In this document: one piece after another, positions 1 to 52,014 of the stretch
How the letters are laid out: each line of letters starts with the position of its first letter
Numbering within the stretch: the stretch's first letter is position 1
Source: Actinomycetota bacterium
Lineage (GTDB): Bacteria; Actinomycetota; Thermoleophilia; Gaiellales; Gaiellaceae
Assembly (NCBI GenBank): GCA_020029615.1
Contig: JAIBJO010000020.1
Location: forward strand, 1 to 52,014
DNA length: 52,014 nucleotides
Direction of reading: 5' to 3'
The notes under the pieces: model-generated
What the model was told of the DNA's origin: nothing
The model's input: the letters and a program-made list of their open reading frames with translations, nothing else
Databases searched by the model: none
Translations under genes and position numbers: made by a program

Positions 1-20
1 ACGGCGCATCGCCGCCGTCT

Positions 21-57
21 CGGTCGGCATCCAGGCTTCAAGCCTGAACGCCGACCG
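21..57. repeat. Long two-part hairpin beyond the end of the first gene
   Basis: An outer 8-bp arm (CGGTCGGC at 21-28, GCCGACCG at 50-57) and an inner 7-bp arm (CAGGCTT at 32-38, AAGCCTG at 40-46) are both perfect, separated by a 3x3 internal loop. The hairpin lies about 60 bp past the stop of the minus-strand glycosyltransferase. It could end transcription, but no T tract follows on either strand. Confidence 0.5.
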
Positions 58-106
58 ATCCGCCACCGCTGCTTGGTGCATGCCCTCCCCGCACGCACCC
101 CAAACC

Positions 107-122
107 CACATCAAGCCTCTAG
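107..122. repeat. Copy of a mobile-element terminus next to CTAG
   Basis: The 16 bases CACATCAAGCCTCTAG are identical to the right end plus target site of the element at 40077-40878. CTAG (119-122) supplies the TAG stop of the minus-strand glycosyltransferase, just as CTAG supplies the stop of the YbdK-like gene at 40074-40076. Positions 1-118 may therefore be the end of another copy; the rest of that copy would lie outside the window. Confidence 0.45.
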
Positions 123-2221
123 GGCTGAAGTGTTATTTCGGCGACGTGCACCTGACCGTCCGGGAGTACCCGGACGTCGTGAACGGTGACCTCGGCGTTC
201 GCAACTGTCAGCTGACGTCCGAAGGGAATCGAGAGATTCGGGTCGACGGTCACCTCCGGTAGTTCGCGCCGAAAGACGAGCGGGGCGCGCCGGCTCGGTT
301 CTGTGACCGTCACCGTCACGATCCCCTGTATCGACGGGAGGTCGATCTTGACGGCGCTCGTCGGGCGGGGGATGCCGAAGGAGATCCGGAGGACGAATGG
401 GTTCGCTTCGAGCGTTCGTATGAGCGTCACGGCGTCGCCGTCGAAAACATCGACGATCCGGCCGTGGCTGAGCTGCGGATACGTCACCAGAGCGGACTGG
501 CCGCCGACGAGAACGGTTTCCTGGCGCGGGCGGCTTCGGGCCACCTTCTCGCGAGCGAAGATTGCGTCTGCTTCTCGCGAGTAGCGGAGTCGTAGGACGT
601 AGAAGCCGGGACGCCCGTCCGGATAAGGGACGATCTCGAGGACCTTTATGTCGGTGAAGCGCGAGTCGCCCCGGATGACGTCGTACTCCTCGGGCGTGAC
701 GACGAAGACGAGGCCGTCCGGGATGGGCAGCCTCCTGAAACGCCAGTCCTCGATCGAGCCATCCGTAACACGGTCGTCGTCATCCGTGACCAACCTGACG
801 ATCCAGTCGGTGTTGTTCGCCCACGTTGGCGACACGACTACGCGGCCATCGGGCACCGAGTGCAGGTAACGGCCTACGGCGGCGCCCACCTGGCGGGAGC
901 CGAACTGCATCCCGTACAGACCGTAGTTCCCATGCCAGATCGGTCCGTTCGCGAGGGCGTCGTGCAGCATGAAAATCTGCCCCGCCGCAAGCACAGCGAA
1001 CAGCGGAATTGCCACATAGCGCCAAGGAACACGGCGGAGCGGCTTGAGCGCCAGATCGACGCCCAACGTGACGAGAAGCGCGGCGGGCACGACGAGCACG
1101 AGGTCGCGCGTGATGTGGGTCTTGGCGAGCGCACCACCGAGCGGAGCGCAGATGAGCGCGATCAGCACGGCTCTGTGGGCCGATGAGCGAATCTTTGCGA
1201 GGCAAACCCAGAGCCCGGCAATGAGGAACGGGAGTGTCGGCAACAGTAGGTTGCCGTAGTTCTTCATCCGGTGGCGAAGCAAGTCGTGCCCCTGGTTCGG
1301 CTCGTACCAGTAGCTCGGGCTCAGGCCGCGCGCGTACTCGTCAACGAACCGACCGAGCTTCTCGCTCGTCCGTAGCTCGCTGTCGACCAGGTACGAGTCC
1401 AGCACGTGAAGGTGCCTAGATGCGTCGAAGCCGTGTTCGTGCAGGAATCGGACGTACGGCAGGGACAGGACAGCTGCAAGAGCCAGCCCGCGGAGGAGTG
1501 TCCCCGAGTGCCGGCGATGGAAGCGAGCGTCCGAAAGCAGGAGCAACGCTGCGGTGGACACCACCACGACCTGCATCGGCGAATACGAGTAGAACGCGAG
1601 CGCGGCGACCAGGACCGCTGCGAACAACCACAGCGGCTGCGTTCCCGATCGGCGGTACCGAAGGTAGCAGTAGAGAAACCACGCGTAGAACGAGACGGCG
1701 AGCACGGTCTCGAGGGCTGTCCTCGAGTGCAGGAACCAGGCCGGTGTGATCGAGAGCAGAAGGGCACCGAGCCACCACGGCCGCACACGGAGCTCGTCAC
1801 GCAGGATGAGCGCGACCGCTGCTACGGCGGTAAAGGCGATCAAGACAGACGTCGCACGCGTCACGAAGATCGAGAATCCGAACAGCGCGTGCGGGACGAC
1901 CTGCGCGTACACGCTGACGCTGAGATTGAAAACCCCGCCGTTCTCGAAGTACGTCGGTATGAGCTCTCCGTACGGGCCTCTGAATCCGTGCGCCATCAGG
2001 TCCGCCGCTGTGACGGACTGAATCGCCTCGTCGCCGAAGAACGTGATCGGGAAGCGCTCGAGGCCCCAGAGTCGCGTCGCCAGGAAGAGGGCGAGAGCGA
2101 GCACGAAGAGAAGCGCGTCGAGGCTGGGACGTCGAGCGGGAAAGGCGCTCGGCGTCGAACCCGCGCTAACGCCGGCTTGCTGCGACCGGGAGGCGTCAGT
2201 CAGCAAGCTCCGCTCAGTCAC
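119..2221 (-). CDS. GT39/ArnT-like membrane glycosyltransferase (GT-C fold)
   Basis: About 700 residues. The N-terminal half is a run of hydrophobic segments and the C-terminal third is a soluble extracytoplasmic domain. A first membrane helix (about residues 34-53) is followed by FFGDEAIQS, with D64-E65 in the first outer loop, the usual place of the catalytic acid in GT-C enzymes that transfer sugars from polyprenyl-phosphate donors. I chose GTG at 2221 because it lies 5 nt past the stop of the upstream methyltransferase; an open frame further upstream is only the antisense frame of that gene. The stop codon lies in a CTAG that abuts a mobile-element-like terminus. The acceptor is unknown; surface polysaccharide or lipid is likely from context. 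Confidence 0.8.
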   Translation of the reverse strand: MTERSLLTDASRSQQAGVSAGSTPSAFPARRPSLDALLFVLALALFLATRLWGLERFPITFFGDEAIQSVTAADLMAHGFRGPYGELIPTYFENGGVFNLSVSVYAQVVPHALFGFSIFVTRATSVLIAFTAVAAVALILRDELRVRPWWLGALLLSITPAWFLHSRTALETVLAVSFYAWFLYCYLRYRRSGTQPLWLFAAVLVAALAFYSYSPMQVVVVSTAALLLLSDARFHRRHSGTLLRGLALAAVLSLPYVRFLHEHGFDASRHLHVLDSYLVDSELRTSEKLGRFVDEYARGLSPSYWYEPNQGHDLLRHRMKNYGNLLLPTLPFLIAGLWVCLAKIRSSAHRAVLIALICAPLGGALAKTHITRDLVLVVPAALLVTLGVDLALKPLRRVPWRYVAIPLFAVLAAGQIFMLHDALANGPIWHGNYGLYGMQFGSRQVGAAVGRYLHSVPDGRVVVSPTWANNTDWIVRLVTDDDDRVTDGSIEDWRFRRLPIPDGLVFVVTPEEYDVIRGDSRFTDIKVLEIVPYPDGRPGFYVLRLRYSREADAIFAREKVARSRPRQETVLVGGQSALVTYPQLSHGRIVDVFDGDAVTLIRTLEANPFVLRISFGIPRPTSAVKIDLPSIQGIVTVTVTEPSRRAPLVFRRELPEVTVDPNLSIPFGRQLTVANAEVTVHDVRVLPDGQVHVAEITLQP

Positions 2222-2226
2222 ACGGG

Positions 2227-3024
2227 TTACTTGCTCGCTTCGATGACGTAGCGGTATGCGAACCACCGCACGATCGGCCAGTTGCCCAAGGCGTCGTGCC
2301 ACGTACACGCGATGTGAGCCCAGCCGAACAGCGGTCGCGGCAGCAGCCCGAGCCCCGTGATCCGCACATTGCGGAATCCATGCCGTTCGAACACGCGGCG
2401 GAGGTGGAGGAGGTTGCAAGTGACGATTCGTCGCTCGACACGAAGCTCGTGAAAGAGCGCCAGGTAGACGTACCAGGACGGATTGAACGCTCCGGGCTCG
2501 GAGAACGCGACCTTCCCACCGGCTCGGAGCAGGCCATGGATTCGCGGTAGCTGCACCTCGAGATCGACGTGGTGCAACACATCCGAGCCGACGATCGCGG
2601 AGAAGCTGCCACGACCCGGAAGCGTGGAGGACGTGTCCACGGCGTGCAGTCCCAGGCCGCGTGCTGTTTCTTCGAGCGCGGCAAGCGACCGTTCGCTCGC
2701 GTCTACTGCGAGGACGGCGTATCCGGCTCTGGCCAAGGGAATCGACAGGCGGCCCGTCCCCGCTCCAAAGTCGATGATTACGCCGTCGGCAGGTACGTCC
2801 TTCAGTCGATCGAGCACCGCCTGGCTTTCGACCGCCGTATGCCTCGGCGGTGTCACGACAGCAGCCCGCGGATACTGGTTCTTCGCCATGTCGAAGTACC
2901 GCGCCTGATAGGCCAGCTCGTCTTGTCGTCGCGTCTCGAGGTCGGCCGCTTCCACTCGCGGTCTGATGCTCGTCCACGCGCCGGCCCAGGGCAAGGCCAA
3001 TGAGCAGACTCGCCCGTCCGGCAT
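2227..3024 (-). CDS. Class I SAM-dependent methyltransferase
   Basis: 265 residues. Motif I is DFGAGTGRL (about 85-93), followed by an acidic strand end (VLAVDAS) and the post-I segment IVGSDVLHHVD, the standard Rossmann methyltransferase pattern. The C-terminal part (AFNPSWYVYLALFHEL and beyond) resembles methyltransferases of glycan and lipid clusters. ATG at 3024 lies 4 nt after the FkbM stop; a later GTG (about residue 24) is also possible. It is the middle gene of a minus-strand set running FkbM, methyltransferase, GT39. The substrate is unknown; methylation of a sugar or polyprenyl intermediate is inferred from the neighbours. Confidence 0.85.
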   Translation of the reverse strand: MPDGRVCSLALPWAGAWTSIRPRVEAADLETRRQDELAYQARYFDMAKNQYPRAAVVTPPRHTAVESQAVLDRLKDVPADGVIIDFGAGTGRLSIPLARAGYAVLAVDASERSLAALEETARGLGLHAVDTSSTLPGRGSFSAIVGSDVLHHVDLEVQLPRIHGLLRAGGKVAFSEPGAFNPSWYVYLALFHELRVERRIVTCNLLHLRRVFERHGFRNVRITGLGLLPRPLFGWAHIACTWHDALGNWPIVRWFAYRYVIEASK

Positions 3025-3028
3025 TACC

Positions 3029-3898
3029 TCATCCCAACGCTCGCCGCGGCGGTTCCGACATCGTCTTCAGAGCCGGATGTCCGCGAGGGGCGGCGAGGAC
3101 ATGCGTCCTCCCGCCCCGGCCCAGCCGCGCCGACGAGCTACCGACGCTCGATGTCAGGTACCCAGCCGTCTCCAGTGCAGCCGCGAAATCTCGATTCCTG
3201 CCATGCATCTCGCAGACCAGGACGGGCCTACACAGCCGCAGCGTCTCGAGCATGCCGTGCACGATCTCGACCTCGTGACCTTCGGCGTCGATCTTCACCA
3301 CATCGGGCTCGAGTTCCCGTCGTAGTGCGAGAAAATCGTCGATCGAAGTCGTGTCGACACGCGCGAGCCCCTCATCTGTCCTCGTCTCGTCGGCTGGCAG
3401 AAGGGCTGCTGTCGCTGAATGGCGCGCATCCAGAACTCGACTCCCGCTCGCATCCGAGACCGCTTTGGCTACGACGTCCACGTTCGAGAACGCGTTGAGC
3501 TCGATGTTCCGGCGGAGTCTCTCGAGGTTCCCGGCGTGCGGTTCGAATGCGACCACCGTCCCTGCAGGCCCAACGAGGCGAGCCCCGAGAAGCGTGAAGA
3601 AGCCCACGTTCGCGCCGATGTCGAAGAAGACCGACGCTGGCCCGACAAGCCGTTCAAGGATGTCCTGCACCGCCGATTCGGTCTTTCCTGACGCCCAGAC
3701 CGCTGACGTGTCGTCGAAGACGAGCACGAGCCCCTCGGCAGGCCCATGGGCGATTGGAATCGCGCGGCCGTGCAGAGGACGAGAGACTGCGCCGAGCAGT
3801 CGGCGGAGAAGAGGAGCGACCACCGGCACCCTCCGCGACCTGTCGATCACAGACCCGGGAACGAGGTCGAGCACGAGCTTGACAAGGCGCGCGAGCAC
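3029..3898 (-). CDS. FkbM family methyltransferase
   Basis: 289 residues from GTG at 3898. The SAM-binding motif DIGANVG is at about 93-99, followed by VVAFEPHAGN, and the characteristic FkbM segment VVKIDAEGHEVEIVHG lies near residue 205. FkbM enzymes O-methylate sugars and polyketides, often in surface-glycan clusters. The open frame extends much further upstream but would run antisense through the epimerase gene, so the start was placed in the short divergent gap. The N-terminal 50 residues are a basic, partly hydrophobic extension of unknown role. It heads the minus-strand set that continues into the class I methyltransferase. Confidence 0.85.
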   Translation of the reverse strand: MLARLVKLVLDLVPGSVIDRSRRVPVVAPLLRRLLGAVSRPLHGRAIPIAHGPAEGLVLVFDDTSAVWASGKTESAVQDILERLVGPASVFFDIGANVGFFTLLGARLVGPAGTVVAFEPHAGNLERLRRNIELNAFSNVDVVAKAVSDASGSRVLDARHSATAALLPADETRTDEGLARVDTTSIDDFLALRRELEPDVVKIDAEGHEVEIVHGMLETLRLCRPVLVCEMHGRNRDFAAALETAGYLTSSVGSSSARLGRGGRTHVLAAPRGHPALKTMSEPPRRALG

Positions 3899-3931
3899 TC
3901 CCGCAGGCGATCGTATAGTGTGCCGCGCTCG

Positions 3932-5047
3932 GTGCCGAACCGGGGCGAAGAGGGCCGCGCGCACGACGATCGGCGCTGTCTCGTAACCGGAGGCGCCGGC
4001 TTCCTCGGAAGCAATCTTGCCAACGATCTCCTCGCCGACGGACTTCATGTCACCGTCTTCGACAGCCTTTCGCGCCCTGGGTCCCAGCTGAACCTCGACT
4101 GGCTGCGCGGCCAATACGGCGACGCGCTGTCCTTCACGAAGGGCGACGTTCGCGACAGCAAAGTTGTTGAGCGCGCCGTGGCAGGGGTGGACGTCGTCTA
4201 CCATCTCGCCGGCCAGACAGCGGTCACGTCGTCGGTTGACGACCCGCGCGCCGACTTCGAGCACAATGCTCTCGGCACGCTCAACGTTCTCGAGGCGGCA
4301 CGGCGCTCAGATGCGAGCCCAATCGTCGTGTACGCATCGACGAACAAGGTGTACGGAGCCTTGCCCGGCGTTCGGGTCGTCGAGGAGGAGACGCGATACT
4401 CGCTCCCGGACAACGAGGACGGAATCGGCGAGCGCCAGCGGCTCGATTTCCATTCGCCGTACGGCTGTTCGAAGGGCGCCGCCGACCAGTACGTCCGCGA
4501 CTACCACCGCGTGTACGGCGTGCGAACTGTCGTGATGCGACAGAGCTGTCTCTACGGACCCCGTCAGATGGGTGTCGAGGACCAAGGATGGGTCGCGTGG
4601 TTCCTCATCGCAGCCCTGCTCGACCTGCCGATAACGATCTACGGGGACGGCAAGCAGGTTCGCGATCTTCTGTTTGTCGACGACGCCGTTGCCGCTCTTC
4701 GATCGGCGGTCGCCCGCATCGAGGTGTCGGCGGGCGAGGTCTACAACATCGGCGGCGGCCACGGGCAAACCGTCTCAGTTTGGCGTGAGTTCGAGCCGGC
4801 GCTCACCGCTGCCATGGGGAGACCCGTCCAGCGAGCACGGTTCGCCGCCGCGCGCGTCGGCGACCAGCGGGCGTTCTACTGCGACACGAGAAAGGCTGCT
4901 CGCGACCTCGGCTGGGAACCGACGGTCGCCGTGGATGACGGACTTCGCCGTCTTGCCGAATGGATCCGAGCTGCTGAGCCGGCGCTGCGAGACGTTCTCG
5001 CCGCCCGTATTCGGTCGGGATCGGCCGATAGGAGAGACGGCACATGA
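3932..5047 (+). CDS. NAD-dependent sugar epimerase, CDP-paratose 2-epimerase-like
   Basis: 371 residues of the extended short-chain dehydrogenase family. The nucleotide-binding motif is TGGAGFLGSN (about 19-28) and the catalytic YxxxK is Y177-K181 in SPYGCSKGAADQYV. The segments STNKVYG, RQSCLYGPRQ and VEDQGWVAWF resemble CDP-paratose 2-epimerases (TyvE/RfbE type), which interconvert CDP-3,6-dideoxyhexoses. I see no CDP-dideoxysugar pathway genes nearby, so the exact substrate is uncertain. The start is GTG 3932 or 3920; a TATAGT at 3914-3919 could be a -10 element and would favour the later start. The 3' end overlaps the next glycosyltransferase by 4 nt (ATGA). Confidence 0.85.
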   Translation: MPNRGEEGRAHDDRRCLVTGGAGFLGSNLANDLLADGLHVTVFDSLSRPGSQLNLDWLRGQYGDALSFTKGDVRDSKVVERAVAGVDVVYHLAGQTAVTSSVDDPRADFEHNALGTLNVLEAARRSDASPIVVYASTNKVYGALPGVRVVEEETRYSLPDNEDGIGERQRLDFHSPYGCSKGAADQYVRDYHRVYGVRTVVMRQSCLYGPRQMGVEDQGWVAWFLIAALLDLPITIYGDGKQVRDLLFVDDAVAALRSAVARIEVSAGEVYNIGGGHGQTVSVWREFEPALTAAMGRPVQRARFAAARVGDQRAFYCDTRKAARDLGWEPTVAVDDGLRRLAEWIRAAEPALRDVLAARIRSGSADRRDGT

Positions 5048-5933
5048 GGATCCTGATCTCACTCACGTACTACCGGCCGCATGTGAGCGGCCTGACCATC
5101 TACGTCGAGCGGCTCGCGCGAGGGTTGGTCGGCCGTGGGCACGAGGTTACGCTGCTCACCTCGTGCCATGATCCCGAGCTCCCGCGCGAGGAAGCGCTCG
5201 GTGGCGTCGACGTCATCCGTATCCCCGTTGCGCTCTCAGTCGCGAAAGGTGCCCTGATGCCCGCGTACCCCACCGCCGCACTGCGGTTGGCTCGTCGGCA
5301 CGACGCGGTCAGTGTCCATGCACCCCAATTCGAGGCGCCGGTACTCGCGCTCGCCGCCCGAGCGCTTCGAAAGCCCTGCGTTCTGACGTACCACTGCGAC
5401 GTCCGGCTTCCCGCCGGCGCTATCAATCGTGTCGCTGAGGGGGCGGTCGCCGCGGCCAACTCCCTGACGGCGGCGTTGGCGAGCCGTGTCGTTGCGTACA
5501 CGCGCGACTACGCGAACCACACGCCGCTGCTCCGCCGGCATCGGAGGAAGCTGGCTGTCATCCCCCCGCCCGTCGAGATGGCCGCTCCCGTCCCTGCGGT
5601 GAGATGCCGACTTTCTACGGAGCGGTCGATTGCCTCGTGGTTCCAAGTCTCAACTCCACCGAGTCATTCGGTCTCGTGCAGGGGGAAGCGATGCTCTGCG
5701 GGACTCCCGTCGTCGTCAGCGACCTGCCCGGGGTCCGGGAACCCGTGCGCTGGACGGGTATGGGCGAGATCGTTCCCGTCGGGGACCCGACAGCGCTGGC
5801 CGACGCTATCCGCCGCGTGCTGGTGGATCCCACCCGTTACCGTAGGTCCCGCGAGGAGGTCGCACGATACTTTGCCGTCGACGCCTGTCTCGACCGCTAC
5901 GAGGCGCTGTTTGCGGACGAGCTTCGACGATGA
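5044..5933 (+). pseudogene. GT4 glycosyltransferase broken by an internal deletion and frameshift
   Basis: The N-terminal GT-B half runs from ATG 5044 (RILISLTYYRPHVSGLT; later VIPPPVEMA) in one frame to about 5600. From about 5604 the C-terminal half continues in another frame (MPTFYGAVDCLVVPSLN, STESFGLVQGEAMLCG, GTPVVVSDLPGVREP), which carries the conserved donor-sugar-phosphate-binding region of GT4. The two parts give about 295 residues against about 390 for the family: roughly 100 residues of the linker and start of the second Rossmann domain are missing, and the frame changes at the junction. Either a real deletion or an assembly collapse. It is coupled to the epimerase by an ATGA overlap. 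Confidence 0.8.
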
Positions 5934-5967
5934 GCAATTGTGGAGACGGCTTTCACGGCCGCTGACC

Positions 5968-6726
5968 TCAACCTCGGACGGGCCGCCGCGCGAGCCATGC
6001 GATGCGCAGGAGGTCGATCCCCATTTGCGCCGAGGACGTGAAGAGCTTGACGCGCGTGTCGGGGTGGTTCGTCCAGCGCACGGGGACCTCGACCACTCGA
6101 AGGCCGCGCTGACGCGCGAGGACGCAGATCTCGGCGTCGTAGGCAAAGCCGCGGACCCGCTGCTGGTCGAAGAGCGTCCGCGCGGTCTCGAGGCGGAACA
6201 GCTTGAAGCCGCACTGGGTGTCGCGATGTGGGAGACCCGTGAGGATGCGCAATGCGAGGTTGAACGCCTTCCCCATGGCCTCCCGGTAGGCGGGCTGGCG
6301 GACGAGCACACGTGACGACTCGAGCGCGCGCGAGCCGATGGCCACGTCGGCGCCTTCGGCGTGTGCGGCGGCAAGTGTCGCCAGGTCGTCGAGGGGAGTA
6401 GAGAGATCGACATCCGTGACGAGCGCGAAATCCGCCTGTGCGCGGTGCATCCCCTCCCGCACCGCTGCCCCCTTCCCCTCGTTGCGGGCCAAGCGGACGA
6501 TCCGCAGCCGCCCGCCGAGGTCGTACTCGGCGAGCAGTCGGCCTGTCGCGTCCGTCGAGCCGTCGTCGACGACGATGACCTCCTCGAGCCGAAAGCGGGC
6601 GGCGTCCGCGACGCGGTCGGCATCCCGCTCCAACGCGTCGAACAACGCACCCAGCCGACGCTCCTCGTTGAAGGCGGGAACGACGATCGCCAGGGTGCGT
6701 GGCACGTCACCCCGGCCGCCCGTCAT
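5968..6726 (-). CDS. GT2 dolichyl-phosphate-glucosyltransferase-like (Alg5/DPM-like)
   Basis: 252 residues. The GT-A fold begins with LAIVVPAFNEERRL, then VIVVDDGSTDAT, then the metal-binding TDVDLSTP. RDTQCGFKLFR and VEVPVRWTNHPDTRV are typical of polyprenyl-phosphate glucosyl or mannosyl synthases, which load a sugar from a nucleotide donor onto polyprenyl phosphate at the inner face of the membrane. No C-terminal membrane helices are evident. It is divergent from the DUF2298 gene at 6741 with only 14 bp between starts, so promoters must overlap or lie inside the genes. It probably supplies the lipid-linked sugar used by the neighbouring GT-C enzymes. Confidence 0.85.
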   Translation of the reverse strand: MTGGRGDVPRTLAIVVPAFNEERRLGALFDALERDADRVADAARFRLEEVIVVDDGSTDATGRLLAEYDLGGRLRIVRLARNEGKGAAVREGMHRAQADFALVTDVDLSTPLDDLATLAAAHAEGADVAIGSRALESSRVLVRQPAYREAMGKAFNLALRILTGLPHRDTQCGFKLFRLETARTLFDQQRVRGFAYDAEICVLARQRGLRVVEVPVRWTNHPDTRVKLFTSSAQMGIDLLRIAWLARRPVRG

Positions 6727-6740
6727 CGCGGCGACAATAG

Positions 6741-9413
6741 ATGATTCCTCGTCAAGTGCGGCGTCATCCAGATCGATGCGCGACGTCCCGACCCCGTATG
6801 GGAACAGTTGCGTCCGGCGCTCTTTTTGCCTGCGCCGCCGTGCTCTTCCTCGCAGGATCGGCGTACGCGCGTTCGAGCTCCACGCTCGAGAGGGCAGCGC
6901 TCGACTGGGACGGCGTGCGGACGTCGTCGAATGAAGCGCGCCGGGCTCGCGACGAGCTGCTGCTGAGCCCGAGCGAGATCGCGGACTACCGAGAGGCAGG
7001 AACCTGGCACGACCTCTTCGACACCTCGGGCATCGCAGGTCAGGCGCCGGTGCTCGTGTGGATGCTGGCGTTGATTGCCGTCGGGCTCATCGGCCTGCCC
7101 TATGTCTGGGTGGCAGGAGCCGGCCTCCCTGATCGCGGCTTCGCATTCGCGCGGCCGGTGGGACTTCTGCTCGTCGCATGGCTCTCGTGGTGGCTTGCAA
7201 GCGCCGAGGTCCTCGCATTCTCGCGGGAGACGCTCGCGATCGTCGCCGGTGGGTTGGGGCTCGGAGGCATCGCGATCGTGCTCACGTGCCGCCGGGAGAT
7301 GCTGGCGTGGGTGCGTGGAAGCGCACGTCTGCTCGCCGTCGAGGAGGCCGTCTTCTGGATTCTCTTCGCGGCGTTTCTCGCCGTTCGCTGGGCGAACCCC
7401 GATCTCTGGCATCCCTGGCTCGGCGGGGAGAAGCCGATGGACCTGGCGTACCTCAATGCCGTCGTCAAGTCCGATGAATTCCCCCCATACGACCCTTGGT
7501 TCGCCGGCGGGTACATCAACTACTACTACTTTGGCTTCGTCCTCGTCGGCGCCCTCGTGAAGGCGACGGCGATTGCACCCCACGTCGCGTACAACCTTGC
7601 GGTCCCGACCCTCGCCGCGCTCCTCGGCGCCGCCGTCTTCGGGGCCTGCCTCGCGCTCCAGGCGCGGACCGGCGGGGCTCTGCGAGCCCGCACGGTCGTT
7701 CCTGCCGGGCTGGCCAGCCTGTTCGTCGTGGTCATCGGAAACCTCGGCGAGGTCGAGGTGCTCCTGGAGCGCGCCCGCGGCCCGATCCGCGACGATTGGT
7801 GGTTCTGGACGGCGAGCCGCGCGATCACGCCGGGACCTGGCGAGCCCGGGCCGATCACGGAGTTCCCCGCCTTTACGTACCTCTTCGCCGACCTACATGC
7901 CCACGCGATCGCGCTGCCGTATGCCGCAACCGCACTCGGCCTCGCGCTCGCGTACATCGGCGCGCCGACCGCCGAGCGGCGTATCGCCCGCGTGGTGCGT
8001 TTCCTGATCCTCGCGATCGTGGTAGGGGCACTCTGGGTCGTGAACACGTGGGACCTGCCGACGTACGCGGCCCTCGCGACGGTCGCGATCCTGCTCGGAG
8101 CGTGGGCCGTGCGCAGGCGCGTCGCCCCCGCGCTGGTCCGCGCTTCTTTGCTCGCGGTCGCGCTCCCCGTCATGGCGTATCTCGCGTTCTTTCCGTTCCA
8201 CGACCACTATCGCTCGACGTTCCACGGCTTCGAGATCTGGCGCGGTGGCAGGACCTCGCTCGGCGACTACCTGACCGTGCACGGGTTCTTCCTCTTCCTC
8301 ATCGCGAGCGCCCTCGTTGCCGACCTCGCCCTCGCCCGGGATCTCGGGGCAGCAGCGCGAGCGCTACGCCTGTTGCTCCGCTCGAGGAAGCCGCGAAAGG
8401 TGCTCGAGCTGCACCGCGCGCTGGTCCACCCGTCCATCGCCTACGTGGCGCTCATAGCGTGCGTCGTGGTCGGGGCTCTGGCGGCGTTTGCGCTCGCGCT
8501 CGTGGGCGAGTTCGTCGCGGCGGTGATCATCGCGCTGCTCGCCTTGACCGTTGTCCTCTTGCCGCGACGCGAGCGGACGAGCGCACCTGTCGTCGATCAG
8601 CGGCTCTGGCAGATGACTCTCGTCCTCGTGGGGTGCGGCCTGCTGATCACACTGTCCGTCGAGTACGTGGTTGTCGAGGGCATCGACATCGGCCGCTCCA
8701 ACACCGTCTTCAAGTCCTACCTGCAGGTGTGGGTCGTCTGGGGTATCGCGGCGGCCGTGGGAGCACGCGTGGCGTACGAAGCGCTCACCCACGCCGGACG
8801 TCGGCTTCGCATCGCGTGGCAGAGCGCATTCGCACTGCTCTTGGCCTCGACGCTCCTCTATCCGATCCTCGCCACAGGCGCGCGGATCGACAATCGATTC
8901 GACACCTCGGTCGGCCCGACCCTCGACGGAACCGCATTCATGCGGAAAGCCGTCCACCGAGACAAGGACCGAGTGCTGACGCTCGCCCACGATCTCGGGG
9001 CAATCCGGTGGATGCTCGACAACGTCGAAGGGTCGCCTGTCGTCGCAGAGCTCAATACTTCGCCCACGTTGTACGGGTGGGGGAATCGATTCGCGATGTT
9101 CACCGGGAACCCGGCGATCGTCGGCTGGGACTTCCACCAGCGACAGCAGCGGGGAATCGCCATGCCGGGGGCGATCGAAGAGCGAATTGCGGATGTGCAG
9201 CGCGCGTACCGCACTCGAGATCCGGACCGGGCCTATAGGATCCTACGACGCTACGACGCCGAGTACCTCGTCGTCGGCGAGCTCGAGCGTGCGTACTTCC
9301 CGCGAGGCCAGGACAAGTGGGCGACGCGGGTCGGGATCCTGTGGGATCTCGTGTACCGAAACGAAGGCGTCGAGATCTACCGACTCAAGACACAGCCGGG
9401 CGCGGGCCCATAG
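6741..9413 (+). CDS. DUF2298 large membrane protein, first copy
   Basis: Up to 890 residues with many hydrophobic segments and a soluble C-terminus. The family signature is clear: EKPMDLAYLNAVVKS, then FAGGYINYYYFGFV, EFPAFTYLFADLHAHAIALP, NTWDLPTYA and SNTVFKSYLQVW. DUF2298 (YYY) proteins are predicted GT-C-like enzymes of unknown reaction. The C-terminal region (DRAYRILRRYDAEYLVVGELE) matches the second copy at 11193-13349 (RYRVRYVVVGSLE). ATG 6798 (MGTVASGALF) is an alternative start that would put the first helix nearer the N-terminus. The 3' end overlaps the convergent gene at 9377 by 37 bp. Confidence 0.85.
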   Translation: MIPRQVRRHPDRCATSRPRMGTVASGALFACAAVLFLAGSAYARSSSTLERAALDWDGVRTSSNEARRARDELLLSPSEIADYREAGTWHDLFDTSGIAGQAPVLVWMLALIAVGLIGLPYVWVAGAGLPDRGFAFARPVGLLLVAWLSWWLASAEVLAFSRETLAIVAGGLGLGGIAIVLTCRREMLAWVRGSARLLAVEEAVFWILFAAFLAVRWANPDLWHPWLGGEKPMDLAYLNAVVKSDEFPPYDPWFAGGYINYYYFGFVLVGALVKATAIAPHVAYNLAVPTLAALLGAAVFGACLALQARTGGALRARTVVPAGLASLFVVVIGNLGEVEVLLERARGPIRDDWWFWTASRAITPGPGEPGPITEFPAFTYLFADLHAHAIALPYAATALGLALAYIGAPTAERRIARVVRFLILAIVVGALWVVNTWDLPTYAALATVAILLGAWAVRRRVAPALVRASLLAVALPVMAYLAFFPFHDHYRSTFHGFEIWRGGRTSLGDYLTVHGFFLFLIASALVADLALARDLGAAARALRLLLRSRKPRKVLELHRALVHPSIAYVALIACVVVGALAAFALALVGEFVAAVIIALLALTVVLLPRRERTSAPVVDQRLWQMTLVLVGCGLLITLSVEYVVVEGIDIGRSNTVFKSYLQVWVVWGIAAAVGARVAYEALTHAGRRLRIAWQSAFALLLASTLLYPILATGARIDNRFDTSVGPTLDGTAFMRKAVHRDKDRVLTLAHDLGAIRWMLDNVEGSPVVAELNTSPTLYGWGNRFAMFTGNPAIVGWDFHQRQQRGIAMPGAIEERIADVQRAYRTRDPDRAYRILRRYDAEYLVVGELERAYFPRGQDKWATRVGILWDLVYRNEGVEIYRLKTQPGAGP

Positions 9414-11206
9414 GAGCACATCGTCTCTCGGAAACGCTGCCAGGACAGCGGCGCGACCCGCTCGTAGATCACGACGGGGGGATGGTCGTAGACCCAGAAG
9501 GCTTCTTCGGCTTCCCGATCGACGAGCTCGACGCCGAGCAGTCCTGGATACGACGTGAACTCGGCCGCACGTCGAAACCCAAGCCGCTCGTCGTCGAGGA
9601 GGCGATAGAAGCGCCACATCAGCGGAAACCGCTCTGGGAGCCTGCCGATCGTTGCCGATGCTCGCGGTGAGCTGAGCACGTAGTAATCGGCCCCCGCGAG
9701 CTCGTCGTAGAGCTTGCGGAGCTTCGCCTCGTCGTCCGGGTCGAAGACGAGGAGCTGGCGCGACACGTACCGATCCGGCGGCGCGCCGACGGGCAGCCCG
9801 TCGTCCCAGTGCTCGGTCACGATCGTCGATCCCGCTGGGGCGTTCGCCAGGATCCACTCCGACGCGACCACACGCGAGTGGGGGCGTCGATAGATCTGCT
9901 GGAAGGACACCCCGTACAGGAGCGTTCCCCCCAGCAGCACAGCCGCGACCCCGAGGCCGACGCCGCGACTGCGCCGTTGGAGCGCCGCGACCAGGAACGC
10001 CGCGGCGACGCACAAGAATGGAACGATCGGGACGAGGTATCGGATCGAGTGCGCGAAGCGCGATCCGAAGTATCCGAACGTGACGGTTACGAAAACAAGC
10101 AGCATGAGCGCAGCTACGGGTATGCGAGCCGTCGCGTCTCGCAGCCGGTGGCGGATGTCGTTCGCCACGTCCCAGAACAGCCAGACCGTCCCCGCGAGGG
10201 CGGCGATACCGAGTGGGGCGCCGAGGCCCCAGACGAGCAGGTTCCAGAGCGGATCGGCGAGAGGCTCCGAGAGGAGCCACTGGTACGCAGGCGGGTACAG
10301 GCCTTCTCCACCGATCGCTCGCTGCTGAGCCTCGAGCGCGGCGCGATACTTCTCGCTTGGCCGGACGTCGAGCCAGTTGGAATGCTCGAAGGCGTAGGGC
10401 GAGATGAGGCGGAACGTGAGGTAGCCGGCGGTTGCAACGGCGAGGAAGGAGCCGAGGATCGACAGGACGCGGCTCGCACGATCGAGTCCTCCCGCGGGGC
10501 GTAGCACGAGCGCGATCAGAACGGGAAGGAGGACGAGGATCCCGCTTGCCTTCGAAGCGACGGCAAGAGCAACGGCCGCGCCTGTCGCTGCGAGTAACAC
10601 CAGCGATCCTGGGAGACGGGCGTCTAGAGGACGCCGTCCGACGAGGAGCGCGAGATGGAACGCGACCAACGTGCCGAAGACGAGCCAGGACTCAGCCGTG
10701 AAGAAGTGCGAGAACTGGATCGCCAACGCGCTCAGTGCGTAGAGCGCCGCCGCGAGCACGGCTCCCCAGACAGCTGTTCCTCGGCCGAAGGGCGCGAGGA
10801 GGCTCGACCCAATCAGGAACACGAGAGCGATCGAAGCGACGTCGAGGATCGCCGACACGCGACGACCGACGAGATGGAGCTCGCCATAGTTGTCGCGACC
10901 GACGAGTACCGCGAGTCCCTTCGTCACGCTGAGCGGCAGCTGTCCGTACACATAGGCCTGTCCAGGCTCCGTGTTGTACGGCGACAGCCGTGATCGCCCC
11001 ACGTCGAAGTACTCACTCATTGAGGAGGGCCACTCGAGGTGGTCGGAGACGATGCTGAGGTAGCGCTCGTCGGGGTGAAGGTGGGCACCTCGATCCCAGT
11101 CGTTCCCGGTCAGGCGTAGCGCAGCGCCAAGAGCGAGGATCACCACGAGCGCGGCGACAGGAGCGGCGGCCCCCCGTCGCCGCGGCTTCGCTTCAGCCAT
11201 CGGCAT
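9377..11206 (-). CDS. GT39-type membrane glycosyltransferase (GT-C)
   Basis: About 609 residues. An N-terminal helix (APVAALVVILALGAALRL) precedes WDRGAHLHPDERYLS, whose D-E pair sits in the first outer loop as in GT-C sugar transferases. Multiple helices follow, with a C-terminal soluble domain containing IVTEHWDDGLP. ATG 11206 or ATG 11200 both fit; they overlap the stop of the upstream DUF2298 gene (11193-11195) by 14 or 8 nt, so the pair is translationally coupled. The stop lies inside the end of the convergent DUF2298 gene. Donor and acceptor are unknown; a polyprenyl-phosphate sugar is the usual donor for this fold. Confidence 0.8.
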   Translation of the reverse strand: MPMAEAKPRRRGAAAPVAALVVILALGAALRLTGNDWDRGAHLHPDERYLSIVSDHLEWPSSMSEYFDVGRSRLSPYNTEPGQAYVYGQLPLSVTKGLAVLVGRDNYGELHLVGRRVSAILDVASIALVFLIGSSLLAPFGRGTAVWGAVLAAALYALSALAIQFSHFFTAESWLVFGTLVAFHLALLVGRRPLDARLPGSLVLLAATGAAVALAVASKASGILVLLPVLIALVLRPAGGLDRASRVLSILGSFLAVATAGYLTFRLISPYAFEHSNWLDVRPSEKYRAALEAQQRAIGGEGLYPPAYQWLLSEPLADPLWNLLVWGLGAPLGIAALAGTVWLFWDVANDIRHRLRDATARIPVAALMLLVFVTVTFGYFGSRFAHSIRYLVPIVPFLCVAAAFLVAALQRRSRGVGLGVAAVLLGGTLLYGVSFQQIYRRPHSRVVASEWILANAPAGSTIVTEHWDDGLPVGAPPDRYVSRQLLVFDPDDEAKLRKLYDELAGADYYVLSSPRASATIGRLPERFPLMWRFYRLLDDERLGFRRAAEFTSYPGLLGVELVDREAEEAFWVYDHPPVVIYERVAPLSWQRFRETMCSYGPAPGCVLSR

Positions 11207-13349
11207 TCGACGGTAGCTCGTACACGATCGTTCCGCCCCGCTCGTAGACACGGCGACCGAGCCGGTCGAACTTGGCGAGCCCCTCCGCCGGATAGCTCGC
11301 ACGCTCGAGCGATCCGACCACGACGTAGCGGACGCGGTATCGCGCCAGGAGCCGGCGTGCGACCCCGAGGTCGAGCGTCGAGTAAGCCAGCCGGACGTCC
11401 TCCGGACGCGATCCCGGATGGTGGCCCCACTGGAGCTCGTGCCCGGCCCATCCGATCACGGACGGAAGCCCGGTGAAGGTCGAGATTCGCGCATGTCCCT
11501 CGTGACTGAAGTCCGGGCCGAACGCCTCGAGGATCGTCGGCGACCCGCTGACGTTCGCGCGGAGCCAACCGATCGCCGCCGCGTCCCCCGGCTGTGATGC
11601 CGAGAGCCACCGGTCGCCGGCGATAGTCGGCTCGCTCGAGAAGCCGTTCGTCCTCGCATACGAGCCTGCCACCGGGTAGATCGCGAGCAGTGCGAGGAGG
11701 AGACCCAAGCCGACTGCCCAGGCACGGAGGACTGGCCTGCGCAGCCAGCCACCCGCCCAGACGAGACCGCACCCGGCTGCAATCGCCAGCAGGAACCAGG
11801 CCTGGTAGCCCGCTTTGAACACCGTGTTGAAGCGGAAGCTCACCGTTCCCTCGAACGCGTCCCGGATGTACGCGAACTCTCCGATCGCGACCAGCATGAG
11901 CGCGAGCGAGACCAGGAGCCAGAAGAATCGCTCGGGTTGAATCAGCCTCCGATCGAGCGCGGCGTGGAGCGCCACGGCGGCCAACGCTCCGACCAGGAAG
12001 AGCCCGGCGACCCGTTGGGGCGCGAGCGCGACGAGGACGACGAGGACCGCGACGGCGCTCCAGGCGATATAGCGGCGGGGTACGGCGAGGCGATGGGCGA
12101 GGGCCGCGCCGACGATCCAGAGCGGCAAGGCGTAGATCAGGGCGACGTCTGCGGCGAAGCGTGTGAACGGATCGTGCTGCCGGACCAGCCCGACCCCGGC
12201 CGTGTCCGGCGCGTACTGAACGATGAAGGGCGCAAAGAGCGCCAACGCAGTGACTGCGAGCAGCAACAACCAGCCGAGTGTCGGCCAGGGTCGGCCTCCT
12301 GCATTCGCCTGGACGAGCCACAGCACGGCGCCTCCGACGATGAGCGCCAGCGCTGTCGGGAAGTCGAGGCTGTTGATCGCGTAGAGCGAGCCGACGACGA
12401 GGCCCGCGAGGACCAGCTCGCAGCCTGGGAGGGCGAGACCCCGACCGCGAGTGGCCGGACGAGGGCCGGCGAGCGCGAGTTGCAGCGCGAATCCCGCGGA
12501 GACGAGCGCAAAGGGCGTCGCCATGACGTGCGCGTGGAGATCCCCGAGGAGGTAGCTGAAGAAGGGAAACTCGTTCGCGGTTCCGTCGATGACGCGCGAC
12601 GGCGACCACCAGTCGTACTCGGCCAGCGGACGAGGGTCGCCGAGAAGCTCGAACGCGCCGGCGAGGTTGCCGAGCACGAGCGCGAACACGACGGCAGAAA
12701 ACCCTGCGAGGCTCGCCCTCGTGACCGACGTGCCTCTTCGGGAGAGTGCGAGCGTCGCAGCAACCGCGAACAGCGTGCTCGCGGTCAGTGCGTAGAACAG
12801 CGCCACGCCGAGGTTGAACCCGGACGCGGGGTCGACTCCGGTCGCCCGGATGAGGAGGGCCACGACGTAGTGGCCGAAGTAGTAGTAGTTGAGGCTCTCG
12901 CCCGACATCCAGGGATCGTGCGGCGGGAACCACTCGCTGCGGTTGACCGCGTTCACGAACGCCATGTCCATCGGCTTCTCCGTGTTCCACACATCGGGCG
13001 CGAAGCTCCGGAGCAGCGCCCACGAGAAGAACGCGATCGTGAAGACGGTTTCGCCGGCGAGCCAGAGGCGTAGGCTCGCGTGCACGGGCAGCGGTCGCCC
13101 CGCTGCGGTCCAGATCGCCGCTGCGAGCACTGCAAGCAGCGCCAGCCCGAGGAACGGACTCCACTCGCGGTAGGGAATGACGTCGACGCTCGCGAGCAGC
13201 CACACGGGGTACCCGAGCAGTAGCAGCCCGAGTGGGCGGGCGAGCGCGAGCCCCTGTCCAGGCAGCCGCGCGAAGAGAAACCCGGCCGGCGGCAGGGCGA
13301 GAATCCCCACGAGCAGAGCGAATCCCCAGAAGAGGACTGTGTCCCGCAC
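11193..13349 (-). CDS. DUF2298 large membrane protein, second copy
   Basis: 718 residues, polytopic. Signature segments parallel the first copy at 6741: EKPMDMAFVNAVNRS, SGESLNYYYFGHYVV, EFPFFSYLLGDLHAHVMATP, INSLDFPTAL and NTVFKAGYQAWFL. The C-terminus (VRYVVVGSLERASYP) matches the same end of the paralogue. The copies are diverged and lie in opposite orientation with the GT39-type enzyme between them, so this looks like an old functional pair and not a recent duplication. It is translationally coupled to the GT39-type gene. The reaction is not established for the family; extracytoplasmic sugar transfer is inferred from membrane topology and context. Confidence 0.85.
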   Translation of the reverse strand: MRDTVLFWGFALLVGILALPPAGFLFARLPGQGLALARPLGLLLLGYPVWLLASVDVIPYREWSPFLGLALLAVLAAAIWTAAGRPLPVHASLRLWLAGETVFTIAFFSWALLRSFAPDVWNTEKPMDMAFVNAVNRSEWFPPHDPWMSGESLNYYYFGHYVVALLIRATGVDPASGFNLGVALFYALTASTLFAVAATLALSRRGTSVTRASLAGFSAVVFALVLGNLAGAFELLGDPRPLAEYDWWSPSRVIDGTANEFPFFSYLLGDLHAHVMATPFALVSAGFALQLALAGPRPATRGRGLALPGCELVLAGLVVGSLYAINSLDFPTALALIVGGAVLWLVQANAGGRPWPTLGWLLLLAVTALALFAPFIVQYAPDTAGVGLVRQHDPFTRFAADVALIYALPLWIVGAALAHRLAVPRRYIAWSAVAVLVVLVALAPQRVAGLFLVGALAAVALHAALDRRLIQPERFFWLLVSLALMLVAIGEFAYIRDAFEGTVSFRFNTVFKAGYQAWFLLAIAAGCGLVWAGGWLRRPVLRAWAVGLGLLLALLAIYPVAGSYARTNGFSSEPTIAGDRWLSASQPGDAAAIGWLRANVSGSPTILEAFGPDFSHEGHARISTFTGLPSVIGWAGHELQWGHHPGSRPEDVRLAYSTLDLGVARRLLARYRVRYVVVGSLERASYPAEGLAKFDRLGRRVYERGGTIVYELPSNADG

Positions 13350-13483
13350 CCTCGCTCACCTTGACAGACGAGCGGCTGGGCGGCGAAGTCGGGACTCGCC
13401 GGAGCAGAATCGAATGGCGCCTGTGCTGCGTCTGACGCCCAACGGAAGGTCGAGGATCCGCGTCGCCTCGGCCCGCGCCCTGC

Positions 13484-14284
13484 CTAGAAGACTTCCACCC
13501 TATTCTTCGTGTCGCCTTGCGAGGCGTTGAAGTCGGTCGCCGTGTCCGTCCCAGCCCCGCCCCGGAACGCGTCCGCACCAGCACCGCCGGTCATCGTGTC
13601 GTTGCCGCCACCACCTTCGAGCTGATCGTTGCCCGATCCTGCGATCAGTGTGTCAAGCCCGTCGTTACCCTCGACGGAGTTGCGGCCATCGCCCGCGTCG
13701 ATCCAATCGCTCCCGCCACCGCCGCTGATTTCGTCGTTCCCCGGGCCGCTGCAGATGGTGTCATTGCCGCCCCTACCTCGGATCGTGTTGTTCCCCGAAA
13801 GGTCGACGATCACATCGGCGGCTGACGTCCCGACGGTGACCGAGTCACCGGCCGCGCCGACGATGGTCGCCACCTTCCCGTTGCAGGTGGGCACCGGGGT
13901 CGGCGTCGGAGTGTTGGTCGGCGTATTCGTCGGCGTGTTGGTGGGTGTGTTCGTCGGAGTGTTCGTGGGCGTGCTGGTCGGCGTGTTGGTGGGTGTGTTC
14001 GTCGGCGTTGCGGTGGGCGTGTCTGTCGGCGTATTCGTCGGCGTGTTGGTGGGCGTTGCGGTGGGCGTGTCTGTCGGCGTATTCGTCGGCGTGTTGGTGG
14101 GCGTTGAAGTGGGCGTGTCTGTCGGCGTATTCGTCGGCGTGTCCGTGGGGGTATTCGTCGGCGTGTCCGTCACCGTCTGGAGCGGGACGTTCGGCGCGGA
14201 GGAGGACGTGCTCGCGAATCCGGCGACCACGACAATCGCCGTGACTACGAGACCAAGGACAATGGCTAGGGCATGGCGCCGCAC
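13484..14284 (-). CDS. Secreted Thr-Pro stalk protein with RTX-type calcium-binding repeats
   Basis: 266 residues. A basic start and a hydrophobic stretch ([18 protein letters not shown]) make a signal peptide or anchor. About residues 36-132 are almost pure four-residue Thr-Pro units ([16 protein letters not shown]), an extended stalk that may be O-glycosylated. Residues about 165-250 carry glycine- and aspartate-rich nonapeptide-like repeats ([37 protein letters not shown]) that form a calcium-binding beta-roll in RTX proteins. The product is most likely a surface or released calcium-dependent protein; no enzymatic domain is visible. Its position inside a glycan cluster suggests the stalk may be a substrate of the nearby transferases (inference). 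Confidence 0.85.
13892..14172. repeat. 12-bp tandem array coding the Thr-Pro stalk
   Basis: Imperfect 12-bp units of the type GTGTTGGTCGGC (plus strand) repeat more than 20 times, each coding one X-Thr-Pro-Thr unit on the minus strand. Part of the array shows a higher 48-bp order: blocks coding [16 protein letters not shown] recur. Slippage should make the length vary between strains. Confidence 0.85.
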
Positions 14285-14435
14285 GAAGCTCTACCTCCCC
14301 ACTTCGGAACACCTCAGTCTCACCGATCGTCGCGTTGAAGTCAACCGAAGTCGGGCTCCTCGGATAGCCCGGAGGGTCGCATGAGTGGCTTCGCAGATTT
14401 TGCAGGTCTTTTCCGGCCTAAGATCGGCGTACGCG

Positions 14436-15791
14436 ATGGGGGGCACGCGAGACAAGCACGTCGTCATCATCGGCGCCGGCCCGTGCGGGCTCGCGTGCGC
14501 CCGAGAGCTCGTTCGGAACGGACACGACGACTGGCTCCTCTTCGAGCGTTCGACGACCGCCGGAGGGCACGCCTCGTCGGTCGTCGATCGGGCGGGTTTT
14601 ACATGGGACCTCGGCGGCCATGTCGTCTTCAGCCACTTTGGCGAGTTCGACCTCCTCCTCGAGGAGGTGATGGGCCCTGACGTCGCGGAGCACGAGCGCT
14701 CGTCGTACGTCCGCCACCGCGATCGCTGGGTGCCGTACCCGTTCCAGAACAACCTCCGCTACCTGCCGCCGGCCGACGCGTACGAGTGTCTCCTGGGGCT
14801 CGTCGAGGCGGCCGGTGTCGATGGCGCCCACGACTTCGGCAGCTGGATGGAAGGCACCTTCGGAGCGGGAATCACGAAGCACTTCATGCGCCCGTACAAC
14901 ACCAAGGTCTGGGCCGTCCCTCCCGAACGGATGTCCGCGACGTGGATCGCGGATCGGGTCAGCGTAGTCGACTACAGACGCGCCCTCCGCAGCCTCGTAC
15001 TCGCAGAGGACGACGTCGGGTGGGGTCCGAACAACATGTTCAGATTCCCGATCTCGGGCGGGACCGGTGAGATCTACCGCCGGCTTGCGGCGACTCTGGC
15101 CGACAAGGTGCGTTACGAGCACGAACTCGTGCAGGTCGACGCCTCGCGGCGGACGGTTCGGTTCGCGAACGGGCGTGATCACGAGTACGACGCGCTCGTC
15201 TCGACGATGCCGATCGATCGACTGGTCGCCGCCATCGAAGGCTGTCCGCAGGATGTACGAGAGGCCGCGCGAAGCCTCGAGCACTCGGGCGTCCGCATGA
15301 TCGGTGTCGGCTACGAACGACCGCTCGCCGACAGTCGTTCCTGGCTGTACTTCCCCGAAGCTTCGGTTCCCTTCTACCGCGTCACCAACTTCGCCAAGTA
15401 CGCGGCCGCGAACGTGCCGGACGCCGACACGACGAGGTATCGCTCCTACCTGACCGAGACGTCCTACTCGGACGACCGGCCACTGCGTGACGCGAGTCTC
15501 GCAGATCGAGTCATGGAGGGACTCGTCGAGGTCGAGCTCGTCGACACGGAGGCGCCGGTCACCTCGGTACACGAGGTGGACATCGCGTACGCGTATCCGA
15601 TCCCTACCCTCGGGCGCGATTCCTCGCTCGCGACGATTCAACCCTGGCTTCAGCAGCATTCGATCTACTCCCGCGGGCGCTTCGGATCGTGGCAGTACGA
15701 GATCGGAAACATGGATCACGCGGTGAAGATGGGCATCGACGTCGCACGCCTCCTGCTCGAGGGAAAGCCCGAGGAGCTGTGGAGCGCCTGA
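14436..15791 (+). CDS. FAD-dependent oxidoreductase, UDP-galactopyranose-mutase/protoporphyrinogen-oxidase-like
   Basis: 451 residues. The N-terminal dinucleotide-binding motif is VVIIGAGPCGLACAREL, followed by FERSTTAGGHASS and FTWDLGGHVVFSH, as in flavoproteins of the UDP-galactopyranose mutase and amine-oxidase group. GWGPNNMFRFPISGGTGEIY and the C-terminal GRFGSWQYEIGNMDHAVKMG are typical of these putative sugar-nucleotide flavoenzymes in glycan clusters. ATG 14436 was chosen because the Rossmann motif follows eight residues later; it is divergent from the RTX gene across about 150 bp. The 3' end overlaps the next GT2 by 13 nt. The reaction (mutase against oxidoreductase) cannot be settled by inspection. 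Confidence 0.8.
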   Translation: MGGTRDKHVVIIGAGPCGLACARELVRNGHDDWLLFERSTTAGGHASSVVDRAGFTWDLGGHVVFSHFGEFDLLLEEVMGPDVAEHERSSYVRHRDRWVPYPFQNNLRYLPPADAYECLLGLVEAAGVDGAHDFGSWMEGTFGAGITKHFMRPYNTKVWAVPPERMSATWIADRVSVVDYRRALRSLVLAEDDVGWGPNNMFRFPISGGTGEIYRRLAATLADKVRYEHELVQVDASRRTVRFANGRDHEYDALVSTMPIDRLVAAIEGCPQDVREAARSLEHSGVRMIGVGYERPLADSRSWLYFPEASVPFYRVTNFAKYAAANVPDADTTRYRSYLTETSYSDDRPLRDASLADRVMEGLVEVELVDTEAPVTSVHEVDIAYAYPIPTLGRDSSLATIQPWLQQHSIYSRGRFGSWQYEIGNMDHAVKMGIDVARLLLEGKPEELWSA

Positions 15792-16510
15792 ACGAGAGCC
15801 TGTCCGTCGTCGTTCCCGTCTGGAACGAAGAGGGCGTGATCGGCGATCTACTCACCGAGATCGACCAGGAGGTCGGTGGGCGGTTCGAGAGCGTCGAGAT
15901 CATTGTCGTCGACGACGCCTCCACAGACGCGACACCGCAGATCCTCGACGGGCTAGGCGGTCTCGGTGGCCGGTTGCAGGTCCTGAGATCGGAACGCAAT
16001 CGCGGTCACGGGCCGTCGGTGCTGCGCGGCCTGCGGCACGCGGAGGGCGACTGGATCCTGCAGCTGGACTCCGACGGTCAGTTCGTCGTCTCGGAGCTCT
16101 GGTCTCTCTGGGATCGTCGCGGCGATGCCGACCTCGTTCTCGGGAGCCGCACGCACAGACGTGATCCGCTACACCGGCTCGTGCTCTCGCGCCTGGTGTC
16201 CATCGTGGTGTCGCTGCTCGCCGGGCGTCGCCTACGGGATCCGAACGGGCCCTTCCGCCTGCTTCGCCGCTCGCTCTGGACCGACCTCGCTCGGCTCGTC
16301 CCCAAAGAGGCGCTCGCGCCGTCGATTCTCGTGACGCTGGGAGCCAGCGTCCGCGGGTACCGTGTCGCCGAAGTGCCCGTCTCCCACTTGGGGCGGAGAC
16401 GAGGTGAGTCCAGCCTTCGTTCGTTTCGCCTTCTCCGGTTCAGCCTTCGGGGGCTCCTCCAACTCATAGCCTTTCGATACCTCCTTCACCGGGCGCCGAG
16501 GCAAGCGTGA
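15779..16510 (+). CDS. GT2 polyprenyl-phosphate sugar synthase-like
   Basis: 243 residues from GTG 15779, which follows GAGGAG closely and overlaps the flavoprotein end. Motifs in order: LSVVVPVWNEEGVIGDLLTE, IIVVDDASTDATPQIL, LQLDSDGQF (metal-binding Asp pair), VLGSRTHRRD, DPNGPFRLLRR and VAEVPVSHLGRRRGESSLRS. These match DPM1/ArnC-like glycosyltransferases that make polyprenyl-phosphate sugars. The C-terminal hydrophobic stretch (LRGLLQLIAFRYLL) may sit on the membrane. It is the second enzyme of this type in the cluster, so at least two lipid-linked sugar donors may be made. The stop overlaps the start of the Agl23-type gene (TGATG). Confidence 0.85.
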   Translation: MERLNESLSVVVPVWNEEGVIGDLLTEIDQEVGGRFESVEIIVVDDASTDATPQILDGLGGLGGRLQVLRSERNRGHGPSVLRGLRHAEGDWILQLDSDGQFVVSELWSLWDRRGDADLVLGSRTHRRDPLHRLVLSRLVSIVVSLLAGRRLRDPNGPFRLLRRSLWTDLARLVPKEALAPSILVTLGASVRGYRVAEVPVSHLGRRRGESSLRSFRLLRFSLRGLLQLIAFRYLLHRAPRQA

Positions 16511-18126
16511 TGGACCGCGCGCTCGCACTTCGCGGGCGAACGAGACTCTCGGCCGTGCTGGCGTGGTGGGACGCGGAACGGCTCGGGTACGCAGGCATCT
16601 TCCTGACCGCGCTCGCATTCAGGCTCGTCGACCTGGCCGCCAAGCCGATGCACCACGACGAAAGCCTTCATGCGTGGTTTTCTTGGAGGATCGTGACCGG
16701 TCACGGGTACGAGTACGACCCGACGTATCACGGCCCCGTCCAGTTCTACTTCGGCGCCCTCATGTACACCTTTGCTGGCGTCGGCGAGTTCGCGATCAGA
16801 CTCGCGCCTGCCATCCTGGGTTCGGCAATCACGGTGTTGCCGTACTTTCTTCGCAGACAACTCGGGTCGGCGGGGGCATTGACCGCGGCAGTCGCGCTCT
16901 CCATCGGTCCCTCCTACCTCTATTTCTCGAGGTTCGCTCGCGAGGACATCTACGCGGCCTTCTTCTCACTCGTGCTGATCGTGCTCGTGTTTCGGTTCCT
17001 CGAGCGACCGAGACCGTGGCTGCCCGTGGCGATCCTGGCCATCCTCGCCGTGAACTTCGCAACGAAGGAGACGACCTACATCCTCGTCTTCGTCGGTGGG
17101 ACGTTCTTCATCGCGGCGACCGCCTACGAGGTGTTTCGGGCGCGCCGCCGAGGCGTTGGCGCTCGCAGTACGCCGATCGTCGCCGCCGCCACGTCAGTGG
17201 GCTGGGACGCGTGGATCTGGGCCACTGCCGCGTTCGCGTTCGTCTACACGATCCTCTTTACGACGTTCCTGTTCGAGCCGCAGGGCCTGCGGACGGGGCT
17301 GTACGAGAGCGTCCACTACTGGCTCTCCCAGCAGCCGGTCAACCGAGGCGGTCAGCCCTGGTTCTACTACCTGGTCGTCCTGCCGGCGTACGAGTTGCCG
17401 ATCGTCCTCCTCGCGGTGCTCGGGATCGTCGTCTCACTTCGACGCCCGAATCTCTTCCGCCTCTTTCTCGTGTGGGACGCCGTGCTCAGCCTCGCCGTGT
17501 ATTCATGGGCGAGCGAGCGCATGCCCTGGCTCACGCTGCACGTTCTGCTGCCGCTCGTGCTGCTCGCCGGCGTCGGGGCACAAGCCGTGTGGCAGCGGCG
17601 CCACGCGCGGCCCGGCGCCGCGTTACTTGGCGCTGCGGGCGCAGCGTTCCTTCTCTTCGGTGGCATTAACGTCTCCTACGTCCACCCGGCAGATCCCGCG
17701 GAGATGCTCGTTTTCACCCAGACGTCGGCCGAGGCGCTCCCCATCCGCGACGAGATCCTCTCCTCCGACAGCCCGGTCACGACCGAAGTCGACTCCTGGG
17801 GCGGTACGGGGTGGCCGTGGGCCTGGTACCTACGGGACGCGCCCGTCGCGTACCCCGACATGAGCACGTCCGAGTACCGTCCAACTGCGGACGTCGTCGC
17901 AGTCGCCGACGTCAACCGCCTGAAGCTCGCGGGGAAGCTGGGCGGGTATAAGGGGCGCCGTTTCCATCTCCGGGAATGGTGGGTGGTCGAGTGGGGGGAC
18001 GTGACCCCGGCGAACGTCTGGCGTTGGTTCGTGAAACGTGAGGCGTGGAGCGTGAAGGGCACGCTCGATGAGTGGCTCTACGTCCGCGACGGTTCGCCGG
18101 CGGACGACGTCGAAGCCTCGCCGTGA
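16510..18126 (+). CDS. Agl23-like membrane protein (TIGR03663 type, GT-C)
   Basis: 538 residues with about ten hydrophobic segments. The first helix (YAGIFLTALAFRLVDL) is followed by KPMHHDESLHAWFSW, the diagnostic N-terminal motif of the flippase-activity-associated Agl23 family, with D-E in the first outer loop as in other GT-C enzymes. FARED and NFATKETTY also fit. The C-terminal soluble region is rich in Trp (WGGTGWPWAWYL, LREWWVVEWGD). It overlaps the upstream GT2 stop by one base, a strong sign that the GT2 product is its donor. Its 3' end overlaps the convergent flippase-like gene by 49 bp. Confidence 0.85.
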   Translation: MDRALALRGRTRLSAVLAWWDAERLGYAGIFLTALAFRLVDLAAKPMHHDESLHAWFSWRIVTGHGYEYDPTYHGPVQFYFGALMYTFAGVGEFAIRLAPAILGSAITVLPYFLRRQLGSAGALTAAVALSIGPSYLYFSRFAREDIYAAFFSLVLIVLVFRFLERPRPWLPVAILAILAVNFATKETTYILVFVGGTFFIAATAYEVFRARRRGVGARSTPIVAAATSVGWDAWIWATAAFAFVYTILFTTFLFEPQGLRTGLYESVHYWLSQQPVNRGGQPWFYYLVVLPAYELPIVLLAVLGIVVSLRRPNLFRLFLVWDAVLSLAVYSWASERMPWLTLHVLLPLVLLAGVGAQAVWQRRHARPGAALLGAAGAAFLLFGGINVSYVHPADPAEMLVFTQTSAEALPIRDEILSSDSPVTTEVDSWGGTGWPWAWYLRDAPVAYPDMSTSEYRPTADVVAVADVNRLKLAGKLGGYKGRRFHLREWWVVEWGDVTPANVWRWFVKREAWSVKGTLDEWLYVRDGSPADDVEASP

Positions 18127-19106
18127 CTCCTCAGCGGTATCTGCCCGCGATATGGCCGCAAGAGTACGAGCGCGAGCAGGAGAAACGGCAGGGCATTGAG
18201 CGCATGCAGGACCAGCGCATACGACACCGCCTCCGAGTTCGGAACCCCGTATGCAGCGAGGGCGAGCACGGTCGCCCCCTCGAAGACGCCCAGAGCCGCG
18301 GGGGACGACGGTAGCACCATTCCCAGCCCGACCGCGATCACGACGAGAAGGCCCGCTGGATAGGGAAGGCCGAGGTCGAAGGCGATTGTCACGAGCCAGA
18401 AGCCAACAGCCAGCACGAGCCACGAGAGGACGGTGAGGGCGAAGCACACCAGGCCGGCCCATAGGCGGCGGAGTCCGTGCAGCCCGCGGAAAAGGCTCGT
18501 CGCTGCCTCCCCGATGCCCAGGTCCGCCAGGAACCGCACCCTCGCGAGGTGCCGTCCGGCGAAGACGAACGGCCGCTCACCGAAGACTGCAAGCGCCATG
18601 ACGATGAGCGCGACTGCGGCGATCAGCGATCCGGCGAGAACGGCGGCGGTGTGCACCCAGCTCAGGTCGGGAAGCCACGGAAGGGAGACGAAGAGGAGCA
18701 GGAGCAGAGAAAGAAGATCGAACACTCGCTCGACGACGAGCGTGCCCGTGGCCTCGGCGATAGGCGTCCGAGCGCGGCGGTTCAGCGCGAGGATGCTGGC
18801 GGCATCGCCTGTCCGAGCGGGGAGGATGTTGTTGAAGAAGTAGCCCACGTACAGCGCGCTGGCGACGAGACGAAACGGCGGCCGCCGCGACGGTGCGAAG
18901 AGCACCTGCCAACGCAGCGCACGGATGAAGAACGCCAGCGTCATGACCGCGAGCGCCGGGGCAGTCCATTCGTACTCGCTCGCAGCGAGTGACGACCACA
19001 CCTCGTCCAACCGTGCGTTTCTCAGTGCGAAGTATGCGAAGACCGCGCTTACGACGACCCCCGTCCAGACGGTTAGCCGGGCGAACATGCGGCGCTTGGG
19101 CGTCAT
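18078..19106 (-). CDS. Flippase-like / lysylphosphatidylglycerol-synthase-type membrane protein
   Basis: 342 residues with eight or so hydrophobic segments. FFIRALRWQVLF, GYFFNNILPARTGD, ERVFDLL and LPSSPAALGVFEGATVLAL are the landmarks of the UPF0104/AglD-like membrane family, related to the membrane part of MprF. Members are linked to lipid flipping or glycolipid transfer. ATG 19106 (MTPKRRMFARL) was chosen; the frame stays open further upstream but codes no hydrophobic or conserved sequence there. With Agl23 and the polyprenyl-sugar synthases it completes a plausible make, flip and transfer set. The final 16 codons overlap the end of the Agl23 gene on the other strand. Confidence 0.8.
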   Translation of the reverse strand: MTPKRRMFARLTVWTGVVVSAVFAYFALRNARLDEVWSSLAASEYEWTAPALAVMTLAFFIRALRWQVLFAPSRRPPFRLVASALYVGYFFNNILPARTGDAASILALNRRARTPIAEATGTLVVERVFDLLSLLLLLFVSLPWLPDLSWVHTAAVLAGSLIAAVALIVMALAVFGERPFVFAGRHLARVRFLADLGIGEAATSLFRGLHGLRRLWAGLVCFALTVLSWLVLAVGFWLVTIAFDLGLPYPAGLLVVIAVGLGMVLPSSPAALGVFEGATVLALAAYGVPNSEAVSYALVLHALNALPFLLLALVLLRPYRGQIPLRSHGEASTSSAGEPSRT

Positions 19107-19393
19107 TCGCGCATCGTGAGCGGAAGCGGTGCCAAAACGCAACCCGGTCGACGCGCACAGCGCCGGAATCGCCCGGATGAGCGGCGGAGGTGGGATTCGA
19201 CACACGAGCGCTTGCCCGCCCACGGCTTTCAAGCCCACGGTTCGCGCCACACGATGGCCGTGTGCCAGACGCTCCACTCAGTTCGGCGGCGTCGTCTGGC
19301 TCGCCTCGAGTCGCTAGCCGGCGAGCTCGCTTCGGGCGGGTGGCTGCCAGCGCATGAGCGGGTTTCAAGCTCCTCGCTATCGTCCACCGGCTG

Positions 19394-20194
19394 GTGACCG
19401 GACGGATTCTTCACATCTCGGATCTCCACCTCGGACGCGGTGAGACGTCTGAGCGAATCACGGCTTTGCGCGGGCTGATACCGGAGCTGGCTCCTGAGAT
19501 CCTCGTGGTCACGGGCGATCTGACTCACCGCGGTCGCCGTGCGGAGCTCGAGCACGCTCGCGAGCTGCTCGACAGCCTGGGTCTCCCACTCCTCGCGGTG
19601 CCGGGGAACCATGACATCCCGTACGCCTTTCCGACACGCTTCACGCGCACTCGCGAAGAGTGGGACCGTGTCTTTGGAACGACGCAACCTGTCCACATCT
19701 CTGGACGGCTCGCGATCATTGGACTGAACTCGGTCCGGCCGTGGCGTCAGCAGGGCGGCGCGCTCGAATCGTCCCAGCTCGACGGCCTCGGGCCAAGACT
19801 CGAACATGCCCAGGCTGGGGCGCTACGGACGGCGGCTCTTCATCACCATCTCGCTGCGCCGCCCTGGCGTGCCGCACGCAAACGCCCCGTGCGCCAGCGC
19901 CACCTCGTGCTTCAGAGGCTCGCGTCCGCCGGAGTGGAACTCGTTCTGAGCGGCCATGTCCATCAGAGTGCCGTCGCCGAGCGTCGAGAGTTCGAAGTAG
20001 TCGAGCACGACCGAAGTACCTCACTTGTTCTCGCGACCGCGGCCGGCTTTGGGCGACCGAGACCACACCGCCGTGGAGAGGCGCTCGGGTTCAACGTCTA
20101 CGAGTCAGACTCAGCGGCGATTTCAGTCGCCACGTGGTCGTGGTCGGGCGGCGGCTTCGCTGAGGTCGGTCGGCGCACATTCCCGCGCCGATAG
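19394..20194 (+). CDS. Calcineurin-like metallophosphoesterase
   Basis: 266 residues from GTG 19394. All five metal-site blocks are present in order: ISDLHLG, VTGDLTHRG, PGNHDIPY, ALHHHLAAP and LSGHVHQ. This is the two-metal phosphoesterase fold of the CpdA/Icc group, whose members cleave phosphomonoesters or diesters, cyclic nucleotides among them. There is no signal peptide, so it is cytoplasmic. It stands alone between the glycan cluster and the ArsR operon. The substrate cannot be told from the sequence; YfcE-like or UDP-diacylglucosamine hydrolase activity is less likely given its size and motif spacing. Confidence 0.85.
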   Translation: MTGRILHISDLHLGRGETSERITALRGLIPELAPEILVVTGDLTHRGRRAELEHARELLDSLGLPLLAVPGNHDIPYAFPTRFTRTREEWDRVFGTTQPVHISGRLAIIGLNSVRPWRQQGGALESSQLDGLGPRLEHAQAGALRTAALHHHLAAPPWRAARKRPVRQRHLVLQRLASAGVELVLSGHVHQSAVAERREFEVVEHDRSTSLVLATAAGFGRPRPHRRGEALGFNVYESDSAAISVATWSWSGGGFAEVGRRTFPRR

Positions 20195-20397
20195 CTCGAG
20201 CGTCCCGCCCCTCCTAGTCGACCTGATTTGTGGGCGAGCGCGCGTGGAGCGCGGTTCGGCTAACCGGAACTCGCAGCAAAGTCCTGCTGCTCGAGAGGTA
20301 CGTGCCTGCTGCTGAGCGCCCTCTACGATACGACGTACAACCCGGCGATAGAGCTGAACTCATCGCTCGATCTTGCCTGGGTGAAACTCCTCCGCTA

Positions 20398-20419
20398 CTG
20401 TTCACCTCCAGGTGAACAG
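20398..20419. promoter_or_regulatory. Perfect operator-like palindrome over the ArsR start codon
   Basis: CTGTTCACCT, two spacer bases, then AGGTGAACAG: a perfect 10-bp inverted repeat. It includes the GTG start codon (20412-20414) of the ArsR-family gene. A winged-helix dimer bound here would block transcription or translation starts, which fits autoregulation. Confidence 0.7.
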
Positions 20420-20756
20420 TCACACGGAACTCGATCGCAGCTTCCTCGCGCTTTCCCACCCGGTACGCCGCGCGATCGTCGAGCGGCTCGTGGCCGGCCC
20501 GGCGACCGTCGGGCAGGCATCAAGCGGACTCGGCGTCTCCAAGCCGGCCGTGACGAAGCACCTGAAGCTCCTCGAGAGTGCCGGCGTGGTGAACAGAACC
20601 GTTGCCGGCCGGACCCACGTGCTGCGGCTCGAGCCGCAGCCACTGCGCGAGGCGTCGGCCTGGCTCGAGCTGCACCGCTCGCTGTGGCGGGCGAAGTTCG
20701 AGTCCGTCGAGCGGCATCTGTCGGAATCCCACGAGAGGCAGGAGGTCCCGGAATGA
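20412..20756 (+). CDS. ArsR-family winged-helix repressor
   Basis: 114 residues. FLALSHPVRRAIVERLVAG opens the winged helix, the recognition helix region is GVSKPAVTKHLKLLESAGVV, and the wing is RTVAGRTHVLRLEP. No cysteine metal site is visible, so this is the non-metal type usually paired with SRPBCC proteins. The GTG start lies inside a perfect palindrome (20398-20419), so the protein probably represses its own operon. Its stop overlaps the start of the SRPBCC gene by 4 nt (ATGA). The inducer is unknown. Confidence 0.9.
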   Translation: MNSHTELDRSFLALSHPVRRAIVERLVAGPATVGQASSGLGVSKPAVTKHLKLLESAGVVNRTVAGRTHVLRLEPQPLREASAWLELHRSLWRAKFESVERHLSESHERQEVPE

Positions 20757-21214
20757 CCGAGATCGGACAGGAGATCGCACTGAAGCTCGAGCACCGCTAC
20801 GCGGCTTCACGCGAGCAGGTGTTCGAGGCGTGGACGAGTCCGGAGGTGCTCAAGCGCTGGTGGGCGGCGATGCCCACATGGGACACACCGGTCGCCGAGG
20901 TGGACGCGCGCGAGGGCGGCCGCTACCGACTCTCAATGCGCACCGACGAAGGCGAGGTGCACACGGTGTCCGGTGAATACACCGAGATGAGCCCCCCGGA
21001 GCGGCTCGCGTACACGTGGTCGTGGGAGGAGGGACCGGACGCAGCGATGGAGGGAAGCGAGCGCTCGCTCGTCGTGGTTGAGTTTCTCGAGGACGGCGAC
21101 GGCACGCTCGTGCGGCTCACGCACAGCGGGTTCGCGACGGAGGAGATCCGCGAGATGCACGTCCAGGGCTGGCAGGCAACCCTCGCCAACCTCGAGCGCG
21201 CCGTCTTTTCGTAG
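20753..21214 (+). CDS. SRPBCC / AHSA1-like ligand-binding protein
   Basis: 153 residues. HRYAASREQVFEAWTSPEVL is the classic N-terminus of the activator-of-Hsp90-homologue-1-like START fold, and the C-terminus has GWQATLANLERAVF. These helix-grip proteins bind hydrophobic ligands in a deep cavity; no catalytic residues are known for this group. Translation is coupled to the ArsR-family gene by an ATGA overlap, and a YciI-like gene follows. This ArsR, SRPBCC, YciI order recurs in actinobacteria (general knowledge), and the three probably form one regulon controlled by the palindrome at 20398. Confidence 0.85.
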   Translation: MTEIGQEIALKLEHRYAASREQVFEAWTSPEVLKRWWAAMPTWDTPVAEVDAREGGRYRLSMRTDEGEVHTVSGEYTEMSPPERLAYTWSWEEGPDAAMEGSERSLVVVEFLEDGDGTLVRLTHSGFATEEIREMHVQGWQATLANLERAVFS

Positions 21215-21352
21215 ACGCTCCGGTTAGGCTCGTCCGTCGCGTATGGAGGAACTGGCTCGGACCCTCAAGACACGTCGAAGGAGGTCGATCCCGAAGGCAT
21301 ATTTGTGCTCCCCGTTCGCAGAACGTCGACGCAACAGAGAGGAGAGGACGAC

Positions 21353-21682
21353 GTGACGAAGTTCATTCTGCTGTACAACGGCCCCGCGACACCTATGGAG
21401 CAGATGACTCCGGAACAGGGCCAGGCCGTGATGGAGAAGTGGCAGGCGTGGATCGGGAGAGTTGGAGATGCGCTGGTCGACGTCGGCGCCCCGATGGCGA
21501 ACGGCGAGGCGATCGTCGACGACGGCTCGTCAGGCACGGCCACGCAGCTCAACGGTTACTCGATCGTGGAAGCCGACGACACGAACGCTGTCGAGGCGCT
21601 CCTGGACGGCCACCCGTTCCTGAGCGACAGCAGCGGGCACTTCTCCGTGGAGATCCACGAGCTGCTTCCCGTCCCGGTTTGA
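21353..21682 (+). CDS. YciI / DGPF-domain protein
   Basis: 109 residues from GTG 21353, preceded by a GAGAGGAGAGG ribosome-binding region. TKFILLYNGPATPMEQMTPE and the C-terminal VEIHELLPV fit the YCII-related (DGPF) ferredoxin-like fold, seen as PhnB-type or sigma-factor-associated YCII proteins. Catalytic activity is unproven for the family; a His-Asp pair is proposed in some members. It is the third gene of the ArsR set, about 140 bp downstream of the SRPBCC gene, so it may also have its own promoter. Confidence 0.8.
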   Translation: MTKFILLYNGPATPMEQMTPEQGQAVMEKWQAWIGRVGDALVDVGAPMANGEAIVDDGSSGTATQLNGYSIVEADDTNAVEALLDGHPFLSDSSGHFSVEIHELLPVPV

Positions 21683-22134
21683 GTCGATACCCGACCAACA
21701 GGAGCACACGGCGTAACGAGCCCGTCGTCATCTTCGAGCTCGTCGGTCAGACCCGACACACTCGGCGAGCAGGCCAACGAGTCGATCAAGGTCGTCGCCA
21801 CCCGATCGTGACGAGAGGATCGACACGATGTTCCCGAACGAGCCCAGGATCACGAGCTGCCACGTCGCCGCTCAACAGGGACCGCGTTCTGGTCGCCGCG
21901 TAGCTCGACCGGCACGCTTTGTCGGAGAGAGCCCGGCTTGCCGGGCCCTCTCGCGTTTTGCTTGGCGCCAGGCGGCGCCTGCGCTCTCGGAAACCCCGCG
22001 CTCCTCCGGTGGTCACGTGTTGCCTTCTCCCACAAACGAGTGGAGATGCGTTTGCTCGACCCGGACTGGAAGCGCCCAACCCAGCCTAACGGTGTTAATG
22101 GCAGGGTGGTTTCCGGCGGCATACGTATCTGCAA
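21683..22134. other. 452-bp intergenic stretch, no convincing gene
   Basis: No open frame here has recognisable protein features. It holds one strong terminator-like hairpin (21925-21959), about 240 bp beyond the end of the YciI gene, and otherwise nothing that I recognise. An unannotated small RNA ending at that hairpin is possible. Confidence 0.5.
21925..21959 (+). terminator. Rho-independent terminator-like hairpin with T4
   Basis: The arms GAGAG-A-GCCCGGC and GCCGGGC-C-CTCTC pair (12 bp with one mismatch, TT loop) and are followed by GCG and TTTT on the plus strand. It is the best intrinsic terminator in the window outside genes. Confidence 0.6.
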
Positions 22135-22207
22135 TGCGCCCGGGAGGATTCGAACCTCCGACCCGCGGATTAGAAGTCCGCCGCTCTGTCCTCTGAGCTA
22201 CGGGCGC
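22135..22207 (-). tRNA. tRNA-Arg (UCU anticodon)
   Basis: 73 nt on the minus strand. The acceptor stem GCGCCCG/CGGGCGC is perfect, the D arm is GCTC/GAGC, the anticodon stem GCGGA/TCCGC encloses the loop CTTCTAA (anticodon TCT), and the T arm is GGAGG TTCGAAT CCTCC. CCA is not encoded. Confidence 0.97.
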
Positions 22208-22313
22208 TCGTTCGGCATGACAAACCAGGTCTGAGGCGCACTGTACCGCTGCCCGAGGAGCTCGCCCGCTCGCGGCGGCCGTATGATCGGGCTCCCCCAC
22301 CAAGGAGGTTTCG

Positions 22314-22601
22314 GTGCCCGTCGCTTTCATCCAGGAATTCGCGATCGAGACCCGTTCGACGACCAACTACGACACCGTCAAGGAGCGCCTCGGCGATGCA
22401 CCGATCGACGGTCTGATCGTCCACACGGCGGGTTTCGACGACGACAGCGGCGTGTTCCGCATCCTCGACGTGTGGGAGTCGCGCGAGCATGGCGAGCGCT
22501 TCCTCGAGCACGTCATGGCGATCGTTGGCTCGGAACTACCCGCCGACGCGCCACGTCCTACTCGCCAGGGGTTCTACGAACTGCACGGCCTCGTCAAGTA
22601 G
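22314..22601 (+). CDS. Small conserved-type protein of unknown function
   Basis: 95 residues from GTG 22314, with an ideal AAGGAGG 5 nt upstream. No signal peptide or membrane helix. The sequence alternates hydrophobic strands with charged helices (FIQEFAIETRS near the start, GVFRILDVWESREHGERFLE in the middle), which resembles a ferredoxin-like dimeric alpha-beta barrel of the antibiotic-biosynthesis-monooxygenase type. That assignment is by pattern only and no catalytic residues can be named. The gene is monocistronic, between tRNA-Arg and the convergent PhoD gene, with 6 bp between the stops. Confidence 0.7.
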   Translation: MPVAFIQEFAIETRSTTNYDTVKERLGDAPIDGLIVHTAGFDDDSGVFRILDVWESREHGERFLEHVMAIVGSELPADAPRPTRQGFYELHGLVK

Positions 22602-22607
22602 GGCAGC

Positions 22608-24113
22608 TCAGCGCGCCGTGAGGACGAGCGGAGCGCACTCGACGCCGGTTGCCTCGCGAACCGGCCGGCCCTTCGCATCCTTCATACCGACGGTGAGACG
22701 CCGCGCGGTCACCGTCACCTGCGCGTAGCTGTACGTGTCCAGCGCCGCGCAGCGCATGCCCATCCCACTCGGCGGCGGTGGCTTGAAGAAGAGCGCGCCG
22801 ATCGCAGTCCCGGCTCCGGGGGTGCCGAGGAAGCCGTCGATCTCCTTCGCGAACGTGTTCGTGGCGACGGGGCCCGTGACGACCTCCCAGATCCCGTAGC
22901 GCTCGGGCGCGGCGCTCAGAGTCTTCGAGCGGATCTCGTTGACGAGATTCCCGTGGGTGTCCGTCGTCACGAAGACGACGTTCCTCACGTTCGCCCGCAG
23001 GAATCCCAGGAGCTTGTCGCGCTCGGCCGCATAGCCCTCCCAGCGGTCGTACGGGAGCGCGTAGTACTGCTGGATCGGAACCTCGTTGACGACCACCTTC
23101 CAGGTCGCCGTCGACGCCTTGATCGCTTTGGTGAAGGCGGCGTACTGCCGCGCGCCGAGCATCGTTCGGGTCGGGTCGTCGATCGCCGCGAGGCACGCGG
23201 CTGAAACCGGGGCTTTCAGGCTGGGAGCAAGAGTCGCGAAGCCGTCGCGCACCGCCTGTGGCGCCGTCGGCGCGAGGTCGCCTCCGCACACCTGCGTCGC
23301 CTTGGCACTGCGGAAGGAGCGCTCGTCGAGGAAGAAGAGCTCGAGGTGCTTCCCCCAGCGGAACGTCCGGTACAGGCCGAGCGCGGACGAGTACGTGACG
23401 GGCGCGTAGTCGCGGAAAGCCTTGACGCCCGCAGCGTAGATCGCGTCGCCGTTCTCGGGCCGCGAGAAGTCGTTGATGAACTCGTGGTCGTCCCAGTGGC
23501 TGTAGAGGCCTGCAGACGCGCGAAGCGTCCGGAGCGCGGGCAGTGCGAGGCCGAGCTTGTACTTCCCCCACTTCTCCTGCACCGTGCGCGCGACGGGCGC
23601 ACCCCCGATCTCGCTGTCCGAGTAGATCGTGTCGCCGAGGTTGATGTTGAAGTCGTTACGCTCGGCGGCCATGCGCGCGTAGACCTCGAAGCGGTTGAAG
23701 CCGGGCTTGCCGTTCACGCCAGGCGTCGCGTCAGCGTCACCCGAGATCGCGAAGCGCACCGTTGCTCCTGCGACGACGGCGGGCGTCGTCTCGAACTCGC
23801 CCACCCCGGACGACCCTCTCCCCTGACTGAACTGATAGCGGTAACGGGTGTCCGGTCGAAGCCCGGTGAGCCTCGTCTGGACGACGAGGTCGTTCCCAGG
23901 TCGGGCGACCATGCAGATGGGCGGTGCGATTGGGCTCGGGCGGTAAGCCAGGCACACGCGTCCGGCCGCCGGAGCGCGCGTCCACAGCAGGGCTGAGGTC
24001 GACGTGATCTCACCGGCAGCGACGCCGTAGCGAAAGCCGGGCGTCGCGGCATCGGCCGAGACTACGGCGACGGCGAGCGTGGCGACTGCAGCGAGCATGG
24101 CCAGGCGACGCAT
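22608..24113 (-). CDS. phoD: Secreted PhoD-like alkaline phosphatase/phosphodiesterase
   Basis: 501 residues from ATG 24113. The signal peptide is MRRLAMLAAVATLAVAVVSA; no twin-arginine motif is obvious. The N-terminal domain contains the PhoD landmark GVAAGEITSTSALLWTRA. The metallophosphatase core has ISGDADATPG, FNINLGDTIYSD, SHWDDHEFINDF and VFVTTDTHGN, which supply the Fe/Ca ligands in PhoD. It would release phosphate from phosphodiesters outside the membrane. It follows the CtaG-like gene with a 10-bp gap, so the two are probably cotranscribed. A Pho-type operator was not identified. Confidence 0.85.
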   Translation of the reverse strand: MRRLAMLAAVATLAVAVVSADAATPGFRYGVAAGEITSTSALLWTRAPAAGRVCLAYRPSPIAPPICMVARPGNDLVVQTRLTGLRPDTRYRYQFSQGRGSSGVGEFETTPAVVAGATVRFAISGDADATPGVNGKPGFNRFEVYARMAAERNDFNINLGDTIYSDSEIGGAPVARTVQEKWGKYKLGLALPALRTLRASAGLYSHWDDHEFINDFSRPENGDAIYAAGVKAFRDYAPVTYSSALGLYRTFRWGKHLELFFLDERSFRSAKATQVCGGDLAPTAPQAVRDGFATLAPSLKAPVSAACLAAIDDPTRTMLGARQYAAFTKAIKASTATWKVVVNEVPIQQYYALPYDRWEGYAAERDKLLGFLRANVRNVVFVTTDTHGNLVNEIRSKTLSAAPERYGIWEVVTGPVATNTFAKEIDGFLGTPGAGTAIGALFFKPPPPSGMGMRCAALDTYSYAQVTVTARRLTVGMKDAKGRPVREATGVECAPLVLTAR

Positions 24114-24123
24114 CGGCTCGACC

Positions 24124-24891
24124 CTACGCCGCCGCCGGAGGGTGGTCAACGTCCTCGCGACGCTCCTCCTCGGCGAGGAAGCGGAAGAACCAGTACGCGA
24201 AGACGACGAAGAAGACGACGGCCTGCTCGACCGCCATCAGCATCCCCGCGAGCTGCTGGTCGGCGAGCGGGTCCAGGCCCCACACCCGGTGGTGCGCCTC
24301 GACGTAGAAGTCGTAGATCGCGTCCGGGACGAGCGCCATGACGAGCCCGATCGGGCTCGCGAGGACGAAGGCCGCGAAGACGTACACGGCACGCGTTCCG
24401 GCGCCCAGGCGGTGCGGCTCGTCCTGGAAGACGCACCACCAGAGCGTGATGCCGGTTGTGAAGTACAGCGCGTGCTCGAGGTGCAGGAGCGTGTTCGGGT
24501 TCCGCAGCGCAGTGTCGTAGACCCAGGGGAGGTGCCACACCATGTAGTTGCCGAGCCACAGCGGGAGCGCGACCGCCGGGTGCGTTAGTGCCCGTATCGC
24601 GCCCGGCCGTGCGATGCGTTCGGCCAGCGCCGGCGCGATGCCGAGCACGATGAGGAGCGGCGCCCACTCGGCGAGCACGACGTTCTGGAGCAGGTGCATC
24701 GTCAGGAGGAAGTGCATGCCGAGCGTGTGGATCGGCGTGACGGCGACAGCGAGGAGGAGGACCATCGCGGCAGCGAAGCAGGCGATCCGCCAGCCGGGGG
24801 CCGGGAAGCGCCGCACCGCCCAGATGTACACCGCCGCCGCGCCGAGGATCGCGAGCGCCTCGGGGTTCCAGGACCACGAGTACGGATCCAC
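24124..24891 (-). CDS. CtaG-like cytochrome c oxidase assembly membrane protein
   Basis: 255 residues with about seven membrane helices. TPIHTLGMHFLLTMHLLQNV, LPLWLGNYMVWHLPWVYD and LLHLEHALYFTTGITLWW carry the conserved histidines of the caa3-type CtaG family (DUF1404-like), which deliver copper or assist assembly of cytochrome c oxidase. The soluble C-terminus is short and acidic. No oxidase subunit genes are in the window, so the partner must be elsewhere. It is the first gene of a minus-strand pair with PhoD and starts 19 bp from the divergent tRNA-Gly. Confidence 0.85.
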   Translation of the reverse strand: MDPYSWSWNPEALAILGAAAVYIWAVRRFPAPGWRIACFAAAMVLLLAVAVTPIHTLGMHFLLTMHLLQNVVLAEWAPLLIVLGIAPALAERIARPGAIRALTHPAVALPLWLGNYMVWHLPWVYDTALRNPNTLLHLEHALYFTTGITLWWCVFQDEPHRLGAGTRAVYVFAAFVLASPIGLVMALVPDAIYDFYVEAHHRVWGLDPLADQQLAGMLMAVEQAVVFFVVFAYWFFRFLAEEERREDVDHPPAAA

Positions 24892-24910
24892 GGCGCTACG
24901 CTAATGGGAC

Positions 24911-24981
24911 GCGGGCGTGATGTAGCGGTAGCATCCGACCCTTCCAAGGTCGTCGCGCCGGTTCGAGCCCGGCCGCCCGCT
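24911..24981 (+). tRNA. tRNA-Gly (UCC anticodon)
   Basis: 71 nt. The acceptor stem GCGGGCG/CGCCCGC is perfect, the anticodon stem CGACC/GGTCG encloses CTTCCAA (anticodon TCC), and the T arm is GCCGG TTCGAGC CCGGC. The D arm (ATGT/GCAT) is less usual but pairs. CCA is not encoded; TTTTT follows directly and may end the transcript. Confidence 0.95.
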
Positions 24982-25015
24982 TTTTCCGTCCGCCCTGCTC
25001 GCTAGTCTGTTTTCC

Positions 25016-25696
25016 ATGAGGAAAACGGTCGAGCGCGAAGAAGCTTTGCGGTTGCGCACTGAGGGACGATCCATGAAGGAGATCGCCCGACTGGTAGGTG
25101 TGTCTTTGTCGTCGGTCAGCTGCTGGGTCCGCGACGTGCCGTTGACGCCCGAGCAGCGGGCTGAACTGCTTCGAAGAATGTCGGCAAACGGTCGAGTGGC
25201 CGCAGCAGCAGGAAGGAGCAGAGCGGCACGCGAGGTTCGCCGTTCGTATCAGGAACATGGAAGACGTCAGGCCCGACGACGCTCTCCACTTCACATGGCG
25301 GGATGCATGCTCTACTGGGCTGAAGGGGCGAAGATGCGGAACTCGGTGCAGTTCGTGAACTCGGACCCCGCCATGGTCGGTTACTTCGTCCGGTTCATGC
25401 GCACGCATTTTGCTGTGGCAGACGACGGATTCCGACTCGACTGCAATCTCTTCGCGGATCACATCGAACGCCAGCGTGAGATCGAGCTGTTCTGGCTCGA
25501 CACCCTCGGCCTCCCACAGTCTTGCCTTAGAAAGTCAAAGGTCAACGTCTACTCGAAGTACAGCAAGAAGAAACGGCAGAACAAGCTTCCATGGGGCACC
25601 GTGCGCGTCTGCGTCCACTCAACGCGCATCGTCCAGAGCATCTACGGCTCGATCCAGGAGTACGGCAGCTTCGAGCGACCGGAGTGGCTCGACTGA
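25016..25696 (+). CDS. HTH protein, possible LAGLIDADG-like endonuclease
   Basis: 226 residues. Residues about 9-45 form a helix-turn-helix (LRTEGRSMKEIARLVGVSLS, then SCWVRDVPLTPEQR). A basic linker follows, then a domain beginning GCMLYWAEGAK and FVNSDPAMVGYFVRFMRTHF and ending TVRVCVHSTRIVQSIYGSI. The second domain resembles, from memory, a family of actinobacterial proteins with an HTH joined to a LAGLIDADG-like fold; no clear catalytic LAGLIDADG motif is visible, so nuclease activity is uncertain. It lies 35 bp after tRNA-Gly on the same strand, a typical niche for tRNA-associated mobile genes. The stop is directly followed by the convergent SIS gene. Confidence 0.7.
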   Translation: MRKTVEREEALRLRTEGRSMKEIARLVGVSLSSVSCWVRDVPLTPEQRAELLRRMSANGRVAAAAGRSRAAREVRRSYQEHGRRQARRRSPLHMAGCMLYWAEGAKMRNSVQFVNSDPAMVGYFVRFMRTHFAVADDGFRLDCNLFADHIERQREIELFWLDTLGLPQSCLRKSKVNVYSKYSKKKRQNKLPWGTVRVCVHSTRIVQSIYGSIQEYGSFERPEWLD

Positions 25697-26701
25697 TCAC
25701 GCTATCCACGGATCGACGAGTACCGAGTCGCCCGCAGCAATGCGGCGCTGCCAGAGGACGGCGGCCACGAGCTCCGCCACGCCGGTCTCGACGAGCAGCG
25801 TGACGTTCGGGTCATTCGCCCCGGGATACGAGATGACGGGGGTGGCACCGGGTAGCGATCCACCGACGGCGACCACGGGGAACGAGCGCTTCGTTGCCCA
25901 CTCGAGCACGCCCCTCTCGAACCGCGAGCCCGTGAAGAGCAGCGCCGCATACCCCGGGCGCTTGCTCAGGTAGACGTCGACGTGGAGCCAGTCGCCCGTC
26001 TCGGCCGCGTCGGCCGCGACACGCGGGCCTTCACGGAGCATGAGCGCGGACTGGAGCGCCGACGAGAAGCGCTCCGCGGGCGCGATCGTCGCGATCATGC
26101 GCGCGCTGTCGACGAGGTCGACGACGACGTCGACCCAGGCGTCGCGCCCTTCCCGGATGTGGGCAGCGGCCTCGACGGCCGGACGGAGGTCGAGCACTCG
26201 CGGCTCGTCTCCGGCGATCCGGCCGGCGAGCAACAAGAGGACGGCTACGGTCGCCTGATACGTGAGGCACGCGACACCGCCCTCCTCCTTCCCCGCCAGG
26301 AGAGGAACGATTGCGTCGGCGGTCTCACCGAGCTCGCTCTCGGGCTCGTTCGTCACCGCGACCGTCATGCTCGTTCCGCGATGCGCGATGAGAGCTTCGA
26401 CGGTCTCCGGTGTCGCGCCCGAGGCCGAGATCCCGATCGCAAGAGTGTCCGCCGCAGGCGGCATCGGGCTCCCGGTCGAGGCGAGCTCCGCGACGGCGTC
26501 GACCCCGCGCGAGCGTAGGCGGGTCGCCGCCGCAACGGCCGCGAAGCGGGAACTCCCCATCCCCATGAAGACCACGCGGCGAGGAGCAGCTCCGCGACCG
26601 AGCGCGGCAAGCGGTGAGCTCGAGCCCTCGTACACATCGAGGAGCGCCGCCAGACGCTCGGGCGCCACGAGGATGTCGCGGAGGAAGCCGTCGGGATTCA
26701 C
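25697..26701 (-). CDS. SIS-domain phosphosugar isomerase/deaminase-like protein
   Basis: 334 residues from GTG 26701. RRVVFMGMGSSRFAAVAAAT and AIGISASGATPETVEALIAH are the two phosphosugar-binding loops of the first SIS domain; a second, weaker SIS half has ALMLREGPRV and ALLFTGSRFERGV. It resembles AgaS/GlmS-like isomerase-deaminase domains without the glutaminase part, so glucosamine-6-phosphate-type chemistry is likely, but the substrate is not proven. The start overlaps the stop of the maltokinase reading frame (GTGA), indicating translational coupling if that gene is intact in the cell. Confidence 0.8.
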   Translation of the reverse strand: MNPDGFLRDILVAPERLAALLDVYEGSSSPLAALGRGAAPRRVVFMGMGSSRFAAVAAATRLRSRGVDAVAELASTGSPMPPAADTLAIGISASGATPETVEALIAHRGTSMTVAVTNEPESELGETADAIVPLLAGKEEGGVACLTYQATVAVLLLLAGRIAGDEPRVLDLRPAVEAAAHIREGRDAWVDVVVDLVDSARMIATIAPAERFSSALQSALMLREGPRVAADAAETGDWLHVDVYLSKRPGYAALLFTGSRFERGVLEWATKRSFPVVAVGGSLPGATPVISYPGANDPNVTLLVETGVAELVAAVLWQRRIAAGDSVLVDPWIA

Positions 26702-27868
26702 GGGACGTCCTCGAGCAAGGTCGGGAGCACGGTCTCCGGGGCGTACAGCCACTCGGGGAGCCAGCGTGACGCGTAGACCAGCTCGCGGAGCTCCTTGGCG
26801 ACCTCGAGCGCTCTGAGGAGCTCTCGATCGACGGCGCCGAGCTGGGCTTCGTACGCTCGAAGGCACGCTGCCCGCGCCTCCCCCGACCACGCACGCCAGT
26901 CGAGCGCCGTCTCGCGCCGGGCCGCCGCGCACGCGGCATTGATCGAGTGAGAGCAGCAACGATGCGACGTCGACCAGCGGGCTGCGCTCGCGCGAGCGCT
27001 CTACCAGCGGAAGGCTCGGGTCTCCTTCGAAGTCGATGACTACCAGTCCTCTGCTCGTTTGCAAGACCTGCCCGACATGGAGATCGCCGTGAACACGCTG
27101 CAGCTGGGCTCCCACGAGGCGATCGAGCGCAGCCAACCGCGCGGTCACGGCCGGTAGCTGCGCGCGCTCCCCTGTCGCAGCGGCTGCGGCATCAGCTGCG
27201 GCGCGCTCGCTCTCGAGGTCCGAGCGATCGCCGCGCCGCCACGGGAGCACGGCCGCGAGCTGCCTGTGCAACGTCGCTGCAGTGAGGCCGAGAGCATCGG
27301 CATCTTCGAGTGCGTCCTCACCTGCGGCAAGTCGCGTGATCAAGCCCTCCCAGCCGACCGGCTCGCCGGCTACGTATTCCTGGACGAGCGCCACCGTCAT
27401 GTCGCCGTGCTCGACCACGCCCTCGAGCGCCGGAACCTGCAGGAAGCCGCGAAGCGCACCGAGGAGCTCGGCCTCGGGATGCGCCCCGCGCTCCAACCGG
27501 CGGAAGAGCTTCAGCACAAGGCGGTCGCCGAGCGAGACCACGGTGTTGGAGAGGTCCTCGACGAGAAAGCGAGATCTGCCCGGAACCGCCCCGACGCCTG
27601 CATGGCGGGCGAGCGCCGCCCACAGCGGGTCGTCCGCCGAGCACTCGCGGCCTTCGCGCAGCGCGAGCGCATATCGCTCGCGATCGGCGCTCTCGTACAC
27701 GACCTCCAGGAATGCGATCGATGCACCCTCAGCACCCTCCGGGCTCAAGCTCCCGACGTGCTCGAGTCGGGCGACGCGCCGCCCCTTGCCGGCGAACCAG
27801 CGCGCGCCGGTCAGCGCCGCGACGTCGGGCAGGACGGGCTCGATTCGCTTCTCTCGCTTGACAGCCAT
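26698..27868 (-). pseudogene. Maltokinase-like gene with a single-base frameshift
   Basis: Starts at ATG 27868. The N-terminal cap motif RWFAGKGRR is typical of maltokinase, followed by the phosphotransferase core RVHGDLHVGQVL and VVIDFEGDPSLPL (catalytic and metal Asp). After DVASLLLSLD, near 26938-26942, the frame shifts by one base (GATCAATGCC where GATCATGCC would keep the frame). In the shifted frame the proper C-terminus continues (AACAAARRETALDWRAW and later SRWLPEWLYAPETVLPTLLE) to the TGA at 26698, giving about 389 residues as expected. The enzyme would make maltose 1-phosphate for alpha-glucan synthesis. A sequencing error is as likely as a true mutation. Confidence 0.85.
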
Positions 27869-27901
27869 CCCGGGGTCCCATAGCTTCGCCGACTCACGCT
27901 G

Positions 27902-29206
27902 ATGGCGAGCGAGAACTCCACGGTCGTGTTCTTCCCCGAGGGCGCCTACGGCCCCACGAACAACTGCGTGGGGATCGGCCAGGTGCTGCGCGAGCGCGGG
28001 CATCGGGTGGTCTTCGTCATCGAGGAGTCGTTCGCCGGGAACCTCGAGGCGCAGGGATTCGAGGAGCGCCTGATGCGGCTCGGGCCGGCGCCCGAGGTCG
28101 AGGAGGAGCCGGGCCAGTTCTGGAAAGACTTCATTCGAGACACCGCACCGGTCTTCCGCAAGCCGACGATCGAGCAGCTGACCGAGTTCATCGAGCCGAC
28201 CTGGCGAGCGCTCTGCGACGGCTCGCGATACGTCGACGATCGCCTGCGCGAGATCTTCGACGAGGTGCGCCCGGACGCGATCGTCGAGGACAACGTCCTC
28301 TGCTTTCCCGCCATCCATCACTCGGGACGGCCCTGGGCGCGGATCGTCTCCTGCAACCCGCTGGAGCTCAAGGACGAGGCGATCGCACCCTTGTTCTCGG
28401 GCTATCCGGCCGACGACACGAGTAGTTGGGGCGAGTTCCGCGCAGCGTACGGGAGCGCGATCGCGGGACTCCACGCCGAGTTCTCCGAGTTCTGCTTCGA
28501 GCGCGGTGCACCTCGGCTTCCACACGCGGAGTTCATCCACCAATCGGACTGGTTGAACCTCTACGTGTACCCGGCCGAGGTCGACTACCGTCGAAACCGC
28601 CCGCTCGCGTCCACGTGGCATCGACTCGAGACCTGCGTGCGACGGTCGGACGAGGCCGCCGAGCTCCCGTCACACATCGCGTCCGGAGACGGGGCTCTCG
28701 TCTACCTCTCGCTCGGCAGCCTCGGCTCGGCAGACGTCGACCTCATGAAGCGCCTGGTGGACGTGCTCTCACGCTCGCGTCACCGCATCGTCGTCTCGAA
28801 AGGTCCGCAGCACACCGAGTTCGAGCTGGCCGACAACATGTGGGGCGCCGAGTTCCTGCCGCAGCCCGCGCTGCTGCCGCGGGCCGACGTCGTGATCACC
28901 CACGCGGGGAATAACACGACCACGGAGTGCTTCCACTTCGGCAAGCCGATGGTGGCGCTTCCGCTCTTCTGGGATCAGTACGACAACGCACAGCGGATCG
29001 ACGAGACCGGGTTCGGCGTTCGCTTGCCGACGTACGAGTTCCAGGAGGCCGACCTCCGGGGCGCGCTCGATCGACTCCTCGACGACACCGGGCTTCATGC
29101 CCGCATGGCAACGATCGCCGGTCGAGTTCAGTTGTCACCAGGTACGGAGAAGGCTGCCCGCCTGATCGAGCAGCTCGCGGCAACGCAGGCGCCCGTCGTC
29201 GCGTGA
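27902..29206 (+). CDS. GT1 (MGT/UGT-like) glycosyltransferase
   Basis: 434 residues, GT-B fold. The N-terminal acceptor domain begins TVVFFPEGAYGPTNNCVGIG. The C-terminal donor domain has YLSLGSLGSADVDLMKRLVD, the FLPQPALLPRADVVITHAGN segment and TTTECFHFGKPMVALPLFWD, matching the HxGxxT/S-plus-Q signature of UDP-glucuronosyl and macrolide glycosyltransferases. It is soluble, with no signal. It starts 33 bp from the divergent maltokinase gene. The acceptor is unknown; a small lipophilic molecule such as a carotenoid or sterol-like lipid is usual for the family. Confidence 0.85.
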   Translation: MASENSTVVFFPEGAYGPTNNCVGIGQVLRERGHRVVFVIEESFAGNLEAQGFEERLMRLGPAPEVEEEPGQFWKDFIRDTAPVFRKPTIEQLTEFIEPTWRALCDGSRYVDDRLREIFDEVRPDAIVEDNVLCFPAIHHSGRPWARIVSCNPLELKDEAIAPLFSGYPADDTSSWGEFRAAYGSAIAGLHAEFSEFCFERGAPRLPHAEFIHQSDWLNLYVYPAEVDYRRNRPLASTWHRLETCVRRSDEAAELPSHIASGDGALVYLSLGSLGSADVDLMKRLVDVLSRSRHRIVVSKGPQHTEFELADNMWGAEFLPQPALLPRADVVITHAGNNTTTECFHFGKPMVALPLFWDQYDNAQRIDETGFGVRLPTYEFQEADLRGALDRLLDDTGLHARMATIAGRVQLSPGTEKAARLIEQLAATQAPVVA

Positions 29207-29262
29207 CCTCCGGCCGCTCCCGCCGCTAGATTCCGGGCCAACGCGACCCGGGAGGATTTGAC

Positions 29263-29955
29263 ATGGAGCACCCGCTGTCGACACGACTTGCGGCCGAAGC
29301 AATCGGAACGTTCATCTTCTTCTTTCTGGGCTTCAGCGGCATTGCCGTCGTCGTAGACATCGGCGCCGAGGCGATCACACCGCTCGGCGTCGCCGCGGGC
29401 TTCGGGTTCGGTCTCGCCCTCGCGATCGCGGCGTTCGGCCACATCTCGGGCGGGCACTTCAACCCGGCGGTGAGCGCGGGGCTGGCGATTGCAGGCCGTT
29501 TCCCAAGCCGCGACGTCGTCCCGTACTGGGTGGCTCAGCTCGTAGGCGGGTTCGGCGCCGTTCTCGTCATGGCCATCGTCTATTCGAGCCAGGTGACCGA
29601 CGCGCTGAGCACGCAGCCGGGCAGCGGGATCGACGACTGGGCGGCGCTCGTTCTCGAGATCATCGGAACGGCGATCCTCACCATGGTCATCCTCACCGTG
29701 GCGACCGACAAGCGCGCGCCCTGGAACGGCGTCATGGCCCCATTCCTCATCGGTCTGGTCATCTTCACCGCAGCCGCCACCGTCGGCCCGGCGTCTGGCG
29801 GATCGTTCAACCCGGCTCGCTCCCTGGACCCCGTGCTCTACAACCAGGAGTGGGGCGACGTCTGGATCTACATCGTCGGGCCGTTCGCCGGCGCCATTCT
29901 CGGAGGAGCTGCCTGGGCGTATCTCCTGCTGAAGCGAGCGCCGGCCGACACGTAG
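29263..29955 (+). CDS. MIP-family aquaporin / glycerol-facilitator-type channel
   Basis: 230 residues with six membrane helices and both half-helix motifs intact: HISGGHFNPAVSAGL and PASGGSFNPARSLDP (two NPA boxes). The N-terminus RLAAEAIGTFIFFFLGFSG is typical. The Arg after the second NPA, part of the selectivity filter, is present; the size and short loop E suggest a water channel more than a glycerol facilitator, though that is inference. The ATG start follows GGGAGG. A convergent M15 peptidase gene ends 3 bp past the stop. Confidence 0.9.
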   Translation: MEHPLSTRLAAEAIGTFIFFFLGFSGIAVVVDIGAEAITPLGVAAGFGFGLALAIAAFGHISGGHFNPAVSAGLAIAGRFPSRDVVPYWVAQLVGGFGAVLVMAIVYSSQVTDALSTQPGSGIDDWAALVLEIIGTAILTMVILTVATDKRAPWNGVMAPFLIGLVIFTAAATVGPASGGSFNPARSLDPVLYNQEWGDVWIYIVGPFAGAILGGAAWAYLLLKRAPADT

Positions 29956-29958
29956 ACG

Positions 29959-30499
29959 TCAGCGACCGCTGGCCGAGAAGTGCTGGTAGTCCTTGACCGA
30001 CGTCCAGCGGCCGCCCCAGCCCCAGCCAATCCGTTCGAACGCGCGGACGAGAACGCCTCCCTCGTGGGCCATGCCGGGTCGCCGAGGCGAGCGGTCGACG
30101 TACGCGGCGCTCGCGCGGTGTGACGAGCGCCCACCGGAGACGTACGGGTTCTCGATCGGATTGACGTCGATCGCTCGGCCGTACGCGTGCTCCGACCAAC
30201 GTGTCGTGCCGTCGACGTAGCGACAGTTGATCTCGATGGACGATGAGCCGTCCTGTCCGCACCCGTCGATCGAATCCCCAGTGGGTCATCGTCAGCAACC
30301 GGAGGTCGCGGAGCGGAACGGGACATCCCTTCCGCCAAGAGACACCCGCCATCCGCTTCGCCTGCGCCGCATCGACCCGCTCGATGCGACCGCGCAACGC
30401 GGACGTGCCCTGTGGCACCGTGTCACTAGGCGATCCGACGCCGGCAACGATGACGCCGAGGAACGTAAGCGCCGTAACGGCGAGCGGGACGAACCTCAC
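29959..30499 (-). pseudogene. M15-type D-Ala-D-Ala carboxypeptidase with internal deletion
   Basis: GTG 30499 starts a signal peptide (VRFVPLAVTALTFLGVIVAG) and the mature N-terminus VSWRKGCPVPLRDLRLLTMT, HWGFD. At GRLIVH the frame breaks, and the next recognisable protein is IEINCRYVDGTTRW, WSEHAYGRAIDVNPIENPYV and ERIGWGWGGRWTSVKDYQHF in another frame, which holds the zinc-ligand region (HxxGxAID and the later xxDYQHF). Roughly 40 residues around the first zinc ligand are missing, so as read the enzyme cannot work. The break lies at the bases GTCCATCGAG; a microhomology deletion or an assembly slip would explain it. The gene starts 4 nt past the 3' end of tRNA-Pro. Confidence 0.8.
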
Positions 30500-30503
30500 G
30501 AAG

Positions 30504-30577
30504 TCGGGGTGGCGGGATCCGAACCCGCGGCCTCTGCGTCCCAAACGCAGCGCTCTACCAGGCTGAGCTACACCCCG
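30504..30577 (-). tRNA. tRNA-Pro (UGG anticodon)
   Basis: 74 nt on the minus strand. The acceptor stem CGGGGTG/CACCCCG is perfect with discriminator A, the D arm is GCTC/GAGC, the anticodon stem CTGCG/CGCAG encloses TTTGGGA (anticodon TGG), and the T arm is GCGGG TTCGGAT CCCGC. CCA is not encoded. Its first ten bases are also the last codons of the upstream HNH gene. Confidence 0.96.
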
Positions 30578-30975
30578 AGACGACTGAACGTTCGCACAGC
30601 ATGGCAGTTGGCGCAGACCAACTCGCACTTCGAGATTTCGTCCAGAATCGTCTCTCGACGAAAGCCACGCAGAACGAGGTTGCTGACGTCGCGTCGTTTC
30701 GGTCTGCCAGGAAGATGATCCCATTGCATCGCCGCGTGGTGGAACGTCCCGCCGCAGTCGGCACAGACGCGACCATCTTTGAGAGCCCGGTACCAGGCGA
30801 CGAGTGCGCGGCGGTGCTGCTTCCGCATGCGGAGTCGATCCACACGTGTTCGTCTCCAATACTCGGCGTCATATTCCTTCCGGCAGCTCCTACACCACGC
30901 CTGGCGTTTTGCCTTGCGCATGTGGAAGTCACTCTCTTGCTTTGTGAAGCCACATCGCCCACATCGCCTCTCCAT
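30568..30975 (-). CDS. HNH endonuclease-like protein ending inside tRNA-Pro
   Basis: 135 residues from ATG 30975; an earlier ATG at 31017 is possible. The N-terminal zinc ribbon is CGRCGFTK and CRSCRKEYD. The HNH-like core is CADCGG, then MQWDHLPGRPKRRDVSN, then CELVCANCHAVRT: paired cysteine knuckles around an Asp-His, as in small mobile HNH nucleases. The last codons (LGV and TAG) are read from the 5' acceptor and D-arm bases of tRNA-Pro on the same strand, so the gene and the tRNA overlap by 10 nt. This suggests insertion next to the tRNA, or a gene adapted to that site. Activity and target are not shown. Confidence 0.75.
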   Translation of the reverse strand: MERRCGRCGFTKQESDFHMRKAKRQAWCRSCRKEYDAEYWRRTRVDRLRMRKQHRRALVAWYRALKDGRVCADCGGTFHHAAMQWDHLPGRPKRRDVSNLVLRGFRRETILDEISKCELVCANCHAVRTFSRLGV

Positions 30976-31051
30976 GTTGCCAGTATGGACAGCGTATCGG
31001 ACGACAACACCTTCCATTACGAATCTTGAGGCATGCCGATAGCCTCGCGAA

Positions 31052-31999
31052 ATGGTCGACGCTCCCACCCTGCTCCCCGAGGGGCACCCTGACGACAAGA
31101 CCAGGCTCGGCTACGCGATGGTGGCAACGGCGGCGACGCTCTTCGCCGTCAACGGGAGCGTCTCGAAGGTCGTCCTCGGCTCGGGCCTCTCGGCACTCGA
31201 GCTCGCACAGATCCGCAACACGTGCGCAGCGATCCTGTTTCTCGGATTTCTTCTCGTGGTCGCGCCGTCGCGGCTGCGGGTCGGGCGGCGCGAGCTCCTC
31301 TTCCTGATCGTGTTCGGCCTTGTCGGGATCGCGCTCGTGCAGTGGCTCTACTTCATTGCGATCCAGAACCTCCCGGTGGGCGTCGCCCTCCTGATCGAGT
31401 TCACTGCGCCGCTGTTCGTCGCGCTCTTCGCGCGGTTCGTCTACAAGGAGCACGTCCGCAGGCGGATCTGGGTCGCGGTCGCAATGTGCCTCACCGGCCT
31501 CGCGCTCGTCGTCGAGCTCTGGGCGGGGGTCGCCTTCAGCACGGTCGGAGTCACCGCGGCGCTCTGCGGCGCTCTCGGGCTCACGGCCTACCTCCTGATG
31601 GCCGAGCGGGAGCGGCAGCATCGCGACGCGGCTTCGCTCTCGTTCTACGGATTTCTCTTCGCGGCGCTGCTCTGGGCCGTCCTCCAGCCGCTGTGGGAGT
31701 TCCCCTGGGATGCTCTCGGAAAGGACGTCTCGCTCGAGGGCAACCTGTCCCAGTATTCGGTTCCCGTCTGGTCGCTCGTGGCGTTCATCGTCGTGATCGG
31801 GACGATGGTCACCTTCTCCCTCCTCACGGGCTCGCTGCGGCACATCAGCGCGACACGAGCGTCGATCGTGTCGACTCTCGAGCCTGTCGTCGCAACAGTG
31901 GTCGCATGGGCGTGGCTCGGCGAGACGTTCGGCGCGACGCAGCTCATCGGGGGCGCCGTGGTCATCGCGGGGATCCTCGTTGCACAATCCGCACGCTGA
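31052..31999 (+). CDS. EamA/RhaT-family (DMT) transporter
   Basis: 315 residues with ten predicted helices in two EamA repeats. The first repeat begins GYAMVATAATLFAVNGSVSK, and the repeat end LIEFTAPLFVALFARFVYKE contains the typical PLFVAL. The second ends SIVSTLEPVVATVVAWAWLG. These are drug/metabolite exporters of the inner membrane; the cargo cannot be predicted. GTG/ATG choice: ATG 31052 has the first helix about 20 residues in. It lies divergent from the HNH gene and 51 bp before ispH, so the two plus-strand genes could be cotranscribed. Confidence 0.85.
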   Translation: MVDAPTLLPEGHPDDKTRLGYAMVATAATLFAVNGSVSKVVLGSGLSALELAQIRNTCAAILFLGFLLVVAPSRLRVGRRELLFLIVFGLVGIALVQWLYFIAIQNLPVGVALLIEFTAPLFVALFARFVYKEHVRRRIWVAVAMCLTGLALVVELWAGVAFSTVGVTAALCGALGLTAYLLMAERERQHRDAASLSFYGFLFAALLWAVLQPLWEFPWDALGKDVSLEGNLSQYSVPVWSLVAFIVVIGTMVTFSLLTGSLRHISATRASIVSTLEPVVATVVAWAWLGETFGATQLIGGAVVIAGILVAQSAR

Positions 32000-32050
32000 C
32001 GAGCCTCGCGGCTCAGAGCCACAGGGTCACGAGCGCTACCCTGTCCCGCG

Positions 32051-33004
32051 ATGGTCCAGCGCGTCCTCCTCGCATCTCCACGTGGCTACTGCGCGGGAGT
32101 CGAGCGCGCCGTGGAGACGGTCGAGCTCGCGCTCGAGCACTACGGAGCCCCCGTCTACGTGCGGAAGCAGATCGTCCACAACATCCACGTCGTGCGCGAT
32201 CTCGAGGCTCGCGGTGCGATCTTCGTCGACGAGGAGACCGAGGCCCCGCCCGAAGCGACGGTCGTCTACTCGGCACACGGTGTCGCGCCGTCGGTCTTCG
32301 CCAACTCCGCACGGCTCGGGCACAACGTCATCGACGCGGTCTGCCCGCTGGTCACGAAAGTGCACGTCCAGGCGCGTCGCTACGCCGACGAGGGCTACAC
32401 GGTCGTCCTCATCGGGCACGAGGGCCACGAGGAGGTCGTGGGGACGATGGGCGAAGCGCCGGAGGCAACCGTACTCGTCCAGACCGTGGGGGAGGCCGAA
32501 GCGCTCGACCAGCCGCCGGGGGCAAAGCTCGCCTACGTGACACAGACGACCCTGTCGGTCGACGAGACGGCAGAGATCATCACGACGTTGCGACGGCGGT
32601 TCCCGGAGATCCGGGCTCCTCGGAAGGAGGACATCTGCTACGCGACCTCCAATCGCCAGTGGGCGGTGAAGGAGATGCTGCCCGAGATCGATCTACTCCT
32701 CGTCATCGGCTCGAAGAACTCGTCGAACTCGAACCGGCTCGTGGAGACGTCCCGTGCCGCGGGCACCCCAGCGCACCTCATCGACGACGAGACCGAGATC
32801 GACGAGGCCTGGATCGACGGCGCGCGCACCGTCGGGATCACGTCGGGGGCCTCGGCTCCCGAGAAGCTCGTGGCCCGCGTCTGCGACTGGTTCCGCGCGC
32901 GTGGTGTGGCGGACATCGAGCCGTACCGGATCGTCGAGGAGGATGTGACGTTCCGGCTTCCCGTCGAGCTCCGCCGCGAGCTCGAGCTCGCGGCGCAGAG
33001 CTAG
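32051..33004 (+). CDS. ispH: 4-hydroxy-3-methylbut-2-enyl diphosphate reductase
   Basis: 317 residues, the usual length. The three iron-sulfur cysteines are present: C14 in PRGYCAGVERAV, C98 in DAVCPLVTKVH and about C196 in EDICYATSNRQ. The substrate-binding VYSAHGVAP, GHEGHEEVVGTMGE and the late SGASAPEKLV also match. It performs the last step of the MEP pathway, making IPP and DMAPP, the precursors of the polyprenyl carriers used by the glycan cluster. It ends 4 nt into the convergent IleRS stop. Confidence 0.97.
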   Translation: MVQRVLLASPRGYCAGVERAVETVELALEHYGAPVYVRKQIVHNIHVVRDLEARGAIFVDEETEAPPEATVVYSAHGVAPSVFANSARLGHNVIDAVCPLVTKVHVQARRYADEGYTVVLIGHEGHEEVVGTMGEAPEATVLVQTVGEAEALDQPPGAKLAYVTQTTLSVDETAEIITTLRRRFPEIRAPRKEDICYATSNRQWAVKEMLPEIDLLLVIGSKNSSNSNRLVETSRAAGTPAHLIDDETEIDEAWIDGARTVGITSGASAPEKLVARVCDWFRARGVADIEPYRIVEEDVTFRLPVELRRELELAAQS

Positions 33005-36000
33005 CGCTTTGCCAGCGCGAGGTCGCCGCCGACCGCAGCCACGGATACCGCAAGCGTCTCCCTCGCGATCCACTCCTCGTGTTCGAGGAGGTCCGCGTCC
33101 GCATCGGGAATCGTCAGCTCGATCCGGTCCGTCAACTCGAGACCTGCCTCCTTGCGCATCGTGTTCACGGTGTGGATCAGGTCGTACACCCGGCCGGCGC
33201 GCACGAGCTCGTCGTCGAGCTGGAGGTCGAGCGCAACCGTGAGCCCGTCCGACGCGGCGACCGCCCACCCCTCCTTGCCTTCACGCTCGACCAGCACCTC
33301 GTCACGCACGAGATCGTGTCCTGCGACGCGGATGCCGCCGTCCGGCAGCTCCTCGAAGTCCCCGGACTGGAGCGCCGCGCGGACGGCGCCGAGCTCCTTC
33401 CCGAGCTTCGGCCCGAGGAGCGGGAGGTTCGGCTTGACACGAAGCTCGCTGGCATCCACGTGGCCGAACGAGACCTCCCGGACGCGAAGCTCGTCCGCGA
33501 TTTCGTCCGCGTGGCCCTTCGCGAGCTGTGCACCCTCGACGACGAGCGCTCGCAAAGGCTGCCGCAGCTTGATTCCCGAGGTCGAGCGGGCCTGGCGGCC
33601 GAGCTCGACGACGCGGCGCAGCTCGGCGACCTCGGCGAGGAGGCTGGCGTCCGCATGGACCGGATCGGGCCACCCGGCGAGATGGACCGAGTCCGGGGCT
33701 CCGTCGCACGGCTCCGTGAGCACGCGCCAGAGGTGATCCGTGAGGAACGGCATGAGCGGTGCGACCACGCGAAGCCCCTGCACCAGGGCGAACCACAGCG
33801 TCCGCAGCGCGACGGGGTCGCCGTCCCAGAACCGGCGCCGTGACCGCCGGATGTACCAGTTGGAGACGTCGTCGATGAAGGCCTCGTACGCACGAACGAC
33901 GTCGACGGAGAGCCAGCTCTCGTAGCCGGCGGTGGCATCGGCGACGAGCGATCGAGTGCGCTCGACGAGCCAGCGGTCGAGCGACTCGAGCTGACCGCCC
34001 GGGCCGTCGTCGAGATCGGCCGAGTTCGGCTCCCAGCCCTCGATGTTCGCGTAGTCGACGAGGAACTTGCAGGAGTTCCAGAGCGTGAGCAGCTTCCGCT
34101 TGATCTCGTGCGCGGGTCCGAACCCGAACAGCAGGTTCTGGTTGGGCGGCTGCGCGCAGTACTGCCAGCGCATGACGTCGGCACCCATGCGCTCGAAGGC
34201 GTCCTGGGCGTCGATCATGTTCCCCCAGGAGCCGTGCATCTCGCGGCCGTGCTCGTCGAGCATCTTCTCGTAGCCGAGCACGCGTCGGTACGGGGCGCGG
34301 CCGGTCAGAGCGACCGACATGAAGTGCTGCGAGTAGAACCAGAGCCGGATCTGCTCGCGCATCTCGGACACCCAGTCCGCCGGGAACCACCGCTCCCAGT
34401 ACGCGTGGTCCGGGAGATCGGCCGTCGTCAGGCCTTTCGCGGCTCCCGTCGCGTAGCCCTCGACGACGTACTCGTCGCTCTGCCACCCCAGCGTCGAGAA
34501 CGGGACGATCCCCGCATCGAGCCACACGTCGCCGACCTCCAGGATCCTGTGCACCGTGTCGCCGCACGCTTCGCAGCGGATCGGTACCTCGTCGACCCAG
34601 GGCCGGCGGAGCTCCTCGAGCTGCTCCAGGCCCGAGACCGCTCGCTCCGACAGCTCGGCCTTCGAGCCGACGATGGTGACATGACCACACGAGCACTCGT
34701 AGATCGGCAGCGGGAGCCCGTAATAGCGACGACGCGAGATGTTCCAGTCGCCCATGTTGCGGAGCCAGTCGTCCATGCGCTTGCCCATGTACGCGGGCGT
34801 CCACTCCACCGTCGCATTCGCGTCGAGGAGCGGCTGACGGAGCTCGTCGACCGCGATCAACCAGTCGTCGGTGACGCGCCAGATGAGGGGCGTGTCGCAT
34901 CGCCAACAGTGCGGGTAGCGGTGCTCGTAGGTGCCGGCTTCGAGCAGGAATCCCGTCTCCGCGAGCCTGCCCACGATCTGATCCGCCGCGTCGGTGGTCG
35001 AGAGCCCGTGCAACCAGCCGTAGGAGTCGTAGAAGCGGCCTGCCTCGTCGACAGGAGCGAGGACCGGAAGGTCGTGGACCTGGCCGAGCTCGAAGTCCTC
35101 CTGCCCCGCGCCCGGGGCGATGTGGACGATGCCCGTCCCCTCTTCGAGCGAGACCTCGTCCCAGGGGATCACGCGGTGCTCGACCTCGGACGCCGGCGCG
35201 AGGTCGTCGAACGGGCCGCGATAGCGGAGACCGACGAGCTCGGAGCCCGGCACGATGCGGGCGAACGACTCCTCCGGGTACCGGGCGACCGCAACCCACT
35301 CGCCGTTCTCCCGCCGTCCGTACTCAGCGTCGGCCTTGACGGCGGCGGCGACGTTCGCCGGCAAGGTCCAGGGAGTCGTCGTCCAGACGACCAGTGACTC
35401 GCCGGGTGCGTCGACGAGCGGAAAGCGGACGAACAGCGAGGGATCGCTCCGCTCCTGGTAGACACCGGCCTGCGTCAGCTCGTGTTGCGAGATCGAGGTG
35501 CCGCAGCGCGGGCACCACTCCGTCGAGCGATGGCCCTTGTAGAGCATGCCCCGCGCCCCCATGAGCTTGAGGAAGCCCCAGATGTACTCGATGTTGGTGT
35601 CGGAGAACGTGAAGTAGTCGTTGCCCCAGTCCATCCACTGGCCGAGACGCTTCGAGCCTCGCGTGAGCTCCGTCGCCGACCAGACGACCTTCTCGCGGCA
35701 GCGCCGTGCGAACTCGGCGAGGCCGTACGCCTCGATGTCACGCTTGGAGTTGAGCCCCAGCTCGCGCTCGACGCCGACCTCGATCCAGAGCCCCTGGCAG
35801 TCGAATCCGTTCTGATAGCGCTGGTCGAAGCCCTGCGACGCCTTGTAGCGCTGGAAGACGTCCTTCAGGGTGCGACCCCACGCCGTGTGCACGGCGAGCG
35901 TCTTGTTGGCCGTGACCGGGCCGTCGATGAAGCTGAACGTCGGACCGCCGCGATTCAGGTCGCGCAGCGTCTCGAACGTCCCCTCAAGCTCCCAGGTCTC

Positions 36001-36060
36001 GAGGAGCTCGAGCTCGAGCGCATTGTGGTCGGGCTTGTCCGGGAGAGGTGAGAAGATCAC
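33001..36060 (-). CDS. ileS: Isoleucyl-tRNA synthetase with altered signature motifs
   Basis: 1019 residues from GTG 36060. Class I core, editing domain and anticodon-binding domain are all present: YQNGFDCQGLWIEVGVE, GLNSKRDIEAYGLAEF, MDWGNDYFTFSDTNIEYIWG, then LVVWTTTPWTLPANV and DVMRWQYCAQPPNQNLLFGF. Zinc knuckles occur (WCPRCGTS, IRCEACGD). The HIGH motif is replaced by AVHTAWGR (residues 56-63) and the KMSKS region reads EMHGSWGN, with Gly at the second Lys. Related actinobacterial IleRS enzymes, as I recall them, have GVHHAWGR and EMHKSWGN or a close variant, so this belongs to that clade but departs further. Identity as IleRS is firm. Confidence 0.93.
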   Translation of the reverse strand: MIFSPLPDKPDHNALELELLETWELEGTFETLRDLNRGGPTFSFIDGPVTANKTLAVHTAWGRTLKDVFQRYKASQGFDQRYQNGFDCQGLWIEVGVERELGLNSKRDIEAYGLAEFARRCREKVVWSATELTRGSKRLGQWMDWGNDYFTFSDTNIEYIWGFLKLMGARGMLYKGHRSTEWCPRCGTSISQHELTQAGVYQERSDPSLFVRFPLVDAPGESLVVWTTTPWTLPANVAAAVKADAEYGRRENGEWVAVARYPEESFARIVPGSELVGLRYRGPFDDLAPASEVEHRVIPWDEVSLEEGTGIVHIAPGAGQEDFELGQVHDLPVLAPVDEAGRFYDSYGWLHGLSTTDAADQIVGRLAETGFLLEAGTYEHRYPHCWRCDTPLIWRVTDDWLIAVDELRQPLLDANATVEWTPAYMGKRMDDWLRNMGDWNISRRRYYGLPLPIYECSCGHVTIVGSKAELSERAVSGLEQLEELRRPWVDEVPIRCEACGDTVHRILEVGDVWLDAGIVPFSTLGWQSDEYVVEGYATGAAKGLTTADLPDHAYWERWFPADWVSEMREQIRLWFYSQHFMSVALTGRAPYRRVLGYEKMLDEHGREMHGSWGNMIDAQDAFERMGADVMRWQYCAQPPNQNLLFGFGPAHEIKRKLLTLWNSCKFLVDYANIEGWEPNSADLDDGPGGQLESLDRWLVERTRSLVADATAGYESWLSVDVVRAYEAFIDDVSNWYIRRSRRRFWDGDPVALRTLWFALVQGLRVVAPLMPFLTDHLWRVLTEPCDGAPDSVHLAGWPDPVHADASLLAEVAELRRVVELGRQARSTSGIKLRQPLRALVVEGAQLAKGHADEIADELRVREVSFGHVDASELRVKPNLPLLGPKLGKELGAVRAALQSGDFEELPDGGIRVAGHDLVRDEVLVEREGKEGWAVAASDGLTVALDLQLDDELVRAGRVYDLIHTVNTMRKEAGLELTDRIELTIPDADADLLEHEEWIARETLAVSVAAVGGDLALAKR

Positions 36061-36149
36061 GCCTCGCCAGTCTAGGGAAGGGTTTCGGCGGCCCGGGCGT
36101 TCTCCCCTTAGCATTCCTAATACCTCGCAGAAAGGATCGAAACACTCAG

Positions 36150-36467
36150 ATGGCAATCAACGTGACAGAGGCGACCTTCGAGCAGGAAGTCCTGCAGAGC
36201 GAGACGCCGGTGATCGTGGACTTCTGGGCGGAGTGGTGCGGCCCGTGCCACGCCGTCGCTCCCGTGCTCGAGAAGATCGCCGAGGAGCGGAAGGACGAGG
36301 TCAAGCTCGTCAAGGTCAACATCGACGAGGAGCAGGGCCTTTCGATCAAGTACGGAGTCATGTCGATTCCCACGATGATCCTGTTCAAGCAGGGCGAGCC
36401 GGCCGCCGCAGCAGTGGGCGCGCAACCCAAGTCCGCACTCGAGCGCTCGCTCGGCCTGGCTGCGTAG
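36150..36467 (+). CDS. trxA: Thioredoxin
   Basis: 105 residues from ATG 36150, with GAAAGGA upstream. The fold is complete: VIVDFWAEWCGPCHAVAPVL with the active site WCGPC (next residue His in place of the usual Lys/Arg), LVKVNIDEEQGLSIKYGVM and the cis-proline SIPTMILFKQG. Cytoplasmic dithiol reductant for ribonucleotide reductase, methionine sulfoxide reductase and peroxiredoxins; it could serve the peroxiredoxin-like gene at 43077. The gene stands alone, divergent from ileS, with a long hairpin 90 bp past the stop. Confidence 0.96.
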   Translation: MAINVTEATFEQEVLQSETPVIVDFWAEWCGPCHAVAPVLEKIAEERKDEVKLVKVNIDEEQGLSIKYGVMSIPTMILFKQGEPAAAAVGAQPKSALERSLGLAA

Positions 36468-36556
36468 CCCGACGATCTTCCGTCCGAGCACGTAAGCTGT
36501 AACAGTTCGCTGTTTCCAGGAAGATTTCGTTCGAAGCTTCCCCCTCCCCCTCCCCT

Positions 36557-36586
36557 ACTGAAGGGCCAGTTCGCTGGCCCTTCAGT
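36557..36586. terminator. 13-bp perfect hairpin with TTCG loop between convergent genes
   Basis: ACTGAAGGGCCAG, TTCG, CTGGCCCTTCAGT: a perfect stem with an extra-stable tetraloop, between the thioredoxin gene and the NUDIX gene, whose stop lies inside the hairpin. No T tract follows on either strand, so termination could be Rho-assisted. Confidence 0.65.
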
Positions 36587-37106
36587 GCGTCTGCGGTCGA
36601 TTGGCCGCCCAGGCGTGCAGACAGGGACTGAGCCAGCGAAATGCCAGCTCGCCGTCTCCCGGGAGCGCTTCGGCGGCGAACCACCGAAGCTCGGACACAT
36701 CGTCGGCGGGATTCGGCTCGCCACCGACGATTCTCGACTCCCATACGAGGCTGAGGATCGCCGGTGCGGAGGGGCCGTCGCCGTAGCGGTCGTTGAACAT
36801 CCCGACGAAGTCACCTATCTCGATCGTCAGGCCCGTCTCCTCGCGTAGCTCCCGTCGCAGGCCGCTTTCCGGCTCCTCGGCCTCCTCGAGGAAGCCGCCA
36901 GGGGTGTCCCAGAGCCCGGCATCGGGCTGGTGGGCACGGCGCGCGAGCAAGACGCGACGTTGGGCGTCGACGACGAGCGCGGCGACCGCTACGACCGTGT
37001 TGGCGAAGCCGACGAAGTCGCACGCCTCGCAATCGACGCGACCGTCGTGGTGAGTGACAGCGGATGCGCAGCGCGGGCAGTAGCGCCAGCCGGTCAGGAC
37101 ACCCAC
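36582..37106 (-). CDS. NUDIX hydrolase with N-terminal zinc ribbon
   Basis: 174 residues. The N-terminal knuckles YCPRC and CEACDFVGF form a zinc ribbon as in NudC-like and ADP-ribose-type proteins. The Nudix box is complete: PGGFLEEAEEPESGLRRELR, EETGL, matching GX5EX7REUXEEXGU. The enzyme hydrolyses a nucleoside diphosphate linked to another group, probably in housecleaning or NADH metabolism; the exact substrate is not determinable. It is divergent from the cyclic-nucleotide-binding gene with about 17 bp between starts. Confidence 0.9.
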   Translation of the reverse strand: MGVLTGWRYCPRCASAVTHHDGRVDCEACDFVGFANTVVAVAALVVDAQRRVLLARRAHQPDAGLWDTPGGFLEEAEEPESGLRRELREETGLTIEIGDFVGMFNDRYGDGPSAPAILSLVWESRIVGGEPNPADDVSELRWFAAEALPGDGELAFRWLSPCLHAWAANRPQTH

Positions 37107-37123
37107 GTGGGTACCGTACCGCC

Positions 37124-37498
37124 GTGTCTCCGCGACACGTGCCGGCTTCCGTGACCGAGCTCGCGCGCATCGGCCTGTTCGCCGACCTCTCCGGCGAGAC
37201 TCTCGGAAAGCTCGCCGATCGCATGGACCGCGAGGAGGTCACCCCCGGCACGGTGCTCATCTTGGAGGGTGAGCCCGGCGATCGCTTCTTCGTCCTCCTC
37301 TCGGGGCTGGCCGGTGTTACTCAACACACGCTCGGTGAACGGCAGATTCTCAAGGCTGGCGAGTTCTTCGGCGAGGTCGCGCTAGCGATGCACGTCCCGC
37401 GCACGGCGACGGTGACGGCCATGACGCCGTGCGTGGTCGCGAGCTGCGACGAGGCGACGTTCGACGAGCTCGTACGCCCCCTGTTCGCCGACGACTGA
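37124..37498 (+). CDS. Cyclic-nucleotide-binding domain protein
   Basis: About 124 residues from GTG 37124; GTG 37139 or 37151 are also possible, since the conserved part begins TELARIGLFADLSGETLGKL. The beta-roll follows (GTVLILEGEPGDRFFVLLSG) with the phosphate-binding-cassette-like AGEFFGEVALAM and VPRTATVTAMTPC. The usual Arg-Thr-Ala pair is present (PRTATV). There is no HTH or enzyme domain, so it is a lone sensory module that may bind cAMP and act through a partner. A perfect hairpin follows immediately after the stop. Confidence 0.85.
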   Translation: MSPRHVPASVTELARIGLFADLSGETLGKLADRMDREEVTPGTVLILEGEPGDRFFVLLSGLAGVTQHTLGERQILKAGEFFGEVALAMHVPRTATVTAMTPCVVASCDEATFDELVRPLFADD

Positions 37499-37501
37499 GT
37501 A

Positions 37502-37531
37502 CCCGGTGCCTGGCTGAAGCCAGGCACCGGG
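37502..37531. terminator. 13-bp perfect hairpin after the cyclic-nucleotide-binding gene
   Basis: CCCGGTGCCTGGC, TGAA, GCCAGGCACCGGG starts 3 bp after the TGA stop. The stem is perfect and the loop is four bases. There is no T tract. It may end transcription or protect the mRNA 3' end. Confidence 0.6.
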
Positions 37532-37573
37532 CGGTCACCGGGCGGACGAACGGCGTGGCGAGACGCTGAAGCG

Positions 37574-37645
37574 CCTCGCCAGATCCCTGGTGCGTGGCCT
37601 CGCGAGATCCCTGGTGCGTGGCCTCGCCAGATCCCTGGTGCGTGG
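37574..37645. repeat. Three tandem 24-bp direct repeats
   Basis: CCTCGCCAGATCCCTGGTGC plus GTGG repeats three times without spacers (37574, 37598, 37622); the middle copy differs by one base (CGCGAG). Between the cyclic-nucleotide-binding gene and the serine-hydrolase gene. No coding function is evident. Confidence 0.85.
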
Positions 37646-37667
37646 CTTTAGCCGCGCACCCAGCCGT

Positions 37668-38474
37668 TCATGAGCCCAGCTCGTCCAGGACGGCGTCCGA
37701 GAACCGCGGCCACGCGTCCTTCGCCCAGTCGTCGAACTCGCGCGTCGTCAGAGCCGCGCAGACGACGCCCGCATCAGAGTCGACCCAGAGGAACGTCCCT
37801 GATCCGCCGAAGTGGCCGAAGGCCCGTGGCGACGCCCTCGCTCCCATCCACGAGGGCGGCGACGTGTTGAGTTGCACGCCGAGCCCCCAGTCAAGCGGGT
37901 CGAAACGGCCGTAGTCAGGGAGAACTCCGGAGAGACCGGAAAACTGCGGGCTGACCATCTCGTCGCGAGTCTCTTCGGCGACCAGGCGAGGGGCTAGAAG
38001 CTCACGTCCGAACGTGAGGACGTCCTCGAGCGAGCCATGCATGCCGGCGCCTGGGTCTCCCTCCGGGTCGAGTGCGACGCCGAGCGGATGGCAGACGGCC
38101 TCTCGGACGTATGCGGTGAACGGCATCTCCGCCCGCTCGGCAAGATGCTCGGCGAGCACACGAAACGCGGCGTTCGAGTAGATGCGTCGCTGCCCAGGTC
38201 GTGCGATCGGCTGCGTGCCTTCGAAAGGGAGGCCACTCGTGTGGGCCAGCAGATGGCGCACCGTCGAGCCGGGCGGCCCGGCGAGCTCGTCGAGGCCGAC
38301 CACTCCCTCCTCGGCCGCAACCAGGATCGCGACGGCGACCACCGGCTTCGACACCGAGGCGAGACGCACGGGTCGCAACGCGTCGCCCCGCGTGAGGACG
38401 TCCCCGGAGGGATCGATCACCCCGGCGGCGGCGAACTCGACCGGCCAGTGGTCGATCTGGCGAAGTGCCTGCAC
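37668..38474 (-). CDS. Beta-lactamase-related serine hydrolase (class C type)
   Basis: 268 residues from GTG 38474. SVSK (nucleophile Ser and Lys of SxxK) lies near residue 41, the YxN motif is YSN in RIYSNAAFRVLAEHL, and FGHFGGSGTF supplies the third motif. No signal peptide is visible, so it is cytoplasmic. The short length matches esterase/peptidase-like members of Pfam beta-lactamase, not antibiotic-resistance enzymes. It is divergent from the RidA gene with 22 bp between starts. The substrate is unknown; D-amino-acid peptide or ester hydrolysis is usual for this fold. Confidence 0.85.
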   Translation of the reverse strand: MQALRQIDHWPVEFAAAGVIDPSGDVLTRGDALRPVRLASVSKPVVAVAILVAAEEGVVGLDELAGPPGSTVRHLLAHTSGLPFEGTQPIARPGQRRIYSNAAFRVLAEHLAERAEMPFTAYVREAVCHPLGVALDPEGDPGAGMHGSLEDVLTFGRELLAPRLVAEETRDEMVSPQFSGLSGVLPDYGRFDPLDWGLGVQLNTSPPSWMGARASPRAFGHFGGSGTFLWVDSDAGVVCAALTTREFDDWAKDAWPRFSDAVLDELGS

Positions 38475-38496
38475 GCGCGGCGATACTAGTCACAGC

Positions 38497-38877
38497 ATGG
38501 AACGCCGGAACATCTCCGGAACGGGCGCGTACGAGCCGGTCGTCGGCTACTCGCGCGCCGTCGTCGCAGGGGATCGTGTGCACGTTTCCGGCACCGCAGC
38601 GAATCCCGCCGACGGCTCACCTCCGCCCGAGGACATCTACGACCAGACGCTCGTCTGCCTCGAGCTCATCGGCACCGCGCTCGAAAGAGCAGGAACGCGC
38701 CTCGAGCACGTCGTGCGCACCCGCGTCTACCTGACGAACGCCGACGACTTCGACGGCTTCGCGCGGGCCCACGCCGAGATCTTCGGCGGCGTGCGCCCGG
38801 CCAACACGACCGTGCTCGCCGGCCTCTTCGACCCGCGCTGGAAGGTCGAGATCGAGGTCGAGGCGGTCCTCCCATGA
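38497..38877 (+). CDS. RidA-family enamine/imine deaminase-like protein
   Basis: 126 residues from ATG 38497. RVHVSGTAANPADG, LELIGTALERAGTRLEHVVR, RVYLTNADDFDGF and VEIEVEAVLP follow the RidA (YjgF/YER057c/UK114) order. R in the RTRVYL strand matches the conserved substrate-carboxylate Arg region. Members scavenge reactive 2-aminoacrylate-type enamines; many subfamilies have other roles. It is translationally coupled to the YbdK-type ligase (ATGA overlap), an association I recall from other actinobacteria only vaguely. A second RidA-like protein is encoded at 44482. Confidence 0.85.
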   Translation: MERRNISGTGAYEPVVGYSRAVVAGDRVHVSGTAANPADGSPPPEDIYDQTLVCLELIGTALERAGTRLEHVVRTRVYLTNADDFDGFARAHAEIFGGVRPANTTVLAGLFDPRWKVEIEVEAVLP

Positions 38878-40076
38878 CGGGGAAGCAGGCGTTCCCGTCC
38901 TCGATCACCGGCAACGGCTCGGCGCCGGCCGGCAGCGTCCTCGACCACAAGTTCGGCTCGGGCGACCCCTACACGCTCGGCGTGGAGGAGGAGTACCAGC
39001 TCCTCGACCCGGAGTCGTTCGACCTCGTCCAGCACATCGACACCATGCTCGCAGCGGTGACCGGGCATGAGCTCGAGGCGCAGATCAACGCCGAGCTCAT
39101 GCAGTCGGTGCTCGAGGTCGCCACGCCGGTCTGCCTTACCGCAGGCGACCTCATGCGCTGGCTGACGACGCTCCGCGGATACGTGACAGAGATCGCGCGC
39201 GAGCAGTCGACGCGTGTCGGCTCCGCCGGAACGCATCCCTTCAGCCTCTTCGAGCGGCAGCGGATCACCGCGAAGGATCGTTACCGCGCGCTGATCGACC
39301 AGCTCCAGTACGTTGCCCGGCGCGAGCTGATCTTCGGGATGCACGTGCATGTCGCGGTCGACGACCCGGAGAAGGCGATCCAGGTCGTGAACGGGCTGCT
39401 CCCGCACCTCGCGCCGCTGCTCGCCCTGTCGGCGAGCTCGCCCTTCTGGCGCGGGGAGGCGACCGGGCTCGCATCGAGCCGGCAGATGGTCTTCTCGGCG
39501 TTCCCCCGCTCCGGCCCGCCACCGCGGTTCCGCGACTACGAGGACTACGCCGCGCTCGTCGGACAGCTCGAGCACTCCGGTTGCATCGCGGACTACACCC
39601 ACATCTGGTGGGACATCCGCCTCCATCCGCGGCTCGGGACGATCGAGATCCGGATCTGCGACGCCGTTACCCGCGTCGAAGACGCGGTCGCGATCGCCGC
39701 GTACTGCCAGGCGCTCGTCAAGCAGCTCTGCGAGCAGCACGAGGCGGGTCAGGAGATCCCCTCGTATCACCGGATCCTCACGAGCGAGAACAAGTGGCTC
39801 GCAGCACGCTACGGGCTCGAGGCGCCGGTCATGGACCTCGCGATCGGGAGCCGGAACCGGGTGCCGGTCGCCAGGCTCATCCGGCGAACCGTCAACGAGC
39901 TGCGACCACATGCTCGCGAGCTCGGCTCCGAGCGGGAGCTCGACGGCGTGCTCGCGATTCTCGGCCGCGGCTCGTCCTCCGATCGCCAGCTTCGGATCTA
40001 CAACGCGAACCGCGACATCGTGGCGGTAGCCCGCGAGATCGCGGACGCGACCGAGGCACTCCCCGTTTCCGTCTAG
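38874..40076 (+). CDS. YbdK-type carboxylate-amine ligase (GCS2 family)
   Basis: 400 residues. YTLGVEEEYQLLDPES is the N-terminal signature of the glutamate-cysteine-ligase type 2 family; NAELMQSVLEVATPVC, FGMHVHVAVDDPEKAI, HIWWDIRLHPRLGTIEIRIC and ARYGLEAPVMD complete it. The enzyme links a carboxylate to an amine with ATP, classically glutamate to cysteine with weak activity. The stop TAG (40074-40076) lies in a CTAG (40073-40076) at the left border of a mobile element; the terminal inverted repeat begins on the next base. Coupled to RidA upstream by ATGA. Confidence 0.93.
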   Translation: MTGKQAFPSSITGNGSAPAGSVLDHKFGSGDPYTLGVEEEYQLLDPESFDLVQHIDTMLAAVTGHELEAQINAELMQSVLEVATPVCLTAGDLMRWLTTLRGYVTEIAREQSTRVGSAGTHPFSLFERQRITAKDRYRALIDQLQYVARRELIFGMHVHVAVDDPEKAIQVVNGLLPHLAPLLALSASSPFWRGEATGLASSRQMVFSAFPRSGPPPRFRDYEDYAALVGQLEHSGCIADYTHIWWDIRLHPRLGTIEIRICDAVTRVEDAVAIAAYCQALVKQLCEQHEAGQEIPSYHRILTSENKWLAARYGLEAPVMDLAIGSRNRVPVARLIRRTVNELRPHARELGSERELDGVLAILGRGSSSDRQLRIYNANRDIVAVAREIADATEALPVSV

Positions 40077-40878
40077 AGGCTTGATGTGAAACTCATTGCG
40101 TCTCGTGGCGTCTGAGGCCCTCCACGCTCAGCGCGAGGTCGGGTCAGAGCGGCATCGTCAAAGATGTCGCCGCTTATCGTGGTGATTGACACAAGATGGC
40201 CAGCCTGACACGTTGCCGCAGGTGAAGTCCGCGCTACTGACCACCACGGGACTGCTCCTTTCGACGGCTGCCCTAGCGACGGGGTGCGGGGGCGGCGGTA
40301 GCGACACGATGCGAGCGACCCTCACGGACGACGGCTGCGCGTACGAGGGCGACACGACGCCTGCGCCGGGACTCCACACCATCGAGGTCGAGAACAAGAC
40401 GTCTCACCTCGCCGGGTTCCGGATGTGGAAACTCGCCCGTGGGAAGAGCGCCGAGGATGTCCAGCACGCCTACACGCAGGCGTTGGCCTACTCCAAGCGA
40501 CCGCGTGCTCGATTAGGACCGGCTCAAGCTGTCTTCGTCGCGGCGACAAGCCGGGGAGGCAGCGTCGCCCGTGTCTATGCGCCCCCCGACGCCGCACCCT
40601 TCTATGGCTTCGGCGGCCAGGTCGACCCAGAGGCAACGAGTGAACTGGCTCTCAATGTTCCGGACCCTCGCGACCGGCCCGTCGCCGACCTGTGGAAGTA
40701 CAGCGGCAGGTTCGTGATCGTCTGCTTTGCATCCTTGTTCGACACACGAACGTCATCGTCGCCGTTCCTTTCTCCGAGCGCGGTCTACGTAGCGACCGAA
40801 CTCGACGTTCGCTAGCCCTCTTTCGCCACGCTCAGTGGCGTCTCAGGCCAGAACGCTGCCGAGTTTCACATCAAGCCT
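40077..40878. mobile_element. 802-bp element with perfect 18-bp terminal inverted repeats
   Basis: The left end is AGGCTTGATGTGAAACTC (40077-40094) and the right end is its exact reverse complement (40861-40878). Both are flanked by CTAG (40073-40076 and 40879-40882), the target duplication used by IS5-type elements. No transposase lies inside; the only gene is a lipoprotein. Further half-matching repeats occur inward of each end (GGCGTCTGAGGCC at left, GGCGTCTCAGGCC at right). Best read as a non-autonomous passenger-carrying element. A copy of its terminus also occurs at 107-122. Confidence 0.7.
40222..40815 (+). CDS. Lipoprotein of unknown function carried by the 802-bp element
   Basis: 197 residues from GTG 40222; TTG 40213 or 40186 are alternative starts. 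A short signal sequence ends in the lipobox LATGC, followed by a glycine linker (GGGGS). The mature part starts with MRATLTDDGCAYEGDTTPAP and PGLHTIEVENKTSHLAGFRM, a beta-rich pattern that suggests a cupredoxin-like or immunoglobulin-like domain, then a mixed region ending in VYVATELDVR. Such domains are seen in secreted actinobacterial lipoproteins of unknown role. The gene lies completely inside the inverted-repeat element, so it may move with it. I do not recognise the family. Confidence 0.7.
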   Translation: MKSALLTTTGLLLSTAALATGCGGGGSDTMRATLTDDGCAYEGDTTPAPGLHTIEVENKTSHLAGFRMWKLARGKSAEDVQHAYTQALAYSKRPRARLGPAQAVFVAATSRGGSVARVYAPPDAAPFYGFGGQVDPEATSELALNVPDPRDRPVADLWKYSGRFVIVCFASLFDTRTSSSPFLSPSAVYVATELDVR

Positions 40879-40966
40879 CTAGGAGAGATTGGCGAAACGC
40901 CGTAGGCCAATAGGCGTGGGAGTTCGCTGGTCGTGTTTCTGCATCGATACCCCTCTATCGGCGTAG

Positions 40967-41770
40967 TGCCTCGCCCGCGTTGCCGACTCGCTCCGCGAGC
41001 AGCTTGCCGACATCGGCCGAGACGTTGCAATCGACTCGTCCGACATGCCCGCGTTCGCAAACGGGCAGCGATACCTGTCCAGGAACGGCCCGGAGCGGGA
41101 GCGGTTCTCCGATCCTGATGCCGCTTGGGGTCACCGCTCTGCTGTCTCGACGCGCAAGGGCGGAGGCTTCTACGGATTCAAGCTTCACGCTGCCGTCTGC
41201 ACGCGGACCGGGCTTCCCCTTGCGTGGCGCGTCGAGAGCGCGAACCACGGTGATGCCCTGTTTGCGCTCCCACTGATGGACGCGGTTCGCGAGCGGGGCT
41301 TCATACCTGAGACGTGCGCGATGGACAAGGGCTACGACTCCCGCGCGATCCACGACGGCTGCGAGGCCGTTGGCTGCCGCCCGATCATCGCTCAGATCCG
41401 ACAACAGAAGGCACGCACGCACAATGACGTGCCGACCTGCGCGCACGGAAGCTGGAGGTTCGCCGGTGCAGACTTCGGACGCAAGGCGACGAAGTGGCGC
41501 TGTCCTACCGGCGAGTGCTCTCCCAAGTCCGTCTGGCTCAAGGCTGACCGCCGCAACCCGCTCATCCCGCGTGAGACGAAGCGGTGGGGCGACCTGTATC
41601 GCGGCCGTGCGGCAATCGAGCGAGAGTTCGGAAGGTTGAAGCATCAGTACGGGCTCGCTCCGCTTCGCGTTCGCGGATTGGCGAAGGTTCAGCTTCACGC
41701 CGATCTGACGATGCTGGCCCGACTAACCCAGGCCCTCGCCAGAGCGCGGGCGATACCACTCGCGGCCTAG
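40967..41770 (+). pseudogene. DDE transposase, N-terminus missing
   Basis: The frame opens after a TAG at 40964 and codes VADSLREQLADIGRDVAIDS, then PAFANGQRYLSRNGPERERF, RKGGGFYGFKLHAAVCTRTG, ETCAMDKGYDSRAI and AAIEREFGRLKHQYGLAPLR. The first Asp is in AIDSSD, the second in AMDKGYD and the Glu in IEREFGR, so the catalytic DDE triad is present. About 100-150 residues of N-terminal DNA-binding sequence are absent: only about 80 bp separate this frame from the IS left end. A shorter product could start at ATG 41045, but it would lose the first Asp. The element is thus unlikely to move by itself. Confidence 0.85.
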
Positions 41771-41950
41771 CTTCCTCTCGAAAGACAGAACCGTCCTGCC
41801 GACACAATCGGCGCAGATAGAAACGCCGTCGCGTCCAAACCGCGTCAGCCGGGACTCGTCAAACACCTTTCCGCAGAACGAGCATGGCCCCGGGTTGGCT
41901 GGAAGTTCGATGTAGATGCCCTTTTCGCCCGGCTCAGAGCGTTCGCTCAC
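41723..41950 (-). CDS. Small ClpX-type C4 zinc-finger protein inside the IS
   Basis: 75 residues from ATG 41950. NPGPCSFCGKVFDESRLTRF and DGVSICADCVGRTV have the two CxxC pairs, spacing and surrounding residues of the ClpX N-terminal zinc-binding domain (CSFCGK and the later CxxCV). The rest is a basic tail. No AAA domain follows, so it is a free zinc-binding adaptor-like module. It lies antisense to the transposase with a 48-bp overlap, and between the transposase and the right IS end, an unusual passenger position. Function unknown. Confidence 0.7.
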   Translation of the reverse strand: MSERSEPGEKGIYIELPANPGPCSFCGKVFDESRLTRFGRDGVSICADCVGRTVLSFERKLGREWYRPRSGEGLG

Positions 41951-42011
41951 GCTCCGAGCCTAGCTTGACTCGTTTCGCCAATCGAAACGCCAAGCCCTCC
42001 TAGATGGTTGA

Positions 42012-42413
42012 TCGGTAATTCACGGCAGAGGCCGCGACGGCAACTTCGAGGTTTACGTCATGAACTCCGACGGCAGCGAGCAGCCGAGGCTGACGCACAA
42101 TCCGGCGCGCGACTTCGCTCCGGCTTGGTCGCCAGACGGGCGGAAGATCGCCTTCGCGAGCACGCGCGACGGCAACCCGGAGATCTACGTCATGAACGCG
42201 GACGGCGGCGAGTAGCTGAGGCTGACGCACAACGCGGCGCGCGACAGCGCTCCTGCTTGGTCGCCCGACGGGCGGAAGATCGCCTTCGCGAGCAAGCACG
42301 ACGGCAACTGGGAGATCTACGTCATGAACGCCGACGGCAGCGCCGAGCGGAACCTGACGCGCAGCCCGGCAGACGAAGCTTGGTTTGCCTGGTCGCCCGC
42401 GCGGAAGCGGTAG
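42012..42413 (+). pseudogene. TolB/PD40 beta-propeller fragment with nonsense codon
   Basis: Three 44-residue blades repeat with a 132-bp period (ATGAAC at 42060, 42192 and 42324). Each has the form EVYVMNSDGSEQPRLTHN, then PAWSPDGRKIAFAS, typical of PD40 repeats. The second blade has TAG (42213-42215) where the first has CAG. The 5' part is gone: the frame begins 9 bp after the IS target site at 42000-42003. It ends at TAG 42411. Insertion of the IS probably removed or separated the beginning of a periplasmic propeller gene, and the remainder is decaying. Confidence 0.85.
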
Positions 42414-42566
42414 CACCTAGTTCGGCCCACCAGCCTCGAGCTCCCGCTCCTCGATCCGCAGGTAGCTCGCAAGCTCGACTAGCGAGCAGCGGCGAGGGCC
42501 ACGTGACAGACGGTCGCGTCAGCAGTGGCGCGGCCGTGTGCACGCAGCCCGCCTACACTCGCCGCC

Positions 42567-43037
42567 ATGAGCGACGAGCAGGCCGAGCAGGAGTGGCTGA
42601 TCGAGGGATTCCGGCGGGCGCTCAAGCGGCTGAACGAGACGATCTCGAAGGGCGACGTCGCACCAATGGAGACGTTCATCCCGCTCTTCGAGACGCTTCA
42701 CTGGCTCGTCGCTGCGAAGGTCGAGCCGGGCCTCGAGGGCCGCGACGAGTGGGAGCTTGCCCGCGCGGTCAGGTTCGCTCGAAACCGCGTCAACCACCAG
42801 TGGGCAAGGGCGCTCTCGCTCCAGGACAAGCCGTTCCCGAGCGTGCAGACGAACGTCATCGGCGGGAGCCGGTTCTCCCACCCGCCGGTCGTGAAGATGT
42901 GGTGCTGGCTGCCCCTCTCTGGACTCCCTGCCGAGGACCCAGAGCACCCCGATCCGAAAGGGGAGCGGCTCTACGAAGACCGCCTGGCCGAACACCTCGC
43001 CCTCGAAGCTCTCGACGCGATCGCCGTCGCGCTCTGA
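42567..43037 (+). CDS. Uncharacterised protein with a HEPN-like Rx4H motif
   Basis: 156 residues from ATG 42567. Mostly helical with charged surfaces; no signal peptide. The central helix reads ARAVRFARNRVNHQWARAL, in which RNRVNH fits the Rx4H active-site motif of HEPN ribonucleases and HEPN antitoxin/toxin partners. The C-terminal part (GSRFSHPPVVKMWCWLPL, AEHLALEALDAIAVAL) is not known to me. No nucleotidyltransferase partner is next to it; the peroxiredoxin-like gene follows 39 bp later. HEPN membership is a pattern-based suggestion only. Confidence 0.6.
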   Translation: MSDEQAEQEWLIEGFRRALKRLNETISKGDVAPMETFIPLFETLHWLVAAKVEPGLEGRDEWELARAVRFARNRVNHQWARALSLQDKPFPSVQTNVIGGSRFSHPPVVKMWCWLPLSGLPAEDPEHPDPKGERLYEDRLAEHLALEALDAIAVAL

Positions 43038-43076
43038 CCTAGTGGCCGAACCGGCCTGGTCCGTTACGGTCGCCCC

Positions 43077-43532
43077 GTGCTATGCCCAGGCCAACCGGTT
43101 CCTGACGTTCGCGTCTGGGCCGCTCCGGGCGAAGAGGCGCGCCCGCTCCGGGAGATCCTCGGCCCCGGACTCTCATTGTGTTTGTTTTTCCCTTTTGACT
43201 GGTCGCCGGGCTGAACGAACGAGATGCTGCTCCTGCGTGACAGGAGCGACGATCTCGCAGCGTCCGCCATTCGCCCGTTCGCAATCTCTCGCGACTCGGC
43301 GTGGTCGCACCGTGCGTGGGCACAGACGCTCGGGGTCGACCTTGCGCTTCTCTCAGATTGGAACGGCGACGCGACGCGCGCGTTCGACGTCGCGTTCGAG
43401 CCACTCGGCATGAATGACGTCCCGATCCGCTCTGCGTTTCTGATCCGAGACGGCAAGACCATCGAGGCGGCGTGGCTCCTCGCCGGCGAACTGCCGGACA
43501 TCGACGTGGTGATCGAGGCAGCGCGCGCCTGA
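43077..43532 (+). CDS. Peroxiredoxin-like protein with in-frame TGA at the peroxidatic Cys (candidate selenoprotein)
   Basis: 151 residues if the TGA at 43212-43214 is read as selenocysteine. GTG 43077 starts LCPGQPVPDVRVWAAPGEEA, then LGPGLSLCLFFPFDWSPG, TGA, TNEMLLLRDRSDDL, AISRDSAWSHRAWAQTLG, LLSDWNGDATRAF, IRSAFLIRDGKTI. The TGA is residue 46, exactly where PxxxT/SxxC has its catalytic Cys (PFDWSPG-x-TNE). The frame is unbroken on both sides and the rest of the fold is conserved, including the Arg in RSAF. A hairpin with SECIS-like geometry begins 6 nt later (43221-43256). Enzymes of this group reduce peroxides with thioredoxin. A chance nonsense mutation at this codon is the alternative, and no sel genes are in the window. 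Confidence 0.75.
43221..43256 (+). promoter_or_regulatory. SECIS-like hairpin after the in-frame TGA
   Basis: Lower stem GAGAT (43221-43225) with ATCTC (43252-43256); upper stem GCTCCTG (43229-43235) with CAGGAGC (43241-43247), plus a T-G pair; apical loop CGTGA. The loop has G at its second position and starts 21 nt after the TGA, in keeping with bacterial SECIS models as I remember them (G in the first two loop bases, loop about 16-37 nt from the UGA). Confidence 0.6.
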
Positions 43533-43533
43533 G

Positions 43534-44472
43534 CTACGGGACGACGACGAGCTTCGCCCCCGGGCCCTCCCCTTGACGGCGCCACGCGTCCGCGACGGAA
43601 TCGAGCGGCACACGCTCCACCTCGAGCCGGATCTCGCCGGTAATCGCGTGACCCACAAGGCGTCGGTAGTGCTCCGCTAGCTCGTCTGGTGGAACGAGGA
43701 AGTTCGTGTGGCCGAAGATCGACAGGCACTTGAAGCGCACCGCCGCCGACGAGAGCTCGGACGTGGGGCCTGCCGACTGACCGAGGTTGACGATCGTGGC
43801 GTGAGGAACCGCGGCCTCGACCGCGGCGGCCGCCGGAGCACCCCACAAGGGATCGAAGACGTAGCTCGGGCCCTCGCCGCCGAAAGCCGCCTTGAAGGCG
43901 GCGACCAGGTCGTCGGACTCGTCCAGGCGGAGCGTCGCATCGGCGCCGTGCTGTGCGGCGCGCTCGAGCCCCGCGGCGCTGCGACCGGCCGCGACGACAC
44001 GCGCAGCGCCGAGCAGCTTGGCGGTCTGCACCGCAACGAGACCGGCCGACCCCGTGGCGCCGAGCACGAGGACGTTCTCACCACCCGTCAGCGGCGCGCG
44101 CCACGCGAGCGGCAGCCACCCGGCGAGGCCGGCAATGCCGAGAGCCGCGGCAAGCGCGGGATCGGCGCCGTCGGGCACGTCGATCATGTGGGCGTCCCCA
44201 ACCGACGCGCGCTCGGCCATCGCGCCGTTCGACGTGCGGCCGAGCGATCCACCGAAAGTCCAAACCACCCTGCCGTCCGCTGTTCGACCGACGGCCTCGC
44301 AGCCGGGCACGTACGGCAGAGGCGGGTGGCCGGTCGCGAGCACGCCTCGGGACACGGCGAGGTCGATCGGGTTGATCGGCGCCGCGAGCACCGCGATCGT
44401 CTCCCCGGGCGGCTCGGTGACGTCGCCCACCTCGGGGCCTGACCCGACCTCGCGTACGAGTGCCGCCCTCAC
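43534..44472 (-). CDS. MDR-superfamily zinc-independent oxidoreductase (quinone-oxidoreductase-like)
   Basis: 312 residues from GTG/ATG at 44472. The GroES-like N-terminus has VLAAPINPIDLAVSRG and PYVPGCEAVG; the cofactor domain has ENVLVLGATGSAGLVAVQTA, the NAD(P)H-binding AxGxxG pattern. No catalytic-zinc cysteine or structural-zinc Cys cluster is present, so it is a quinone-reductase or enoyl-reductase type. It follows the RidA-like gene by 9 bp on the same strand and converges with the peroxiredoxin-like gene with one base between stops. The substrate is unknown. Confidence 0.85.
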   Translation of the reverse strand: MRAALVREVGSGPEVGDVTEPPGETIAVLAAPINPIDLAVSRGVLATGHPPLPYVPGCEAVGRTADGRVVWTFGGSLGRTSNGAMAERASVGDAHMIDVPDGADPALAAALGIAGLAGWLPLAWRAPLTGGENVLVLGATGSAGLVAVQTAKLLGAARVVAAGRSAAGLERAAQHGADATLRLDESDDLVAAFKAAFGGEGPSYVFDPLWGAPAAAAVEAAVPHATIVNLGQSAGPTSELSSAAVRFKCLSIFGHTNFLVPPDELAEHYRRLVGHAITGEIRLEVERVPLDSVADAWRRQGEGPGAKLVVVP

Positions 44473-44481
44473 CGTCCCACG

Positions 44482-44940
44482 CTAGTCCTGATCGACCTCG
44501 ACGATCGCCTCGATCTCGACGGTGAAGCCGAACGGCAAGCTGCCGACGCCGACCGCGGAGCGGGCGTGCCCCTCGCCGAACACGTCGACGAAGAGATCGG
44601 AGCACCCGTTGATCACCTTCGAGTGCTCGACGAAGTCGGGAGTCGCATTCACCATGCCGAGCAGCTTCACGATCCGCTTGACGCGATCGAGATCGCCGAG
44701 CTCGTGCCTGAGCACGGCGAGCAGGTTCAGGCCGACGAGGCGTGCGTGCCCGGCGGCCTCCTCTGCGGTGAAGTCCGCTCCGACCTTGCCCGTCGGAGCG
44801 TGACCGTCGGCCGCCCGGGGCACCGTGCCCGAGATGAACACGAGGTTCCCGGTTCGCACGGCGTTCACGTAACTGGCGGCCGGGGACGGCACCGGCGGCA
44901 GCTCGAGACCGAGCTCCTCGACGCGCTGCTCGACGGACAC
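44482..44940 (-). CDS. RidA-family protein, second copy
   Basis: 152 residues from GTG 44940. NLVFISGTVPRAADGHAP, LNLLAVLRHELGDLDRVKRI, KLLGMVNATPDF and FGFTVEIEAIVEV match the RidA fold, in the longer variant with an N-terminal helix (VEQRVEELGLELPPVPSP) seen in the YjgF-like/atu1953-type branch. This subgroup usually lacks the canonical deaminase Arg, and its function is unproven. First gene of a two-gene set with the MDR oxidoreductase. Not a close paralogue of the RidA at 38497. Confidence 0.85.
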   Translation of the reverse strand: MSVEQRVEELGLELPPVPSPAASYVNAVRTGNLVFISGTVPRAADGHAPTGKVGADFTAEEAAGHARLVGLNLLAVLRHELGDLDRVKRIVKLLGMVNATPDFVEHSKVINGCSDLFVDVFGEGHARSAVGVGSLPFGFTVEIEAIVEVDQD

Positions 44941-45096
44941 GAGCTACATCCCCATCGCGTGGTAGGAAGTCGCGCCTGAGCAGGGGTTTCCGGTGGAAGC
45001 GAGAGGCATCATCATCACCCTAACACCCTCGGACGCACCGATACGACGAGCCGAGCCGGCGTCTCGCGCTCTCAGCACGGAAGGAGGGGGGCTGCG

Positions 45097-48000
45097 TCAC
45101 GCCTGCGGACATCGATCCACATGGAGATACTGGCGGCACTCCTCGTTGGTGAGCGATCTCCCGGCCTCTCGCCGCGCGATCTCGAGGAGATCGTCGATGC
45201 CGAGAGCCCAGATCCGGACACCGTCGCACCAGCTCGTGGAGGCGAGCTTCACCCCGTCGGGACTGAAAGCCACACCCTCTACGGCGCATCCGGACCCTCG
45301 CAAGCTGAGCTGTGGCGCGCCCGTGTCCGCGTCGAACAGCCGCACCAGGCCGTCGACGCTCGCTGTGGCGATGCGCGATCCGTCGGGGCTGAAGGCGAGG
45401 TCCTCTACGCCTCCGGGAGGTCCGGCCAGCACGGCCAGGCGCTCACCGCTCTCCACATCCCATACCTCCGCAAGTCCGTCCGAACCGGACAACACGACCC
45501 TCGGACCGTTGGGATCGAAGTCCACTTGCGCCGAGGGTCCCTCCGCGTCGATCGTGAGGAGGACGTCCCTCCTGGCCCAGTCCCAGATCCTGACGCGCTC
45601 CCCTCCTTGGTTGTTGAACTCGGCCGTGGCCACCAGCTGGCCGTCCGAGCTGAAGGCGATGTCGGAGAAGTTGAAGTCGTCCTGCGGGCCGCCCAGCACT
45701 CGGATCACCCGGCCGGAGCGATCGACGATCTTCGCGGTTCCCTCCCAGTCCGCCGTGGCCAGATGCTCGCCATCCGGGCTGAAGGCGACCTCGTTGACGT
45801 CGCGGTCGTGTCCGATCCGCCAAAGCTCCTCGCCGGTCGACGTATCCGACACCCGGACCGCCGACGCACCCCCGCAACAGTTGCGCTTGCTCCAACCGCC
45901 AAGTGCGATCGAGCTTCCGTCCGGGCTCACGTCGAACGACAGGAAGCGGAAATAGTCAGTCGCCGGTCCGATCGTTCGAAGCTCACGCCTCGTCTGCAGG
46001 TCCCAGATCGTCACCGCGCGCCCATACCCGCGGCGCTCAGCTCGGCCCTCCCAGCTGCTCGTCACCACGCGCCGTCCGTCCGGCATGAACTCCGCCGCGG
46101 GATCGCCCGGCGCTGGAAGGTTCGCCCACTCGGCGTCGCCGGTCGGCCCCATGTCCCAGACCAGCACCGCGGAGATGCTCGCAGCCCCGGCCATCACCCG
46201 CGTCCCGTCGGGGGAGAAGGCCACTCCGACGATGCCGCTCTTCGTCTCCTGCGCGGAGAGCGACCACCGCTCCCGGACGCCATCAGAGCCGATCTTCCAC
46301 ACCTTCGCGGTGCCGTCGGAGCTGCTCGTCACCAGGAGAGACGAGTCGGGGCTCCAGGCGACGCCGAGTATGGAACCGCTGTGACTGAGCAGCCTGTACC
46401 GGAGGGTTCCCGTTTCTGCATCCCACAAGCGAGCGGTGCCCTCGCTGCTCACGGCGACGAGTCGGCCGTCCGGACTCCAGGCAACCCCCCGGGAAGATGG
46501 ACTCGCGCAACAGTTCGGCCCCGCCAGGGCGAACTCTTCCTCGCCGGTGTTAATGTCGAACACGGCGCCCAACTCTCCCTCCGGCCACCACCTGGCCACG
46601 GCCACGCGCTTGCCATCCGGACTGAGGGCCGTGTCGATCGCCTGCGGCACAGAAACCGTCGAGGCTACTCGGCCGGTGGACAGATCCAAGACCCGGACCT
46701 GATTCGCGGGCGCTCCCCAGGCGGCGGCCACGAGCGACCCATCGGCGCTGAACGACGGACCCGATGCGCTACCTGTCGCCGCCAGGCTCGAGACGAGCCG
46801 CCCCGTGGAGGGGTCCCACACGTTCAGCTTTCCGTCCTCCCCTGTGGAGGCTAGCCTCGACCCGTCTGGGCTGAACGCGACGTCGTTGACGTCCCCATCG
46901 TGTCCCTGGAACGAGAGGATGCTCGCGCCCGTGTCCGCGTCCCTGATGTCGATCAGACCCGAGTCCTCGCGGCCCTCGGTGACGAAGACCCCTCGTGGGC
47001 TCCAGGCGAGGAGGCCCCCAACCCCGGGAACCTTCAAGTCGAGCCGGGACGCCACGACCGCGCGGTGGAGGGCCTCCTCCGCTTCTCGGAGAACCGTCCC
47101 GTCCGACGAGCGGGTGGCCTCGACCGCCTCGATGGCGAGCAATACGCTGAGCTCGGGATCGGCCTCCACGTTCGCCACCGCCGCCGCGGCCACCTCCCTC
47201 GCCGTGGCGACCCCGGCCGCCCGCTCCGCCCTGCGGCGCTGATCCGTGGCCACGACGGTGAGCGTTCCGGCGATGAGGGCCGCGGCCGCGAAGACGGCGA
47301 CGAGGCCACGCAGACGGCGCGTCGATCGCCGCTCGATCCGGGCCTCGCGCTCGCGCCGCTGCTCCTCCTCCTCCCGCTCGCGATCGCGCTGATCCGTGCT
47401 CGCCTTCAGGTACGCGCGCTCGGGTCGCCCGATGGCCAGGTCCGTCGTTGCGGCCCAGGACTCGAGCTGCTCGAGTCGGGCACCGCGCAGGAGGAAGCTC
47501 GGATCGCCGGCGGAGCCGCGCCACTCGGCGGCCGCCCGGGACAGGCTTCGCTCCTGACGCAGGCCCTCTCGAGCGCCGTCGATCCATGTGCGCAACCGCC
47601 CCCAGGCGCCGAGCAGCGCCTCGTGGGCGATCTCGACCGTGGGCTCCCGGGTGGAGGGTTCCCGATCGAAGGTGAGGAGCCGGTGACGCCCGAAGGTATC
47701 GACGGCTCTCTCGATTGCCTCCTGATCCACGTCGAGAGCGTCAAGCTCACCCCGGGGTACGCGCCGGCGAGTGTCCTGGCGGCCCTCTCCCAGCGTGACC
47801 AACCGCAAGAACACTTGCTTGGTGGCACGGCGGCCGTGGGCCTCGGCGGACTCGTAGATGCGATCGGCTCGAGCGGACAGGGCCCCTGCGACCCCGCCGA
47901 TCTCCCGGTACGCGGCGAGGGTCAGCCGGTCATCGTCCCGATGTTCGAACAGCTCCGTCAGGGCGTACTGCAGAAGCGGAAGGGCCCCAGGTTGATGGGC

Positions 48001-50106
48001 GACGTCGGCGATCATCTCCGCCACCAGCCCGGGCTCGGGTCGGACGCCGATCCTTTCGGCCGGCCCCCGGATCGCCCGCTCCAGCTCATCGGGGGTGAGC
48101 GGAGGAACCGCCTCGGTCCTTTCAGCGAGCAGCTCTCCGAAGCGGGGGTAGACAAGGGGGCGGTCGTAGAAGTCCGCGCGGAGGGTGACGATCACGCGAA
48201 GCCGACTCTCGGGGTCGGCGGCGGCGACGCGAAGCGACTCCAAGAAGAGTTCCCGCTCCCGCTCGTCCGTGGTGAGCGTGAAGGCCTCTTCGAACTGATC
48301 GACAAGAACCACGACCTCCGCCGCGCCGGGCGCCACGAGATCCACCACCTCGAGCAGTCCCCGGGATCCTGAATCGAGTCGCTCGCGGAGCCGTGGTACC
48401 GGATGCACGGCGATCCGAAGGAGAGCGGCCTCCAGCTCGTCGATGGGGTGCTCTCCGGGGAACATCTCGGCGACGAAAGTGTCCTCCGCGCCTCCCAGGG
48501 CGCCGTCCCGGACCACCGGAACCAGGCCCGCGCGGACCACTGATGACTTCCCGCTGCCGCTCGGGCCGACAACGGCCAGGAACCTTGATGCGGGCCCCGC
48601 CTCACCCAGCCTGGCGACGAGGCGCCGAACGAGCCCCTCTCGCCCGAAGAAGTCGCGGGCGTCGGCCTCTGTGAACGGGCGGAGACCCTTATAGGGGTTC
48701 CGTTCCTCGATGCGCCGAGGCGCGGCGATCACCGTGGACTCGAGAGCCGTGCGGCAAGCTTGAGCCAAGGCATCCGCTCGCGACGCGTCGGTTGCAACCT
48801 CTACTCGCTGGGCAAGCTCCCCAAAGCAGGCCTCCTTCGGCAGCAGGCGCCTGGCGAGACGGGCGAGCTCCCGCACGTCGTCCGCGGGATCCGGCGCTGG
48901 GCCACGCCCGATCTGGAAGTCTCCGAGGTAGGCGTTCCCCTCCGGGTCGAAGAGGATGTTGGACGGACGGACGTTTCCGTGCGCCACCCCTCGGCGGTGG
49001 GCGAACGTGAGTGCCAGAGAGATCTGCTCGATGACACGTAAGACCAGGTCTCGCTCGAGCGGCTCCCCCCTCTCCTCGACGGCTCGAAGGCTCCCCCCGC
49101 GCAGGTAGCGAGAGACGACGTAGGCGCGGCTGGGCTCCCGCCAGTAGTCGTAGATCGGGGCGATGTGGGGATGCTCCAAGGCGGCGACCACCTGGGCATC
49201 CGCGTCGAAGCGACGAACGAATGCCGGGTCGGCGGCGATGGCTTCGCGGAAGATCTTGACGGCCACGTCGCGTTCGACGCGAGGCTGGAGGGCTCGGAAG
49301 ACGACCCCGCTGGGTCCGGCGTCGATCTTCTCCAGGAGCCGGTAGCCGCGGAGGGGCTCTCCGCGCAGATCCAGTGCGGGATCCTGCTGCAGGACGCGTT
49401 GGTGAAGCCTGACGAGCTCCGGGGAAGGGTCGACGCCCAGCTCGTCCGCCAGGATCTCCCTGACCCGCTGGTAGGAGCGCAGCGCCTCCGCCTGCCTCCC
49501 CTCTCGGTACAAGGCCAGCATCAGGAGGCCCCACAGGCTCTCCCTCCACGGGTGTCGTGCAATCAGCGCCTCCAGCTCCCCGATCGCGTGGGCCTGAGCG
49601 CCGGCCGCCAGGAGCCCCTCGATCCTGGTTTCCTGAGCCTCGAGGCGGAGCTCATCGAGTCGGGCCGCCTCGGCGAGGAGCGAGGACTGGTCGGCCAGGT
49701 CGGCGAGGGCCGGCCCCCGCCACAGGGCCAAGGCGTCCTCGAGCGTGGCGACGGCCACCTTCGGATCCACGGGCAGAGTCTTCTTCGCATCTCTGATGAG
49801 CGCGTCGAATCGCACAGCGTCCAGCTCGGAGGGATCGAGCCTCAGGCGGTAGCCGGGTCCGTGACTCTCGATCCGGTCGTGACCGAGGGCTTTCCGGAGG
49901 TGCGAGACGTAGGTCTGGATCACGTTGCGGGCCGTCTCGGGTGGCTCTTCCGGCCAGATCTGGTCGATCAGGGTCTCGGCGGGCACGAGCTGGTTCGCCC
50001 GAAGAACCAGGTGCGCCAGGACGGCGCGCTGCTTTGGCCCGCCAAGGGGGATAGCGCCTCCCGCCACATCCACCTCGAGAGGCCCGAGGATCCGGAACAG
50101 CGTCAT
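45097..50106 (-). CDS. Giant regulator: SARP/BTAD, pseudokinase, STAND ATPase, WD40 repeats
   Basis: 1669 residues. Order: OmpR-type DNA-binding domain (about 1-95, FRILGPLEVDVAGGAIPLGG), BTAD helical repeats (96-245), a protein-kinase-like fold (about 255-470), a STAND NTPase with Walker A VVGPSGSGKSSVVRAG (about 510-522) and Walker B VVVLVDQFEEAF (about 596-607), a membrane-type hydrophobic helix (about 932-950) and WD40 blades to the end. The kinase fold keeps the ATP-site Lys (VAVKIF) but has HGN in place of HRD (GVAHGNVRPSN) and DFQ in place of DFG, so it is probably a pseudokinase. The protein likely senses a ligand or stress and activates the divergent lipoprotein gene. Full length and in one frame, with no interruption. 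Confidence 0.9.
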   Translation of the reverse strand: MTLFRILGPLEVDVAGGAIPLGGPKQRAVLAHLVLRANQLVPAETLIDQIWPEEPPETARNVIQTYVSHLRKALGHDRIESHGPGYRLRLDPSELDAVRFDALIRDAKKTLPVDPKVAVATLEDALALWRGPALADLADQSSLLAEAARLDELRLEAQETRIEGLLAAGAQAHAIGELEALIARHPWRESLWGLLMLALYREGRQAEALRSYQRVREILADELGVDPSPELVRLHQRVLQQDPALDLRGEPLRGYRLLEKIDAGPSGVVFRALQPRVERDVAVKIFREAIAADPAFVRRFDADAQVVAALEHPHIAPIYDYWREPSRAYVVSRYLRGGSLRAVEERGEPLERDLVLRVIEQISLALTFAHRRGVAHGNVRPSNILFDPEGNAYLGDFQIGRGPAPDPADDVRELARLARRLLPKEACFGELAQRVEVATDASRADALAQACRTALESTVIAAPRRIEERNPYKGLRPFTEADARDFFGREGLVRRLVARLGEAGPASRFLAVVGPSGSGKSSVVRAGLVPVVRDGALGGAEDTFVAEMFPGEHPIDELEAALLRIAVHPVPRLRERLDSGSRGLLEVVDLVAPGAAEVVVLVDQFEEAFTLTTDERERELFLESLRVAAADPESRLRVIVTLRADFYDRPLVYPRFGELLAERTEAVPPLTPDELERAIRGPAERIGVRPEPGLVAEMIADVAHQPGALPLLQYALTELFEHRDDDRLTLAAYREIGGVAGALSARADRIYESAEAHGRRATKQVFLRLVTLGEGRQDTRRRVPRGELDALDVDQEAIERAVDTFGRHRLLTFDREPSTREPTVEIAHEALLGAWGRLRTWIDGAREGLRQERSLSRAAAEWRGSAGDPSFLLRGARLEQLESWAATTDLAIGRPERAYLKASTDQRDREREEEEQRREREARIERRSTRRLRGLVAVFAAAALIAGTLTVVATDQRRRAERAAGVATAREVAAAAVANVEADPELSVLLAIEAVEATRSSDGTVLREAEEALHRAVVASRLDLKVPGVGGLLAWSPRGVFVTEGREDSGLIDIRDADTGASILSFQGHDGDVNDVAFSPDGSRLASTGEDGKLNVWDPSTGRLVSSLAATGSASGPSFSADGSLVAAAWGAPANQVRVLDLSTGRVASTVSVPQAIDTALSPDGKRVAVARWWPEGELGAVFDINTGEEEFALAGPNCCASPSSRGVAWSPDGRLVAVSSEGTARLWDAETGTLRYRLLSHSGSILGVAWSPDSSLLVTSSSDGTAKVWKIGSDGVRERWSLSAQETKSGIVGVAFSPDGTRVMAGAASISAVLVWDMGPTGDAEWANLPAPGDPAAEFMPDGRRVVTSSWEGRAERRGYGRAVTIWDLQTRRELRTIGPATDYFRFLSFDVSPDGSSIALGGWSKRNCCGGASAVRVSDTSTGEELWRIGHDRDVNEVAFSPDGEHLATADWEGTAKIVDRSGRVIRVLGGPQDDFNFSDIAFSSDGQLVATAEFNNQGGERVRIWDWARRDVLLTIDAEGPSAQVDFDPNGPRVVLSGSDGLAEVWDVESGERLAVLAGPPGGVEDLAFSPDGSRIATASVDGLVRLFDADTGAPQLSLRGSGCAVEGVAFSPDGVKLASTSWCDGVRIWALGIDDLLEIARREAGRSLTNEECRQYLHVDRCPQA

Positions 50107-50406
50107 GTCGTGGGCACGGCCCGCGACGGCGGCGCGGGTCCGAGCGCCTCATCCGCTGCGCGACGTCGCTTGGCGGGTCGGTCGGGCGCCTGAGTGGATA
50201 CCCGCATGCCAGCGAGTATCGCCCCCTGGGCTTCCCAACACCAGACCACGGCGTTGTTCCGTCCCTTCTTAGTCACGGGCTGCAGCCTCGGGCGAACCGC
50301 TTGAAGAACGCTTGAACGCCTTTCAGCCTTTCTCAAGCGACATCGGCCAACCTCCCGGACCGGTGGCTGTGAGCTACCCGATTGGCCCGCAAGCGAAGGA
50401 GAGGAG
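50107..50406. promoter_or_regulatory. Divergent promoter region with SARP-like 11-bp-spaced repeats
   Basis: Two copies of CGCTTGAA begin exactly 11 bp apart (50298-50305 and 50309-50316), and an inverted partial copy TCTCAAGCG lies at 50331-50339. Heptamer direct repeats spaced by one helical turn are the known binding pattern of SARP regulators. The site lies 60-110 bp upstream of the serine-hydrolase lipoprotein gene and about 190 bp upstream of the SARP-type regulator gene. The rest of this 300-bp stretch shows no gene. Confidence 0.6.
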
Positions 50407-51555
50407 ATGAGTCGGATGCGTGGTTCCCAGAACGGCAACGCTGGTCGCGTGCGCAGCCGGCGGGAACGGAAGCCGCGCGCAGCCGCGGTGATCGCGGTCG
50501 TCGCGCTGGTGAGTCTTGCGGCTGTGGCCTGTTCCTCAGGAAAGGATGACCCCGTCTCCGACGAGGCGGCGGCGGAGTTCCAGGCGGCTCTGAGCGACAT
50601 GGCCGGCGGCGGCGGGATGGCGGCCACGGTGATGTCTCCCGAGGGCACGTGGAGTGGAACGGCGGGCAAGGCGGACGGCGTTCGAGACGTTCGGATCGAC
50701 GATCAGTTCGGCATCGCCAGCATCACCAAGTCGGTGATCGCAGCCCAGGTCATGCAGATGGTCGAGGCCGGTGAGCTGGCCCTCGACGATCCGGCAAGCG
50801 ACTACCTTCCGGCCGATCTCGACTTCGACACCAATGGGGCGACCATCCGCCAGCTGCTGGAGCAGCGCAGCGGCATCCCAGCTTCTTACCTGGATGACCA
50901 TGCGTTCTGGGAGAGCGTGGCGATCGATCATCCGCGACGTCGTTGGACGACCGCCGATGCGCTGGAGCTGGTCACCGCCGATCGCGATCCCGCCGGTGAG
51001 GCTTTCGAGTACACGGACGCCAACTATCTGTTGCTCGGACTGGTGATCGAGCAGGTCCGCGGACGACCGGTGGCCGATGTGCTGCGCGACGGCGTTCTCA
51101 GCATCGACGGGGTAGATCGGCTCATTTATCAACCGGACGAGGTCCCGACCGAGCCCATGGCCATGCCTGGGGGCGAGTCGACCGCCGTTCTCGAGAAGGG
51201 TGGCGGCTACCTCCCATCCCTCGCTGCTGCGTCCTCGTACGGCGGAGCGGCTGCCATGGCATCGGACGCGCCTTCGCTGGCCAATTGGTGGCGGGCGTTC
51301 TGCGCCGGCGAGATCGTCTCCCAAGCCTCGCTGACCGAGATGTCGACCTTCCACGACGGGTACGGACTCGGGCTGTACAACGTGGCCGACACCTACGCGC
51401 AGGCCGTGGGGCATACCGGCGAGGACGTCGGGTACGTGGCGTGGGCAGGATGCCTGGCCGAGGATGGCTCGGTCATCGTCGTGCTGAGCAATCGCGTCGT
51501 CGAGGACATCGGCGGGATGGCCCGCCCTCTCGTAGAAGCCGTGCAGTCAGACTGA
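50407..51555 (+). CDS. Secreted serine-hydrolase lipoprotein (beta-lactamase/D-Ala-D-Ala carboxypeptidase type)
   Basis: 382 residues from ATG 50407, after AAGGAGAGGAG. A basic N-terminus and hydrophobic stretch end at the lipobox LAAVACSS, so it is anchored outside the membrane. FGIASITKSVIAAQVM carries the SxxK nucleophile (SITK), EAFEYTDANYLLLGLVIEQV the tyrosine motif (YTD/YTN-like) and AVGHTGEDVGY the HTG third motif. This is the class C beta-lactamase-related peptidase/esterase fold. It may trim peptidoglycan or a surface peptide. It lies divergent from the SARP/STAND regulator and downstream of its presumed binding sites, so it is the likely target. Confidence 0.88.
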   Translation: MSRMRGSQNGNAGRVRSRRERKPRAAAVIAVVALVSLAAVACSSGKDDPVSDEAAAEFQAALSDMAGGGGMAATVMSPEGTWSGTAGKADGVRDVRIDDQFGIASITKSVIAAQVMQMVEAGELALDDPASDYLPADLDFDTNGATIRQLLEQRSGIPASYLDDHAFWESVAIDHPRRRWTTADALELVTADRDPAGEAFEYTDANYLLLGLVIEQVRGRPVADVLRDGVLSIDGVDRLIYQPDEVPTEPMAMPGGESTAVLEKGGGYLPSLAAASSYGGAAAMASDAPSLANWWRAFCAGEIVSQASLTEMSTFHDGYGLGLYNVADTYAQAVGHTGEDVGYVAWAGCLAEDGSVIVVLSNRVVEDIGGMARPLVEAVQSD

Positions 51556-51734
51556 CGATTTTGAAGGGAGCCGTCTGATGATCGTGGCCCGCGGGAGCGC
51601 CAAGCGAGGATTTCGCGGAGCTGCGGCCATCCTGGACTCCACACGGATCGAGCCATGACGTGCCTCGCTGACGCCCGATGGATCGAGGGTCATCGACGCC
51701 GCGACGACCCCCTCTTGTGGAAGGAGCGGCCGGA

Positions 51735-52014
51735 ATGAAGGCTCAGCACAGAAGTCTCTTGGCAATGGCCCTGATAGTCGCGCTGGCGGGATGCACGCAG
51801 AGCCCGGACACCACAGACACGGCGACTCCCCAAGATCCTGCGTCCGCCACGACCGACTCGCCCTCGACGGACGAGGCGTGGTCGCTCGAGCGGATCCGCG
51901 CCGAGGGCTCACCAGGGGACCAGCAGACCGCGACCGAGTCGGGCATCATGACGCGTGCGTACGTCGTGTGTGACGGACCCCGCTCCGAATGCGAGAGCGA
52001 CCCCCCGCTCCGAG
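51735..52014 (+). CDS. Lipoprotein, partial (runs off the window)
   Basis: The start ATG 51735 follows AAGGAG. The first 20 residues make a signal sequence ending in the lipobox VALAGC, and the mature part is a low-complexity Thr/Asp/Ser/Pro linker (TQSPDTTDTATPQDPASATT), then AWSLERIRAEGSPG and VVCDGPRSECES with two cysteines. About 93 codons are seen; the 3' end is outside. It follows the serine-hydrolase lipoprotein by 180 bp on the same strand and may be part of the same regulated unit. Family unknown. Confidence 0.75.
   Translation, partial: MKAQHRSLLAMALIVALAGCTQSPDTTDTATPQDPASATTDSPSTDEAWSLERIRAEGSPGDQQTATESGIMTRAYVVCDGPRSECESDPPLR

Follow-up and report, generated by a model that had tools for sequence, protein, structure and literature searches.

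An almost certain selenocysteine codon at the peroxidatic position of a peroxiredoxin gene probably overlooked in soil Gaiellaceae

Introduction

The window, as we call the whole stretch of 52,014 nucleotides analysed here, contains a peroxiredoxin-like reading frame with one TGA inside it. The question is whether this codon breaks the gene or encodes selenocysteine (Sec). Sec-peroxiredoxins are an established family, with 91 members in 78 organisms (PMC5029168), and have been described before (PMC1794560, PMC13188914). Our search of the open-licence literature on Gaiella and Gaiellales revealed no report of this gene (prx) in connection with selenocysteine or selenoprotein. Sec-peroxiredoxin is thus a known kind of protein; the Gaiellaceae lineage is new and was apparently overlooked.

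A peroxiredoxin gene with one in-frame TGA

43077 to 43532, plus strand: prx, a 151-residue Sec-containing AhpC/TSA-family peroxiredoxin with GTG start and TGA terminator (PF00578; 72 TGA-bearing family genes)
43212 to 43214, plus strand: in-frame TGA, taken as Sec46, the peroxidatic residue in PxxxSxxU (72 genes with TGA and 7 with TGC/TGT at the same column)
43530 to 43532, plus strand: true TGA terminator of prx (from the sequence)

Translation of the frame 43077-43532 with TGA as U gave 151 residues and a single internal TGA at codon 46. Residues 5-131 match the Pfam AhpC-TSA domain PF00578 (E 2.1e-18; 66.9 bits against a gathering score of 26), and phmmer alignments place U46 opposite the peroxidatic Cys of solved peroxiredoxins, for example within 'SPVCTKEL' of 2cx3. 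Match and alignment bear out the original prediction of a peroxiredoxin frame with one TGA at its catalytic Cys. The PxxxT/SxxC(U) motif reads P39FDWS43PGU46 in the window's protein, the active-site Arg is R118, and two Cys residues are present (C3, C35).

The frame 43224-43532 begins with ATG and could in principle be translated as a stand-alone protein of 102 residues, the TGA then ending a short upstream peptide. However, this ATG is Met50 within the active-site segment and is replaced by Leu or Val in about half of the family, the product would have no catalytic residue, and conservation in frame extends to the upstream part, so that an internal start has a negligible probability.

The TGA is conserved in relatives

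Homologues were detected at E 1e-15 or better in 73 of 103 sampled genomes of the same family. For the gene set, a second family of the order was added, and one duplicate and two paralogues were removed. In 72 distinct genes, that of the window included, the aligned codon is TGA, and in 7 it is TGC or TGT (families f1 and f3). Relatives share between 36% and about 75% identity with the window's protein. The nearest named one is a MAG of the Gaiellaceae at 74%, and plasmid records contained only relatives below 60%. A check of close relatives, as the original prediction had proposed, showed that they keep TGA and not Cys. When 396 genomes sampled from the phylum were searched at E 1e-16, no TGA form turned up outside the order.

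Most of these genomes are draft assemblies, a point in favour of a sequencing or assembly error that turned TGC or TGT into TGA. Yet the assemblies of dozens of species share the TGA along with the hairpin and the rare codons that go with it (see below). The read-level correction that the original prediction had allowed for did not materialise: recurrence in 72 distinct genes excludes a read error, and the chance that the TGA is an artefact is minute.

As a separate observation, the Sec genes end in TAG in 54 cases and in TGA in 14, the window's gene ending in TGA, while long frames around Sec-peroxiredoxin genes end in TAG in 42% and in TGA in 47%; these counts, which take no account of kinship, are compatible with a possible avoidance of TGA as terminator in Sec genes.

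A SECIS hairpin follows the TGA

43229 to 43247, plus strand: bacterial SECIS with a 7-bp upper stem GCTCCTG/CAGGAGC and a 5-nt loop CGTGA (fold; pair conservation; rare codons)

The arms of the upper stem (43229-43235 and 43241-43247) enclose the loop CGTGA (43236-43240), and the element lies 21 nt past the TGA. The hairpin 43221-43256 has a minimum free energy (MFE) of -17.3 kcal/mol; relative to 200 dinucleotide shuffles, of which one was equally stable, its z score is -3.24. Published constraints for bacterial SECIS elements comprise a loop of 3-9 nt with a stem of 4-16 bp, a G in loop position 1-2, a spacing of 16-37 nt and an MFE of at most -7.5 (PMC13188914); the prx hairpin (CGUGA, 21 nt, -17.3 kcal/mol) lies within all four. 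With the consensus of the bSECISearch model (PMC13188914) it shares loop length, G followed by U in the loop, stem length, the 21-nt spacing and stability. In contrast to this consensus, the prx element TCCTG-CGTGA-CAGGA is nearly invariant across the order and its lower stem is not conserved. Of the hairpin as originally described, the upper stem (6-7 bp), the loop and the 21-nt spacing thus held up, whereas the lower stem did not stand as a conserved feature. We rejected it as conserved RNA because some of its pairs are not kept in relatives, and as specific because its best-kept pairs are equally kept in Cys genes, which need no SECIS.

The six pairs next to the loop are kept in 67-72 of the 72 Sec genes; in the Cys genes the stem is broken, and the hairpin is gone in 7/7. 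Codons across the hairpin are near-fixed in Sec genes as CTC CTG CGT GAC AGG, with CGT in 69/72 and AGG in 71/72, although elsewhere in the same genes these codons make up only 4.4% (CGT) and 4.1% (AGG) of Arg codons. Cys genes use CGT in 0/7 and AGG in 1/7 at these positions and have the common codons CGC/CGG instead. Since the LRDR amino acids are unchanged while the codons differ, the constraint acts on the RNA. Free energy discriminates only weakly across the family (mean z against synonymous shuffles -1.04 for Sec and -0.11 for Cys genes); the value for the window's copy, -2.95, is strong.

A scan of the window's own genome for CTGCGTGACAG elements returned only prx and one site with another spacing. 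Viral contigs scanned for the SECIS core gave 3 matches, none of them with a TGA at the correct distance.

Sec machinery in the host genome and its relatives

The host is represented by a 2.8-Mb draft genome, 89.6% complete, in which the window is contig C87. A selB gene above cut-off (335.8 bits) lies beside selA (517 bits) on contig C80, and about 6 kb beyond them a tRNA-Sec was detected by Rfam (63.7 bits) and by ARAGORN (tRNA-SeC, anticodon tca). With selD on contig C181 (352.9 bits), the search of the genome for Sec machinery, suggested along with the original prediction, thus recovered selA, selB, selD and tRNA-Sec. Contig C61 encodes a formate dehydrogenase alpha subunit with one TGA, which has its own, different hairpin CCUGGUCAGG, also with GU at the tip.

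Some bacteria use TGA as a sense codon, and general read-through or a reassigned code (for example TGA as Trp or Gly) would be an alternative to Sec. This is extremely unlikely here: prx itself terminates in TGA, and no other stop is as common among the apparent ends of long frames in the window (TGA in 13/24); homologues have Cys at the column and never Trp or Gly; a SECIS accompanies the codon, and the Sec machinery is complete.

Among the matches listed, selA or selB was present in 50 of 67 Sec-peroxiredoxin genomes, and in 20 of the 22 that are about 90% complete or more. Neither gene was found among the matches listed in 17 of the 67, which counts against the Sec reading; these 17 include two genomes that are more than 90% complete (G016, G055) and two that do have tRNA-Sec (G050, G090). 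Draft assemblies and matches beyond those listed probably explain much of these gaps. Two Cys genomes (G021, G022) are without selA and a full selB, as expected if the machinery was lost after reversion to Cys. G021 also carries a tRNA-Sec-like gene (C11:3688-3779, 61.3 bits), perhaps a remnant of a lost Sec system.

In 28 genomes of the family (for example G003, G004, G006 and G013) a Sec-peroxiredoxin occurs with selA or selB, and a search at E 1e-60 returned no TGA-bearing formate dehydrogenase alpha; these organisms may have the peroxiredoxin as a main selenoprotein.

Gene neighbourhood and selection

36048 to 36467, plus strand: thioredoxin (WCGPC), conserved neighbourhood (translation; synteny)
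38182 to 38877: RidA-like frame
38874 to 40076, plus strand: GCS2 / YbdK-type carboxylate-amine ligase, glutamate-cysteine ligase family 2 (PF04107 E 2e-58; NF010039 above cut-off; synteny)
41045 to 41770, plus strand: DDE transposase between GCS2 and prx (PF01609 E 1.7e-23)

Many relatives have a RidA-like gene and GCS2 directly upstream of prx on the same strand, with thioredoxin a few kb beyond. The window keeps the order thioredoxin, RidA-like, GCS2, after which about 3 kb with the transposase intervene before prx: the distance from the end of the GCS2 match to prx is 3,004 bp, compared with mostly less than 250 bp in relatives that have GCS2 adjacent. No sigma-70-like promoter was found near the window's prx. 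As the gene stands apart from its usual operon and such a promoter was not found, its expression here is only putative. Elsewhere in the window, the minus strand (45097-50106) encodes a protein of 1669 residues with predicted BTAD, protein kinase, nSTAND1 NTPase and WD40 propeller domains, a large signalling or defence-like protein.

The transposase, within about 3 kb of prx and between it and its usual neighbour, and the promoter-like site not found could point to a pseudogene, cut by a nonsense mutation perhaps after the adjacent transposon insertion. Substitution rates argue otherwise. Against the nearest relative, dN and dS are 0.094 and 0.69 after the TGA (dN/dS about 0.14) and 0.38 and 1.24 before it; against the four nearest relatives, dN is 0.09-0.26 and dS 0.66-0.96 after the TGA, and the part preceding it is less constrained. 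With purifying selection continuing beyond the TGA, a nonsense mutation is for practical purposes ruled out. Similarity on both sides of the TGA, as first noticed, is real homology free of decay. The better conservation of the downstream part, the identical TGA in 72 genes at identities down to 36% and the intact SECIS of the window's copy make a pseudogene very unlikely.

The prx TGA, in summary, almost certainly codes for Sec in a gene that is not broken, judging from sequence comparison. Conserved TGA, hairpin, Sec machinery and selection past the TGA support the candidate selenoprotein first proposed, and we are highly confident that prx encodes a peroxiredoxin with a predicted Sec as peroxidatic residue, its UGA being decoded via SelB and the hairpin.

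History of the Sec/Cys exchange

We masked the catalytic residue and calculated a quick likelihood tree that covers the order's 79 genes and, from other families in the class, 19 Cys genes. The two sets separate with a support of 100. The tree requires five state changes at the catalytic residue, but many inner branches are weakly supported, and if only the starred branches are counted, three or more changes are needed. Most simply, the tree would reflect a single switch to Sec followed by four reversions to Cys, one of which is a paralogue in the second family.

Active site and relation to known peroxiredoxins

Ser/Thr43, Arg118 and the LLRDR segment are conserved in the family. A search of the 72 Sec proteins for the resolving Cys of 2-Cys peroxiredoxins revealed no conserved Cys column, and 55 of them contain no Cys whatsoever. 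At residue 39 (43191-43193) the signature Pro is replaced by Leu in 69/72 Sec genes and 5/7 Cys genes of the order; it is present in 19/19 class-level Cys genes, which carry YPFAFSPVC-type sites. Only two Sec genes have the signature Pro, among them the window's copy. The latter thus shows neither of the two odd traits of its family, absence of Cys and Pro-to-Leu exchange.

The nearest solved structures in profile searches are of the AhpE / PrxQ type, namely the thiol peroxidase 2cx3 (E 6.3e-30) and M. tuberculosis AhpE Rv2238c (1xxu; E 2.1e-23). In contrast to these, the window's family has Sec for Cys and no conserved second Cys. An AlphaFold2 model from a two-row alignment reached a pLDDT of 38 and was discarded. 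The prx gene resembles those of known Sec-peroxiredoxins (PF00578, TxxU), such as that of Eubacterium acidaminophilum (Sohling 2001, as cited in PMC13188914), in its AhpC/TSA family, in Sec as the peroxidatic residue and in the SECIS that immediately follows the UGA. Unlike them, the window's family occurs in high-GC actinobacterial genomes, is mostly Cys-free and has Leu for the signature Pro. The prx protein is not a PrxU equivalog (NF040737 29.7 bits against a cut-off of 270). The Sec-peroxiredoxins of this order probably form a distinct subfamily.

Two genomes (G066, G068) contain a second AhpC/TSA paralogue (L095:401-883 and L096:401-883; PF00578 E 3e-21 and 5e-22). It has one TGA at codon 46, in FDFTGS[PM]EGG-U, farther from Thr than in the usual TxxU; in L096 the TGA is followed by a hairpin UGUCCC-AGUUU-GGGACA. 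This paralogue is a possible further selenoprotein with altered active-site spacing.

Discussion

In the proposed mechanism, SelB with Sec-tRNA-Sec would recognise the small hairpin 21 nt past the UGA, probably contacting the GU of the CGUGA loop, and Sec would be inserted at residue 46 in place of termination. The Sec46 selenolate, aided by Ser43 and the conserved Arg118, would then reduce peroxide and become a selenenic acid. As most family members are Cys-free, the oxidised Sec would have to be reduced by an outside thiol; the simplest reading would be a cycle of the 1-Cys type, with Sec in the place of Cys (1-Sec). As a guess from the gene neighbourhood, with its ligase of the glutamate-cysteine ligase family and its thioredoxin, a gamma-glutamyl thiol and thioredoxin would be the reductants to consider first. 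More tentatively, and less likely than not, the family might be a distinct 1-Sec subfamily that arose by a Cys-to-Sec switch in the ancestor of the order with loss of the Pro (to Leu) and of all Cys, that is a main reason for keeping the Sec machinery where no TGA-bearing formate dehydrogenase was detected, and that is fed by a gamma-glutamyl thiol from the neighbouring ligase.

Standard gene callers stop at TGA and would report a truncated or broken gene, so that annotation probably overlooks or mislabels this selenoprotein. The four apparent reversions, each accompanied by loss of the SECIS, provide a natural experiment on Sec-to-Cys exchange in one active site, and the Cys-free, Pro-less members allow testing whether Sec relaxes the rules of peroxiredoxin active sites. 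The probably overlooked selenoprotein occurs in most sampled genomes of Gaiellaceae.
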